From contig PHEU01000012.1 in NCBI GenBank assembly GCA_002841295.1, forward strand, positions 1-53,611: a DNA stretch of 53,611 bases, written 5' to 3'. Made by a program: the position numbers and the translations under genes. Below the pieces are notes generated by a model. That model was not told where the DNA came from, did no database searches, and saw only the letters and a list, made by a program, of their open reading frames with translations. Source of the DNA: Actinobacteria bacterium HGW-Actinobacteria-6 (lineage in GTDB: Bacteria; Actinomycetota; Coriobacteriia; Anaerosomatales; Anaerosomataceae). This document shows positions 1-53,611 of the stretch, one piece after another. Every line of letters starts with the position of its first letter. Positions within the stretch are counted from its first letter, which is position 1.

Positions 1-123
1 AGCGGAAACCACCACCGGTCCCGTGCTCGAGAAGAGGTCGCGAAAGCGACGAAGTCGGGTGGTACCGCGAAGGCCATGAATACGCCTCTCGCCCTGACAT
101 TACTGTCCGGGCGGGGGCGTTTT
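1..123 (+). promoter_or_regulatory. T-box riboswitch, 3' part (antiterminator and terminator)
   Basis: The T-box antiterminator signature GGGTGGTACCGCG lies at 57-69 and is followed by an intrinsic terminator, the normal order in T-box leaders. The UGGN bulge reads UGGU, which would pair with an uncharged tRNA ending ACCA, so with discriminator base A. tRNA-Met fits, but so do many others. The specifier loop lies before the window start, so the sensed amino acid cannot be read here. Methionine is inferred from the downstream homocysteine and methionine genes. Only the 3' part of the leader is present. Confidence 0.85.
82..123 (+). terminator. T-box intrinsic terminator
   Basis: A GC-rich inverted repeat (arm ACGCCTCTCGCCC at 82-94, arm GGGCGGGGGCGT at 109-120, with G-U pairs) is followed by four T residues at 120-123. 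It lies 13 bases after the T-box motif and ends 22 bases before the first start codon, so it is the leader's OFF-state hairpin. Confidence 0.8.
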
Positions 124-145
124 GTTATTGCTGGAGGTGGTTGGT

Positions 146-1318
146 GTGGCGAAGACGCTGGAAGAGATCAATGCACGCATCGCATCGGGCGAAGCGGTCG
201 TTATGACCGCCGAGGAATTCGGTGTGCTTGCCGGAGACGAGGGTGTCCCGGCAGCAGCGAAGAAGGTCGACGTCGTGACCACGGGTACGTTCGGTCCGAT
301 GTGCTCCTCGGGAGTCGTGCTCAACTTCGGGCACTCCGATCCGCCGATCCGGATGGGAGAGATCACGCTCAACGACGTCGAGGCGTACGGTGGCCTTGCT
401 GCCGTCGATACGTACCTCGGCGTGACTCAGCCGAGCCGCACGAAGGGCATCGAGTACGGCGGCGCACACGTTATCGAGGATCTCATCCGTGGCAAGGCTG
501 TTCGGCTGCGCGCCCAGAGCCAGGGTACCGATTGCTATCCGCGCACCGAGATCGACACGTGGGTGACGCTCGAGGACCTCAACCAGGCGTACTTCTTCAA
601 TCCGCGCAACGCGTACCAGAACTACGCGGTGGCTGTGAACAGCTCGGATCGTGCGATCCACACGTACCTAGGCACGCTCTTGCCGCGTCTCGGCAACGCG
701 ACGTACTGCTCGGCAGGAGCTCTCTCGCCGTTGCTCAATGACCCGACGTACCGCACGATAGGCGTGGGTAGCCGGATCTTCGTCGCTGGCGCCGCCGGGT
801 ACATCGCCTGGGAGGGCACGCAGCACAACCCGAACCAAACGCGCGACGACAACGGCGTCCCGGTGGGGCCGTCAGGCACGCTTGCGGTGATCGCAGACCT
901 CAAGCACGCGAGTCCCGAGTTCTACTCGGCAGCGACCTTCACGGGCTACGGAGCCTCGGCGTTCGTTGGAATCGGTGTGCCGATACCGGTGCTCGATGAC
1001 GAGATCGCCGCAACGCTCGCGCTCACCGATGCCGACATCACCGCGACGATCTACGACTACGGCGTTGCGCGCCGCAGCCGCCCGTCGTTTGGTCGCGTGA
1101 CATACGCAGAGCTTCGCAGCGGGGAGATTGAGATCGATGGCAGGAAGATCCAGACCGGGCCGATATCGTCGATCTCAAAGGCCCGTCGCATCGCGTCCGA
1201 GCTCAAGACATGGATTGCCGAGAAGGGCTTCACGCTGACAGCGCCGCTGCAGCCGCTTCCGCAGCCGGGTTCGCAGGGTGTCAAGCCGCTTGAGATCCGC
1301 CACGAGGAGGCGATTTAG
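146..1318 (+). CDS. DUF39 homocysteine biosynthesis protein (aspartate-semialdehyde sulfurtransferase, large component)
   Basis: The 390-residue product matches the DUF39/HcyBio family. Its methanogen member MA1821 is needed, with a NIL-domain ferredoxin, to convert aspartate semialdehyde and sulfide to homocysteine without O-acyl homoserine. It contains the family-like stretches FGPMCSSGVVLNFGHSDPP and GYIAWEGTQHNP; the cysteine in the first is a candidate sulfur carrier. GTG at 146 is chosen as start because GGAGG at 133-137 sits 8 bases upstream; in-frame TTG codons further up lie inside the leader. The partner ferredoxin follows directly at 1319. Assignment rests on recognition of the family and the gene pair. 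Confidence 0.85.
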   Translation: MAKTLEEINARIASGEAVVMTAEEFGVLAGDEGVPAAAKKVDVVTTGTFGPMCSSGVVLNFGHSDPPIRMGEITLNDVEAYGGLAAVDTYLGVTQPSRTKGIEYGGAHVIEDLIRGKAVRLRAQSQGTDCYPRTEIDTWVTLEDLNQAYFFNPRNAYQNYAVAVNSSDRAIHTYLGTLLPRLGNATYCSAGALSPLLNDPTYRTIGVGSRIFVAGAAGYIAWEGTQHNPNQTRDDNGVPVGPSGTLAVIADLKHASPEFYSAATFTGYGASAFVGIGVPIPVLDDEIAATLALTDADITATIYDYGVARRSRPSFGRVTYAELRSGEIEIDGRKIQTGPISSISKARRIASELKTWIAEKGFTLTAPLQPLPQPGSQGVKPLEIRHEEAI

Positions 1319-1726
1319 ATGCCGCGCAAGCGATTCGACCTCACGTTCCCGCCGAATCAGGCGACCAAGCCGATCACCTATCACCTGGTGAAGGATTACG
1401 ATCTCACGCCGAACATCTTGCGCGCGCAGATCCAGCCTGGCCAGGAAGGCCGCATGTTGCTGGAGATCACCGGGCCGAAGGAGTCTTTCGATGCCGGTAT
1501 CGCGTTCCTCGAGCAGGAGGGAATCACCGTTCTGCCTGCGGCAACCGACATCTGTCTCGATGAGGACGAATGCGTGCTGTGCGGGTTGTGTACCGCTGTG
1601 TGCCGACCCGGCGCGCTCACGATGAGCGCTGAGACAGGCGCGCTCGTCTTCGACAAAGACAAGTGCGTGTACTGCGAGGCGTGCGTGGTAGCCTGTCCGA
1701 GACGGGCGATCACACTCTCGTTCTAG
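1319..1726 (+). CDS. NIL-domain ferredoxin, partner of the DUF39 protein
   Basis: The 135-residue protein has an N-terminal NIL domain (about residues 5-75, also found in MetN-type transporters) and two C-terminal [4Fe-4S] motifs, CVLCGLCTAVC and CVYCEACVVAC. This is the architecture of MA1822, which supplies electrons for reductive sulfur transfer to aspartate semialdehyde. The start abuts the preceding stop with no gap, and GAGGAGG just upstream serves as ribosome binding site. The two genes are almost certainly one functional unit that makes homocysteine from sulfide, suited to an anaerobic, sulfide-rich setting. Confidence 0.88.
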   Translation: MPRKRFDLTFPPNQATKPITYHLVKDYDLTPNILRAQIQPGQEGRMLLEITGPKESFDAGIAFLEQEGITVLPAATDICLDEDECVLCGLCTAVCRPGALTMSAETGALVFDKDKCVYCEACVVACPRRAITLSF

Positions 1727-1758
1727 GCGTTATGTCCGCGTTTCACGAGGAGGAAACC

Positions 1759-2097
1759 GTGCCGAAGCTGGCATTTCTGCAGACGCTCGCTATCGCGGCG
1801 TTCGTATCGTTCATGCTCGTCATCGTCGCATTTCCGGTGACCTGGAAGGCGGGATGGCGCGCGGGTCAGAATACGGTCCGGGCATCCCTTGGCGTGTTGA
1901 TCGTGGGCATCATCGGGACGCTGGTTATGGGGTACTCAAACGGTGAGATCGCGACGTTTCGTTCCACGCTCGGCATCGACGGCGCCATCCAGATGGGCGT
2001 GTTCTTCCTGATCATGTACTCGACCGGATTCCTGTTCGTTGGACGCTACATCTCAAGTCTTGCTGCTGAGATTGCCGGAGGTGACTCTGATGCCTGA
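1759..2097 (+). CDS. small integral membrane protein, unknown function
   Basis: A 112-residue protein with three predicted membrane helices, at about residues 5-25, 36-58 and 72-92, and short polar ends. I do not recognise the family. GTG at 1759 is preferred because GAGGAGG lies 5 bases upstream; ATG at 1732 is in frame but has no such site. Its last eight bases overlap metH, so it is translationally tied to the methionine operon. A role in importing a sulfur compound or methyl donor is possible but nothing in the sequence shows it. Confidence 0.7.
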   Translation: MPKLAFLQTLAIAAFVSFMLVIVAFPVTWKAGWRAGQNTVRASLGVLIVGIIGTLVMGYSNGEIATFRSTLGIDGAIQMGVFFLIMYSTGFLFVGRYISSLAAEIAGGDSDA

Positions 2098-4507
2098 TAT
2101 CGCGCGCCGCCTGGGCGTTGAAGTACTGGTTGTCGACGGTGCCATGGGCACCATGTTGCAGCGCGCTGGCATACCGCCTGAGCAATGCAACGAACAGCTC
2201 AACCTCACGGCCGCCGATGTTGTGGAACAGATTCACCGAGACTATGCGCTTGCCGGCGCCGATTGCGTCACCACCAACTCGTTTGGAGGCACGCGTCCCA
2301 AGCTTGCCGAGTACGGTCTGGCTGATGCCGTGGTCCCTTTCAACCGCGAGGCAGTTCGTATCGCTCGGCGATCAGGCGCGCAGCATGTGCTGGCTGACGT
2401 CGGTCCGACCGGGCTCGTGATGGAGCCGCTTGGAAGCGCGACCTTCGATGAGGTGTACGGCTACTTCGTCGAGCAGGTTGAGGCGCTCGCTTCCGGCGGC
2501 CCCGACGCGATTCTCATCGAGACGATGACTGACATTGCCGAGGCGCGCTGCGCCGTGCTTGCCGCGCGGGCAGCATGCGACCTGCCGGTGATCGTCACGG
2601 TCTCCTTCGGTCTTTCCGGGCGCATGGAGCTCTCGGGAACCGATCCAGCGACCGCTGCGGTCATTCTGGAGGCGGCGGGTGCCTCGGCGGTAGGCATGAA
2701 CTGCGGGCTCGGGCCCGAGCAGATGCTGCCGCTCGTGGAGGCCATGGCCGCAGCGACATCGCTGCCGATCATCGTGCAGCCGAATGCCGGGCTGCCTACG
2801 CTCGTTGACGGCAAGACGGTCTTCCCGGGCACTCCGGACGAGCTCGGTGAGTACGCTGCCCGGTTTGTGGACATCGGCGCATCTATCGTTGGCTCGTGCT
2901 GCGGATCGACACCGTCGTTCACCGGAGCGATTTCGGATTTTGCCCGGTTGCGACCGGTACGGACCGACCGCACGGGTCTCCCCGGTGTGGTTCTCGCGGG
3001 TCCTCGCGGCATTGCGCGTCTCGGTGCGGGACATCCGCTTGCAGTTATCGGTGAGCGTATCAACCCGACAGGCAAGAAGGCGCTCGCTGAGTCGCTGCGC
3101 GAGGGCTCAATGGCGCTCGTGCGTGAGTTCGCAATAGAGCAGCAGCATGCGGGTGCTGCGTTGCTCGACGTGAATGTGGGCGCTGCAGGCGTGGACGCCG
3201 TCAGCGTGTTCCCGGCGGCAGTATCCGCGCTTGTCGGCCTTACTGACTTGCCGCTTGTCCTCGACAACACCGATCCGGCAGCACTCGAGTTGGCGCTGAA
3301 GGCGTATCCCGGACGGGCGCTCGTGAACTCCGTGAACGGGGGGGAAGAGTCGCTCGCGACCATTCTGCCTCTCGCTGCACGGTACGGCGCGGCGGTTGTT
3401 GTGCTCGCACTCGACGACGACGGTATCCCGATGACGGCTGCCGGACGCCTTGCGATCGTCGATCGCATTCGCGTGCGGGCGCATGAGGCCGGTCTCTCGG
3501 ATAGCGACCTGTTGGTGGACTGTCTCGTTCTCACCGCCGCTTCCGACCCGCATGCGGCCCGCGCTACGCTCGATGCCGTGCGTGTAGTCTCGGCGGATCG
3601 CGGTCTTGCGACTGTGCTCGGCGTGAGTAACGTGAGCCATGGCTTGCCTGGCCGACCCGCGCTCAACGCCGCGTATCTCGCGATGGCGGTTGGCGCAGGG
3701 CTTGATGCCGCCATTCTCAACCCGTCCGACCTTGAAGCGATGCGTGCTGTGGCGGCAACCAACGTGCTGCTCGGCCTGGATTCGCAGGCGGAGCGCTGGA
3801 TTGCACATGCGGCCGCGTGGACCCCTGTGGATGCCGTGGCGTCCGCTCCGCAGCCTGCTGGTGTCGTGGCACAAATTGTCGAGGATACCGACGTTGCAGG
3901 GCGGCTGGCCGGTGCGATCACGCGCGGTGACGCCGACAGTGCACCCGGACTCGTTGATGCGCTCATCGGCGGCGGCATGGAGCCGGCAGCGGTCATCGCA
4001 TCGGTGCTCACGCCCGCGATTCAGCGTCTTGGCGACGGATACGGCACCGGCGAGGTCTTCTTGCCGCAGTTGATCGCGGCTGCCGAGGCGATGAAGGCTG
4101 CCGTTGCACGGGCTAAATCGCACCTGCCTGAAGGTGAGGGCGGAGCAATCGCCCGTGTCGCCTTCGGAACGGTGAAGGGTGATATTCACAGCATCGGCAA
4201 AGACATATGTATCTCCATGCTGGAAAGCCAGGGTTTTGAGGTTGACGACCTGGGCGTTGACGTTTCGGTTGAGCGATTTGCCGAGGCTGCTCTCACCGCG
4301 GATGTCGTTTGCCTCTCGGCGCTCATGACGACGACGTTGCCGGCGATGGAAGCTGCGGTCAAGGCGATTGCCGAGACGCGGAAGGTTCCCACGTTCATAG
4401 GTGGGGCAGTGGTAACGGCTGAGTATGCAGCGTCTATCGGTGCGGGGTACTCGGCGGATGCGCCGGGGTGTGTCAACGTGGTCAGACAAGCGATAGAGCA
4501 GGGTTAG
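2090..4507 (+). CDS. metH: cobalamin-dependent methionine synthase, short form without reactivation domain
   Basis: The 805-residue product has, in order: a homocysteine S-methyltransferase domain (about 5-290; DGAMGTMLQ near the start, zinc ligands in VGMNCG and GSCCGSTP), a methyl-tetrahydrofolate (pterin) domain (about 320-580; IGERINPTGKK, LDVNVGA), a cobalamin cap domain, and a B12-binding domain with the DxHxxG motif as GDIHSIGKD and a GG near the end. The AdoMet-dependent reactivation domain of the 1,200-residue E. coli enzyme is missing, as in Thermotoga-type MetH. The start follows GGAGG at 2077-2081; an upstream ATG at 2039 is deep inside the previous gene. MetV and MetF follow and should supply methyl-tetrahydrofolate. 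Confidence 0.92.
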   Translation: MPDIARRLGVEVLVVDGAMGTMLQRAGIPPEQCNEQLNLTAADVVEQIHRDYALAGADCVTTNSFGGTRPKLAEYGLADAVVPFNREAVRIARRSGAQHVLADVGPTGLVMEPLGSATFDEVYGYFVEQVEALASGGPDAILIETMTDIAEARCAVLAARAACDLPVIVTVSFGLSGRMELSGTDPATAAVILEAAGASAVGMNCGLGPEQMLPLVEAMAAATSLPIIVQPNAGLPTLVDGKTVFPGTPDELGEYAARFVDIGASIVGSCCGSTPSFTGAISDFARLRPVRTDRTGLPGVVLAGPRGIARLGAGHPLAVIGERINPTGKKALAESLREGSMALVREFAIEQQHAGAALLDVNVGAAGVDAVSVFPAAVSALVGLTDLPLVLDNTDPAALELALKAYPGRALVNSVNGGEESLATILPLAARYGAAVVVLALDDDGIPMTAAGRLAIVDRIRVRAHEAGLSDSDLLVDCLVLTAASDPHAARATLDAVRVVSADRGLATVLGVSNVSHGLPGRPALNAAYLAMAVGAGLDAAILNPSDLEAMRAVAATNVLLGLDSQAERWIAHAAAWTPVDAVASAPQPAGVVAQIVEDTDVAGRLAGAITRGDADSAPGLVDALIGGGMEPAAVIASVLTPAIQRLGDGYGTGEVFLPQLIAAAEAMKAAVARAKSHLPEGEGGAIARVAFGTVKGDIHSIGKDICISMLESQGFEVDDLGVDVSVERFAEAALTADVVCLSALMTTTLPAMEAAVKAIAETRKVPTFIGGAVVTAEYAASIGAGYSADAPGCVNVVRQAIEQG

Positions 4508-4529
4508 CGCCCGTTCGGAGGAACGTACG

Positions 4530-5198
4530 ATGATCATCACCAGACCGCGCGACTGGGCGCGTATCAAACAGAACCTCGTTGATGTTGACGCCAAGAGCGT
4601 GTTCATCATGGGGTGTGGCCAGTGCGCCACTGTCGCCGGCACCGGAGGCGAGAAGGAAGTCCTCCAGGCCAAGACAAAGCTTGAGCAGGATGGCTTCGCC
4701 GTTACCGGTTGGGCCGTAGGAGAAGTGACGTGTCATTCAGGCGGCACATCGCTTGAGACTCGCAAGCATTCTGGCGACTTGGACGCGGCCGATGCTGTGG
4801 TCGTGCTCTCGTGTGGTGCAGGGGTTCAGACTGTCGCCGATTCGGTACGCCAGCCGGTCTTTCCGGGTCTGGAGTCGGTGTTCCTCGGCAATGTGGTGCG
4901 CCACGGAGTGTTCGAGGAGCGCTGTCAGATGTGTGGCGACTGCGTGCTCGACAAGACTGCGGGGATCTGCCCGGTCACCACTTGCCCCAAGGGCCTGCTG
5001 AACGGCCCGTGCGGTGGCATGTGGGACGGCAAGTGCGAGGTGCTTCGCGACCGCGACTGCACGCACGTCCGCATCCAGCGCCGCCTCATCGAACAAGGCC
5101 GGGGTGGAGCGAAGCTGCTTCCTCCCAAGGACTACTCCAAGAAGCTCAAGCCCGGCTCGGTCAACATCCGCAAGTCCAGGAAAGGCGGTGCCGAGTGA
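4530..5198 (+). CDS. metV: MetV, cysteine-rich partner of methylenetetrahydrofolate reductase
   Basis: A 222-residue protein of the methylenetetrahydrofolate reductase C-terminal-domain family. An N-terminal half carries GCGQCATVAGTGGEKE and VTCHS; a cysteine-rich block follows (CQMCGDCVLDKTAGICPVTTCPKGLLNGPCGG), probably binding zinc and an iron-sulfur cluster. In acetogens MetV forms a complex with MetF and is thought to pass electrons to it from donors other than NAD(P)H. GGAGGA lies 8 bases before the ATG. metF overlaps its stop by 4 bases (GTGA), supporting a two-subunit enzyme. Confidence 0.88.
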   Translation: MIITRPRDWARIKQNLVDVDAKSVFIMGCGQCATVAGTGGEKEVLQAKTKLEQDGFAVTGWAVGEVTCHSGGTSLETRKHSGDLDAADAVVVLSCGAGVQTVADSVRQPVFPGLESVFLGNVVRHGVFEERCQMCGDCVLDKTAGICPVTTCPKGLLNGPCGGMWDGKCEVLRDRDCTHVRIQRRLIEQGRGGAKLLPPKDYSKKLKPGSVNIRKSRKGGAE

Positions 5199-6067
5199 GC
5201 CGCCTGCGTGATGCACTCGAGCGTGGTGAGTTCGTCGTCACCGGGGAGATCGCACCACCGCTTGGAACCGATCTCTCCGCGATGCGTCGCTCGATCGAGA
5301 CGATCGGGCCGTACTGTCACGCAATCAATATCACCGACAATCAGGGTGCCTCACTCCATCTCTCAAGCCTCGCTGCATCTCGGGTGGCGCTTGATATGGG
5401 CTTCGAGCCGATCTTCCAGCAGACCTGCCGGGATAGAAATCGTCTTGCGCTTCAGTCTGACTTGCTCGCGGCTTGGACGCTCGGCCTTGAGAACGTGCTC
5501 ATCGTGACAGGGGACGACCCGCGATCCGGGGATCACCCTGAGGCCAAGGGCGTCTTTGATCTTGACTCGACACAGCTGCTGGAAGTCGCCTCGGCTATGA
5601 ACGCCGGCAGTGACATGATCGGCAGGCCGCTCAAGGGCGGCACTGACTTTTATCTCGGCGCTGCGATGTTCCCCGAGGCGGAGCCGTGGGATATCCAGAT
5701 GATCCGAGCCACTCGCAAAGTGGAAGCGGGTGCGAGCTTCTTCCAGACGCAGGCGATCTTCGACATCACGAAGCTTGAGCGTGCGGTCGAGGTCATGCGA
5801 CCGCTTGGCGTGAAGGTCATCGCCGGCGTACTCGTGCTGCGCAGCGGACGCGCTGTCGACTTCATCAACGAGCGACTTGCAGGTCTCATGGTGCCCGAGG
5901 AGATCGGGGCGCGCATCAAGGGTGCCGACAACGCTGCCAGTGAGGCAGTCGCGCTGGCGACGGAGCAGGTGCGCGCTGCCCGTGAAGTTGCCGATGGCGT
6001 GCACATCATGACGCTCGGACTGGACGATGCGGTTCCCGAGATTCTTAGGGGCGCTGGTATAAGCTAG
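5195..6067 (+). CDS. metF: methylenetetrahydrofolate reductase
   Basis: A 290-residue TIM-barrel flavoprotein of the MetF family that reduces 5,10-methylene- to 5-methyl-tetrahydrofolate for MetH. Family features include an early GEIAPP segment, DNQGASLH, VLIVTGDDPRSGDHP and the flavin/folate-contacting FFQTQAIFD. GTG at 5195 overlaps the metV stop by 4 bases; a longer reading of this frame would run back through metV and is not credible. It closes the T-box-led operon, and a hairpin begins at its stop codon. Confidence 0.9.
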   Translation: MSRLRDALERGEFVVTGEIAPPLGTDLSAMRRSIETIGPYCHAINITDNQGASLHLSSLAASRVALDMGFEPIFQQTCRDRNRLALQSDLLAAWTLGLENVLIVTGDDPRSGDHPEAKGVFDLDSTQLLEVASAMNAGSDMIGRPLKGGTDFYLGAAMFPEAEPWDIQMIRATRKVEAGASFFQTQAIFDITKLERAVEVMRPLGVKVIAGVLVLRSGRAVDFINERLAGLMVPEEIGARIKGADNAASEAVALATEQVRAAREVADGVHIMTLGLDDAVPEILRGAGIS

Positions 6068-6088
6068 CCGCGTGAATGCGGCTAGCTT
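6061..6088 (+). terminator. perfect hairpin at the end of metF
   Basis: AAGCTAGCCGC at 6061-6071 is exactly complementary to GCGGCTAGCTT at 6078-6088 with a 6-base loop. It begins inside the last codons of metF. No T-run follows, so it may be a Rho-assisted terminator or a 3'-end stabiliser rather than a classical intrinsic terminator. Confidence 0.55.
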
Positions 6089-6102
6089 CATCTGGATTCA
6101 TT

Positions 6103-6118
6103 CGGATACATATATCCG
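6103..6118. promoter_or_regulatory. inverted repeat in the metF-torD-like intergenic region
   Basis: CGGATA-CATA-TATCCG is a perfect 6+6 dyad in the 146 bases between metF and the next gene. A direct repeat of GTGCGCGC follows near 6140-6160, and TAGCAT near 6172 is a possible -10 element. An operator or small hairpin is possible; no regulator can be assigned. Confidence 0.35.
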
Positions 6119-6213
6119 CGACTTGCCATGGGGGTTGTGCGCGCGTCTCGAGGTGCGCGCTTGCCGAGGCGTAGCATAGAGTTACGGTTCAGGTGTGTCG
6201 CCGGGGGATTTCT

Positions 6214-6882
6214 GTGCGCTATCTCACGCAGTCAAGCAAAGGTACGGATACTGACTCCGCATGGCTGACGGGCTCGCTCGGCATTCTCGATGAGCGCGCC
6301 TCGCGCTACGCGGCCATCTCGGCGCTCGTACGATACCCCGACGCAACTCCTGTCAATGCGATCATCGTCGCTGCCAGGATGTGCGATTCGGATTCGCTCG
6401 ACGTGGGCAATCGAGCACTCGCCTGGGCGCAGAACGTGTCGGATCCTGTCAGCCTCGCTGTTGAGCATATGCGTCTGTTTGGGGGTTTCGGAGTCCCCGG
6501 TGTGACGGGTTCTCTCATCAGTGTGCTGGGCGACGGGAGTTGGCAGCCCCGCTCCTTCGGGCGGATGTCTCAGCTGTACCGTTGTTTTGGCTACTGGACC
6601 GAGGACATCGATTCATTGACGCTCTGTCCGGGGCATGCGACGAACGCGCTCGGCTTCATGTCGCACTGTCTGCTGATGGGCGACCTGGGAATCAGTGACG
6701 CTACCGGCGCGGCGGCGGAGTTCTTCGAGCGATACCTGAGAGACTGGATGCCGCGGTTTGGAGACGCCGTCTTGCAGGAGGCGGCACACCCGGTGACGGC
6801 GCTGACCGGAATGGCGATTTCGGCCTTCGCGCACGCTGAAACCGTGGAGATGTCTCACGAATCCGCACTCTCGGCCTCTTGA
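6214..6882 (+). CDS. TorD/NarJ-family molecular chaperone-like protein
   Basis: The product of about 222 residues is predicted all-helical. Its C-terminal segment FFERYLRDWMPRFGDAVLQEA followed by HPVTALTGMAISAF matches the conserved helix of TorD/DmsD/NarJ chaperones (an HLxxW-like motif, then hPfY-like). Such proteins bind twin-arginine signals of molybdoenzymes and guide cofactor loading in the cytoplasm. GTG at 6214 is chosen because a G-rich stretch lies 6 bases upstream; another GTG at 6193 is in frame. No molybdoenzyme is nearby. It begins a block that ends with a second TorD-like gene at 11049. Confidence 0.65.
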   Translation: MRYLTQSSKGTDTDSAWLTGSLGILDERASRYAAISALVRYPDATPVNAIIVAARMCDSDSLDVGNRALAWAQNVSDPVSLAVEHMRLFGGFGVPGVTGSLISVLGDGSWQPRSFGRMSQLYRCFGYWTEDIDSLTLCPGHATNALGFMSHCLLMGDLGISDATGAAAEFFERYLRDWMPRFGDAVLQEAAHPVTALTGMAISAFAHAETVEMSHESALSAS

Positions 6883-6932
6883 CCTTTGCGCATCGCACGA
6901 TGAGCCCGGTCGGGTTACCCTGGAAACAGCGG

Positions 6933-7904
6933 ATGAAAGCGGTGAGGCGCATGACCGAGGAACCGCAGTTGGTTCCAGGCGAACACAAGGGCGACAGCGG
7001 ATTGGCCCGGGCGTCGAGGAAGTGGCTCTACCTGGCGGTGCTGAGCACGGTCGTGGCGGTAGTTGCTCTTGGCTACTCGTTGACCCTCATGTACCACGGA
7101 GTCCGAGTAGAGATTGCAGAACCGATCACGTCGACGACCGGCGAGCCGCTCACGCTTGTCATCGGCAGGACGCCGGGCGGGCAGGCGGAGTGGTCCAACT
7201 ACATGGTTCTCATGAGTTACATCCAAGAGCGCATCGATCGACCGATCAAGATCCGCTATATCTCAGACCGCGAGGCTGCATCTGGCGTGTTCGACAACGG
7301 TGAGGCCGACGGTGGCTTTCTGTGCACGCGTTCGTACCTGCTCCTGGAGGAGAAGGGCGTCGTGAAGCCGCTCGCGGCTCCGATCACAAGCGGCGCGAGC
7401 ACGGAAACCGCGATGATATTCGTCCGAAGCGACAGCCCGTTTCAGACCTTCGCCGACCTGGAGGGTCGTTCCGTCGCCATTTCGTCGAGGACGTCCGTGA
7501 GTGGCGCAGCATATCTGTACTGGCTGGCCGATCAGAAGCAGCTCAACGTCGAGGAGTACTTCGGCATCGTGGATGTGTCACCAACGCAGGAAGATGGGTT
7601 GCGCAAGCTCGCGAACGGCTCCGTCGACGCTGCTGTGGGCTGCTCGACAGAAGCGCGAGCATTTCCGGCGTATACGTTCCGGGCGGTTGAGACCTCACCC
7701 GAATACGCGATGCCGCCTTTTGTGATCTCCTCGTCGATGAATCCATTGACGGCCAACGCCATTCTGGAAGCATTGCTGAGTTTCGACGCCCGGGCGAACC
7801 TCCCTTCGGACAGCGTGCTCAACGGTTTCACCCCTGTCACGTCTCGTGACTACTTCTTTTCGCATGAGCTCCTCAAGTTCGTGCCGAAGGGTGAAGCCGA
7901 ATGA
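6933..7904 (+). CDS. membrane-anchored PhnD-like periplasmic binding protein (putative sensor)
   Basis: About 323 residues: a short cytoplasmic tail, one membrane helix (around residues 28-52), then a type-2 periplasmic binding fold of the PhnD/TtrS-sensor type. It contains LVIGRTPGGQAEW, FQTFADLEGRSVAISSRTSVSGAA and a C-terminal DYFFSHELLKF. PhnD-like domains also form the sensor part of TtrS, which detects tetrathionate, so a role in ligand sensing for the adjacent kinase is likely. The kinase ATG overlaps its stop by 4 bases. The start is uncertain: in-frame ATGs occur at 6900, 6933 and 6951, none with a strong ribosome binding site. Confidence 0.72.
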   Translation: MKAVRRMTEEPQLVPGEHKGDSGLARASRKWLYLAVLSTVVAVVALGYSLTLMYHGVRVEIAEPITSTTGEPLTLVIGRTPGGQAEWSNYMVLMSYIQERIDRPIKIRYISDREAASGVFDNGEADGGFLCTRSYLLLEEKGVVKPLAAPITSGASTETAMIFVRSDSPFQTFADLEGRSVAISSRTSVSGAAYLYWLADQKQLNVEEYFGIVDVSPTQEDGLRKLANGSVDAAVGCSTEARAFPAYTFRAVETSPEYAMPPFVISSSMNPLTANAILEALLSFDARANLPSDSVLNGFTPVTSRDYFFSHELLKFVPKGEAE

Positions 7905-9442
7905 CCGGCGATGCCCCACCGGTGGGACGCCGCAGGTGGCGTGATTCGCTCGGTTTCCGGTTCATCGCGATCATGATTACTGGAGAGGTCGCGTTCGGCG
8001 TGGCTCTTGCGCTTGTTGTCGGACTCATCGGCGTACGGCTTGTGACAGAACAGAGGGTGCGGGCGCTTGAGGACGTCAGCGGTGTCATCGCTGCGTCGCT
8101 GATGCCGGTCATAGCCGATCAGGATCAGATGTCTCTTGAGGCCCAACTGCGCAGCATCGTCTCACTTGGTCAAACATATGAGATCGACAGGGTGCGAATC
8201 GAGGACAGCGCGGGCACCGTTCTTGCCGACGTTGGCACGGAAGAGCCGCTGACTGATATCGGTTTCTGGGACCGTGCGCTTCAGCCTATCTCCGGGGCCC
8301 GTGCCATCGCCCGGCGAGTCGTCATCGATGGAATCTACGTGGCCACGGTGACAGTCTCGTTCGCCTCTGTAGGGTTCGGGTCGACACTCACCACACCGCT
8401 TCTGGCTGCAGCACTCGTGGTGATCGCTGTCGCGCTGATCTCGGCTCCATGGAGCGTGTGGCTTGTTGTACGCAATGTCATCGAGCCCGTGACGCAGCTT
8501 CGGGATGACGCCGTCGGTATCGCGCAGGGAGACCGCCGTGGACACCTTGTCAGCATGCGGACGGACGAAATCGGCGAGCTCGCATCCACACTTGACTGGA
8601 TGGCAGAAGAACTCGAGGCCAAGGAGCGGGAGATCATGTCGTCGCTCCATTCCCTCGAAGCGGCGTACGCCACAGAGACCGGTATGAAGCAAGAGCTAGA
8701 GCATCTCATCAAGCTCAAGTCCGACTTCGTGGCAGTCGCCTCCCATGAGCTTCGCAGCCCGCTTGCCACCGTGCGGTTGTACGCCGAGATGTTGGAGAGT
8801 GGTGTGTACGGGCCGCTCGGCGAGGAGAGCCATCAAGCGATCACGTCGATGGTCGGGGCCACCTCACGCCTGACATCGATAGTCTCAGACTTGATGGACG
8901 CCGCGCTGCTCGAACGGGGACTCATGCCGCTCGTGGAGGCTGACATAGCACTTGAGCAGCTGCTCGAACGCGCTGTGAGCGACGCGGCTCTACTGGCCTC
9001 CAGCCGCAGTGTCCGGATCGAGTTCAAGAATGAGTGCGGAGATTGCGTCGTGCGTGGTGATCCAGTTCGCCTCAGGCAAGTCGTGGATAACCTGCTATCC
9101 AATGCCATCAAGTACTCCTTCGACAGCGGCATCGTCCAGGTCGAGCTAAACCAGGTTGATGAGTCTATGCTGGTCCGCGTGACAGATCATGGCCGAGGGA
9201 TGCCTGAAGCCGGTCGCGATGCGTTGTTCGATCTGTTCGGTCGCATGGACTCCAATGATGCGCGGGACGTCGCGGGCATCGGCCTGGGTCTGGCGATTAG
9301 CAGGCGCATCGCCCTAGCGCACAGGGGTAGACTGTACGTAGAGAGCTCGGCTCCGGGAGTGGGCAGCGTGTTTGTGTTGCAGTTGCCGAGAGGCGCCGAA
9401 GGAACGCACATCGGGCTGGCCGCAACCGTGAGCGTGGAATGA
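7901..9442 (+). CDS. HAMP-domain sensor histidine kinase
   Basis: A 513-residue kinase with two membrane helices (about 19-48 and 163-192) bracketing an extracytoplasmic sensor of about 115 residues, a HAMP linker (about 192-245), a HisKA domain with phospho-acceptor His282 in SHELRSPL, and an HATPase domain with N box NLLSNAIKYS, G1 DHGRGMP and G2 GIGLGLAI. It follows the PhnD-like gene with an ATGA overlap and precedes a LytTR response regulator by 7 bases. The three most likely form one signalling unit, with the binding protein presenting ligand to the kinase. Confidence 0.92.
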   Translation: MTGDAPPVGRRRWRDSLGFRFIAIMITGEVAFGVALALVVGLIGVRLVTEQRVRALEDVSGVIAASLMPVIADQDQMSLEAQLRSIVSLGQTYEIDRVRIEDSAGTVLADVGTEEPLTDIGFWDRALQPISGARAIARRVVIDGIYVATVTVSFASVGFGSTLTTPLLAAALVVIAVALISAPWSVWLVVRNVIEPVTQLRDDAVGIAQGDRRGHLVSMRTDEIGELASTLDWMAEELEAKEREIMSSLHSLEAAYATETGMKQELEHLIKLKSDFVAVASHELRSPLATVRLYAEMLESGVYGPLGEESHQAITSMVGATSRLTSIVSDLMDAALLERGLMPLVEADIALEQLLERAVSDAALLASSRSVRIEFKNECGDCVVRGDPVRLRQVVDNLLSNAIKYSFDSGIVQVELNQVDESMLVRVTDHGRGMPEAGRDALFDLFGRMDSNDARDVAGIGLGLAISRRIALAHRGRLYVESSAPGVGSVFVLQLPRGAEGTHIGLAATVSVE

Positions 9443-9449
9443 GGATCCG

Positions 9450-10181
9450 ATGAGTACATCGCCGAACGCAAAGATCATGATTGTCGAAGATGACGCCGAA
9501 CTCGTGCGTGGTCTCAAGCGGCTCCTGGAGAGCGATGGATATGAGGTCGTTCCCGCAACGGTCTCAATGCATGCGTTGCCGCTGGCGCTTCGCGAGCAGC
9601 CTGACCTTATCGTTCTCGATGTGATGATGCCCGGAATCGACGGGTGGGAGGTCCTGCGGAGGATTCGCAGCAGCACGGCGGTCGCGAGTACGCCGGTGAT
9701 GATGCTCACTGCCAAGACCTCAGTGGATGACCGGGTATTCGGCTTGTCGTCCGGTGCGGATGACTATCTGACAAAACCCTTCGCTCTCAGGGAGTTTCGC
9801 GCGCGTATCGATGCGCTGCTAAGGCGCAGTAGGGCCGGATTTGAAACACACGGCATCAAAAGGATGCCGGTCACGGCCGAGCGTGGAGTCGCCTTTGTCG
9901 ACGTGGCGGATGTGCTCTACATCGAAGGCATGCGCAACCACTGCCTCATCCACACTGCTGACGGTGCTCTGCCAAGCCGTATGAGCCTCGGCGAGGTCGA
10001 GGAGCGTGCGGGCGAAGGCCTCATGCGGGTTCACCGCTCGTACATCGTGAACCTGGACGCGGTTCGTGGATGTCACTGGGCCACGAAGTCGGCCTTCGTA
10101 CTCTCCTTGAGCAATGAGTCCGAGGTGCCCGTGAGTCGTACTCTCGTGGCAGACGTCAGGCGTAGGCTCGGGCTCTGCTAA
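9450..10181 (+). CDS. response regulator with LytTR DNA-binding domain
   Basis: The 243-residue protein has a receiver domain (acidic pair in IVEDD, phospho-acceptor Asp57 in LDVMMPG, Lys109 in YLTKP) and, from about residue 136, a LytTR domain (VLYIEGMRNHCLIHTADG, MRVHRSYIVNLDAV). LytTR proteins bind imperfect direct repeats. Pairing a LytTR regulator with a classical HisKA/HAMP kinase is less common than with LytS-type kinases. The next gene starts at its last stop base. Confidence 0.92.
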   Translation: MSTSPNAKIMIVEDDAELVRGLKRLLESDGYEVVPATVSMHALPLALREQPDLIVLDVMMPGIDGWEVLRRIRSSTAVASTPVMMLTAKTSVDDRVFGLSSGADDYLTKPFALREFRARIDALLRRSRAGFETHGIKRMPVTAERGVAFVDVADVLYIEGMRNHCLIHTADGALPSRMSLGEVEERAGEGLMRVHRSYIVNLDAVRGCHWATKSAFVLSLSNESEVPVSRTLVADVRRRLGLC

Positions 10182-10957
10182 TGCGTCGGATTGCGTTGTA
10201 TTCGGACATCCACGGCAACCCGGATGCGCTTGACGCCGTGTACGACGATATGGCAGGCGTTGGTGTCGCCGAGCGGGTTTGCCTTGGCGATCTCGTCGGC
10301 TATGGGGCTGATCCTGCGGGCGTGATTGCGCGCGTTCGGGCGAGCGGCGATGCGGTGGTTCAAGGGAACTACGACCGGGGTATCGGGGGTCGTCTCGGCA
10401 ACTGCGGGTGCTACTACGCGACCGAGCAGGCGAAGGTCGAAGGGGAAGCGTCATACGACTTCACCGATGCACACGTCGGCGACGTCGATTCGGCGTGGCT
10501 AGCGGGACTTCCGTCCGAGCTGCGTCTGGAGTATCACGGCGTGAGCATCGTGCTCTGTCATGGCAGCCCGAGACGGGTGAACGAGTATCTGCTGCCGGAT
10601 CGCACTGATACCCAGCTTGAGCGCCTCGCCCGAGAGGCCTTTGCGGATGTCGTCTGCGTGGGACACGTGCATGTGCCATATCATCGGACGCCTGCGCCGG
10701 GAGTGCACTATGTGAGTAGCGGCTCGGTCGGAAAGCCGAAGGACGGCGACTCGCGTGCGTGCTGGGTCGAACTCGTTCTCGGCACCGAGCAAGAAGCGCT
10801 GGCGACGGGCGACGCGCTTGCCGCGCCCGCTGGATGCACGGACATCTTCGTAGCGGCGGTGTTCCATCGCGTGCGGTATGACATCGAGTCGCAGGTGCAT
10901 GCGATGGCGGAGGCCGGCCTTCCGACATCGTTCGGCGAAGCGCTGCACAGGGGCTAG
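10181..10957 (+). CDS. calcineurin-like metallophosphoesterase
   Basis: A 258-residue phosphoesterase of the YfcE/MJ0936-like group. Metal-binding motifs appear in order: SDIHGN (residues 8-13), GDLVGYG, GNYD in place of the usual GNHD, CHGSP and GHVHVPY. The Tyr-for-His change in GNHD is shared by many relatives of this subgroup, so activity is still plausible. It overlaps the regulator stop by one base (TAATG) and so is in the signalling operon. Its substrate is unknown. Confidence 0.85.
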   Translation: MRRIALYSDIHGNPDALDAVYDDMAGVGVAERVCLGDLVGYGADPAGVIARVRASGDAVVQGNYDRGIGGRLGNCGCYYATEQAKVEGEASYDFTDAHVGDVDSAWLAGLPSELRLEYHGVSIVLCHGSPRRVNEYLLPDRTDTQLERLAREAFADVVCVGHVHVPYHRTPAPGVHYVSSGSVGKPKDGDSRACWVELVLGTEQEALATGDALAAPAGCTDIFVAAVFHRVRYDIESQVHAMAEAGLPTSFGEALHRG

Positions 10958-11012
10958 AAGCTGTCTGCAACGTCCTGCCCGCCGTATGTCCCCCTGTTCG
11001 CAGTCCCAGCCG

Positions 11013-11036
11013 TATCGTACGGGTATCGTTTATCGT
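11013..11036. repeat. three direct TATCGT repeats upstream of the second torD-like gene
   Basis: TATCGT occurs at 11013, 11024 and 11031, ending 12 bases before the next start codon. Direct repeats are the kind of site LytTR regulators use, and a LytTR regulator is encoded just upstream, but these do not match the published LytTR consensus closely. The link is a guess. Confidence 0.35.
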
Positions 11037-11048
11037 TAACAGCGGTGA

Positions 11049-11792
11049 ATGTATCCGTATGTTGCTGAGGGGCGGCGAGAATCGGTGCAGCGGATGAATT
11101 GCGTAGCTATCGAGCAGACCAACGCGGAGTGCGTGTGTCATGTGGGGGATCGTTCCTCGGCATACGGGGGTCTCTCCGCGATGCTTCTTGCGCGTCCCGA
11201 ATTGCTGCGCGACGCGGCCACCCGCGTTGTCTTGGCTACGAGTGGGTGCCGGAGTTTCGACTACTTGGATGAAGAGCAGATTCGCGAGGCAGGTATTCAC
11301 GCAATCGAAGCACTCGCTGAGCGAGACGGCACTGAATCATATGCCGAGGAGCGCGCGTGGCTGTTTGGGGAAGGCGAGTTCGACCCGTTCCTCAATGGCA
11401 TGTCTCCTGCAGAGTCCACATACCTCACGAGTGATTGTGAGGGCCTTCGCGAGACACTCGAGGCAACGTACTCGATGGCGGGGTACAGGTTGCCGACGTG
11501 CGAGCACTTTGAACCATGCCACGGTCACATGGGGGTCGAGCTCGACTTCATGAGGCACTGTCTTGAACAGGTCGCGTGGGGCGAAGATGGATATGCAGCA
11601 CTCGCACGAAGCTTTTTCGACGATCACCTACGTGACTGGGGCGTGCTGTTCGCGGTGGTGTTGCGCGACAAGGCGCAGCATCCGGCGTTGCTCTATTTCT
11701 CGTACGCGCTCGACAAGTTCATCGCGTGTGAATCGGTCGTGTTCAGGCACAGCATGCCAGGCTTGTGCACTCAGCGATCACTCACGGAGTGA
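11049..11792 (+). CDS. second TorD/NarJ-family chaperone-like protein
   Basis: A 247-residue protein whose C-terminal part (FFDDHLRDWGVLFAVVLRDK, then HPALLYFSYALDKFI) is a clear TorD-type helix with the HLxxW motif. The middle has CEHFEPCHGHMGVELDFM, as in TorD-like proteins (PxDHIGxELxFM). It is only distantly similar to the product of 6214, so this is not a recent duplication. The start is uncertain; ATG at 11094 is also in frame. A MoaE-like gene follows, consistent with a molybdoenzyme maturation theme. Confidence 0.78.
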   Translation: MYPYVAEGRRESVQRMNCVAIEQTNAECVCHVGDRSSAYGGLSAMLLARPELLRDAATRVVLATSGCRSFDYLDEEQIREAGIHAIEALAERDGTESYAEERAWLFGEGEFDPFLNGMSPAESTYLTSDCEGLRETLEATYSMAGYRLPTCEHFEPCHGHMGVELDFMRHCLEQVAWGEDGYAALARSFFDDHLRDWGVLFAVVLRDKAQHPALLYFSYALDKFIACESVVFRHSMPGLCTQRSLTE

Positions 11793-11819
11793 CGCGTGTC
11801 TCGGCGGCGGTAGTATACT
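11790..11819 (+). promoter_or_regulatory. promoter of the MoaE-like gene
   Basis: TATACT at 11814-11819 is a near-consensus -10 within TAGTATACT; TGACGC at 11790-11795, 18 bases upstream, is a weak -35 match. It begins at the stop of the preceding gene and lies 35 bases before the next start. Confidence 0.5.
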
Positions 11820-11854
11820 CACTGGCAGGCAGCCGAAAGCACAGGGAGTGTCGC

Positions 11855-12232
11855 ATGGATACAAGTCACACGAAGCCGTCGCTCGACGCATGGCTAAGAG
11901 AGATCAAGTCGGTCGGCGATATCGCCGGGACCGGGATGTACCTTGTTCACAACGGCGTCGTTCGCGGGACGTCTCGCGACGGTCGACCAGTGAGCGGCAT
12001 GATCCTCAGTGTGGATCGCATGCGCTTGGCAGAGCTTCTTGAGAGCGCGCGCTTGATGGAGGGCGTCACGCATGTGCGCGCGTGGGTGAATGAAGGCGAG
12101 CTCACGATCGGCGACGACATCATGTACGTGCTTGTCGCCGGTGACATCCGCGACCATGTCTTTGACGCACTCGGTGCGCTCGTCCGGATGATCAAGACCG
12201 AGGTCGTTGCCGAGGAAGAACTGCGACCCTAG
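11855..12232 (+). CDS. MoaE-like protein (molybdopterin synthase large-subunit fold), degenerate
   Basis: A 125-residue protein aligning by eye with MoaE: the VHNGVVRGTSRDGRPV strand-turn, GELTIGDDIMYVLVAGDIRDHVFDAL (the GEL..GD..v.V....HR..AF region) and a final lysine-containing helix MIKTEV. Two expected features are altered: the His-Arg pair reads Ile-Arg, and the C-terminal PIWKKE-like motif carrying a catalytic lysine reads VVAEEE. It may therefore bind a pterin or MoaD-like partner without full synthase activity. GGGAG lies 6 bases before the ATG. The stop overlaps the facing gene by 4 bases. Confidence 0.65.
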   Translation: MDTSHTKPSLDAWLREIKSVGDIAGTGMYLVHNGVVRGTSRDGRPVSGMILSVDRMRLAELLESARLMEGVTHVRAWVNEGELTIGDDIMYVLVAGDIRDHVFDALGALVRMIKTEVVAEEELRP

Positions 12233-13938
12233 GGGAGCAGTACTCCGGAGTCAGCGAACCTGAACGGCGTTCCCTCGTTCTTCGAAGCGTACATCGCCAT
12301 GTCCGCGGCATGCATGAGCTCGCTGAACGAGTGACCGTCATCCGGGTAGAACGCGATTCCGATGCTCAGGTCGATTGGCACAGCACCCTTGTCCGTGAGC
12401 ACCGGGTCCTCGATCGCCTGCGTCATCTTCCGGGCAATCAGTGCCGCAGCCTTGCGCGAGTTTACCTTCGGTAGGAGTACCGTGAACTCGTCCCCGCCGA
12501 GGCGGGCGACAGTGTCGCTGCGGCGGACGACCGACTGCAGGCGGGTGGCGACTTCCGAAAGCAGGTGGTCGCCGGTCGCATGGCCGAGGGTATCGTTCAC
12601 TAGCTTGAAGTCGTTCATGTCCATGAACATCACGGCGAAGCTCGTCTTGTCACGCTCAGCCTGACCGATCGCGACAGCCAGTCTGTCGTCAAAGAGCGCG
12701 CGATTGGGGAGCCCCGTCAGCATGTCGTAGTATGCCATCTTGCGAATCGTATCTTCGGCACGCTTACGCTCGGTCACGTCGTGCGCGACTGCCTGCACAG
12801 CGGGGCGACCGTGGTACGTCAGCGGGGTCGCAGCAATCTGGAGATCGATGTGCGAGCCGTCTTTGCGGATGAAGCGAACCTCGGCGGGCGCCACCGCGTG
12901 TCGGCTGTGCACGGTCGTGCGCAGCCTCTCGGTAGCCACCTCGATGCTTTCGGCGTCAACAAGCTCAAGCACGTTCACCCCGACGACTTCCTGGGGATCT
13001 GCATACCCGAGAAGGCGCGCTCCCGCCGGGTTCATGAAGGCGATGATGCCTTCGATGTGCACAAGGATGAGGCCCGGTGAGAGTTCGACCAGACTCCGGA
13101 AGCGTTCCTCGGACTCTCGGAGCGCACCTTCGACCCTGCGGCGCTCGGCAATCTCCTCCTGGAGGTCCGCATTGGTACGCTCGAGTTCTGCCGTGCGTCT
13201 CCCGACGCTCTGCTCAAGACGCTCACTGTACTCTTGCAGCGCGAACTCGGCCTTCTTCACGTCGCTGATGTCCTTGGCGATCTCGACCACGGACTCCACG
13301 TTCCCGTGGGCGTCAAAGACCGGGTACCACATCGTTTCCAGCCATTGTTCCCGGCCGGTTGCGGTGATGTCGTGTTTGACTGCAACTGCGGGCTCACCGC
13401 TTCTGAGCACGGCTTCCATCCGGCATGCGTCACACACAGCATCGGTGCCGAGGACGACTTCGTGACACCTGCGGCCTACGATGTCCCCGGACTCGACTCC
13501 CGTGAGTTCCTCGGCTTTGCGGTTCACATACTGCACCGTGAAGTCGCTGTTCAGAATGAGAATGGCATCAGGGTTGTTGTCGTACACGAGTTCCAGCTTG
13601 TACCGCTCGTGTGCGAGGTCACGCGCGATGAGGAGTCTCGAATCCAGTTTGCGCTGAACGTACCATCCGCCCGCGAGCACGAGTGTGGCGACTGAGATTC
13701 GCATGGCGAGAGAGGTCGCCTCAGGACTCAGGGTGATTCCCAGCGATCGAATCTCTCCGGTGGCGATGGCGGTATGTGCGACAGCCGAGCCGACGAGGAA
13801 GACGAATACGGATGCGCAGGCACCCAGGAAAACCTGCGGCCTCTTAGTCGTACCAGTGTCCCCAGCGCGTTTCATTGTTGCGTCTTCTTTGCTGACGTCC
13901 GCACGCACGGTTCGGTCGTTCAGTAACGATATCGGCAT
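12229..13938 (-). CDS. PAS-PAS diguanylate cyclase
   Basis: The 569-residue protein has two membrane helices (about 35-58 and 77-95), two PAS domains (about 112-230 and 275-395; the first carries CDACRMEAVL) joined by a coiled-coil-rich linker, and a GGDEF domain with an intact GGDEF motif (ARLGGDEFTVL) and an RxxD inhibitory site (RRSD) upstream. It should make cyclic di-GMP from GTP in response to a small ligand or redox signal. AAGGGGGG lies 8 bases before the ATG. A shorter start at residue 22 is possible. Confidence 0.9.
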   Translation of the reverse strand: MPISLLNDRTVRADVSKEDATMKRAGDTGTTKRPQVFLGACASVFVFLVGSAVAHTAIATGEIRSLGITLSPEATSLAMRISVATLVLAGGWYVQRKLDSRLLIARDLAHERYKLELVYDNNPDAILILNSDFTVQYVNRKAEELTGVESGDIVGRRCHEVVLGTDAVCDACRMEAVLRSGEPAVAVKHDITATGREQWLETMWYPVFDAHGNVESVVEIAKDISDVKKAEFALQEYSERLEQSVGRRTAELERTNADLQEEIAERRRVEGALRESEERFRSLVELSPGLILVHIEGIIAFMNPAGARLLGYADPQEVVGVNVLELVDAESIEVATERLRTTVHSRHAVAPAEVRFIRKDGSHIDLQIAATPLTYHGRPAVQAVAHDVTERKRAEDTIRKMAYYDMLTGLPNRALFDDRLAVAIGQAERDKTSFAVMFMDMNDFKLVNDTLGHATGDHLLSEVATRLQSVVRRSDTVARLGGDEFTVLLPKVNSRKAAALIARKMTQAIEDPVLTDKGAVPIDLSIGIAFYPDDGHSFSELMHAADMAMYASKNEGTPFRFADSGVLLP

Positions 13939-14075
13939 GCCGGCGACCCCCCTTGAAGCATTGTGAAGCTTCGTTCAGCTTGAGTCACGTACCGGCTGTG
14001 GAATATTCGGTCAGGCGGCAGGATATGGCGATGAACGGTGACCGGTTCGGGGCCTCAACTCCGATGGCGCGATGG

Positions 14076-14081
14076 TACAAT
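14076..14081 (+). promoter_or_regulatory. -10 element upstream of lpdA
   Basis: TACAAT lies 35 bases before the lpdA start in the 178-base divergent gap between the diguanylate cyclase and lpdA. No convincing -35 is visible at the right spacing. Confidence 0.4.
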
Positions 14082-14116
14082 CGTCCGACTTATGGGCGGT
14101 ACGAGGGAGGTCTGAG

Positions 14117-15502
14117 ATGCGGATTGTCGTACTGGGCGGAGGGCCCGGCGGCTACTCGGCAGCATTCGAGGCGGCACGCCTCGGCGCGGAAGTCGTTCTC
14201 ATCGAGCGCGAGCGCCTCGGTGGCACGTGCCTGAACTGGGGCTGCATCCCGACCAAGACCATACTTCGTTCGGCGCATATCGTGGCTGACACGCGTAACG
14301 CTGCGGCCTACGGGCTGAACGCAACTGTTGCGAGCGTCGATGTGGCGGGGCTGCGCGCCCGCAAAGAGGGCGTCGTTGATGAACTCGTCTCGCAGATTCA
14401 CGGTAGCGCGAAGCGGCTGAAGGTCCGCGTTGTGCTCGGCGAGGGGCGTCTTGTCGGCCCCAAGACCGTCGAAGTCGCACTTGCCGGGGGCGGCGCCGAG
14501 TGCATCGACGGCGACGCGGTCATCCTCGCGACCGGCTCTATCGTCTTCAAGCTTCCCAACATCGACCATGACATGGAGGGCGTCTGGACGAGCGACGACG
14601 CCGTGTCGCTGGACGATATTCCCAAGGACATCCTCATCATCGGCGGCGGCGTCATCGGTCTTGAGTTCGCATGCGCGTATGCGGCCTTTGGCAGCAAGGT
14701 GACCGTCGTCGAGCTCATGGAACAGGTGCTTCCCGGCAATGATAAGCGCGTCGTCAAAGCGACGCAGTCGGCGCTTGAGGAGATGGGCGTTGAATTCCTG
14801 CTCGGCGATGCGGTTGAGTCCGTTGAGCGTGTCGGTGAGCGCATGCGCTCGACGCTACGCAGCGGCGCGGTGGTGGAGAGCGGCATCGTGATGTCGGCGG
14901 TCGGTCGCGTCCCCAACGGCGCTGGCTTCGGCTTCGAAGAGGCTGGAATCGAGATGGACCGGCGCGCCGTGAAGGTCGACGAGCACCTGCGCACGAACAT
15001 CGCCGGCGTCTACGCGATCGGCGACCTCATCGGCGGCATGATGCTCGCGCACGTCGCCGATGAAGAGGGCATCGTGGCCGCGCGCAACGCGGTCGCCGAG
15101 ATCACGGGCGAGGGTCACGCCGAGACGCTCCGCTACGACTGCATTCCCGCGTGCGTCTACACGTTCCCGAACGTCGCGGTCGTCGGCAGCAGCCGCGACA
15201 GCGCCAAGGAGCGTGGCATCGACGCCGTGCAGGCGGTCTCCAAGTTCGCCGCCAACGGCAAGGCGCTCGGCGAGGGCGAGGCCGACGGCTTCGTGCAGAT
15301 CGTCGCCGAGAAGGGCACCGGTCGCATCGTCGGTTGCCAGATCGTCGGTCCGCATGCGGTAGAGACGATTCACGAGGTTGCGCTTGCGATGAGGCACGAC
15401 ATCACCGTGCGTCAGGTCGCCGAGATGGTCCATGCGCATCCGACCGTCTCAGAGGTCATCAAGATGGCGTGTGCCGACGCTGCTGGAAAGTGCGGCTGCT
15501 AG
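14117..15502 (+). CDS. lpdA: dihydrolipoamide dehydrogenase
   Basis: A 461-residue flavoprotein disulfide reductase with FAD motif GGGPGGYSAAFEAARLG, the redox-active disulfide in GGTCLNWGCIPTK, NAD-binding GGGVIGLEFA, ATG motif, FAD-binding YAIGDLIGG and the C-terminal catalytic HAHPTVSE. It reoxidises lipoamide in 2-oxoacid dehydrogenase or glycine cleavage complexes; none of the partner subunits is in the window. GGGAGGT sits 6 bases before the ATG. lipA follows after 3 bases, so lipoate use and synthesis share a transcript. Confidence 0.95.
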   Translation: MRIVVLGGGPGGYSAAFEAARLGAEVVLIERERLGGTCLNWGCIPTKTILRSAHIVADTRNAAAYGLNATVASVDVAGLRARKEGVVDELVSQIHGSAKRLKVRVVLGEGRLVGPKTVEVALAGGGAECIDGDAVILATGSIVFKLPNIDHDMEGVWTSDDAVSLDDIPKDILIIGGGVIGLEFACAYAAFGSKVTVVELMEQVLPGNDKRVVKATQSALEEMGVEFLLGDAVESVERVGERMRSTLRSGAVVESGIVMSAVGRVPNGAGFGFEEAGIEMDRRAVKVDEHLRTNIAGVYAIGDLIGGMMLAHVADEEGIVAARNAVAEITGEGHAETLRYDCIPACVYTFPNVAVVGSSRDSAKERGIDAVQAVSKFAANGKALGEGEADGFVQIVAEKGTGRIVGCQIVGPHAVETIHEVALAMRHDITVRQVAEMVHAHPTVSEVIKMACADAAGKCGC

Positions 15503-15505
15503 CGC

Positions 15506-16387
15506 ATGGTGTACGAGCACGGACAGACCGCCAAGCGCATGCCCGAGTGGATGAAGCGCCCCATCGCACGCGAGGGGAGCTACGACTCGGTCAAGCAGCT
15601 CATGGACCGGCTCAGTCTCCACACCGTCTGTCAGTCGGCGAAATGCCCCAACCAGGGCGAGTGTTTCGCCTCGGGCACAGCCACGTTCCTCATCATGGGC
15701 GATGCGTGTACTCGAGGGTGTCGCTTCTGCGCGGTCGACACCCGCGCGCCAGCCCCGCTAGATCCCGATGAGCCGGCGCGCCTTGCCGAGGCGGTCCTCG
15801 CACTGCGCCTCAAGCATGTCGTCATAACGACGGTGACGCGTGATGACCTTCCCGACGGCGGTGCTGCGCACTTTGTGAGCGTCATCGAAGCTGTGCGCGA
15901 CGCTTCGCCGGGAACTCGTATCGAGGTTCTCACGAGCGATTTTGGCGGACACCTCGAGGATGTCGACACCGTTGCAGACGCGCTTCCCGACGTCTTCAAT
16001 CACAACCTGGAGACGGTACCGCGTCTGTACACCGAGGTTCGCCCCGGCGCCGAGTACGAGCGGAGCCTGGCGGTTCTTGCGCGGGTCAAGCAGCGTCACC
16101 CCGAGATGCCGACAAAGTCGGGGCTCATGCTCGGCCTCGGCGAGACGCACGACGAGGTCGTTGCAGTCATGGCCGATCTGCGAGCGGCGGGGTGTGACAT
16201 GATCACGCTTGGCCAGTACCTGCGACCAAGTTCGAAGCACCTTCCGGTCACGGAGTTCGTCACGCCTGACGAGTTCGATGCGCTGGCCGCCGAGGCAGAC
16301 GGACTCGGCTTCTCGGCGGTAGCGAGTGCGCCGTTCGTGCGCAGCAGCTACCACGCCGGCGAGATGGCCGAGGATACGTCCGCTTAG
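15506..16387 (+). CDS. lipA: lipoyl synthase
   Basis: A 293-residue radical SAM enzyme that inserts sulfur into octanoyl groups. The auxiliary cluster motif CQSAKCPNQGEC and the radical SAM motif CTRGCRFC are intact, as are HNLETVPRLY, KSGLMLGLGE and the C-terminal RSSYHAGE. No good ribosome binding site precedes the ATG, so translation is probably coupled to lpdA. Its stop overlaps the facing gene by 4 bases, and a 7-bp hairpin (TCCCCTA at 16391, TAGGGGA at 16404) lies just beyond. Confidence 0.95.
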   Translation: MVYEHGQTAKRMPEWMKRPIAREGSYDSVKQLMDRLSLHTVCQSAKCPNQGECFASGTATFLIMGDACTRGCRFCAVDTRAPAPLDPDEPARLAEAVLALRLKHVVITTVTRDDLPDGGAAHFVSVIEAVRDASPGTRIEVLTSDFGGHLEDVDTVADALPDVFNHNLETVPRLYTEVRPGAEYERSLAVLARVKQRHPEMPTKSGLMLGLGETHDEVVAVMADLRAAGCDMITLGQYLRPSSKHLPVTEFVTPDEFDALAAEADGLGFSAVASAPFVRSSYHAGEMAEDTSA

Positions 16388-17427
16388 CTTTCCCCTAGCA
16401 AGATAGGGGAGCCCGCGCGGTCACGTCCCGATTGCTTCGCCGCGTAGAGTGATTGGTCGGCGGCGGCGAGCAGCCTGTCGGGGCTTCTCGGCAGTGAGGA
16501 AGGTGGGTCCACCGCGACAGCGCCGCCCGCGCTCACGGTGATCGGGACGCGGCGACCATCCGTGTCACGCAGGTCGATCGCACGCACGGCTCCTACGATC
16601 CGGTCGAGCAGTATGCCAAACTCCTTCGGGTCCGCCTCCGGGGCGATTACCGCGAACTCGTCGCCGCCGTAGCGAACCACCAGGTCCGATGACCGGATAG
16701 CGAGCTTGAGTGCGTTGGCGACTTCGCGCAGAGCCTTGTCGCCGAACACGTGGCCTCGCGCGTCATTCAGGTTCTTGAAGAAGTCGATATCAACGAGTGC
16801 AACGCCCAGCGGGCGACCGTACCGCGCCGACCACGCAGACCACTGCTGGAGATGCGTGTCGAGAGCACGGCGATTGTGAATGCCGGTGAGAGGGTCGCGG
16901 GTCGCATACACCGCAAGTGCGAGATTGTCGCTCCACGTACGGTTCAGGATGCCTGCGAGGAAGACCGCGAGCGAGTCCTTCTCGTAGTGAGCCTCGATGG
17001 CCGAAATGAGGCGTTGCAGGTGAGCGGAGTACGCCTTGTGCCGGTTGTCGGCTCGGGCTGGTTCGGTCAGATCGATGAGCTCACCGAAGATCGGGTCGAT
17101 CATGAAGAATTCGATGCGCGCAGCAACTGCGAGCATCTCGTGCGAAGAGAGACCCTTCAGTTTCTCTGGCAAGGAGTCTTCCAGTTCTTCACGAATTCCA
17201 GACAGGCGCGCTGTGAGTGCGTCGGTGTCGTTGACGAGGTCGGGAAGCAGCCCACGCTCCCATGCGCCGAGCAGGTCGTTCCACCATGCGACGTGTGTGC
17301 CTTCCTCGTGGGACATGGTGGTGAACGTCTTGGCAAGGTCTTCGTTGCTGCAGTGCGTCGCCATCACGTGATACGTGCGCTGCGCCAGCAGGTCCATCTC
17401 GATGCAGAGTTCGAGTATTTCGCGCAC
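16384..17427 (-). CDS. diguanylate cyclase with N-terminal ferritin-like domain
   Basis: A 347-residue soluble protein. Residues 1-155 are helical and look like a ferritin/rubrerythrin-type four-helix bundle: Glu10 on the first helix, an ExxH motif (Glu42, His45 in EEGTH), Glu106, and Glu144/His146 on the fourth, which is not a canonical ExxH. Residues 170-347 are a GGDEF domain with RYGGDEF and an RSSD inhibitory site, both intact. A carboxylate-bridged iron sensor of oxygen or redox state controlling cyclic di-GMP is a reasonable inference. GTG is the start, with AAAGGA 6 bases upstream. Confidence 0.8.
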   Translation of the reverse strand: MREILELCIEMDLLAQRTYHVMATHCSNEDLAKTFTTMSHEEGTHVAWWNDLLGAWERGLLPDLVNDTDALTARLSGIREELEDSLPEKLKGLSSHEMLAVAARIEFFMIDPIFGELIDLTEPARADNRHKAYSAHLQRLISAIEAHYEKDSLAVFLAGILNRTWSDNLALAVYATRDPLTGIHNRRALDTHLQQWSAWSARYGRPLGVALVDIDFFKNLNDARGHVFGDKALREVANALKLAIRSSDLVVRYGGDEFAVIAPEADPKEFGILLDRIVGAVRAIDLRDTDGRRVPITVSAGGAVAVDPPSSLPRSPDRLLAAADQSLYAAKQSGRDRAGSPILLGES

Positions 17428-17473
17428 GGGAATCCTTTCATCGCCTACATACTGCTTATGCCACAGATGCTGG

Positions 17474-17479
17474 TAGGAT
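17474..17479 (+). promoter_or_regulatory. -10 element placing the UPF0280 transcript start at its ATG
   Basis: TAGGAT ends exactly 6 bases before the ATG, so transcription would begin at or next to the start codon: a leaderless mRNA arrangement. No -35 match is visible. AGGA within the same element could instead act as a weak ribosome binding site. Confidence 0.4.
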
Positions 17480-17485
17480 TACCGC

Positions 17486-18220
17486 ATGACGTACGAGCCG
17501 AGGACATATCGCTCACAAGTGGACGCCGCGAACCTCGTGACGTTCGAGGTCGTGAATGCCGAGACCGACTTACAAGTGAGCGCATTGCGTGATCTCGCGC
17601 CGCAGGCACGCTCACTGGTGAGCGAGTTGCGCGGCGGTCTTGAGGCGTACATCGCGGCGAATCCGCGCTTTGCTGAGAGTCATGTGCCGATCGACGTCGC
17701 ACCTGGAGCGCCGACGCTTGCTCGCGAGATGGCCGATGCCGCGCGTATCGCGGGCGTGGGGCCGATGGCTGCGGTTGCAGGCGCGTTCGCCGAGGCGGTC
17801 GCGCGGGGCCTCGCGGTCGAGTCGGCGGAGATCATCGTGGAAAACGGCGGCGATCTGTACCTGATGAGCGCAAGCGAACGTACGGTGTTGCTCTCGGCAG
17901 GCGATTCGCCGCTGTCCGAGAGAGTCGCGCTGATGGTTCCGGCAGAGCTTATGCCGGTCGCGGTGTGCACGTCCTCGGCGAAGGTCGGGCCGAGCGTGAG
18001 TTACGGCGGAGCACACGCAGTGACGATCCTTGCCGAAAGCGGTGCGCTCGCCGATGCTGCAGCCAGTGCCGTGGGCAACATCGTGCACGGAACGGATGAC
18101 ATCTCGGCAGGACTGGAACGCGCCAAGAGCATCCCCGGGGTGCTCGGCGCGGTAATCATCGCAGGTGATCAAATCGGCGCAACAGGGCTGGCGAGGCTGG
18201 CGAGAGTGCCGCGCGGGTAG
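17486..18220 (+). CDS. UPF0280 family protein
   Basis: The 244-residue product matches the UPF0280 family, which resembles the ApbE flavin-transferase fold. Recognisable parts are MADAARIAGVGPMAAVAGAFAE, EIIVENGGDLYL and VCTSSAKVGPSVSYG. These correspond to the ApbE core that binds FAD and metal, but the family's reaction is not established. It stands alone between two promoters; the stop overlaps the -10 region of the next gene. Confidence 0.85.
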   Translation: MTYEPRTYRSQVDAANLVTFEVVNAETDLQVSALRDLAPQARSLVSELRGGLEAYIAANPRFAESHVPIDVAPGAPTLAREMADAARIAGVGPMAAVAGAFAEAVARGLAVESAEIIVENGGDLYLMSASERTVLLSAGDSPLSERVALMVPAELMPVAVCTSSAKVGPSVSYGGAHAVTILAESGALADAAASAVGNIVHGTDDISAGLERAKSIPGVLGAVIIAGDQIGATGLARLARVPRG

Positions 18221-18226
18221 GATACT
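18218..18226 (+). promoter_or_regulatory. promoter -10 upstream of the DUF2469-ligA unit
   Basis: TAGGATACT lies 39 bases before the DUF2469 start and matches the TAGNATACT pattern also seen at 11811 and 22539. It overlaps the stop of the UPF0280 gene. No clear -35. Confidence 0.45.
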
Positions 18227-18265
18227 GACGGGTCTGCAAAATGACTCGAGCCGAAAGGGGCGAAC

Positions 18266-21490
<3,225 letters not shown>

Positions 21491-21494
<4 letters not shown>

Positions 21495-22501
21495 CGGTGC
21501 GCGCAAAGTTGGTCTTGAATCCCCGCGCGTGCGACCGCTGTGGGCGCTGTCTCCCCGTGTGCCACCAGAACGCGCTTCGGATCGGTCGAACGTACATCAT
21601 GGTTGACTGGAGCCGGTGTGATGGCTGCATGGCCTGCGTGAAGGCATGCGATCGCGGCGCCATCAGCAGCGCCGCGTCCGACGCGGCCGCGCGTGCGCGC
21701 ACGGCGACGCCGGCAAAGCCGGCCAGGGCGCCCAAGCCGCAGTCGGCCTCCACACCGAGGGCCCTCTCGGCGCGTTCGGTGACGGTCGGCGGGTTCACAT
21801 GGACCATCCTTGAGGCCGCGGCGATGCTTTCGGTGACGTTCGCCGCGTTCATGCTCAAGGAACTTTTTCTCGCAAGTGAGCTCGTCGGTGCGCTTCCTGC
21901 CGAGGTGAGCGTGGGCGTGCGAGCTTTCTCGCTGGCGGTCTACTACGGCACGCAGATATGGATGCTCCGATATTTGGTCCGCCGCCGAGAAGGCATCTTC
22001 GCTGACGCGCTCGGCCTGTCCAGGCAGCATGGTGACGTGGGCGAGATTGCGACTTCGGCGGGACTTGTCGTTCTCGGCCTGGTCGCAACGCGCGTTGTCG
22101 CGACGCTCTACAGCCAGATCACGAGCTCGCTAGGACTCATGCCGCAGGCGGGCGGCGGTACGATCACGCACGTCTTCGGGACATCCGTCTCAGGGTTGGC
22201 GCTCGCTGCGATCATGCTCGTTATCGTTGGTCCATTCGTGGAGGAATGTGTCTTCAGGGGGGCATTGCTGCGCGGTTTGGAAGCGCGAATCGGAGTCTGG
22301 CCGGCGATCATAGTCCAGGCGATGCTCTTTGCGGCGTTCCACCGCTCGTGGTGGCTGCTCTTCCCGATGACGGTGCTCGGCATCGCGCTTGGCTGGCTTG
22401 CACACGAGCGGCGAAGCCTGTGGCCCGCGATCGCGCTTCACGCGGCGTACAATTCGCTCACGGTGGGTGCGATCGTTTGGCTGCTCTACGCGGGAAGCTG
22501 A
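21491..22501 (+). CDS. ferredoxin-CPBP intramembrane protease fusion
   Basis: The 336-residue product joins two modules. Residues 1-56 are a bacterial-type 2[4Fe-4S] ferredoxin with two complete CX2CX2CX3C motifs (Cys14/17/20/24 and Cys43/46/49/53). An Ala/Pro-rich linker (about 58-95) leads to a membrane-embedded CPBP protease domain with EECVFRG, AAFHRSW and a late LHAAYNS. The start GTG overlaps the previous stop, and the reading frame is continuous, so this is a true fusion. A redox-gated intramembrane protease is an inference. Confidence 0.85.
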
Positions 22502-22538
22502 TTCCCCGGCAGCCCGAGCGCGTGCGTGGCTGTTGCCG

Positions 22539-22547
22539 TAGAATACT
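22539..22547 (+). promoter_or_regulatory. promoter -10 upstream of gatC
   Basis: TAGAATACT lies 33 bases before the gatC ATG, with AAAGGA serving as ribosome binding site between them. It matches TAGNATACT at two other transcription units. No -35 match. Confidence 0.45.
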
Positions 22548-22580
22548 CACGTCAGTCTCGCGTCGAAAGGACCTCCCCGC

Positions 22581-22883
22581 ATGTCCATCTCGGAAGCAGA
22601 TGTTCGCCACGTGGCGATGCTTGCACGCCTCGCGCTTACAGATGACCAGGTCACTCGTCTGCAAGGCGAGCTCAATTCGATCCTGGGACATATCGGGCAG
22701 ATGCAGGCGCTTGATCTGGAGGGTGTGGAGCCGACATCGCACGCCATCCCGCTGCGCAACGCCACCAGGCCCGACGTGGTCAAGCCCGGTCTCTCCCGTG
22801 AGCTGGCGCTTCTGAATGCCCCCGAGGCCGAGGATGGCGCGTTCGTGATTCCGCGCATCGTCGGCGCAGAGGAAGGGGCGTAA
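22581..22883 (+). CDS. gatC: aspartyl/glutamyl-tRNA amidotransferase subunit C
   Basis: A 100-residue GatC with the typical VRHVAMLARLALTDDQ start and a central AIPLRNATRPDV segment. GatC stabilises GatA in the complex that converts Glu-tRNA-Gln (and possibly Asp-tRNA-Asn) to the amide form. gatA follows after 5 bases; gatB is displaced 2 kb downstream. Confidence 0.95.
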   Translation: MSISEADVRHVAMLARLALTDDQVTRLQGELNSILGHIGQMQALDLEGVEPTSHAIPLRNATRPDVVKPGLSRELALLNAPEAEDGAFVIPRIVGAEEGA

Positions 22884-22888
22884 GTATC

Positions 22889-24361
22889 GTGAGCAATGAC
22901 TTCTCCAGACTCTCCGCAAGCGCTATCCGGGACGGAATCGCTGCGCGTGAATTCTCCGCTGCGGACATAGTGGACGCGACATACGCGCACATCGAAGCCG
23001 TTGAGGGCGACGTGCACGCGTTCAACCAGCTCACGCCTGAGCTGGCTCGCGAATCGGCTGCACGAATCGACGCCATGGTTGCCGAGGGCGCGCCGTTGCC
23101 GCCGCTTGCGGGCGTACCTGCCGCGCTCAAAGACAACATGAATCTCGTGGGCACACGCACGACGTGTTCCTCGAAGATCCTCGAGAACTACGAGAGCCCG
23201 TATGACTGCACCGCTGTGCGCCGCTTGCTCGATGCGGGCGCGCTCCCCATCGCGAAGTGCAACATGGACGAGTTCGCATTCGGCTCTTCCACCGAGAACT
23301 CCGCTTTTGGTGTGACGCATAACCCGTGGGATCTCGATCGCGTGCCCGGCGGCTCCTCGGGCGGCAGCGCCGCATCCGTCGCCGCTGGCATGGTGACCGT
23401 TTCTCTCGGCAGCGATACCGGCGGCTCGATCCGCCAGCCGGGTGCACTTACCGGCACGGTCGCGATGAAGCCTACGTACGGTCGCGTCTCGCGCTACGGC
23501 ATCGTTGCCTTCGCGTCGTCGCTCGACCAGATCGGGCCGTTCTCGCGCTCGGTCGAGGACTCCGCGCTCGTGCTCAACGCCATCTCGGGCCACGACGACA
23601 TGGATGCCACCTCCGTTCGCGAGCCGGTACCGGACTTCACGCTCGGTCTCGGCGACGGGGTCAAGGGCCTGCGAGTGGGTCTGGTGCGCGACATGCTCGA
23701 TCTTGAGGGATGCGCCGCCGAGGTACGCGAAGCGACCGAGATGTCGGTGCGTACGCTGGAAGCCCTCGGCGCCGAGGTGGGCGAGGTCAATCTGCCTATG
23801 TCGCAGCACGGCCTGGCTGCCTACTACATCATCGGTCCGGCCGAGGCGAGCTCGAACCTGGCGCGCTTCGATGGTATCCGCTACGGGCACCGCGTCGCAG
23901 ACGCCAAAGACGTCCTCGATCTCTACATGCGCTCACGCGCTGAAGGTTTCGGTCCCGAGTCGATCCGTCGGATCATGCTCGGCACCTATGCGCTTTCTGC
24001 CGGCTACTACGACGCGTACTACGGCACTGCGCAGAAGACCCGCACGCTCATCACTAGCGAGTTCGCCTCGGCATTCGAGAAGTTCGACGTGCTGGTCACG
24101 CCGACCTCGCCGACCGTTGCGTTCAAGATCGGCGAGAAGGCCGAGGACCCGCTGTCGATGTACCTGTCGGACGTGTTCACCATTCCGCTCAATCTTGCCG
24201 GGCTTCCGGGCATCAGCATCCCGTGCGCGAAGTGCTCCGAGAGCGGCATGCCAATCGGCGTGCAGATCATAGGCAAGCACTTCGATGAGGCGACGATGTT
24301 CCGGGCGGCTGCGGCGCTTGAGGGTGCGCTCGGTTTGGATATGACGCCGCCCGTGAGGTAG
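22889..24361 (+). CDS. gatA: aspartyl/glutamyl-tRNA amidotransferase subunit A
   Basis: A 490-residue amidase-signature enzyme that frees ammonia from glutamine. The Ser-cisSer-Lys triad is visible in PAALKDN (Lys), GGSSGGSAA (cis-Ser) and DTGGSIRQP (nucleophile Ser). GTG start. The usual next gene, gatB, is separated by an unrelated secreted-protein gene. Confidence 0.97.
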   Translation: MSNDFSRLSASAIRDGIAAREFSAADIVDATYAHIEAVEGDVHAFNQLTPELARESAARIDAMVAEGAPLPPLAGVPAALKDNMNLVGTRTTCSSKILENYESPYDCTAVRRLLDAGALPIAKCNMDEFAFGSSTENSAFGVTHNPWDLDRVPGGSSGGSAASVAAGMVTVSLGSDTGGSIRQPGALTGTVAMKPTYGRVSRYGIVAFASSLDQIGPFSRSVEDSALVLNAISGHDDMDATSVREPVPDFTLGLGDGVKGLRVGLVRDMLDLEGCAAEVREATEMSVRTLEALGAEVGEVNLPMSQHGLAAYYIIGPAEASSNLARFDGIRYGHRVADAKDVLDLYMRSRAEGFGPESIRRIMLGTYALSAGYYDAYYGTAQKTRTLITSEFASAFEKFDVLVTPTSPTVAFKIGEKAEDPLSMYLSDVFTIPLNLAGLPGISIPCAKCSESGMPIGVQIIGKHFDEATMFRAAAALEGALGLDMTPPVR

Positions 24362-24417
24362 GACCGCCGGGTGCTCATGGCGTCCCTGTTTCTTTGGGAA
24401 TAGACTCTTCATCAGGC

Positions 24418-24445
24418 AAGGTTATCGGGCGTTAAGTCCGACCTT
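24418..24445. promoter_or_regulatory. imperfect hairpin upstream of the surface-protein gene
   Basis: AAGGT...CGG pairs with CCG-ACCTT across a 9-base loop in the 102-base gap after gatA. It ends 18 bases before the next ATG. TAGACT near 24401 is a possible -10. It could be a leader hairpin or a weak terminator; there is no T-run. Confidence 0.3.
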
Positions 24446-24463
24446 AGGTGATGGGGGGCCGTC

Positions 24464-26371
24464 ATGCGCAGACGCAAGCGGGGTTCTTCGGTAGTCGCTC
24501 TCGCCGTTGCCACAGCGATGCTGGTGGTGACGATGCCTGCTTCCGCGCTCGGGGCAGTCACGCTCACCTGGGAGCGGAACTGGGGCAGCAAGGGCACGCT
24601 GCCCGCGCTCGCGAACGGTGAGTTCTACTACCCCTCCGACGTCGCCACAGATAAGTGGGGCAACGTCTACGTAGCGGGTGGCGAGGACGGGGATCACCGG
24701 ATACAGATGTTTGCGCCCGATGGGACGTTTCTCAAGTCCGTCGGGACAGTGTCAGCGCCATCCACATTGTTGGACAGGCCTAAGTCGGTCGCGACCGATC
24801 GCTGGGGCAACATCTATGTGGGCGAGTACGGCAATGGCCATCGGATCAATGTCTTCTTCCCGGAACTCTACAACGGCGTCAGCGCCCGCACTATCGACGG
24901 AACCGGTGACAGCGACATCGCCAGCCCCCGCACCATCAGTGTAGGGCTCGACGGAACACTCTACACCGTCAAGTCCGGTGCTGAGATCCAGCGCTGGACG
25001 TCAGGGGGCGACTACCTGGGCAAATGGACCGCGGCGGGTTGGGCGACCACAGGCATCGGCGTTGCACAGGACGGCAACGTCTATACGACCACGGACCAGG
25101 ATGGCGGCACCACGCACTCCGTCGTCAAATACGATGCGCTCGGCGACTACCTCGATGACTGGGGCGGCTTCGGCAGCACGGACGGGCTCCTCAACAGGCC
25201 GTACGATGTGGGGACCGATCCGCTCGAGAACGTGTATGTCATCGAATCAATGGGTGCTCGTGGACAGGTGTTCGAGTCAGCCGGCACCTTCCTCACCACA
25301 TTCGGAACGCCCGGCAGTGGAGACGGTCAGTTCAACCTTCCGTATGGTATCAGCGTTAGTCTGGATCGCAACGTCTACGTGGCCGAGCAGTTCGGTCACC
25401 GTATCTCCAAGTGGAACGCCACGGTCCCCACCGAGGCGCGTGAGGTCGCCGGCCCCAATCGTTACGCGACCGCGGTTGAGGCGTCCAAGCGCGCATACCC
25501 CGACGGCTGTGACACCGTAGTGATCGCCACCGGCGCCAACTGGCCGGACGCGCTCGGCGGCGCGGCACTCGCGGGCGCCGTGCACGCACCACTGCTCCTG
25601 ACTACGAAGGACTCGCTTCCTGCGGTCGTGAGCGCGGAGATCGATCGACTGGATGCTCACTACGCGTATGTTCTTGGCAGCAATGCGGCCGTGAGCGATG
25701 CGGTGGTAACCCAACTGCAGGGGCACCTGATGATGACGAATCGCCTGGGTGGTGCTGACAGGTACGCGACCGCGAACCTCATCGCGGCCGAGACTGTAGA
25801 CCGTATGAACGCCGACGGCGGCTATGACGGTACTGCCTTTGTCGCGACTGGTCTCAACTTCCCGGACGCGCTCGCAGCTTCGCCGATCGCGGCAGCCAAT
25901 GGCTGGCCGATCTATCTGACGCGCAAGACAGACCTTCCTTCAACTGTCAGGAGCGCAATGATCGCCAACGGCTCCAACCATGGCTACATCCTCGGCAGCA
26001 CGGACGCGGTAGGCGCCGCCGTGGCTACCGAGCTCAACACCGCGCCCTTCATGGAGTTCACCCGCTATGGCGGTACGAACCGCTATGAGACCGCCGCCAA
26101 GATCGCTGACGCGGGCTTCGACGGCATGGGAATGCTCTGGTCGCGTCCGGCATTGGCTGTCGGCACCAACTTCCCTGATGCGCTGGCTGGCGGCGTACTG
26201 CAAGGAAGCGATTGCAGCGTAATCCTCCTTACGCCGAAGGATACGCTTGACCCGTATGCCGCTGCCGCACTCACGGCGAACCGCGACTCGATCTACGAGC
26301 TGCGCTTCCTCGGCAGCACTGCTGCCTTGGGCGATGTACCGCGAAACGCGGCGAAAGCATTGCTGCACTAA
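24464..26371 (+). CDS. secreted NHL-repeat protein with cell-wall-binding repeats (CWB2)
   Basis: A 635-residue exported protein. Residues 1-30 are a signal peptide (basic RRRKR start, hydrophobic core, cleavage near SALGA). Residues 35-320 hold about five NHL-type beta-propeller blades (recurring DKWGNVYVA / DRWGNIYVG segments). Residues 325-635 hold three cell-wall-binding 2 repeats, each starting with a NRYATA- or DRYATA-like motif and containing a NWPDAL/NFPDAL motif. CWB2 modules anchor surface proteins non-covalently to Gram-positive walls. GGGGGG lies 5 bases before the ATG. The gene interrupts the gat operon. Confidence 0.9.
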   Translation: MRRRKRGSSVVALAVATAMLVVTMPASALGAVTLTWERNWGSKGTLPALANGEFYYPSDVATDKWGNVYVAGGEDGDHRIQMFAPDGTFLKSVGTVSAPSTLLDRPKSVATDRWGNIYVGEYGNGHRINVFFPELYNGVSARTIDGTGDSDIASPRTISVGLDGTLYTVKSGAEIQRWTSGGDYLGKWTAAGWATTGIGVAQDGNVYTTTDQDGGTTHSVVKYDALGDYLDDWGGFGSTDGLLNRPYDVGTDPLENVYVIESMGARGQVFESAGTFLTTFGTPGSGDGQFNLPYGISVSLDRNVYVAEQFGHRISKWNATVPTEAREVAGPNRYATAVEASKRAYPDGCDTVVIATGANWPDALGGAALAGAVHAPLLLTTKDSLPAVVSAEIDRLDAHYAYVLGSNAAVSDAVVTQLQGHLMMTNRLGGADRYATANLIAAETVDRMNADGGYDGTAFVATGLNFPDALAASPIAAANGWPIYLTRKTDLPSTVRSAMIANGSNHGYILGSTDAVGAAVATELNTAPFMEFTRYGGTNRYETAAKIADAGFDGMGMLWSRPALAVGTNFPDALAGGVLQGSDCSVILLTPKDTLDPYAAAALTANRDSIYELRFLGSTAALGDVPRNAAKALLH

Positions 26372-26394
26372 AGCGGCTGATGTGCCGAGTGCGG

Positions 26395-26432
26395 TAGAAT
26401 CTATGGAGCGCGGGCGACGCCGTCCGCGCTCC
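26395..26432 (+). promoter_or_regulatory. gatB promoter -10 and early leader hairpin
   Basis: TAGAATCT at 26395 is a likely -10. Just downstream, GGAGCGCGG (26405-26413) and CCGCGCTCC (26424-26432) form a perfect 9-bp hairpin that would be the first structure in the transcript, before GAAGGAG and the GTG start. This gives gatB its own transcription start after the inserted gene. Confidence 0.5.
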
Positions 26433-26466
26433 GTGACGTTTCGCGTTCTCTGAAGGAGACTCCACT

Positions 26467-27993
26467 GTGGCCAAAGATCGTCTTCCGGGTGTGCTTGAGC
26501 GATATGAGGCCGTCATCGGCCTTGAGATACATACCGAGCTCACTGCGCTCAATTCCAAGATGTTCTGCGGCTGTCCCGTGGAGTTCGGTGGAGAGCCGAA
26601 CACGCGGGTTTGCCCGGTTTGTCTCGGCTTGCCGGGCGCTCTGCCGGTGCCGAACCAGGCGGCTGTTGAGTCGACGGTCCTGGCCGGAATCGCATTCAAC
26701 TGCGAGATCGCGCCGTTCTCGCAGTTCCATCGTAAGCAGTACTTCTATCCCGACATGCCGAAGGATTATCAGATCTCGCAGTACGATCTGCCGTTCTGTG
26801 GCCTCGGCCACCTTGACATCGAGGTCGACGGCGACGGTGCAGCACAGCGCCTTGAGTTCGGCGGCGATGCCTACACCGCGCGCATCGATGTCACACGAAT
26901 CCACCTGGAGGAGGACACCGGCAAGATGGTGCACGTGGGCGGTTCCGAGGGACGCATAGCCGGAGCGGACCACTCGCTCGTCGACTTCAACCGTGCAGGT
27001 ACGCCGCTCATGGAACTTGTGAGCGAGCCCGATATACGCACGCCGGAAGAAGCCCGTCGCTTCGCGCAGAAGCTGCGCCTCATCATGCTCAACCTTGGGG
27101 TTAGCGACTGCAGCATGGAGGAAGGTTCCATGCGTGTGGATGGCAACGTCTCGATCCGTCGCCCGGGCGAGACCGAGCTTGGCACCAAGACCGAGGTCAA
27201 GAACATGAACTCCTTCAAGGCGCTTCATGACGCGCTCGCCTACGAGATCGTCCGTCAGGCAGATGTGCTCGATGAGGGCGGTCGAGTGGTGCAGGAGACG
27301 CGTCATTGGGACGTCGCCGCCAAGCGCACCAGCACCTTGCGCTCAAAAGAGGAAGCTCACGACTATCGGTACTTCCCGGAGCCGGACATGGTTCCGTTCG
27401 AGTTCTCTGCCGAGTGGATCGAGTCGATTCGCGACCGACTTCCCGAACTTCCTGATGCCCGTCGCGAGCGCTTCATGCGTGACTTCGGGCTGCCCGCGAA
27501 CGATGCGCGCTCGCTTTCAGAGGACGCTGACTTCGCCGCGTACTTCGAGGAGGCCGTGGCGCTTGCAGGCGCTGCGCTCGCCAAGCCGCTCGCGAACTGG
27601 GCGCTCGGCGATTTCTCGGCGTATCTGAACGCCGAGGCGGTCGCGGTTGCCGAAGCGCGTGTCACGCCGGCGATGCTGGCAGAGCTCGTGGAGATCGTCG
27701 ACGCCGGAACCATCTCGGGCAAGCAGGCCAAGCAGGTCTTCGCCGAGATGGTCACATCCGGGGACGCCCCCGGCGCAATCGTCGAGCTTCGCGGGATGAA
27801 ACAGGTCAGCGACACCGGGGCGATCGAGGCGGCAGTGGACCGCGTTATCGCCGCGAGTCCGGATGAGGTTGCCAGCTACCGCGCCGGAAAGACAACGCTC
27901 ATCGGTTGGTTCGTCGGTCAGGTCATGCGCGAGATGCGCGGGCAGGGCAACCCGGCACTGGTCAATGAGATCCTCGTCAAGAAACTTGGGTGA
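26467..27993 (+). CDS. gatB: aspartyl/glutamyl-tRNA amidotransferase subunit B
   Basis: A 508-residue GatB with the family opening YEAVIGLEIHTEL, the zinc-site cysteines in MFCGCP and CPVCLGLPG, RIDVTRIHLEEDTGK, DFNRAGTPLMELVSEPD and a C-terminal YqeY-like tail domain. It phosphorylates the mischarged residue and binds tRNA. GTG start with GAAGGAG 8 bases upstream. The DegV gene overlaps its stop by 4 bases. Confidence 0.97.
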   Translation: MAKDRLPGVLERYEAVIGLEIHTELTALNSKMFCGCPVEFGGEPNTRVCPVCLGLPGALPVPNQAAVESTVLAGIAFNCEIAPFSQFHRKQYFYPDMPKDYQISQYDLPFCGLGHLDIEVDGDGAAQRLEFGGDAYTARIDVTRIHLEEDTGKMVHVGGSEGRIAGADHSLVDFNRAGTPLMELVSEPDIRTPEEARRFAQKLRLIMLNLGVSDCSMEEGSMRVDGNVSIRRPGETELGTKTEVKNMNSFKALHDALAYEIVRQADVLDEGGRVVQETRHWDVAAKRTSTLRSKEEAHDYRYFPEPDMVPFEFSAEWIESIRDRLPELPDARRERFMRDFGLPANDARSLSEDADFAAYFEEAVALAGAALAKPLANWALGDFSAYLNAEAVAVAEARVTPAMLAELVEIVDAGTISGKQAKQVFAEMVTSGDAPGAIVELRGMKQVSDTGAIEAAVDRVIAASPDEVASYRAGKTTLIGWFVGQVMREMRGQGNPALVNEILVKKLG

Positions 27994-28859
27994 TCACCGT
28001 GGCAGACGCCACAGCACGTCGCTTTGCGATCGTTACCGACAGCACGTCCGATCTTCCCACGGCGATCGTTGCCGAGCGGCGCATCGCTGTCGTGCCGCTT
28101 CTGGTGAGCTTCGGGGAGGACTCGTTCGCTGACGGTACCGTCTCTCAGGCTGAATTCTTCAAGCGCATGGCGGCTTCACCTGCGCTTCCCACCACCTCTC
28201 AGCCGTCCGTTGGCGCATTCGTCGAAGCATACGAAAGCGCGCTGCTCTTGGCCGATGAAGTCATCTCGGTTCACATCTCGGCCGGGCTCTCCGGCACGGT
28301 AGCTGCTGCTAGACAGGCTGCCGAGCGATTCGAGGGCCGCGTACACGTCTTCGATTCGCTGAACCTCTCCGGTGGTCTGGCGCTGCAGGTACTCGACGCC
28401 GCTGACGCTGCGGATGCGGGGCTGAGCGCGGCTGATACGCTCACGCGGCTGGAAGCCACCCGGTCACGCGCAAAGATGATCGTTGGCCTGGACTCGCTCG
28501 AGAACCTTGCACGAGGAGGGCGCATCGGGAAGGTCTCGGCATTCCTTGGCTCGTTGCTCGACTTGAAAGTGACACTCACGCTCGATGCTGAGGGTAAATT
28601 CACCCCGGTTCGCAGGACCCGCGGTGAGAAGGCGGCACTGGCACACACGCTTGACTGGATTGAAGAAGCGATGGGCGGTGTGCGTTGTGGTACCTTCGCT
28701 GTCGGACATGCGATGACCGCGGAGCGTGCTGGCAGGATCCGCGACGCAATCGCTGCGCGTTTTGAGGCAATCGATATCATCATGTACGAGGCCGGTTCGG
28801 TGGTTTCGACCCATACGGGTACCGTGTGGGGAGTCGCCGTTCTTCCGGTTTCGGCGTAA
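27990..28859 (+). CDS. DegV-family fatty-acid-binding protein
   Basis: A 289-residue DegV protein with IVTDSTSDLP at the start (fatty-acid head-group site), PTTSQPSVG, HISAGLSGT and ENLARGGRIGK. DegV proteins bind fatty acids; related FakB proteins deliver them to FakA kinase. No FakA homologue is in the window. The GTG start overlaps the gatB stop (GTGA); a second GTG three codons later is an alternative. Confidence 0.9.
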   Translation: MITVADATARRFAIVTDSTSDLPTAIVAERRIAVVPLLVSFGEDSFADGTVSQAEFFKRMAASPALPTTSQPSVGAFVEAYESALLLADEVISVHISAGLSGTVAAARQAAERFEGRVHVFDSLNLSGGLALQVLDAADAADAGLSAADTLTRLEATRSRAKMIVGLDSLENLARGGRIGKVSAFLGSLLDLKVTLTLDAEGKFTPVRRTRGEKAALAHTLDWIEEAMGGVRCGTFAVGHAMTAERAGRIRDAIAARFEAIDIIMYEAGSVVSTHTGTVWGVAVLPVSA

Positions 28860-28874
28860 GCAGGGAGTAGGGAA

Positions 28875-29246
28875 ATGGCACGCAGAGAGCGCAAGCCGAT
28901 GGAGCCAGGGCAGCGCGCCCAGGGCAACACGGGACGGACGTGGCAAGGGCAGGGCGGATCCACCTCGGGCGCCCGGTATCTTGAGTCATGCAAACGCCGC
29001 GCGATGGCGGTCAAGAGCAAGCGAGAGTTTGGGCAGCTCAATATCGAGACGCTCACATTTGTCGGGTGCGAACACTGGCTGGTCACCATGCGCCTGGGGG
29101 CCATCAAGAGCCTTGAGGCCGGGGACACAAAGCGGCATCTCTCGGCGTTGCGTCAGATCGAGAAGTTTGAGGCAGCGGGTCCGACCGTCCGAACAGCGGC
29201 GTATCAGGCCGCCAATGTGGTGCAAGCCAGGCTTGAGGCCAAGTAG
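28875..29246 (+). CDS. small basic protein of unknown function
   Basis: A 123-residue, lysine/arginine-rich protein. The first 35 residues look disordered (Gly, Gln, Arg rich); residues 45-120 are likely helical with a LTFVGCEHWLVTMRLGAIK core. I do not recognise a family. A strong GGGAGTAGGGAA ribosome binding site and GC-rich third positions support a real gene. It lies 15 bases after degV. The basic tail suggests nucleic-acid binding, but this is only composition. Confidence 0.6.
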   Translation: MARRERKPMEPGQRAQGNTGRTWQGQGGSTSGARYLESCKRRAMAVKSKREFGQLNIETLTFVGCEHWLVTMRLGAIKSLEAGDTKRHLSALRQIEKFEAAGPTVRTAAYQAANVVQARLEAK

Positions 29247-29340
29247 GCGGGACCGGATATCCGTTCGGTCGCCAAAAGATGCCTTACGGCGACGATTATC
29301 GACCGTGCGTCGGCAACTGGAGCAAATGCGAGCGAGGCTC

Positions 29341-29369
29341 TTGCCAGCGTAAGTGCGGTGTCGTACAGT
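29341..29369 (+). promoter_or_regulatory. strong sigma-70-type promoter of the candidate small RNA
   Basis: TTGCCA at 29341-29346 and TACAGT at 29364-29369 are separated by exactly 17 bases; they match consensus at 5/6 and 4/6 positions. Transcription would start at about 29376-29377, exactly where the first arm of the RNA's closing stem begins. Confidence 0.65.
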
Positions 29370-29376
29370 AGTTCTT

Positions 29377-29594
29377 GTCCCGAGAGGTTGAGTCGGGCGA
29401 ACCGCGAAAAGTAGCGTACCAGTAGCTGCCGGCGGGGTGTCAGACGGAGAAGCTCAGCGCAAGCAGTGCTCGACTATCTGGTCGCTCCAAGGGTGTGAAA
29501 AGGGAAGCTGCGGATTAGTGGAACTCGCCGGGCAAGGTTTCTCGGGACACTTCTATGCTCAGGAAAGGTCGGGTCTTCAGATCCGGCCTTCTTT
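29377..29594 (+). ncRNA. candidate structured small RNA, 6S-like layout, unknown class
   Basis: About 218 bases with its own promoter and terminator in a 572-base gap with no credible gene. GTCCCGAGA (29377-29385) pairs perfectly with TCTCGGGAC (29540-29548), enclosing a long rod: GGCGA (29396)/TCGCC (29525) after a symmetrical 10x10 loop, CCGC (29402)/GCGG (29510), and AGCG-ACCAG (29413-29422)/CTGGT-CGCT (29478-29486) with one bulge. A purine-rich internal loop (GGGTGTGAAAAGGGAAG) lies on the 3' side. I looked for signatures of RNase P RNA, tmRNA, SRP RNA, T-box, SAM, cobalamin and cyclic di-GMP riboswitches and found none. A closing stem, an internal bubble and about 170 bases recall 6S RNA, but sequence identity to 6S is not evident. 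Confidence 0.6.
29565..29594 (+). terminator. intrinsic terminator of the small RNA
   Basis: A 10-bp stem (AAGGTCGGGT at 29565-29574 with ATCCGGCCTT at 29581-29590, including G-U pairs), a 6-base loop and a CTTT tail. It begins 16 bases after the closing stem of the candidate RNA. Confidence 0.7.
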
Positions 29595-29669
29595 GCGTCC
29601 CGGACTGCATCTGGGCGGTGTCAGGCACGCACAGGTGTTTACAGGCTTCCTCAGGCTTCCCAAAAACGC

Positions 29670-29714
29670 GTGCCATCTGGTTTTTCAGGGGGCATACTGT
29701 TCACGAATCGTGAA
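29670..29714 (+). promoter_or_regulatory. promoter and perfect palindromic operator of the antiporter operon
   Basis: GTGCCA (29670-29675) and CATACT (29693-29698), 17 bases apart, form a plausible promoter. TTCACGA-A-TCGTGAA (29700-29714), a perfect 7+1+7 palindrome, lies right where transcription would begin, an ideal repressor site. The remaining bases 29595-29669 and 29715-29804 show no gene or other clear signal. No matching regulator gene is adjacent. Confidence 0.55.
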
Positions 29715-29804
29715 AGTCTAGCGAATTATGGTGACAAGCGGTGCGTGTGCGCCGTCAGCCCCCGGAGACGACGCAAAGCTTGTTTGTGAATGCGTTCGCA
29801 AGGG

Positions 29805-29818
29805 GGTGAACCGTCACC
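29805..29818 (+). promoter_or_regulatory. hairpin masking the ribosome binding site
   Basis: GGTGA-ACCG-TCACC directly abuts the ATG at 29819 and covers the end of the AGGGGGTGA ribosome binding site. This 5-bp stem with a 4-base loop could limit initiation and so, through coupling, the whole antiporter operon. Confidence 0.45.
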
Positions 29819-30703
29819 ATGGATTCCGCGACTACCAAGTCCTCGGCGTCGGTCGGTTTCAGGCTTTGGAGAGCCCTGGCTGTTGGCGCTTCGACACTCT
29901 TCGTCACACTTCTGATCGGCCTCACCGGAGAACTTGGCCTGTATTGGCCGCTCTACGTCATCCCGGTGATCTTGGCTGCGGTCTTCTTCTACGTGCCCGG
30001 TGTGGTCCTCGCAGCGGCAACATGCGGCGGAGCTATCGCATTGGTGGCTCCGTCCGGGGCGTTGTCAGGCGGTGGTGGAGTTCAGATCCTTGTTGGGTTT
30101 GTTGCGCTGCTTGTAGCCGGCACCGCCGTCGGCGTTCACTCGTCTCGTACAGCCCGACATGCAACCGCGCTTGAACAGGTGACTTTCCGAGACGAGGAGA
30201 CCGGGCTCTACAAGCCCACCTATATGCGCCGGCGCCTGATCGAGGAAGTCCGTCGCGCGCTGCGACATGAGGTAGCAGTCGGTCTACTAGTGGTGCGCCT
30301 CGATGGCCTCGCCGTATTTCGCGAGACGTTTGGTGCCTACAAGACCGGCCTGCTGATGGAACACCTTGCTGATGTGTTGCGCATAACCGTGCGTGACACG
30401 GATATCGTCGGCCGATATGGTCCCGAGTCGTTCGGCGTCATAATGCCTTTTGCAGGTCCTGCGGAAGCCATGCTCGTCGCCGATCGCGTTCGCACCGCCG
30501 CCTGTGAGGCCGAGTTTGAGGGCGATGTTCTGCAGCCCTCGGCACATTGCCCGGTGAGTGTCGCCGCGGTCGCGCTCCCAGCCGAGGCAAGCACCGTTGA
30601 GGAACTGGTAGCGATCGCGGCCGATAGGCTGGCCGACACGGCACCAGATTTTGACTCTCCCAAGACTGTTGGTTCCTTCAGGCTTGGGGAGGTTCGCTCG
30701 TGA
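29819..30703 (+). CDS. membrane protein with degenerate GGDEF domain
   Basis: A 294-residue protein with about four membrane helices (residues 18-110) and a C-terminal GGDEF-like domain (about 120-290). The GGDEF signature reads GPESF, so cyclase activity is unlikely. The inhibitory-site RxxD is kept (RDTD, 5 residues upstream of the signature position), so the domain could bind cyclic di-GMP as a receptor. The next gene, mrpE, overlaps its stop by 4 bases. This places a cyclic di-GMP-related protein at the head of an ion antiporter operon. Confidence 0.8.
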   Translation: MDSATTKSSASVGFRLWRALAVGASTLFVTLLIGLTGELGLYWPLYVIPVILAAVFFYVPGVVLAAATCGGAIALVAPSGALSGGGGVQILVGFVALLVAGTAVGVHSSRTARHATALEQVTFRDEETGLYKPTYMRRRLIEEVRRALRHEVAVGLLVVRLDGLAVFRETFGAYKTGLLMEHLADVLRITVRDTDIVGRYGPESFGVIMPFAGPAEAMLVADRVRTAACEAEFEGDVLQPSAHCPVSVAAVALPAEASTVEELVAIAADRLADTAPDFDSPKTVGSFRLGEVRS

Positions 30704-31173
30704 AGGCCGTTCGCGCGGCGGTTCCACTCATGATCTTCTGGTTGGTCCTTACGGGCTCGCTTCGTGCCGCCGATCTTGCGATCGGCGTGGTGCTGTCTGG
30801 TCTGCTCGGGTGGTGGGCAGCAACATTATGGCGTGACGTCGAGGTGCCGACTTTGAGCGTGGCTCAGTCGCTGCGATTCTGTCTCTATGCGCCATGGCTT
30901 ATCAAGGAGATATTCATTGCGGCGGTTGGGGTGGCCGAGAAGGTCTTGGATCCTGCGATGCCGGTGGATCCGTGCGTGATCGTTCATCACAGTCCACTTC
31001 GACGAGATGTGTCGCGGGTCGCTTTCGCCAACTCGATCACGCTCACACCGGGAACACTCACGCTTGACGTCGACGAAGGTACGTTCACCGTGCACTGCCT
31101 GTCGCCCGGGTTCGCAACAGGCATCGAGAACGGTGACATGGAGCGGCGCATACGCCGGGTATTCGAGGAGTGA
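30700..31173 (+). CDS. mrpE: cation/proton antiporter subunit MrpE
   Basis: A 157-residue MnhE/MrpE protein: two or three membrane helices at the N-terminus, the SLRFCLYAPWLIKEIFIAAVGVAEKVL segment (shown here only as the family region near residues 55-80), and a C-terminal cytoplasmic domain with ANSITLTPGTLTLDV, the best-conserved MrpE motif. GTG start coupled to the GGDEF-like gene. Confidence 0.93.
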   Translation: MKAVRAAVPLMIFWLVLTGSLRAADLAIGVVLSGLLGWWAATLWRDVEVPTLSVAQSLRFCLYAPWLIKEIFIAAVGVAEKVLDPAMPVDPCVIVHHSPLRRDVSRVAFANSITLTPGTLTLDVDEGTFTVHCLSPGFATGIENGDMERRIRRVFEE

Positions 31174-31176
31174 GCG

Positions 31177-31452
31177 ATGCGCACATTCTTCTGGGGACTC
31201 GGGATATTCATGCTGGCGAACGCCTTCCTTTGTCTGCTCCGGGCATATCTCGGCCCGACCGCCGCTGACCGTATTCTTGCGGTGAACATCGTGGGAACCA
31301 AAACGCTCGTCGTGCTCGTGCTGTTGTCATACATCTTCGGGCGAAGCCTGTATCTGGATGTAGCACTCGTCTACGGGCTGCTGAACTTCCTTGTCACCGT
31401 GGTGGCGGCTCGGTTCATGGAAACGGGACGCCTGAGTGGTGAGGCGACGTGA
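31177..31452 (+). CDS. mrpF: cation/proton antiporter subunit MrpF
   Basis: A 91-residue protein with three membrane helices and the MrpF core GPTAADRILAVNIVGTK, which carries the conserved Asp. In antiporters of this type MrpE, F and G form the sodium-side module with the small Mbh-like subunits. mrpG overlaps its stop by 4 bases. Confidence 0.92.
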   Translation: MRTFFWGLGIFMLANAFLCLLRAYLGPTAADRILAVNIVGTKTLVVLVLLSYIFGRSLYLDVALVYGLLNFLVTVVAARFMETGRLSGEAT

Positions 31453-31790
31453 GCGCCTTCGAAGCACTCACCAACGCTCTTGCGGCTGTGCTGTGCGTCG
31501 TGGGCGCCTTCTTCTTCTTCGTTGGCACCGTCGGTATCTTGCGGCTCCCGGACTTCTACTCGCGTACGCATGCTGCGACCAAGTGCGATACGGTCGGTGC
31601 AGGATCGGTGCTGCTCGGCCTTGCGGTTCTTGAGGGCTTCACTCCGGCAGCACTGAAGCTGATAGCGCTTGCTGCGCTCGTGCTGGTATCGAGCCCGACG
31701 GCGGGACATGCCCTCGCCCGAGCGGTCTATCGCGGAGGAATGGCTCCCTGGACGAGACCGGGGCACCGCAGCGGTGGTGAGCCAAAGTGA
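31449..31790 (+). CDS. mrpG: cation/proton antiporter subunit MrpG
   Basis: A 113-residue, three-helix protein with the MrpG motif GILRLPDFYSRTHAATKCDTVG and SSPTAGHALARA near the end. GTG start overlapping mrpF; its own stop overlaps the next gene by 4 bases. Confidence 0.92.
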   Translation: MSAFEALTNALAAVLCVVGAFFFFVGTVGILRLPDFYSRTHAATKCDTVGAGSVLLGLAVLEGFTPAALKLIALAALVLVSSPTAGHALARAVYRGGMAPWTRPGHRSGGEPK

Positions 31791-32029
31791 GCGAGCTGTT
31801 CGATCTGGTGCTCATTGCGCTGCTCATCGCGTGCGCGCTTGCGGTCATTCGAACCAAAGATCTACTCGGTGCCGCGATCATCTTCTCTACCTACAGCCTT
31901 GTTCTGTGTCTCATGTGGCAGCATCGCGGAGCACCGGACGTTGCGATGACCGAGGCCGCCGTTGGGGCGGGTGTGACGACGGTACTCTTCCTCGTAGCCA
32001 TCGGTCGGACTGTGAGGCGCGAGAAATGA
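31787..32029 (+). CDS. MbhD-like (DUF4040) antiporter subunit
   Basis: An 80-residue membrane protein that matches the DUF4040/MbhD module: LLGAAIIFSTYSLVLCLMW and APDVAMTEAAVGAGVTTVLFL. In canonical Mrp this module is the C-terminal part of MrpA; here it is a separate gene as in the membrane-bound hydrogenase (Mbh) arrangement. GTGA/ATGA overlaps on both sides. Confidence 0.88.
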   Translation: MSELFDLVLIALLIACALAVIRTKDLLGAAIIFSTYSLVLCLMWQHRGAPDVAMTEAAVGAGVTTVLFLVAIGRTVRREK

Positions 32030-32748
32030 AGCGAGCACTCACGATCGCGATGCTTGTGTTGCTCGCTATGCCGCTGCTCTACGCGATGTCCCAGCTGCCG
32101 CCTCATGGCAGTGCGACGTCACCGGCCTACACGCACATCTCGCCCCGCTACCTGGAGCGTGGTCCGGAGGAAGCGGGCGCCGAGAACGTCGTGACCGACG
32201 TGATCCTGAACTACCGCGGGTTTGACACGAACGGTGAAGTCACGGTGATCTTCACCTCGCTTGCAGCAGTGCTTGCAGTGCTCCTGGCGGGTCGTAAGGG
32301 CGACGAGCGGCCCGTCAGAGAGCCTGCGGCAGAGCCCTCCCCGCCGAGCGTCGTCGTCAGATTCGTCGTGAGACTGCTGGGTCCATTCGTCACCATGTTT
32401 GCGGTGTATGTGATTATCAACGGTCACGTATCTCCCGGCGGCGGCTTCCAGGGGGGCACTGTCTTCGGGGCGCTCGTGATTCTGATCACGGTCGTGCTCG
32501 GCAGGTCTGTGGCCGAGAAGCTGCAACCGCTGGGGGTGCGACGCATTCTGCAGGCTGCCGCACCGCTGACGTTCGTGGCAGTGGGCGTGCTGGGGCTCGC
32601 GCTGTTTGGTGACTACCTCGCATTCCCGAGGGACGAGGCGCTTGCCTGGGTGCGCACCTCATGGCTGATGGTCATCGAGATCGGCATCGGCGTCGGTGGC
32701 GCAGCTATCATCTCGGCCATCTTCTGGCAGATGGGGGGCGACCGATGA
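32026..32748 (+). CDS. fused MbhE-MnhB antiporter subunit
   Basis: A 240-residue protein. Residues 1-90 correspond to MbhE (one helix, then VTDVILNYRGFDTNGEVTVIF), which is part of MrpA in Bacillus. Residues 105-240 are a MrpB/MnhB domain with GHVSPGGGFQGGTV. The ATG overlaps the preceding stop; a longer reading of the frame would run back through mrpG and the MbhD gene. The fusion of MbhE with MrpB departs from both standard layouts. Confidence 0.88.
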   Translation: MKRALTIAMLVLLAMPLLYAMSQLPPHGSATSPAYTHISPRYLERGPEEAGAENVVTDVILNYRGFDTNGEVTVIFTSLAAVLAVLLAGRKGDERPVREPAAEPSPPSVVVRFVVRLLGPFVTMFAVYVIINGHVSPGGGFQGGTVFGALVILITVVLGRSVAEKLQPLGVRRILQAAAPLTFVAVGVLGLALFGDYLAFPRDEALAWVRTSWLMVIEIGIGVGGAAIISAIFWQMGGDR

Positions 32749-33098
32749 TTGCGATGCTCTGGCAGAACATCGACTACGTCGGATCCGTCGTGCTCTTCTG
32801 TATCGGCCTGTACTGCGTCATCACCAAGAACAACCTCATCAAGAAGTTCATCGGGCTCAACATCATGGAGACGTCGGTGTTCGCCTTCATCATCGCGCTC
32901 GGCGTCGTGGACGGTGGCGAGGCGCCGATCATGGGGGCTGGCGCAAGCGCACCGTTCACCAATCCGATCCCGCAGGCGCTCATCCTCACCGGCATCGTCG
33001 TGGCGGTGAGTACGACTGCGCTCGCTCTCAGTCTGATCATTCGGATCTACGAGCACTGCGGCACGATCGAGGCTGATGAGCTCAGGGAGATGGAGTGA
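32745..33098 (+). CDS. mrpC: cation/proton antiporter subunit MrpC (NuoK-like)
   Basis: A 117-residue, three-helix NuoK homologue: GLYCVITKNNLIKKFIGLNI, then NPIPQALILTGIVVAVSTTALAL. NuoK/MrpC carries conserved acidic residues in the proton path. ATG overlaps the previous stop by 4 bases. Confidence 0.92.
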   Translation: MIAMLWQNIDYVGSVVLFCIGLYCVITKNNLIKKFIGLNIMETSVFAFIIALGVVDGGEAPIMGAGASAPFTNPIPQALILTGIVVAVSTTALALSLIIRIYEHCGTIEADELREME

Positions 33099-33099
33099 G

Positions 33100-34584
33100 A
33101 TGACGGCTTCCGCGCTCCTCGTGGGCCTCATAATCGTGCCGCTTGCGGGCGCGGTTCTCACACCCGTCGTTGGCGGACGCGACGGCGCCCGAGCTTGTGG
33201 GTGGGCGACTCTCGTCATGGTCGTCACATCTGGCATTGCGGCGGCGCTTGTCGTTCACGTTGCGCAGGTCGGACCCTTCTCGGCGTATCTTGGTGGGTGG
33301 GAACCTCCCTATGGCATTGAGCTGCGGTTCGATGAGTTCAGCGCCTCGGTCGCGATCATCTGTCTGCTTGGACTGCTCGCCGTCGTGTTCTCGCTCCGAT
33401 ATGCGGCGCACGAGCTCCCACCCGTGCGTATCGGCACGTACTACACGCTGCTGCTGCTGAACCTGACCGGCATGCTCGGCTTCGTCGTCACCGGCGATGT
33501 ATTCAACCTGTTCGTCTTCATGGAGATCCTTTCGCTGTCGGGCTACGCGCTCGTCGCCATCAGCGGTGAGCGGACCGCCGAGATGGCCGCCTTCAAGTAC
33601 CTGGTGATGGGAGCGGTCTCGTCGCTACTCGTGTTGTTCGCAATCGGATTGCTGTACGCGTTGACTGGAAGCCTGAACATGGCGGATATCAGCGCGCGAC
33701 TATCCGGCGCTGCCGAGGCGCCCGCGATGCTCGCGTTGGCGCTCCTGACGACGGGGCTCATGGTGAAAGCAGCGCTCTTCCCGCTGCACGTGTGGCTTCC
33801 CGACGCGCACGCCATCGCACCGAGTCCGGTGAGTGCGCTTCTTTCGGGACTGGTTGTGAAGACCGGGCTTCTCGGCCTGATCCGCGTGTACCAAATCTAC
33901 TACGGCGCGAAGGTTCTGGACCTCTCGGCACTCAACACGGTGTTAGTCTGGCTCGGTGCGATCTCGATCGTGATGGGCGCGTTCTTCGCGATATTCCAGG
34001 AAGACATCAAGATGATGCTCGCGTACTCCACCATCTCGAACATCGGGTACATCGTCATGGGTCTCGGGCTCGCATCGCAGTACGGCATGATCGGCGCAAC
34101 CGTGCACATCTTCAACCACGCGCTTATCAAGGCGACGCTCTTCCTCGGCGCCGGGGCGATCATCTACCGGACGGGGTATCGCAACCTCACCGACCTGCGT
34201 GGAGTTGGGCGCTCCATGCCATTCACGACAGCCGCCATCTCGGTGGGTGCGATCTCGATCGTGGGCATGCCGCCGACAGCGGGCTTCCTGTGCAAGTGGT
34301 ATATCGCGCTTGGGGCGGTCCAGGCGGGACATCCAGTTTTTGGCGTTGCCCTGGTCTTTGGAGCGCTGTTCATCTTCGTCTACTACATCCGGATGGTGAA
34401 CTCGTTCTACTTCCAGCAACCCGTGCACCCGGAGATTCTCGAGGTGAAGGAGGCACCGCTGAGCATGCTCGTGCCGATCCTTATCCTTGCGGCGCTGTGT
34501 CTTGTGATGGGGCTGCTCGGCAGAATCCCGCTCAGCTTCATTGAGCCAGCCGTGACGAGGCTGCTCGGGACGGTGGGGGGCTGA
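33100..34584 (+). CDS. mrpD: MrpD-type antiporter subunit 1
   Basis: A 494-residue, about 14-helix protein of the NuoN/MrpD family. The conserved Glu of helix 5 (NLFVFMEILSLSGYALVA) and the Lys of helix 7 (GLMVKAALFPLHVWLPDAH) are present, as are VVKTGL in helix 8 and the broken-helix HIFNHALIKATLF. These residues form the proton channel. Of the four large subunits it is the closest by eye to Bacillus MrpD. Start ATG one base after the mrpC stop. Confidence 0.9.
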   Translation: MTASALLVGLIIVPLAGAVLTPVVGGRDGARACGWATLVMVVTSGIAAALVVHVAQVGPFSAYLGGWEPPYGIELRFDEFSASVAIICLLGLLAVVFSLRYAAHELPPVRIGTYYTLLLLNLTGMLGFVVTGDVFNLFVFMEILSLSGYALVAISGERTAEMAAFKYLVMGAVSSLLVLFAIGLLYALTGSLNMADISARLSGAAEAPAMLALALLTTGLMVKAALFPLHVWLPDAHAIAPSPVSALLSGLVVKTGLLGLIRVYQIYYGAKVLDLSALNTVLVWLGAISIVMGAFFAIFQEDIKMMLAYSTISNIGYIVMGLGLASQYGMIGATVHIFNHALIKATLFLGAGAIIYRTGYRNLTDLRGVGRSMPFTTAAISVGAISIVGMPPTAGFLCKWYIALGAVQAGHPVFGVALVFGALFIFVYYIRMVNSFYFQQPVHPEILEVKEAPLSMLVPILILAALCLVMGLLGRIPLSFIEPAVTRLLGTVGG

Positions 34585-34585
34585 G

Positions 34586-36061
34586 ATGGAAGTTACCGAT
34601 ATCCGTCCGATTCTCGCGCCAGCGATTTCGTTTGCGTGTACGGGTCTTGTGTTCCTCATGGGGCGCAACACGTTCTGGCGTCGGTTCTGGAGCCTCGGTG
34701 CCGCCACCGCCAAGCTCGTGGTCGTCATGTCGATGCTCCCGGGCACGCTTCGTGGAACCGTCTATGTGTTCAAGCTGCTCGACTTCACGCCCGGGATCGG
34801 TCTCGGATTCCGGGCCGATGCGCTCGGGATGTTCTTCGCGATCGTGAGCTCGACGCTGTGGCTGATAACGACGGTGTACGCCATCGGCTACATGGAGCCC
34901 GAGCACGCCAAGGTGCGCTTCTTCGGCTTCTTTGCCCTGTGCGTTTCGACGACCATCGGCATCGCTTTTGCCGAGAATCTCCTGACGCTGTTCTTGTTCT
35001 ACGAGACGCTTACGATCTGCACGTATCCGCTCGTCATCCATGAGGAAACGCCTGAAGCCATGAAGGCAGGGCGAAAGTACCTTGCCTACACGTTGATCGG
35101 TGGAGCGTTCGTCTTGTTGGGCTCGATCATCACGTTTCAGCTTGCGGGCACGCTTACCCTCAGCCGTCCAGGCATACTCTCCATGTCTGCGGGTGGAACC
35201 ACGCTCACCTGGCTGTTCGTAGCGCTGATTGCCGGGTTTGGGGTGAAGGCCGCCATCATGCCGCTACATGGTTGGCTGCCGAGCGCGATGGTGGCTCCAA
35301 CGCCGGTGAGCGCGCTTCTGCACGCCGTGGCGGTGGTCAAGGCGGGCGCATTCGGCATCCTTCGCATCATCTACAACGTCTACGGAGTCGAGCTTCTGAA
35401 GCAGCTTCAGGTCATTAGCTGGCTCGCATACCTCGCCGCATTCACGATCCTGGCCGGCTCTTTCATCGCGATATACCAGGACAACTTCAAGCGACGCCTT
35501 GCGTACTCGACCGTGAGTCAGCTGTCCTACATCATTCTCGGCGCTGCGTTGCTCACGCCATACGGCGCCACCGCGGCTATCGCGCACATTGCGAACCAGG
35601 CGTTCGCGAAGATCACCATGTTCTTCGTCGCCGGCTCCATTCAGCGCACGACGGGCAAGACGCAGATTCATGAGCTCGCGGGCATCGGTTATCGAATGCC
35701 GTTCACGATGGCGGCGTATACCGTCGCGGCGCTGAGTTTCATCGGGGTGCCGCTGACCGCCGGGTTCGTGAGCAAGTGGTACCTGTCGCTCGGTGCGCTG
35801 CAGTCCGGGCAGTGGTGGTTCGTGATCGTGATGATCGCGAGCTCTCTGTTGAATGCGGCGTATTGGTTGCCTGTCATCTACCTTGCCTACTTTAAGGCGC
35901 CTGTGGGGGCGACGCTCGATATCCACGAGGCAAAGCCGACGCTCCTGTGGCCGACGCTCTTGTGTGCGCTGTACGTCATTCTGCTCGGCGTGACTACCCA
36001 GGTTCCGGGGCTGCCGTTCTCGCTTGCACAGGCGGCTGTCCGGTTCGTCTTCGGCATGTAG
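34586..36061 (+). CDS. MrpD/NuoM-type antiporter subunit 2
   Basis: A 491-residue antiporter-like protein with intact channel residues: Glu in LFLFYETLTICTYPLVIHEE, Lys in GFGVKAAIMPLHGWLPSA, and VVKAGA in helix 8. HIANQAFAKITMFF replaces the usual NHALFK-type helix. It shares long stretches (YPLxVHEETPEAM, YIIxG after it) with the next gene, so the two look like an old tandem duplication. Confidence 0.88.
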   Translation: MEVTDIRPILAPAISFACTGLVFLMGRNTFWRRFWSLGAATAKLVVVMSMLPGTLRGTVYVFKLLDFTPGIGLGFRADALGMFFAIVSSTLWLITTVYAIGYMEPEHAKVRFFGFFALCVSTTIGIAFAENLLTLFLFYETLTICTYPLVIHEETPEAMKAGRKYLAYTLIGGAFVLLGSIITFQLAGTLTLSRPGILSMSAGGTTLTWLFVALIAGFGVKAAIMPLHGWLPSAMVAPTPVSALLHAVAVVKAGAFGILRIIYNVYGVELLKQLQVISWLAYLAAFTILAGSFIAIYQDNFKRRLAYSTVSQLSYIILGAALLTPYGATAAIAHIANQAFAKITMFFVAGSIQRTTGKTQIHELAGIGYRMPFTMAAYTVAALSFIGVPLTAGFVSKWYLSLGALQSGQWWFVIVMIASSLLNAAYWLPVIYLAYFKAPVGATLDIHEAKPTLLWPTLLCALYVILLGVTTQVPGLPFSLAQAAVRFVFGM

Positions 36062-36069
36062 AGGGGTGA

Positions 36070-37578
36070 GTGGCAGTGGAGGCCAGTATGGTGAGATCGG
36101 TCGTACCGCCGTTGGCGTTTTTGCTGCCGATGATCGGTGCAGCAGGCGTTATACCGCTCACGGCGAAGGCTCCGCGGCTGCGCAAGATCGCTCTGGCGAT
36201 GATCTGTCTTCTCGAGATCGCCGTGGCCGTTTCTTTCATACCGGGGGTCTTGAGTGGCACGGAGTACGAGACGCACCTCGTTCAGCTCACTCCGAAGATA
36301 TGGATGTACCTCCACGTTGATGCGATGGGCGCGCTCTTCGGGCTCACTGCGAGCGTGCTCTGGCTGCTCGCGCTGGTGTATTCGTTCGGGTACATGGAGG
36401 GTGAGCATCGCCTCACCAGGTATTACGTGTTCTTCATGCTGGCGCTCTCATGGACCATGGGTGTCGCATATGCGGGCAACCTGCTGACGTTTCTTATCTT
36501 CTACGAGATGTTCTCGATTCTGACGTATCCCCTCATCGTCCACGAGGAGACGCCCGAGGCGATGGCCGCGGGTACCAAGTACATCATCTACATCCTCATC
36601 GGCGGCAGCCTGGTGCTCCTGGCGATCGTCTTCACGTTCTTCCTTGCCGGCGAACAGACGCTTGCGGCGCAAGGGGGATTGCTTGCAATCTCCATGGGCA
36701 AAGGAAAGCTCACTGCGGTCTTCTGGTGCTTCGTGGTCGGCTTTGGCGTGAAGGCTGCCCTGGTGCCGTTGCACGGTTGGGTGCCTGATGCGCATCCGGC
36801 CGCGCCTGCGCCGTTCTCGGCGGTACTGTCCGGCGTAATGGTGGCCGCGGGCTCGTTCGGGATCATGCGCGTCGTCTTCAACGTCTTCGGGGTGGCGCTG
36901 CTGCGCGAGCTCGACGTGATGCGGTGGCTCACATACATTGCCGCATTCACCGTGGTATTCGCAGCGCTGCTAGCGGTGAGTCAAGACAATCTGAAGCGCA
37001 GACTGGCGTACTCCACGATCAGCCAGATGGGGTATGTGGCGCTTGGCGTCGGGCTGCTCGGCCAAGAGGCTGTCACCGGTGCGCTTGTCCACATTGCGAA
37101 TCACGCATTCATGAAGGGTGCACTCTTCCTGTGCGCGGGGCTTCTCATCAAGCGCGCCGGCATACACCGGGTGAGCGAGATCGACGGACTCGCCCAGAAG
37201 ATGCCGATCACGGCTGCGGCATTCTTGGTCGCAACGCTTGCGATGATCGGCACGCCGCCTCTGTCGGGGTTCGTTAGCAAGTGGTTCCTCGGCCTGGGGA
37301 TGCTTGATGTGGGACAGCCGGCGTACCTGGCCGTTCTGCTGGGGGGAGCTCTTCTGGCAGCTGTGTACCTGATGCCGATCGTTTACGCGGCGTATTTCCG
37401 TCCGCCGAGCGCGGCAGTTCTGGCGATTCCTGAGCGTAAAGGCGCCGAGGCACCCGCAAGCATGCTCGGACCGCTTGTGGCTGCAGTGCTCATCACGGTG
37501 CTGCTTGGAATCGCGTCGTCGTTGCCGGGCATGCCGCTCTCGCTTGCGCGACTTGCCGCAGCGATCGCGTTCAAGTAG
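36070..37578 (+). CDS. MrpD/NuoM-type antiporter subunit 3
   Basis: A 502-residue paralogue of the preceding protein. Helix-5 Glu (FLIFYEMFSILTYPLIVHEE) and helix-7 Lys (GFGVKAALVPLHGWVPDAH) are present. Helix 8 reads VMVAAGSFG where subunits 1, 2 and 4 have a VKxG or IKAG, so one channel lysine is replaced by alanine. HIANHAFMKGALF is intact. GTG start. Confidence 0.88.
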   Translation: MAVEASMVRSVVPPLAFLLPMIGAAGVIPLTAKAPRLRKIALAMICLLEIAVAVSFIPGVLSGTEYETHLVQLTPKIWMYLHVDAMGALFGLTASVLWLLALVYSFGYMEGEHRLTRYYVFFMLALSWTMGVAYAGNLLTFLIFYEMFSILTYPLIVHEETPEAMAAGTKYIIYILIGGSLVLLAIVFTFFLAGEQTLAAQGGLLAISMGKGKLTAVFWCFVVGFGVKAALVPLHGWVPDAHPAAPAPFSAVLSGVMVAAGSFGIMRVVFNVFGVALLRELDVMRWLTYIAAFTVVFAALLAVSQDNLKRRLAYSTISQMGYVALGVGLLGQEAVTGALVHIANHAFMKGALFLCAGLLIKRAGIHRVSEIDGLAQKMPITAAAFLVATLAMIGTPPLSGFVSKWFLGLGMLDVGQPAYLAVLLGGALLAAVYLMPIVYAAYFRPPSAAVLAIPERKGAEAPASMLGPLVAAVLITVLLGIASSLPGMPLSLARLAAAIAFK

Positions 37579-37589
37579 GGAGGACGAGC

Positions 37590-40247
37590 ATGGAGCACGC
37601 CGAGGCCGTCGAGACCGTTCACGCCGCGTACAGCGCGCTGCCGGCGCTGCTGGTGCTTGTCCCGCTTCTGGCCGCGCTGCTGGTGCGACCGTTCGGCAAG
37701 CGCTGGCCGAGCGTGCGCAACGCGTTTGTCGTCGGTACCTCGGGGCTCGTGCTGCTCGGTTCTCTGGCGATGATCGGACCCGTCGGGGCTTCGCACCGCA
37801 TCGAGTGTGAGATCCCGGCGATGCTCGGCACGCTTCGCTTCACCGTTGACTCATTTGGACTGCTGTTTGCGATCTTCACGTCCTTCGTGTGGTTCTGCTC
37901 CACTTTGTACTCGCTCGACTACCTCAAGCATGAACACGCGCACGATCGCTATCACGCGACCAGTCTGGTCGTGCTTGCGGCGAACCTTGGCGTGGTGCTC
38001 GCCGGCGATCTGGTCACGCTCTACTTGTTCTTCGAGGCGCTCGGTCTTGTGGCGTTTTTGTTGGTGATTCATACCGAGACGGAGGAGGCCAAGCGCGCCT
38101 CGCTCAAGTACCTCTGGATGACCGTCATCGGCGGATTCATGCTCGTCGGTGGCATCTTCCTCACGTATGCGATCGGTGGCGATGGGACGCTTTCGCCGAT
38201 CGCCTTCCGAGAAGGCACGGAGACGCTGCGCTGGGTAGCCTCGATCCTTCTGTTGCTCGGCTTCGGGGTCAAGGCTGGCATGTTGCCTGTGCACGTGTGG
38301 CTGCCCGACGCGCATCCCGTGGCGCCAAGTCCGGCAAGCGCGCTGCTTTCCGGCGTGATGATCAAGGCTGGCGCGTACGGCATCTTCCGGACGCTTCTCG
38401 CTCTCATGCGTCCTGAGGTCGCCGAACATCTGGAAGAGAGCGCGTGGCACTTTACCAGCCAACTGGGACTCGTGGTGCTGTGGATCGGCATCGCTACGAT
38501 GTTCATAGGTGTAGGCCTCGCCCTCGGGCAGAAGAACGCCAAGCGCATGCTCGCGTACCACAGCGTGAGCCAGATGGGGTTCATACTGGCGGGCCTTGGC
38601 GCGGCCGGCTATCTGGGAGCGCACGGCGCGATGGGCGTGGCGGGCGGCCTCTACCACGTGCTCAACCACGCGCTCTTCAAGAGTTGCCTGTTCCTGGGCG
38701 TAGGCGCAGTGTTCTTCCGCACGGGTGAGCTCGACATGTACAAGCTTGGCGGACTGTGGAAGAAGATGCCGCTCACGTTCCTATTCACCCTCATCGCCGC
38801 GTGCGGAATCACGGGTGTGCCGCTCTTTAACGGCTTCGTGAGCAAGTGCCTCATTCACCATGCACTCGTTGAAGCTGCTGAGTACCATGAACTCGTGTCG
38901 CTCGGCATCGCCGAGAAGATCTTCATCGTGACATGCGGTGGCACCGCATGCTCGTTCATCAAGCTCATCGGGTTTGTATTCCTCGGCAAACCGAAGCAGG
39001 AGTACGGACCTGAGGTGAAGGATGCGCCGCCGAGGATGCTTGCTGCGATGGGGATGCTCTCGGCCGCCATCATCACACTCGGCGTGGTGCCACAGCTTGT
39101 CATCAAGGGCATCTTTGAGCCCGGGCTTGAGCTCTGGGGTATTCATCCGGCGATACTCGACGAGTATCTGGAGAAGCTCTTCCTGAGTCCGGCGGACCTC
39201 ATGAGCGTGGCAATCGCATTCGCCATTGGCGCAACCGTCTTCATGGTCGGGATGCGGTTTGGACTCTTCCATCTCAAGGCGCCGAAGTGGTTCGGTGTTG
39301 ACTACTGGTACGGCCGAGCTGCTGTCGGCCTCATCGCGTTCTGCGGGTTCCTCGGCGCATGGTACGACCTCGGCAGGGGGTTCCTCGGCGACGGTCTGCG
39401 CTGGTCTCGTTCGCGCTACCGTGCCGAGTGGGCCCGCATCGATCGAGCGCGGCGGCGCTTCGTCCTGACGCTCGCGACCGGGGCGCCTGGACCTCGCGAC
39501 CAGCATTTTGTGCAGGGAGCGTACGTGACGCTCGAGCGGGAGCGGCAGGCGACCGTGCGTCGCGCGGTCTCTGATGCGATGGCGCAGGCTCGCGAATGGC
39601 CGGAGCGAAGCGAGGCAGATTGCCGGGGATACGTGGATGCGGTCCGGAGTGTTGCCAACTACATGGCTGGACGCATCTTCCGGGAGCGAATGGGTGTCGT
39701 GTCAGACCTCGTGCGATATGGTCTCGCCGAGGAGGTCAGGCATGGGTTCGACGACGTCGTCCGCGAGACCGTACCTTCGCGAGACATCGTTTCGGCCACA
39801 TCCCTTGCTCTTGCCAGTCGGAGGATGGCCGGCGATAACGTAACCCGCGAGATCTCTGCGGCGGTCAATGCCGTGTTGAGCCAGGAGCGATTTGACTCGC
39901 GGCTCGCACGGCTGGTGCCGGTGCACGGTCATCTGGCACGCGCAGCAGGGACCGGCGAGGTAGTGCGACAAGCTCTGCCTGATCTTGCGGCCATTCGCGC
40001 ATACCGCGCAGAGGGTCTGACCCGACTCGAGCGGTCGGCCCGGTGGGTCACCGATATCACACGGCTCGCGGTTGAGGCCGTGACGCAGGAGCGCTCAAGT
40101 TGGCTGCTTGATGATCGTTTCGGCGATGAGAGCGTCCTTGGTACACGACGCGCGATTCAAAGGTATGCGAGGGATATGAGCTTCAATGTGGCGATGATCG
40201 CGCTCGTCGCCCTGGCGTTCTTGGTAGCGCTCGGCATTCGTTCCTAG
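37590..40247 (+). CDS. NuoL/MrpA-type antiporter subunit 4 with long soluble extension
   Basis: An 885-residue protein. Residues 15-600 are a NuoL/MrpA-like antiporter domain with helix-5 Glu (LYLFFEALGLVAF), helix-7 Lys (GFGVKAGMLPVHVWLPDAH), IKAGAYG and HVLNHALFKSCLF. Residues 600-860 form a hydrophilic, Arg/Glu-rich, probably helical region (DRARRRF, ERERQATVRRAVSDAM, VTREISAAVNAVL) unlike any NuoL or MrpA tail I know. A last membrane helix covers 862-882. The stop overlaps the facing kinase gene by 4 bases. Confidence 0.85.
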   Translation: MEHAEAVETVHAAYSALPALLVLVPLLAALLVRPFGKRWPSVRNAFVVGTSGLVLLGSLAMIGPVGASHRIECEIPAMLGTLRFTVDSFGLLFAIFTSFVWFCSTLYSLDYLKHEHAHDRYHATSLVVLAANLGVVLAGDLVTLYLFFEALGLVAFLLVIHTETEEAKRASLKYLWMTVIGGFMLVGGIFLTYAIGGDGTLSPIAFREGTETLRWVASILLLLGFGVKAGMLPVHVWLPDAHPVAPSPASALLSGVMIKAGAYGIFRTLLALMRPEVAEHLEESAWHFTSQLGLVVLWIGIATMFIGVGLALGQKNAKRMLAYHSVSQMGFILAGLGAAGYLGAHGAMGVAGGLYHVLNHALFKSCLFLGVGAVFFRTGELDMYKLGGLWKKMPLTFLFTLIAACGITGVPLFNGFVSKCLIHHALVEAAEYHELVSLGIAEKIFIVTCGGTACSFIKLIGFVFLGKPKQEYGPEVKDAPPRMLAAMGMLSAAIITLGVVPQLVIKGIFEPGLELWGIHPAILDEYLEKLFLSPADLMSVAIAFAIGATVFMVGMRFGLFHLKAPKWFGVDYWYGRAAVGLIAFCGFLGAWYDLGRGFLGDGLRWSRSRYRAEWARIDRARRRFVLTLATGAPGPRDQHFVQGAYVTLERERQATVRRAVSDAMAQAREWPERSEADCRGYVDAVRSVANYMAGRIFRERMGVVSDLVRYGLAEEVRHGFDDVVRETVPSRDIVSATSLALASRRMAGDNVTREISAAVNAVLSQERFDSRLARLVPVHGHLARAAGTGEVVRQALPDLAAIRAYRAEGLTRLERSARWVTDITRLAVEAVTQERSSWLLDDRFGDESVLGTRRAIQRYARDMSFNVAMIALVALAFLVALGIRS

Positions 40248-42052
40248 CGTGCTAGCGACATATGGCGGGGTATCTCAAGCCTGAAGGTCGAGCCCACGCC
40301 AAGCGAGCTTCTGGCCGACAGCGTTCCGCCAAGAAGCGATGCGATCTTCGACGCGATTGACAGCCCCAGGCCCGCGCCCGGGACGAGAGCAGCGTCTTGG
40401 GGCGCACCGGCTTTCTCGAACGGCGCAAACACACGCTGGATGTCCTCTTGTGCGATGCCGGAACCGGTGTCTCTAACCTCGATGCTGAGAGAATCTGGTG
40501 TTGCGTGCGCGGTGATACCGATGTGACCATCGACATCCGTGAACTTGATGGCGTTGTCGAGCAGGCTTCGCATAATCTGGCGTATGGCCTGCGGGTCGGT
40601 GTAGCAGAGTGGGTCGCGAATATCACATTCCATCGTGAGCGTGATGTTCTTGTTCTCGGCCAGCGGTCGGACACGTTCCACGACATCCTCGATGAGGCTG
40701 CAGACGTCGCATCGCTCTGCCAACATCTCTTCGCATCCAGACTCGATGCGCTCGATGTCGAGAACGTCATTCACGAGCGAGAGCAGATGATTGCCGGAGT
40801 CTTTCGCCATGCCAAGCTGGAGTTCTTGCTCTTCGTTGAGAGGGCCGGCCAGACCGCTCAACACCAAGCTTGTGAAGCCGATGATCGAGTTGAGCGGCGT
40901 GCGAAGCTCATGGCTCATCTTTGACAGGAAGTCGCTCTTGGCGCGATTGGCTCGCTCAAGGTCGCGATACGCAGCCCACAGGTTCTCGGTGCGCTCGGTG
41001 ACCAGCTCCTCGAGGTGCGTCTGATGTGCCGCTAGTTCTGCCTCCAGCTGCTTGCGTTCGGTTACGTCACGAACGACAGCGATTAGATACTCCGGCGATC
41101 CATCGCGCTTACGAACTGCGGAGACGGTTACCGCGCCCCAGAACGCGGATCCGTCTTTGCGCAGGTACTTCTTCTCAATTGTGAGGTCCTCGCGCTCGCC
41201 CGACGCAATTCTGGCAAGGAATGCAACGGATATCTCGCGATCATCGGGGTGCGTGACGTCCGCCACCGTGAGATTGCCGAGAAGCTCCTCGCGGGAGTAG
41301 CCGGTCATCTCGCAGAACCGCCTATTCACGCGAAGGAAGTGCTGATTCTGATCGACATGGATGATGCCGACGGCAGCCTGCTCGAACGTGGCCCTGAAGC
41401 GTTCGTTCGACTTGACGAGCGCGCGCTCCGCAAGCTCAACTTCGAGATACAGGAAGAACAGCAAGGCGATAGTGCTGAGCATCAACGTTCCGAGCATCGA
41501 TAGTGGGTCCGGCGATCGCGCGTATATGAAAATGAACCCGAGCGCGTGCAGCGCACCCGCTGCGCAAACGAGAATCAGCCAGCCAAAGCTTCTTGGGGCG
41601 ATGGCTTGGAGTCTCTCACGCCCGAGAACCAGAGCGCCCATTGCTATCAGTAGAACGGCTGCCTGTTCGGCAGTTCCGATTATGCCTGCCACCGACGGGT
41701 TCACAGCCGATGTCGCGAGTGGGACTGTGGCGGCGGCCAATGCGAGTGTGAGAGCGAGCCGTGGATTGAGAGGCCGGAAGTACTGCATGGCCCCTGCTGT
41801 GACGAGCACCATGCCCGCGCCTGCCGCAGCAGGGAAGGTCGGCGTGCTCGCGCCAAAGATGAGCGCACTGATGGGACCTATCGCAAGAACGAACCAGCCA
41901 ACGGCCAGCAGAAGGTGAGCTGAAGAGCGTGCCCGGCGCCAGGCGTCTGCGAACACGAAGAAACTGACGGTGCGAACCACCGCGAGCGCGAGAAGTGCTA
42001 TGGAGAGTGGATCTTGTGTACTCAAACGCGCCCGTCCCCCCAGATCAGGCAC
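40244..42052 (-). CDS. PAS-domain sensor histidine kinase
   Basis: About 602 residues: seven or eight membrane helices (about residues 15-215), a PAS domain with PAC (about 230-350; EQAAVGIIHVDQN), a coiled coil, HisKA with SHELRTPLNS and an HATPase domain with LLDNAIKFTDVDG, RDTGSGIAQEDI and GAGLGLSI. There is no response regulator next to it, so it is an orphan kinase. Start uncertain: GTG at 42052 is used; TTG at 42025 has a better G-rich site; a longer form would overlap the divergent gene. Confidence 0.9.
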   Translation of the reverse strand: MPDLGGRARLSTQDPLSIALLALAVVRTVSFFVFADAWRRARSSAHLLLAVGWFVLAIGPISALIFGASTPTFPAAAGAGMVLVTAGAMQYFRPLNPRLALTLALAAATVPLATSAVNPSVAGIIGTAEQAAVLLIAMGALVLGRERLQAIAPRSFGWLILVCAAGALHALGFIFIYARSPDPLSMLGTLMLSTIALLFFLYLEVELAERALVKSNERFRATFEQAAVGIIHVDQNQHFLRVNRRFCEMTGYSREELLGNLTVADVTHPDDREISVAFLARIASGEREDLTIEKKYLRKDGSAFWGAVTVSAVRKRDGSPEYLIAVVRDVTERKQLEAELAAHQTHLEELVTERTENLWAAYRDLERANRAKSDFLSKMSHELRTPLNSIIGFTSLVLSGLAGPLNEEQELQLGMAKDSGNHLLSLVNDVLDIERIESGCEEMLAERCDVCSLIEDVVERVRPLAENKNITLTMECDIRDPLCYTDPQAIRQIMRSLLDNAIKFTDVDGHIGITAHATPDSLSIEVRDTGSGIAQEDIQRVFAPFEKAGAPQDAALVPGAGLGLSIASKIASLLGGTLSARSSLGVGSTFRLEIPRHMSLAR

Positions 42053-42113
42053 CGCTCGTAGGCGGCTACCACCAATAGTACTCCTGTGCGGCGCAGGGCG
42101 TGAGAGGTTCCAG

Positions 42114-42119
42114 TACACT
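42114..42119 (+). promoter_or_regulatory. -10 element placing the zinc-ribbon transcript start at its ATG
   Basis: TACACT ends 6 bases before the ATG, predicting a leaderless mRNA. The surrounding CCAGTACACTGTGT recurs almost exactly as CCAGTACGCTGTGT at 43258, upstream of the unknown gene at 43301. Confidence 0.45.
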
Positions 42120-42125
42120 GTGTCC

Positions 42126-42350
42126 ATGGCTAACAAAGACTCTGATAGTTTCCCGATGCACCCGACGCAGATCGATCACGCGTGCGGTCATCGATTTCTG
42201 CATCTGATTCCTCCACACGGGGAGGGGCCACTTGAGCTCGCTCTGGCACTCGCGACCCATCCATGTCCGGCGTGTGCCGCAGGGCTTGTTGATTGGACTC
42301 TTCTCAGGCATCCGGAGGGACAACGCGACAACAGTACGGAGGTTTGCTGA
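42126..42350 (+). CDS. small CxH/CxxC zinc-ribbon-like protein
   Basis: A 74-residue protein with DHACGHRFLHL and, 23 residues later, HPCPACAAG, a Cys/His set that could bind one zinc ion. The family is unknown to me. No ribosome binding site precedes the ATG, but a -10 element lies 6 bases upstream, so leaderless translation is likely. It overlaps the dehydrogenase start by one base. Confidence 0.6.
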   Translation: MANKDSDSFPMHPTQIDHACGHRFLHLIPPHGEGPLELALALATHPCPACAAGLVDWTLLRHPEGQRDNSTEVC

Positions 42351-43237
42351 TGGCCAGTGCGCGAGCCCTGCCGACAATCGCGTTTGTGGGAACTGGTGTC
42401 ATGGGGCACTCCATGGCGGGGCATCTGCTCGATAGCGGATATCCTCTAGTGGTTTTCAACCGCACTCGCGAAAAAGCTGCCGCACTTATTGCCCGCGGAG
42501 CCCGCTGGGCGTCGAGTGCAGGTGAGGCGGCCTCGCTCGCGGACGTGACGATCACGATCGTTGGGTATCCTGCCGACGTTGAGGCAGTCTATCTCGCGCC
42601 GGACGGGATACTTGCGAAGGCATCGAGCGGGGCAATCGTGATCGACATGACCACATCGACGCCGACGCTCGCAGTGCGAATCGCCGAAGCAGCCACCGCC
42701 CGCGGCATTTTGGCGCTTGATGCGCCCGTATCCGGTGGTGATATCGGTGCCCGAGAGGCGCGTCTCACCATCATGGTCGGTGGCGACAGTGCGGCGTTCG
42801 ACAAAGTGCACCCGATCTTCCAGGTTCTCGGGAAGACCGTCACACACATGGGTGGACCGGGGCTTGGGCAGCACACGAAGATGGCGAATCAGATTGCCAT
42901 CGCGGGGACTATGCTGAGCGTGGTAGAAGCGCTGGCGTACGCGCGCGCCACGGGTCTCGATCCTGAGCGCGTCCTTGGAGCGATTTCGGCCGGATCGGCC
43001 GGCTCGTGGTCGATGTCGAACTATGGCCCCCGCATTCTGGCTGGCGACATGAAGGCCGGATTCTACGTCAAGCACTTCATCAAAGACCTGCGCATCGCAC
43101 TCTCAGAGGCTGAGGCCGTTGGGCTTGAGCTGCCGGGGCTCGATCTCGCCAGGCGACTCTATGAACGACTAGCCGAAAGCGGCGGCGGGGATCTTGGCAC
43201 CCAGGCGCTGTGGACGCTGTACGGAGACAAGGCCTAG
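42350..43237 (+). CDS. 3-hydroxyisobutyrate/tartronate-semialdehyde-type dehydrogenase
   Basis: A 295-residue NAD(P)-dependent beta-hydroxyacid dehydrogenase: dinucleotide motif FVGTGVMGHSMAGHL, substrate motif DAPVSGGDIGAREARLTIMVGG, catalytic Lys in GQHTKMANQ and KDLRIAL near the end. All active-site residues are present, but the substrate cannot be told from sequence. GGAGGT sits 7 bases before the ATG. Confidence 0.9.
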   Translation: MASARALPTIAFVGTGVMGHSMAGHLLDSGYPLVVFNRTREKAAALIARGARWASSAGEAASLADVTITIVGYPADVEAVYLAPDGILAKASSGAIVIDMTTSTPTLAVRIAEAATARGILALDAPVSGGDIGAREARLTIMVGGDSAAFDKVHPIFQVLGKTVTHMGGPGLGQHTKMANQIAIAGTMLSVVEALAYARATGLDPERVLGAISAGSAGSWSMSNYGPRILAGDMKAGFYVKHFIKDLRIALSEAEAVGLELPGLDLARRLYERLAESGGGDLGTQALWTLYGDKA

Positions 43238-43300
43238 CTCCCATCGTGTCAGACCTTCCCAGTACGCTGTGTATGTCGGCGTGTCAGGAGGGGGCGTGCG

Positions 43301-43672
43301 ATGGACGGGCTTGTATGCGATTCCAAGGAGAAGGTCTTGGGGCTGCTTCGACGATTGTGTGACACCGCATTCGGACCGAGCGGAGCTACGATGCTTGCCG
43401 TTGTCGAAGGGACACGAACGCGGGTGGTTCTTGCAGTGCCGGATGGAGTCACGACCGAGCTGCCCCCGGGGGCTGGCGCGGAGTTCGTGTTCAGGCAAGA
43501 CCAACTGAGGACTCTGCTCGAGCTTGGCGTACCTGAATCAGCGCTTGCAACTGCAGCGTTTCGCGAACTGCTTGAGCAGCTTTCCGCTGCGTCTGCCGAC
43601 AAGCTCGGGTTCATGCGAGCGGTCAACCGAAGGCTTGAGGCCGGGCTGTCCGGTTCTCAGGTGGTGGGCTAG
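43301..43672 (+). CDS. hypothetical protein
   Basis: A 123-residue protein, mixed alpha/beta by eye, with a LAVVEGTRTRVVLAVPDG strand pair and a helical C-terminal half. No family recognised. A strong GGAGGGGG precedes the ATG. Its stop overlaps the Rrf2 regulator gene by 4 bases (CTAG). Confidence 0.55.
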   Translation: MDGLVCDSKEKVLGLLRRLCDTAFGPSGATMLAVVEGTRTRVVLAVPDGVTTELPPGAGAEFVFRQDQLRTLLELGVPESALATAAFRELLEQLSAASADKLGFMRAVNRRLEAGLSGSQVVG

Positions 43673-44085
43673 ATGAAATACATGGGCGCGCGCTCTGCAT
43701 CGATCGCGCTCTGACGGGCCGCGAGATCCGCAAGTGTGACCGAGGCAAGATGTTCAGACAGTACGGCCCCGGCTTGCCGCCATGCCTCCGCCGAAGCGAG
43801 GCCAACCGCCATCGGGGCATCAAACACGGCGCCTTCGATTGCCTCGACGATTTCGGCGAGCGTGATGCTGTCGGCGGGGCGAGCAAGCATGCACCCGCCT
43901 CCGGTTCCTCGTTTGCATTCAACCAGTCCGCGCTTCGCGAGGGAGGTTGCCTGCAGCTCCAGGAAACGTCTGGGTAGGCTGAGGCTCTCCGCCAGTTCTC
44001 CGGCTCCTGACAGAGCGCCCGGGGTCTGCTGTGCCAGCGCAGTCAAGAGGCGAAGTGAGTAGTCGAGGCGTTGTGATACGCGCAT
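43669..44085 (-). CDS. Rrf2-family transcriptional regulator (CymR-like)
   Basis: A 138-residue winged-helix protein: RLDYSLRLLTALA, LPRRFLELQATSLAKRGLVECKRGTGGGCMLARP and ITLAEIVEAIEG. It lacks the three-cysteine set of IscR-type Rrf2 proteins, so it is more like CymR, which represses sulfur genes together with cysteine synthase CysK. The gene follows cysK directly (one-base gap), the same pairing seen for cymR-linked loci. Control of the met/cys operon here is an inference. Confidence 0.85.
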   Translation of the reverse strand: MRVSQRLDYSLRLLTALAQQTPGALSGAGELAESLSLPRRFLELQATSLAKRGLVECKRGTGGGCMLARPADSITLAEIVEAIEGAVFDAPMAVGLASAEAWRQAGAVLSEHLASVTLADLAARQSAIDAERAPMYFI

Positions 44086-44086
44086 T

Positions 44087-45040
44087 TTATGCGATGCCCT
44101 CCCACAGCGGTGTAGACAGGTACCTTTCGCCGGTTGAAGGAGCTACCGTCACGATTGTGGTTCCTGCCATCTCCGGACGACTGGCTACCTCGATGGCGGC
44201 GACCACGTTTGCGCCTGAGGAGATGCCGACGAAGATCCCTTCCTCGGCGGCAAGTCGACGGGCCATTGCAATCGCTGCCTCGCCGGCAACCGGAAGAGCC
44301 TCATCCAGTTGGCTGAGGTCGAGCACGCCCGGTATGAAATTCGCCCCGATTCCCTGAATCAAGTGTGGGCCCGGGGTGGTCGGTTCCCCGCGGAGCCGCT
44401 GTCCGATGATTGCGGATTCGGCAGGCTCCACGGCTATCAGCCGGATGTCGGGGAAGCGCTCCTTCAGGTAGCGGCCGCCTCCGGTGATCGTGCCGCCGGT
44501 GCCCACTCCTGCAACGAAGGCTCCAGGGGTCGAATCACCCAGGGCCCGTTCGATCTCCGGGCCGGTGGTCTTGTAGTGAGAGGCGGGGTTGGCGGGATTG
44601 TCGAATTGCCCCGGGATGAATGCGTTCGGCGTGGATGCAGCTAGTTCCCTTGCGGCATCGACGGCTCCTTGCATGCCCAGGCCTTTAGGAGTCAGGACGA
44701 GCTCTGCACCATATGCAGCCAGGAGCTTGCGCCGCTCGACCGAGAAGCTTTCCGGCATCGTGAGGATGACGCGGTAGCCGCGCGCCGCGCCGATCATCGC
44801 AAGGGCGATGCCGGTGTTGCCGGATGTGGGCTCGATTATGACGGACTTGCCCGGGGTTATCAGGGCGCGCTGCTCCGCATCTGCGATCATGCCCCAGCCG
44901 ATGCGGTCCTTCACTGATCCACCCGGGTTGCGAGATTCGAGCTTGATGATGATGTTCGCTTTGAGCCCCGCAGATATGTTGTGAAGCTTTACGGCGGGCG
45001 TTCCGCCGATGGTTTCGACGATTGATGCGTGTGCGCTCAT
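44087..45040 (-). CDS. cysK: cysteine synthase (O-acetylserine sulfhydrylase)
   Basis: A 317-residue PLP enzyme with the PLP lysine in NPGGSVKDRI, phosphate loop GVGTGGTITGGG, and PTSGNTGIALAMIGAARGY. It makes cysteine from O-acetylserine and sulfide. ATG at 45040 is preferred to the one four codons upstream because GGGAG lies 6 bases before it. The downstream Rrf2 regulator may use CysK as a co-sensor. Confidence 0.94.
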   Translation of the reverse strand: MSAHASIVETIGGTPAVKLHNISAGLKANIIIKLESRNPGGSVKDRIGWGMIADAEQRALITPGKSVIIEPTSGNTGIALAMIGAARGYRVILTMPESFSVERRKLLAAYGAELVLTPKGLGMQGAVDAARELAASTPNAFIPGQFDNPANPASHYKTTGPEIERALGDSTPGAFVAGVGTGGTITGGGRYLKERFPDIRLIAVEPAESAIIGQRLRGEPTTPGPHLIQGIGANFIPGVLDLSQLDEALPVAGEAAIAMARRLAAEEGIFVGISSGANVVAAIEVASRPEMAGTTIVTVAPSTGERYLSTPLWEGIA

Positions 45041-45144
45041 GATGGCTCCCATCAGCGATACGGTTCTCTGAAGTCCACCTTACGTCGCCATGGCGTTGCC
45101 GACAAGGTGGGTAAGAGCACCAATAACATGAGAATAGAGAGTAT

Positions 45145-45801
45145 TCAGGCGATGGTGTGGTTGGGCGGTTGATCTGGCGCGGACCGGTCAGACGTGACGA
45201 TTGCCACAGCCAGCTCCGCACGCAGGTTCGCTGCAAATCGAACGGCATGGATACCTGCTCCGGAGATGTCTGGTGCGAGAGGCATCTCCCTCACGACGAC
45301 GCCTCCATTCGCTTGCACGAAATCCCGGAAATCCTTGATGGTCGTATGGTGAATGTTCGGGGTGTCGTACCAGCTGTGGGGAATGCTCCGAGATACAGGC
45401 ATCCGGCCGCGGAACGCCAGGTAGCCTCGAACGCGCCAATTGCCGAAGTTTGGAAACGACAGGATTCCGCTGGACCCGACGCGCAGCATCTCGCGAAGCA
45501 CGAGCGCCGGGTTGCGTACGATCTGTAGCGTCTGCGAGAGGATGACGACGTCGAACGATCCGTCGGGGAAGCCTGCCAGCCCGCGGTCGAGGTCGTCTTG
45601 CACGACCGAGAGGCCGCGCGCGATCGACGCCGCGATCCCTTCGGGCGTCAACTCGACGCCGCGGACGCGGCAGCCGCGTTCGTCGCGCAGGTAGGCGAGG
45701 AGCTCGCCGCTCCCGCAGCCGAGGTCGAGCACGCGGCTTCCCTCGGGCACGAGCCCGCCGATGAAACGGAGATCGGAGCGCAGGAACTGGGCGGCCGTCA
45801 T
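45145..45801 (-). CDS. metW: MetW methyltransferase-like protein
   Basis: A 218-residue SAM-methyltransferase-fold protein of the MetW family: VLDLGCGSGELLAYL (motif I), VILSQTLQIVRNPALVLREMLRV, FPNFGNWRVR and PHSWYDTPNIHHTT. MetW is found with MetX; its exact role in acyl-homoserine formation is unsettled. The ATG overlaps the metX stop by 4 bases. The last 25 residues are unusually polar. Confidence 0.93.
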   Translation of the reverse strand: MTAAQFLRSDLRFIGGLVPEGSRVLDLGCGSGELLAYLRDERGCRVRGVELTPEGIAASIARGLSVVQDDLDRGLAGFPDGSFDVVILSQTLQIVRNPALVLREMLRVGSSGILSFPNFGNWRVRGYLAFRGRMPVSRSIPHSWYDTPNIHHTTIKDFRDFVQANGGVVVREMPLAPDISGAGIHAVRFAANLRAELAVAIVTSDRSAPDQPPNHTIA

Positions 45802-46946
45802 GCTGCCTCACCTGCTCGCTTCGCGAGCTCGTCGGCGCAGACGCTCGCGAGGAACGGCGCGACGAACCGCGCCTGCTCGACCGGCTCCAGTAGGAATGCG
45901 TCGTGGCCGTACGGGCTCTCGATCTCGGCGAACGAGACTTCGGCGCCGGCGGACTGAAGGGCGTCGACGAGCTCGCGCGACTGGTAGGTGGGGAAGAGCC
46001 AGTCGCTTGAGAACGACAACACCAAGAAGCGCGCGTCGATGTCCGCGACAGCGTCGGCAAGCGTCGGGAAGCCGGCGCTCAGGTCGAAGTAGTCCATCGC
46101 CTTAGTCATGTAGAGGTACGTGTTGGCGTCGAAGCGTTCGACGAACTTGCGGCCCTGGTAGGCGAGGTAGCTCTCGACTTCGAACTCACTCACGAACTCG
46201 AAGGCGTGCTCCTCGCGCTCGCGCAGGCGCCGCCCGAACTTCTCGCGCATCGAGTCGTCGGACAGGTACGTGATGTGCCCGATCATCCGTGCGATGGCCA
46301 GGCCGTGTCCCGGCTGGCCGGACTCGTAGTAGTCGCCGCCCTTGAACGCCGGATCGCCGAGAATCGCCGTGCGGCCGACCTCGTTGAACGCGATCGCCTG
46401 CGCGCCGAGCCGCCACGTCGTCGCGATCGCGAGCACGCTCGCACACCGCTTCGGGTAGCGCTGTGCGAAGGCGAGCGCCTGCATGCCGCCCATCGATCCA
46501 CCTGCGACCGCCAGGAGGCGATCGATGCCGAGTGCATCGAGGAGTGTGGCAAAGACGTCCGCCATGTCTTCGATCGTGACCAGCGGGAAGCGCAGCGCGT
46601 ACGGCTCGCCGGTCGCCGGGTCGGTCGAGCCAGGGCCGGTCGTGCCGGAGCAGCCGCCGAGCACGTTCGCGCACACCACGAAGTACCGGTCGGTGTCCAC
46701 CGCTCGGCCGGGGCCGACGATGTCGCCCCACCAGCCCGCGCGCGGCTGGCCGGACGCGTCGGGGCCGCTCGCCACGTGCGAGTCGCCCGAGAGCGCGTGG
46801 CAGATGAGAATCGCGTTGCCGCCTCCGGCGTCGAGTGTGCCGAAGGTCTCGTGGGCGACCTCTATAGTCTCGAGCCGTCTGCCCGAGAGGAGTGTGTGGC
46901 CCTCCGGGAGCGAGAAGCTCCCGGAGGTGCCTGCAGGTGTGCCCAT
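45798..46946 (-). CDS. metX: homoserine O-acyltransferase
   Basis: A 382-residue alpha/beta hydrolase with the nucleophile in GGSMGGMQAL, the Asp in FSSDWLFP and the His in GHDAFLLE. It activates homoserine with acetyl-CoA, or succinyl-CoA in some members; presence of MetW leaves this open. It supplies MetY upstream in the operon. The start follows the metY stop by 3 bases. Confidence 0.94.
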   Translation of the reverse strand: MGTPAGTSGSFSLPEGHTLLSGRRLETIEVAHETFGTLDAGGGNAILICHALSGDSHVASGPDASGQPRAGWWGDIVGPGRAVDTDRYFVVCANVLGGCSGTTGPGSTDPATGEPYALRFPLVTIEDMADVFATLLDALGIDRLLAVAGGSMGGMQALAFAQRYPKRCASVLAIATTWRLGAQAIAFNEVGRTAILGDPAFKGGDYYESGQPGHGLAIARMIGHITYLSDDSMREKFGRRLREREEHAFEFVSEFEVESYLAYQGRKFVERFDANTYLYMTKAMDYFDLSAGFPTLADAVADIDARFLVLSFSSDWLFPTYQSRELVDALQSAGAEVSFAEIESPYGHDAFLLEPVEQARFVAPFLASVCADELAKRAGEAA

Positions 46947-46949
46947 GAC

Positions 46950-48251
46950 TTACGCCTGCTCGAGTGCCTGTGCGAGGTCGGCGATGATGTCGTCGATGTT
47001 CTCGATGCCGATGGAGAGCCGCACGAAGTCCGGTCCGATGCCTGCGAGCACGAGCTCATCGTCGCTCAGCTGCGAGTGCGTCGTGGTGGCCGGGTGGATG
47101 ATGAGCGACTTCGCGTCGCCCACGTTCGCCAGATGCGAGAAGAGCTCCACGTTCTCGATGAGCGCGCGGCCGGCATCCTGGCCGCCCTTGACGCCGAAGA
47201 CGACGACGCCGCCGTACAGATCATGCGACAGGAACTCGTCGGCGTTCGCCTTTGTCGGGTGATTCGGCAGGCCGGGGTACGTGACCCACGCGACCTTGGG
47301 ATGCGTCTCAAGATACTTGGCCACCGCGAGCGCGTTTGTGCTGTGCCGCTCGAGCCTCAGGGACAACGTCTCTATGCCGAGGAGGATCTGCTGCGCGTTG
47401 AACGGAGAGAGTGTTGCGCCGATATCGCGCAGGAGCTGCACGCGAAGCCGGATGCCGAACGCCACGTTGCCCAGACCGGGGAAGTCGCCGAAGACGTCCC
47501 AGAACTTGAGGCCGTGGTACGACGCATCGGGCTCGGTGAACTGCGGGAAGCGCCCGTTACCCCAGTCGAAGTTGCCGCCGTCGATGATCGCGCCGCCGAG
47601 CGACGTGCCGTGGCCGCCGATCCACTTGGTGAGCGACTCGACGACGATCGCGGCACCGTGCTCGATGGGCCGGCACAGGTAGGGCGTTGCGAACGTGTTG
47701 TCCACCACGAGCGGCACGCCGAGCGCGCGGCCCGCATCGGCCAGACCGCGGATGTTGGGAACGTCCAGGCGCGGGTTGCCGATGGTCTCGATGAACCACG
47801 CCCTGGTGGTGTCGTCGGTGGCGTCGATGAAGCCCTGGATGTCGGTGGGCTCCACGAAGCGTACCGTGATGCCAAGGCGCTTGAAGGTGTGCAGGAAGAT
47901 GTTCCAGGTGCCGCCGTAGAGCGACGTGGAGCTCACGATCGAGTCGCCGGAGCCGGCGAGGTTGAGCAGCGCGAGGTTCTCGGCAGCGTGTCCCGAGGCA
48001 ACGGCGACGGCCGCGGTACCACCGTGGAGCGCGGCGAGACGCTGCTCGAGCACGTCAGTGGTGGGGTTCATGATGCGGGAGTAGATGTTGCCAAACGCGC
48101 GCAGGCCGAAGAGGTCCGCTGCGTGGTCGGTATCCTTGAAGTTGTACGCGACCGTCTGGTAGATGGGGACCGCACGCGATCCGGTGGTGGGATCGGGGGT
48201 CGCGCCGCCGTGGACGGAAATGGTGTCGAAGCCGGGTGCCGAAGCGCTCAT
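46950..48251 (-). CDS. metY: O-acetylhomoserine sulfhydrylase
   Basis: A 433-residue Cys/Met-metabolism PLP enzyme. The PLP lysine is in ESLTKWIGGHGTSLGG; SRIMNPTTDVLEQRLAALHGG and the C-terminal HPATTTHSQLS are family hallmarks. It adds sulfide to O-acetylhomoserine to give homocysteine, a second route beside the DUF39 pathway at the window start. AAAGGA lies 8 bases before the ATG. Its leader encodes a Met-rich peptide. Confidence 0.95.
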   Translation of the reverse strand: MSASAPGFDTISVHGGATPDPTTGSRAVPIYQTVAYNFKDTDHAADLFGLRAFGNIYSRIMNPTTDVLEQRLAALHGGTAAVAVASGHAAENLALLNLAGSGDSIVSSTSLYGGTWNIFLHTFKRLGITVRFVEPTDIQGFIDATDDTTRAWFIETIGNPRLDVPNIRGLADAGRALGVPLVVDNTFATPYLCRPIEHGAAIVVESLTKWIGGHGTSLGGAIIDGGNFDWGNGRFPQFTEPDASYHGLKFWDVFGDFPGLGNVAFGIRLRVQLLRDIGATLSPFNAQQILLGIETLSLRLERHSTNALAVAKYLETHPKVAWVTYPGLPNHPTKANADEFLSHDLYGGVVVFGVKGGQDAGRALIENVELFSHLANVGDAKSLIIHPATTTHSQLSDDELVLAGIGPDFVRLSIGIENIDDIIADLAQALEQA

Positions 48252-48296
48252 GGGAAGATCCTTTCGTGTTTGTGTGAGAGGGAAGATGCCCGCGAC

Positions 48297-48404
48297 CTAC
48301 TGGCCGGCAGGGAGCTGGAGTCGCCCGGTTTCTGCGCATACGCGCAAAGACCCGGGCTGGGTCATCATCATCGCCATCATCATCACAAACAGGATCAGTG
48401 CCAT
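48297..48404 (-). CDS. Met-rich leader peptide upstream of metY (attenuator)
   Basis: A 35-residue ORF, 45 bases upstream of metY, opening MALILFVMMMAMMMTQPG. Seven of its first 14 residues are Met, with two ATG triplets (residues 8-10 and 12-14). GGGAGGTGA lies 11-14 bases upstream and GAGG 4 bases upstream of the ATG. A strong hairpin begins 9 bases after the last Met codon, and metYXW follows. This is the layout of ribosome-mediated attenuation, as for trp or his leaders, with Met as the sensed residue. No database family is known to me. Confidence 0.8.
   Translation of the reverse strand: MALILFVMMMAMMMTQPGSLRVCAETGRLQLPAGQ
48323..48357 (-). promoter_or_regulatory. leader hairpin after the Met codons
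   Basis: The transcript forms a stem of about 14 pairs with a 4-base loop: GCCCGG/CCGGGC at the base, then TGCGC-type pairing near the loop, with one mismatch and one bulged base. A ribosome stalled on Met codons 12-14 would cover the 5' arm. A competing stem (GCGAC with GTCGC at the leader stop) is possible. No U-run follows, so the switch may act on Rho access or on metY translation. Confidence 0.6.
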
Positions 48405-48435
48405 GGTGCCTCGGTTCACCTCCCTTGAGAAGTCG

Positions 48436-48480
48436 TTCAGCAATTCGCTGAAGGTATCAGCGAGTCCGGTGCCATGTCCA
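48436..48480 (-). promoter_or_regulatory. met operon promoter with dyad at the start site
   Basis: On the minus strand TGGACA (48480-48475, 5/6 to -35) and GATACC (48458-48453, 3/6 to -10) are 16 bases apart. TTCAGC-N5-GCTGAA (48436-48452) is a dyad right at the expected start site, a possible operator for the Rrf2 regulator. Confidence 0.45.
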
Positions 48481-48509
48481 TCGGCACAACCGCACTGATT
48501 CGCGAGGTT

Positions 48510-49769
48510 CTATCTGTTCGGGGATATGGGTTCGTCTGCGGCCAGTAGTGTCGATACCTCCACGTCGGTGGAAGCGCTAGTGCCCGCGATGCGGTCGATG
48601 GCGCTCGCCTCGAAGAGTGCGAGTACGGCGATGACTGTGACTGTCATCGCGCCACCGATAAGCGTTAGCTGCACTCCGAACGTGGCAGCCAGCCATGGTG
48701 CGAACGCGAGCGGAAGCAGTTCGCCGGCCTGGCGATGCACCATCGCGGTCCCGGTGATGCGGCCGACCATACCTTTGGGCGAGTCGCGGTGCAGCAGCGT
48801 CCTCAGGAGCGGTTCCATCACCCCGATTACGAAGCCCCAGAGCGCAGCACCGATCACAACGATACGAATGTTCGAAGTGCCCACGTACGCAATGCTGCAG
48901 AGTCCCGTCAGCATGACTGTCACAGTCAGAGCGCGCGCCGAGACGATCTTCTTGGGCAGACGCTGCAGGAGCAGTGCGCCGGCGAGGATTCCAACGCCGA
49001 ACACCGAGTTCACGTAACCGATAGCCTCGATACCAGTCTTGACGACATCGCGATAGAAGAGTGGTTCGAGCGCGCCGAACGCGCCAAAGCCAAGCCAGAC
49101 GACCGTTCCGGCTAGGACGTAGAACCGCAGCGAACGTGCCCGGTACGCCGTGCGAATGCCGTCCCGGAACTCCCCGAAAGCACTGCTGTGGCCCTTGTCT
49201 CGCTTTGGATACGTGAGCCGGGTTCTCGCGACGAGAACGGCGGCGATGAGCGATGTTGCCGCGTCGGCGAAGAACACCCAGTCGACGTTGGCATAATGCA
49301 CAATGAGGGAGCCCAGCGCGGGGCCCGTGATGAATGCGGCCGAACCAGCGGATTCGATCCACGAGTTCATCTTGCGGAGTTCGTCTTCGTTGTCACCGGC
49401 AAGGAACGGAGCGAACGAGGCGCCCGCCGTCATCACGGGTGCGCCCACGAAGCCCCAGAACGCTACCAGTACGGTGAGCGAGCCAAGGTCGGTCGCGAGT
49501 GCGATAGCTAAAGACGCGGGTACGAAGAGTATCTCGGCACCGATGAGTACCCGACGCGGCCCGTAGCGGTCCACGAGCACGCCGCTGATGACGCTTCCGA
49601 GTATCGAGACGACACTCAGCACGAACATGAGCGTGGCAATCTGAATGGCGGTCGCCTGGAAGCTGAAGGCGGCCTTCCCCCAAACCCCTACGAAGAACGC
49701 AGCCTCGCTGCCGGCACGCGAAAGGTACCGTGCGGCGATGACGCGTGCTATGTCTCGCTTGCGTGCCAC
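48510..49769 (-). CDS. MFS transporter
   Basis: A 419-residue protein with about 12 membrane helices. The MFS loop 2-3 motif appears as GVLVDRYGPRRVLIGAE, and PLFYRDVVKTG and RDSPKGMVGRITGT follow. It resembles MFS_3-type exporters of macrolides or other small molecules. GTG at 49769 is chosen for GGAGAG upstream; an ATG 22 codons earlier would enter the region before the next gene's end. The substrate is unknown. Confidence 0.88.
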   Translation of the reverse strand: MARKRDIARVIAARYLSRAGSEAAFFVGVWGKAAFSFQATAIQIATLMFVLSVVSILGSVISGVLVDRYGPRRVLIGAEILFVPASLAIALATDLGSLTVLVAFWGFVGAPVMTAGASFAPFLAGDNEDELRKMNSWIESAGSAAFITGPALGSLIVHYANVDWVFFADAATSLIAAVLVARTRLTYPKRDKGHSSAFGEFRDGIRTAYRARSLRFYVLAGTVVWLGFGAFGALEPLFYRDVVKTGIEAIGYVNSVFGVGILAGALLLQRLPKKIVSARALTVTVMLTGLCSIAYVGTSNIRIVVIGAALWGFVIGVMEPLLRTLLHRDSPKGMVGRITGTAMVHRQAGELLPLAFAPWLAATFGVQLTLIGGAMTVTVIAVLALFEASAIDRIAGTSASTDVEVSTLLAADEPISPNR

Positions 49770-49798
49770 ATGCTCTCCTGGGTGAAGCGGACTGCGTG

Positions 49799-50704
49799 CT
49801 AATCGAGTTGCGAGAGTCCGATGTCGGCCGTCCATGGGATGGCGCCGGCGTTGGCCGACGCACTCATTGCCTCGTTGGTCGCAGCTGCGTCACCGGGCGG
49901 CGGGTAGTCGAGCGTGAGTGTGAGTATGCCGAGGAGTCGCATGCGCTTCAGGGCGCCGAGTGCTGCTGTGTGTTCGACGTCGGTGACTGGTCTGTATGTT
50001 TCGGACTCGGAGTCGTAGATGAACGAGGCGTCCTCCCGGTTCCATACATCGATATATGGCAACATCGATGCGATCACGTCTTCGCCGTTTTGCATGGCGA
50101 TCACGCCGCCGTCTTGGTGGACAAGCGCGGACATCCCCTCAAGTACACGCTCCATTCCCTGTGCTTGTGCGGGGTGCTCACGGATCATGTCGACGTTATC
50201 CAGGAACAGCCCGTCGAATCCCTTGCCGAGGATGGCCGGAGCCACTTGCATCATCAGTATGCTGCGGAAGCCCTCCTGCGAGACATCGGCGTAGTACTCA
50301 TCCCACTCGGGCCACTTCTCAAGCTGGTACGTCTTCATCTCCGGATACCAAGAACGCCACGGCTCGATCGTGCCGACGCTCAAATAGCCGAGCACGGTCG
50401 CGCCACCCGCCTGTATCTCGGCGACTTGACTGGCCGTGGTCGTTTCGCCATCTACGACGACAAGGCCGAGGCCCGCAAGGCGCGCGATAGTGTCAGAGTC
50501 CAGCTCGGCGCCGAGAGGCATTGCCCACGAACTCGCACCCGAAAGCCGCGGTTGCCGAAGCTCGGTGGTGGGCGATGGGGGCACGGTCGCTACCGCGTCG
50601 GTGTTGTCGGGAACATCGGGCTCGGTAGAGGGTACAAGCGAGCACGCGGTCGCCGACATGGCGATCACGATTGCGAGCGCAGCGATGAGCGGACGACGGT
50701 GCAT
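49799..50704 (-). CDS. lipoprotein, GH114/TM1410-like putative polygalactosaminidase
   Basis: A 301-residue lipoprotein: signal with lipobox-like SATAC at residues 17-21, a Pro/Thr-rich linker, then a TIM-barrel-like GH114 domain with LGYLSVGTIEPWRSW and FDGLFLDNVDM (the likely catalytic Asp region). Family members cut galactosaminogalactan-type polysaccharides. A -10 element TAGACT ends 6 bases before the ATG with no ribosome binding site, so the mRNA may be leaderless. Confidence 0.8.
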   Translation of the reverse strand: MHRRPLIAALAIVIAMSATACSLVPSTEPDVPDNTDAVATVPPSPTTELRQPRLSGASSWAMPLGAELDSDTIARLAGLGLVVVDGETTTASQVAEIQAGGATVLGYLSVGTIEPWRSWYPEMKTYQLEKWPEWDEYYADVSQEGFRSILMMQVAPAILGKGFDGLFLDNVDMIREHPAQAQGMERVLEGMSALVHQDGGVIAMQNGEDVIASMLPYIDVWNREDASFIYDSESETYRPVTDVEHTAALGALKRMRLLGILTLTLDYPPPGDAAATNEAMSASANAGAIPWTADIGLSQLD

Positions 50705-50804
50705 GACCAGAGTCTAGCGCTCTTGCGCGGCGGAGTCGTGGGGGCGTGCGCTCACGGCGGGTTCGGAGTACCGTTGTAGCAGCCAAAGGAGGGGAGTTCC
50801 GGAC

Positions 50805-52283
50805 ATGCCAGACGCCCGATCGCACGTACCCGTGATGCTGACCGACCTCTATCAGATCACGATGGCGTACGCCTACTGGCGCTCGGGCACGGCCGAGACA
50901 GAAGCGTGTTTCCATGCGTCGTTTCGGCGGAATCCGTTCGGCGGCGGCTTCGCTGTGGCGTGTGGACTTGAGCAAGTCGTCGACTATCTGACCAACATTC
51001 GCTTCTCGGAAGAAGATGTCGCGTATCTCGCCACGCTCAACGGGAACGACGGCAAGCCGCTCTTCGTACCAGAGTTCCTTGCGTGGCTCCGCGATTTTCG
51101 GTTCACGTGTGACGTTGATGCGGTTGCCGAGGGAACCGTCGTGTTCCCGAGGGAGCCGCTGGTTCGCGTGACGGGTCCGATCATCCAGTGTCAGATCGTG
51201 GAGACGGCACTGCTCAACATCGTGAACTTCCAGACGCTCATCGCGACGAAGGCTGCGCGCGTCTGCTCGGCCGCGCAGGGAGACCCGGTCCTCGAGTTCG
51301 GGTTGCGTCGTGCGCAGGGGCCGGATGGTGGGCTCTCCGCGAGCCGCGCCGCCTATATCGGCGGGTGTGCGGGCTCGAGTAACGTGCTCGCCGGGCAGCG
51401 ATACGGAATCCCGGTTGGCGGCACGCATGCGCACAGCTGGGTGATGGCGTTCGATACCGAGCTGGAGTCGTTTCTCGCCTATGCTGACGCCATGCCCAAC
51501 AACGCGACGTTCTTAGTCGACACGTATGACACGCTCGAAGGCGTGCGGCACGCGATCGAGGCGGGCCGCCGACTTGCCGAGGCGGGCCACACGATGATCG
51601 GCATTCGTATCGACTCCGGTGACCTCGCCTGGTTGTCTCGGCGGGCGCGCGAGATCCTCGATAGGGCTGGCTTCGGGCACGTGAAGATCTACGCCAGCAA
51701 CGAGCTCGACGAGTACCTGATCGAGAGCCTGAAAGACCAGGGTGCCGCCATAGATGTCTGGGGAGTGGGGACGCGCCTTGTGACGGCGGAAGGTTCGCCG
51801 GCGCTGGGTGGAGTGTACAAGCTCTCGGCGGTTCGCGAACCCGGCGGAGCCTGGGAACCGCGCATCAAAGTCTCCGAGCAGACCGCAAAGGTCACCATGC
51901 CGGGCATCTTGCAGGTTCGGCGGTTCACTCGTGACGGGCGCTTCGACGGCGACATGATCTACAGCGTGGCACAGGCGCCCGGGCCCGATTGCACGATGGT
52001 CGATCCCGAGGACTCAACACGGCGCAAGGCGTTTTGCGGTGAGCCCGCCGAGGAGCTCTTGCAGCCCGTAGTGCGCGCCGGCGTGCTCGTAGCCGAGACA
52101 CCGCCGATAACTGCCGCCCGTGAGCGAGCCGCGACTCAGCTCGCGATGCTCGATCCGGGTGTGAAGCGCTTCCTGAACCCACATGGGTATCCTGTTGGTG
52201 TCGAGTTGCAGCTGCACGATCTGCGCACACGACTCATCCTGAAGGCTCGCGGACTGGACGACTCGGAAGGTGGTATCACGTGA
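50805..52283 (+). CDS. pncB: nicotinate phosphoribosyltransferase
   Basis: A 492-residue NAD-salvage enzyme: [13 protein letters not shown] at the start, [23 protein letters not shown] and [16 protein letters not shown] (phosphoribosyl-binding region). It joins nicotinate to PRPP. AAAGGAGGGG lies upstream of the ATG. pncA overlaps its stop by 4 bases, so the two steps from nicotinamide to nicotinate mononucleotide are co-translated. Confidence 0.95.
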
Positions 52284-52891
52284 AGGCGCTCGTGCTTGTG
52301 GACATCCAGAACGACTTCATGCCCTTTGGGGCGCTGCCCGTCGCGGACGGAGATGCCGTCGTGGCCGTGGCAAACGCCCTCATGCCGAGGTTCAGCCTTG
52401 TCGTTGCGACACAGGACTGGCACGGTGCAGATCACGGCTCATTCGCGTCGAATCACCCTGGCGCGTCTCCGGGTGACCTGGTCATCCTCGGCGGGGTAGA
52501 GCAGGTGCTGTGGCCCGATCACTGTGTGCAGGGGAGTCCCGGGGCGAGCTTCCACTCGGCGCTCGACGTGGCGCGCATCGACGTTGTGATTCGCAAAGGC
52601 GAAGACCCCGGTATCGATTCGTATAGCGGATTCTTCGACAACGATCACGAGACGGCCACCGGCCTTGGCGACTTGCTTACCAGAAGTGCAGTCGACGAGA
52701 TCATCGTGCTTGGGCTGGCGACTGACTATTGCGTAAAGGCGACAGTGCTCGATGCGATCGGCCTCGGTTTTGGCGTGACGGTGGTGACCGATGGGTGCCG
52801 AGCGGTCGAACTCACTCCCGGCGACACCGAACGTGCGCTAGCCGAGATGCGCGCCGAAGGCGTGCGACTACTTACCAGCGACAGAGTCTGA
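52280..52891 (+). CDS. pncA: nicotinamidase
   Basis: A 203-residue isochorismatase-fold amidase. The catalytic triad appears as Asp8 in VDIQNDF, Lys in VIRKGED and Cys in [10 protein letters not shown]; metal ligands are in [12 protein letters not shown]. It converts nicotinamide to nicotinate for PncB. GTG start coupled to pncB. Confidence 0.94.
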
Positions 52892-52910
52892 CAACTGACA
52901 GGAGAGTCCG

Positions 52911-53492
52911 ATGAAGGTTGTGGCATTCAATGGTAGCGCCCGCAGAGACGGGAACACCGCGATTCTGCTCGAGCGCGTCCTGGTCGAGCTTCGCTCGGCG
53001 GGTATCGAGACCGAGCTCATGCAAATGGCGGGCAAGAAGGTCCATGGCTGCACTGCGTGCATGAAGTGCAGGGAGACGAAAGACAATCGCTGCTCTGGAC
53101 TCAGGGACTTCGGGAATGAGTGCATCGAAGCGGCTGATGCCGCCGATGGGATCATCATCGGCTCTCCGGTGTACTACGCAGACGTCACGGCCGAGACCAA
53201 GGCGTTCATCGATCGTCTCGGCTATGTGGGCGGTGCGAATCCAGGCATGCTGCGTCGCAAGGTGGGTGCCGGGGTGGTTGCGGTGCGCCGTGCGGGCGCG
53301 ATTCACGCCTTTGACAGCATCAATCACCTCTTCTTCATCTCAGAGATGATCGTGCCCGGATCCTCGTATTGGAACGTCGGTATCGGTGGACCCGCCGGTT
53401 CAGTGGAATCGGACGAAGAGGGCCTGCGCACGATGGATACGCTCGGTCGCAATATGGCGTGGCTGCTTGAGCGAGTGGCTGACCGCTCCTAG
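52911..53492 (+). CDS. iron-sulfur flavoprotein (NAD(P)H-dependent FMN reductase family)
   Basis: A 193-residue flavodoxin-fold protein: FMN phosphate loop [14 protein letters not shown], the cluster motif [15 protein letters not shown] (CX2CX2CX7C) typical of iron-sulfur flavoproteins, and [19 protein letters not shown]. In methanogens such proteins reduce oxygen or peroxide using ferredoxin. CAGGAGAG lies upstream of the ATG. The stop overlaps the facing gene by 4 bases. Confidence 0.9.
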
Positions 53493-53611
53493 AAGAGCGA
53501 CTGGAAATCCTCGAAGCTCTCCTGCAGATGGTCGAGATTCCAGTCGTCGATCGACATGTAGAAGCGTGGGTTGAAGACGAGCCCCATGTCTTCGGTGAGC
53601 GCGATGACTGC
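53489..53611 (-). CDS. C-terminal end of an unidentified protein (cut by the window edge)
   Basis: The last 40 codons of a minus-strand gene that enters from beyond the window, ending [11 protein letters not shown]...DFQSLF. The frame stays open to the edge and its TAG overlaps the iron-sulfur flavoprotein TAG within CTAG, as at other convergent junctions here. No family can be named from this fragment. Confidence 0.6.

Follow-up and report, generated by a model that had tools for sequence, protein, structure and literature searches.

Methionine control is as a rule attributed to riboswitches, T-boxes or repressors. For attenuation by a translating ribosome, methionine is an awkward amino acid, since it is also the first residue of every protein. 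In Campylobacter jejuni, the leader MetL precedes metBA, carries three Met codons and was proposed to couple transcription to charged Met-tRNA (PMC3847290), and its translation, with a ribosome peak at the start codon, was detected by Ribo-seq (PMC11955535). MetL is found in C. jejuni, C. coli and C. doylei only, and its short RNA ends just after the stop codon (PMC3847290). Among actinobacteria, a metL has been proposed before metNIQ of Streptomyces lividans (MSTTSDRTPATEATTTPGARCMCRRMCAF), which has two internal Met codons and no run, and for which termination is stated to be unclear (PMC8079986). When Actinobacteria were surveyed in 2005, no conserved RNA structure was reported ahead of their methionine operons (PMC1262725).

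Here, we analyzed a stretch of 53,611 nucleotides (contig PHEU01000012.1, referred to below as the window) from Actinobacteria bacterium HGW-Actinobacteria-6, in which a Met-rich leader open reading frame precedes the methionine gene metY. We consider it likely that this leader is a methionine-responsive, ribosome-mediated attenuator of metYXW.

The leader and its gene cluster in the window

To describe the locus, the minus strand was re-read from 48404 to 48297, and the 35-codon frame of the preliminary description, with ATG at codons 8-10 and 12-14, was recovered (Table 1). At a Met frequency of about 2.5%, the chance probability of at least six Met in 13 codons was estimated by hand to be near 4e-7, in keeping with the earlier view that the Met density is far above chance. 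The leader ORF is separated by 45 nt from the metY ATG (48251). The cluster metY-metX-metW-cysK-rrf2 lies on one strand, and its genes were named from NCBIfam models; the reported position of the leader ahead of metY-metX-metW was confirmed by matches over the cut-offs for all three genes.

The signals around the leader were recovered with some corrections. The reported ribosome binding site is present as an SD-like element, although its 14 nt spacing is longer than usual; in relatives where the motif was scored, the spacing is 13-15 nt. For the promoter, placed about 40 bases upstream, a TGGACA-18-TACCTT pair ending 46 nt before the ATG was found, and the same layout occurs in the nearest relatives (L002-L004), but a stricter consensus promoter scan of the window reported none. 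From these elements, the leader transcript would be predicted to start near 48444. The strong hairpin after the Met codons also stands, except that its gap is 5 nt and not 9.

Two further features of this region were observed. A 740-codon open frame (window 46206-48428, plus strand) runs antisense to metX-metY and the leader, and the Met run reads His-rich in it; this frame is probably a by-product of high G+C. A palindrome, TTCAGC-GAATT-GCTGAA (TTCAGC-N5-GCTGAA), lies at window 48436-48452, over the predicted transcription start. It was considered as a repressor site and rejected, being absent from L002-L004.

Table 1. Features of the leader and the met-cys cluster, in window coordinates.
Feature	Position	Strand	Details
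-35-like TGGACA (inferred promoter)	48475..48480	-	consensus match only
-10-like TACCTT	48451..48456	-	18 nt spacer; 46 nt from leader ATG
SD-like AAGGGAGGTG	48417..48426	-	GGAGG 14 nt from leader ATG
Methionine leader ORF	48297..48404	-	35 codons; peptide MALILFVMMMAMMMTQPGSLRVCAETGRLQLPAGQ, then stop
Control codons ATGATGATG-GCG-ATGATGATG	48363..48383	-	codons 8-14; Met conservation in 37 leaders
Hairpin A:B	48323..48357	-	GCCCGG/CCGGGC as outer stem; last Met codon 5 nt before 5' arm
Hairpin C:D	48289..48311	-	CCTGC-c-GGCC / GGTC-GCGGG; leader stop codon at loop; tail begins CATCTTCC
metY, O-acetylhomoserine sulfhydrylase	46950..48251	-	TIGR01326, E 1.1e-193, over cut-off
metX, homoserine O-acetyltransferase	45798..46946	-	NF001209, E 1.7e-147, over cut-off
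metW	45145..45801	-	TIGR02081, E 1.1e-70, over cut-off
cysK, cysteine synthase	44087..45052	-	TIGR01139, E 2.5e-123, over cut-off
Rrf2-family regulator, end of met-cys cluster	43669..44085	-	TIGR00738 over cut-off; CymR (cysteine metabolism) model below

Conservation of the leader ahead of metY and metN

The order was searched in 69 genomes, about half of which carry metY of this type, and 34 genomes contributed the 37 metY loci for which upstream DNA was available; contig records that bear the leader have Anaerosomatales, Coriobacteriia or Actinobacteria in their titles. All 37 loci retained the leader with an in-frame start, 4-7 internal Met codons and a strong hairpin, and in every one the last Met codon lay exactly 5 nt before the GCCCGG arm. 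The usual form of the peptide is M.....F[VA]MMMDMMMT[QR]PGS. When positions were counted relative to the last Met codon, with position 0 as the anchor, Met occurred at -6, -5, -4, -2, -1 and 0 in 31, 26, 37, 35, 32 and 37 of the 37 leaders, respectively. The Met codons had an entropy of 0-1.3 bits, versus 2.3-4.0 bits for codons -12 to -7, and are thus far better conserved than most flanking codons. The distance from the start to the last Met changed by whole codons only (12, 13, 14 or 16), and a reversed control pattern gave no match in an order-wide scan of the 69 genomes. The preliminary description had proposed conservation in relatives as its test, and the outcome favored it: all 37 metY loci preserve the ORF, its Met codons, the spacing and the hairpin, and most other codons drift. 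It is worth noting that leaders L008 and L012 have one extra hairpin base and stop early yet keep both the Met run and the hairpin, indicating that the C-terminal part of the leader peptide is dispensable. The leader was not found upstream of more distant metY homologues in other families. Three genomes (G014, G024 and G054) carry two metY loci each, and every locus has its own Met leader.

A pattern scan of the whole phylum found matches in twelve genomes of family f22, which belongs to the same class. The matches that were read were intergenic, some 130 nt ahead of metN, which encodes the ATPase of the methionine importer. A Met leader was detected before metN in families f18 (MKSAVAHITMMMVMEMPKPGHSAVSCARRTDGETGRLH), f19 (MNFEFVHSMMMCMPKPGFVGVRADTQA and MSSRFVHITVMCMPKPGTDGARADAQA) and f22 (for example, MFTTAAHMMMVMMMPSPGHFAMPSDHRGHGETGRLR), as well as in G024 (MSRETTSMMMTMPMPEPGFIGTCACPGLSL), a genome from the same family as the window. 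As before metY, the last Met codon of the metN leaders is 5 nt from the arm, here GCC[CT]GGG. Judging from sequence, most of them appear to be leaderless, starting at or near the 5' end of the transcript; a -10-like element is found about 7 nt before the ATG. For the two proteins tested, the best NCBIfam match was MetN; the scores stayed below the cut-off, as the proteins fall about 100 residues short of the model length. In L160, metN is followed by a MetQ gene. The module was not seen before some metN genes of f18, f19, f20, f21 and the order itself. The candidates L183 and L209 were rejected on reading as not being metN leaders.

Several observations were made beside these leaders. L163, L165, L175 and L176 have only two internal Met codons and keep the exact spacing and the hairpin; they may represent a minimal sensor or a decaying one. 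The MetN proteins of L107:632-1381 (minus strand) and L160:549-1295 (plus strand) are about 249 aa long and cover only positions 1-241 of the 343-position model, so that they seem to be without the C-terminal domain; in E. coli, the MetN C-terminal domain mediates inhibition by methionine. In L140-L158, a short hairpin-like stretch that recurs, in many cases as ATCGAGCGGAG..CTCGTGAT, contains the metN RBS and start codon of f18 and f22; the attenuator model does not explain it. A looser class-wide pattern also brought up a recurrent motif, ATGATGCGGATGGC.AG.CCCGG(G/A)CCCGGG, in f18 and f22 genomes; ATGATGCGGATGGC.AG.CCCGG is a different kind of motif, not the leader, and was set aside.

Leader folding and the proposed mechanism

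The folding of the leaders was then compared. The 38-nt A:B segment of the 37 metY leaders had a mean z of -3.95 versus shuffles (range -5.6 to -2.3), and the B arm was at a fixed offset from the last ATG in 37/37, with one base added in L008 and L012. When metY and metN leaders were taken together, the outer stem was paired in 85% of cells, compared with at most 56% for slid versions, and two-sided C-G to U-A changes were present in 5 sequences at one pair and in 20 at another. In this combined set, two doubtful metN rows (L144 and L210) were left out, and some B arms (e.g., L002, L014, L018 and L044) were placed manually at the constant offset or represented by identical rows. Its covariation was 0.203 versus 0.174 +/- 0.010 in shuffles, 2 of 500 of which scored as high; the relatedness of the sequences weakens this test, and metN B arms were picked for best pairing. 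In the metY set alone, covariation was not above shuffles, the outer stem being nearly invariant and the inner stem changing register. Measured from the last Met codon, the 3' end of A:B is about 43 nt away in metY leaders and up to 79 nt away in metN leaders.

In 25 of the 37 metY leaders, the second hairpin, C:D, begins 52-53 nt past the last ATG; it is in moderate excess over shuffles (mean z 1.6). Its arms showed 95% pairing with their own partner versus 52% with arms of other sequences, the former figure being favored by the choice of arms as best stems. In many leaders the stop codon falls in or near the C:D loop, so that a terminating ribosome would cover C:D, unlike in the trp layout. 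No canonical terminator was found in the window before metY, and the U-tract of C:D there is weak (e.g., ATCTTCC, TATCATCC); one SAM riboswitch and two T-boxes from this order have runs of five T, compared with which the metY tails are poorer. Ahead of metN, the second hairpin is overlapped in L107, L158, L155 and L153 by GGCGGG..CCGCC, which resembles a terminator and has a T-rich tail, and a ribosome placed at the stop codon favored the terminator-like fold in L107, L155 and L158 but not in L108, L110 and L157. Masking of arm A lowered mean C:D pairing from 0.82 to 0.70, 0.56 and 0.46 with 13, 16 and 19 nt masked, respectively. This response was uneven, ranging in individual leaders from no change to complete loss and being mixed among metN leaders, and B:C pairing competed strongly in some leaders and not at all in others. 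Taken as model results, these folds lend modest support to an alternative pairing.

Three features of an attenuator were found together: a leader ORF with a start signal, a conserved run of Met codons and a hairpin whose 5' arm falls within the footprint of a stalled ribosome. In the proposed mechanism, the leader ORF would be translated ahead of metYXW, and a shortage of charged elongator Met-tRNA would slow the ribosome on the Met run. The size of the ribosome footprint is established, and with the last ATG in the A site the ribosome would shield about 13 nt, ATGACCCAGCCCG, among which is most of the 5' outer arm of A:B. With this arm covered, A:B would not form fully, the downstream leader would refold, and expression of the operon would rise; when Met is plentiful, the ribosome would run through and the leader would fold to a non-permissive form. 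The finding of one Met-codon leader on two different methionine-supply operons is, as far as sequence comparison goes, strong evidence for methionine sensing by ribosome position. The earlier proposal of a ribosome-mediated methionine attenuator thus gains support as a Met-codon sensor, from both the 37/37 metY conservation and the use before metN. Met-codon sensing is well supported by comparison; ribosome stalling, the block of A:B and the control of downstream folding we infer. Among the points against the attenuator, Met starvation would also lower the initiator tRNA, and hence the leader would be started less often.

A variant of the attenuator, which we regard as possible though rather unlikely, is wired opposite to trp in several families: the ribosome at the stop codon would cover the 5' arm of C:D, and a terminator would form, like the GGCGGG..CCGCC and T-rich tail of L107 and L158. 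Both a stalled ribosome and the lack of any ribosome would then leave the operon on. If true, this default-on logic would solve the loss of initiator tRNA for the leader start under methionine starvation.

The same leader and Met codons could instead have a translational output, the leader ribosome altering access to the metY or metN RBS. The metY RBS is weak, and no good U-tract follows C:D; furthermore, the second-hairpin loop of many metN leaders holds a CTCCG that in some folds can pair with CGGAG, the RBS of metN, although CTCCG is not kept in all leaders (L152 and L166). Folding gave no support for RBS masking before either gene, since mean openness of the RBS barely changed with ribosome position (0.44, 0.45, 0.47 and 0.48 for metY; 0.41, 0.44, 0.43 and 0.40 for metN). 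A translational output is doubtful, and we consider transcription attenuation the more likely of the two.

Arrest of the ribosome by the nascent peptide (MMMxMMMTxPG or MxMPKPG) in response to methionine or SAM, in the way that the TnaC arrest peptide responds to tryptophan, is improbable. Its appeal lies in the peptide core M-x-M-[TP]-x-P-G, which is conserved throughout the class and has Pro-Gly directly behind the Met run, and in the Asp between the Met triplets, kept in 31/37 metY leaders. Yet the underlying ACC/CCC-NNG-CCC-GGG doubles as the hairpin's 5' arm and is conserved at the nucleotide level, residues N-terminal to the Met run drift, the number of internal Met varies from 2 to 7, and L008 and L012 have lost the C-terminal part. 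Still less credible, and in our judgment very unlikely, is an undescribed riboswitch that would sense through the hairpin, the Met codons being incidental to it: the hairpin is kept as strictly as the Met codons, but it has no Rfam match, A:B is a single stem-loop of variable length with no obvious conserved pocket, and the frame and Met codons are kept though the ATG codons lie outside the stem. A chance or low-complexity ATG repeat without function, such as slippage can create, is refuted by the 37/37 conservation, the in-frame changes and the repeated link to two Met operons, and its probability is negligible.

Comparison with known systems

No family of Rfam 15, the SAM riboswitch and T-box included, matched the metY or metN leaders, and both were rejected as explanations of the leader on this ground. 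The SAM-I riboswitch and the T-box likewise exert RNA control of methionine genes, and they are present elsewhere in this order: SAM riboswitch matches occurred in 60 of its 69 genomes, mostly below the curated cut-off, and T-box matches in 66. The two SAM riboswitches that were read sit upstream of a gene reading as metK.

Like the trp, his, leu, ilv, thr and phe attenuators, the leader preferred here as a methionine attenuator is rich in codons for the end product and is followed closely by a hairpin; unlike in those classical systems, the sensed residue is also the initiator, and the stop codon often lies in the second hairpin. A leader conserved in several families of a class and common to synthesis and import operons lets one ask how a cell tells a shortage of elongator Met-tRNA from one of initiator Met-tRNA, and it supplies a ready sequence signature for unannotated methionine regulation.

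With metL of S. lividans, the leaders share an actinobacterial setting before the methionine importer and, in most metN leaders, what appears to be a leaderless start. That metL is a weak case with no Met run. The preliminary description was right that methionine is usually sensed by other means, although MetL of C. jejuni is an earlier similar proposal (PMC3847290). The likeness to MetL, drawn from its description, is that of a short leader of Met codons before methionine biosynthesis genes, which in MetL is translated; the differences are another phylum, up to seven internal Met, a fixed hairpin, and occurrence in several families and before two operons. Compared with a literature that was mostly non-subscription, the present leader is thus not the first methionine leader to be proposed, and it is far more widely conserved and structurally defined.
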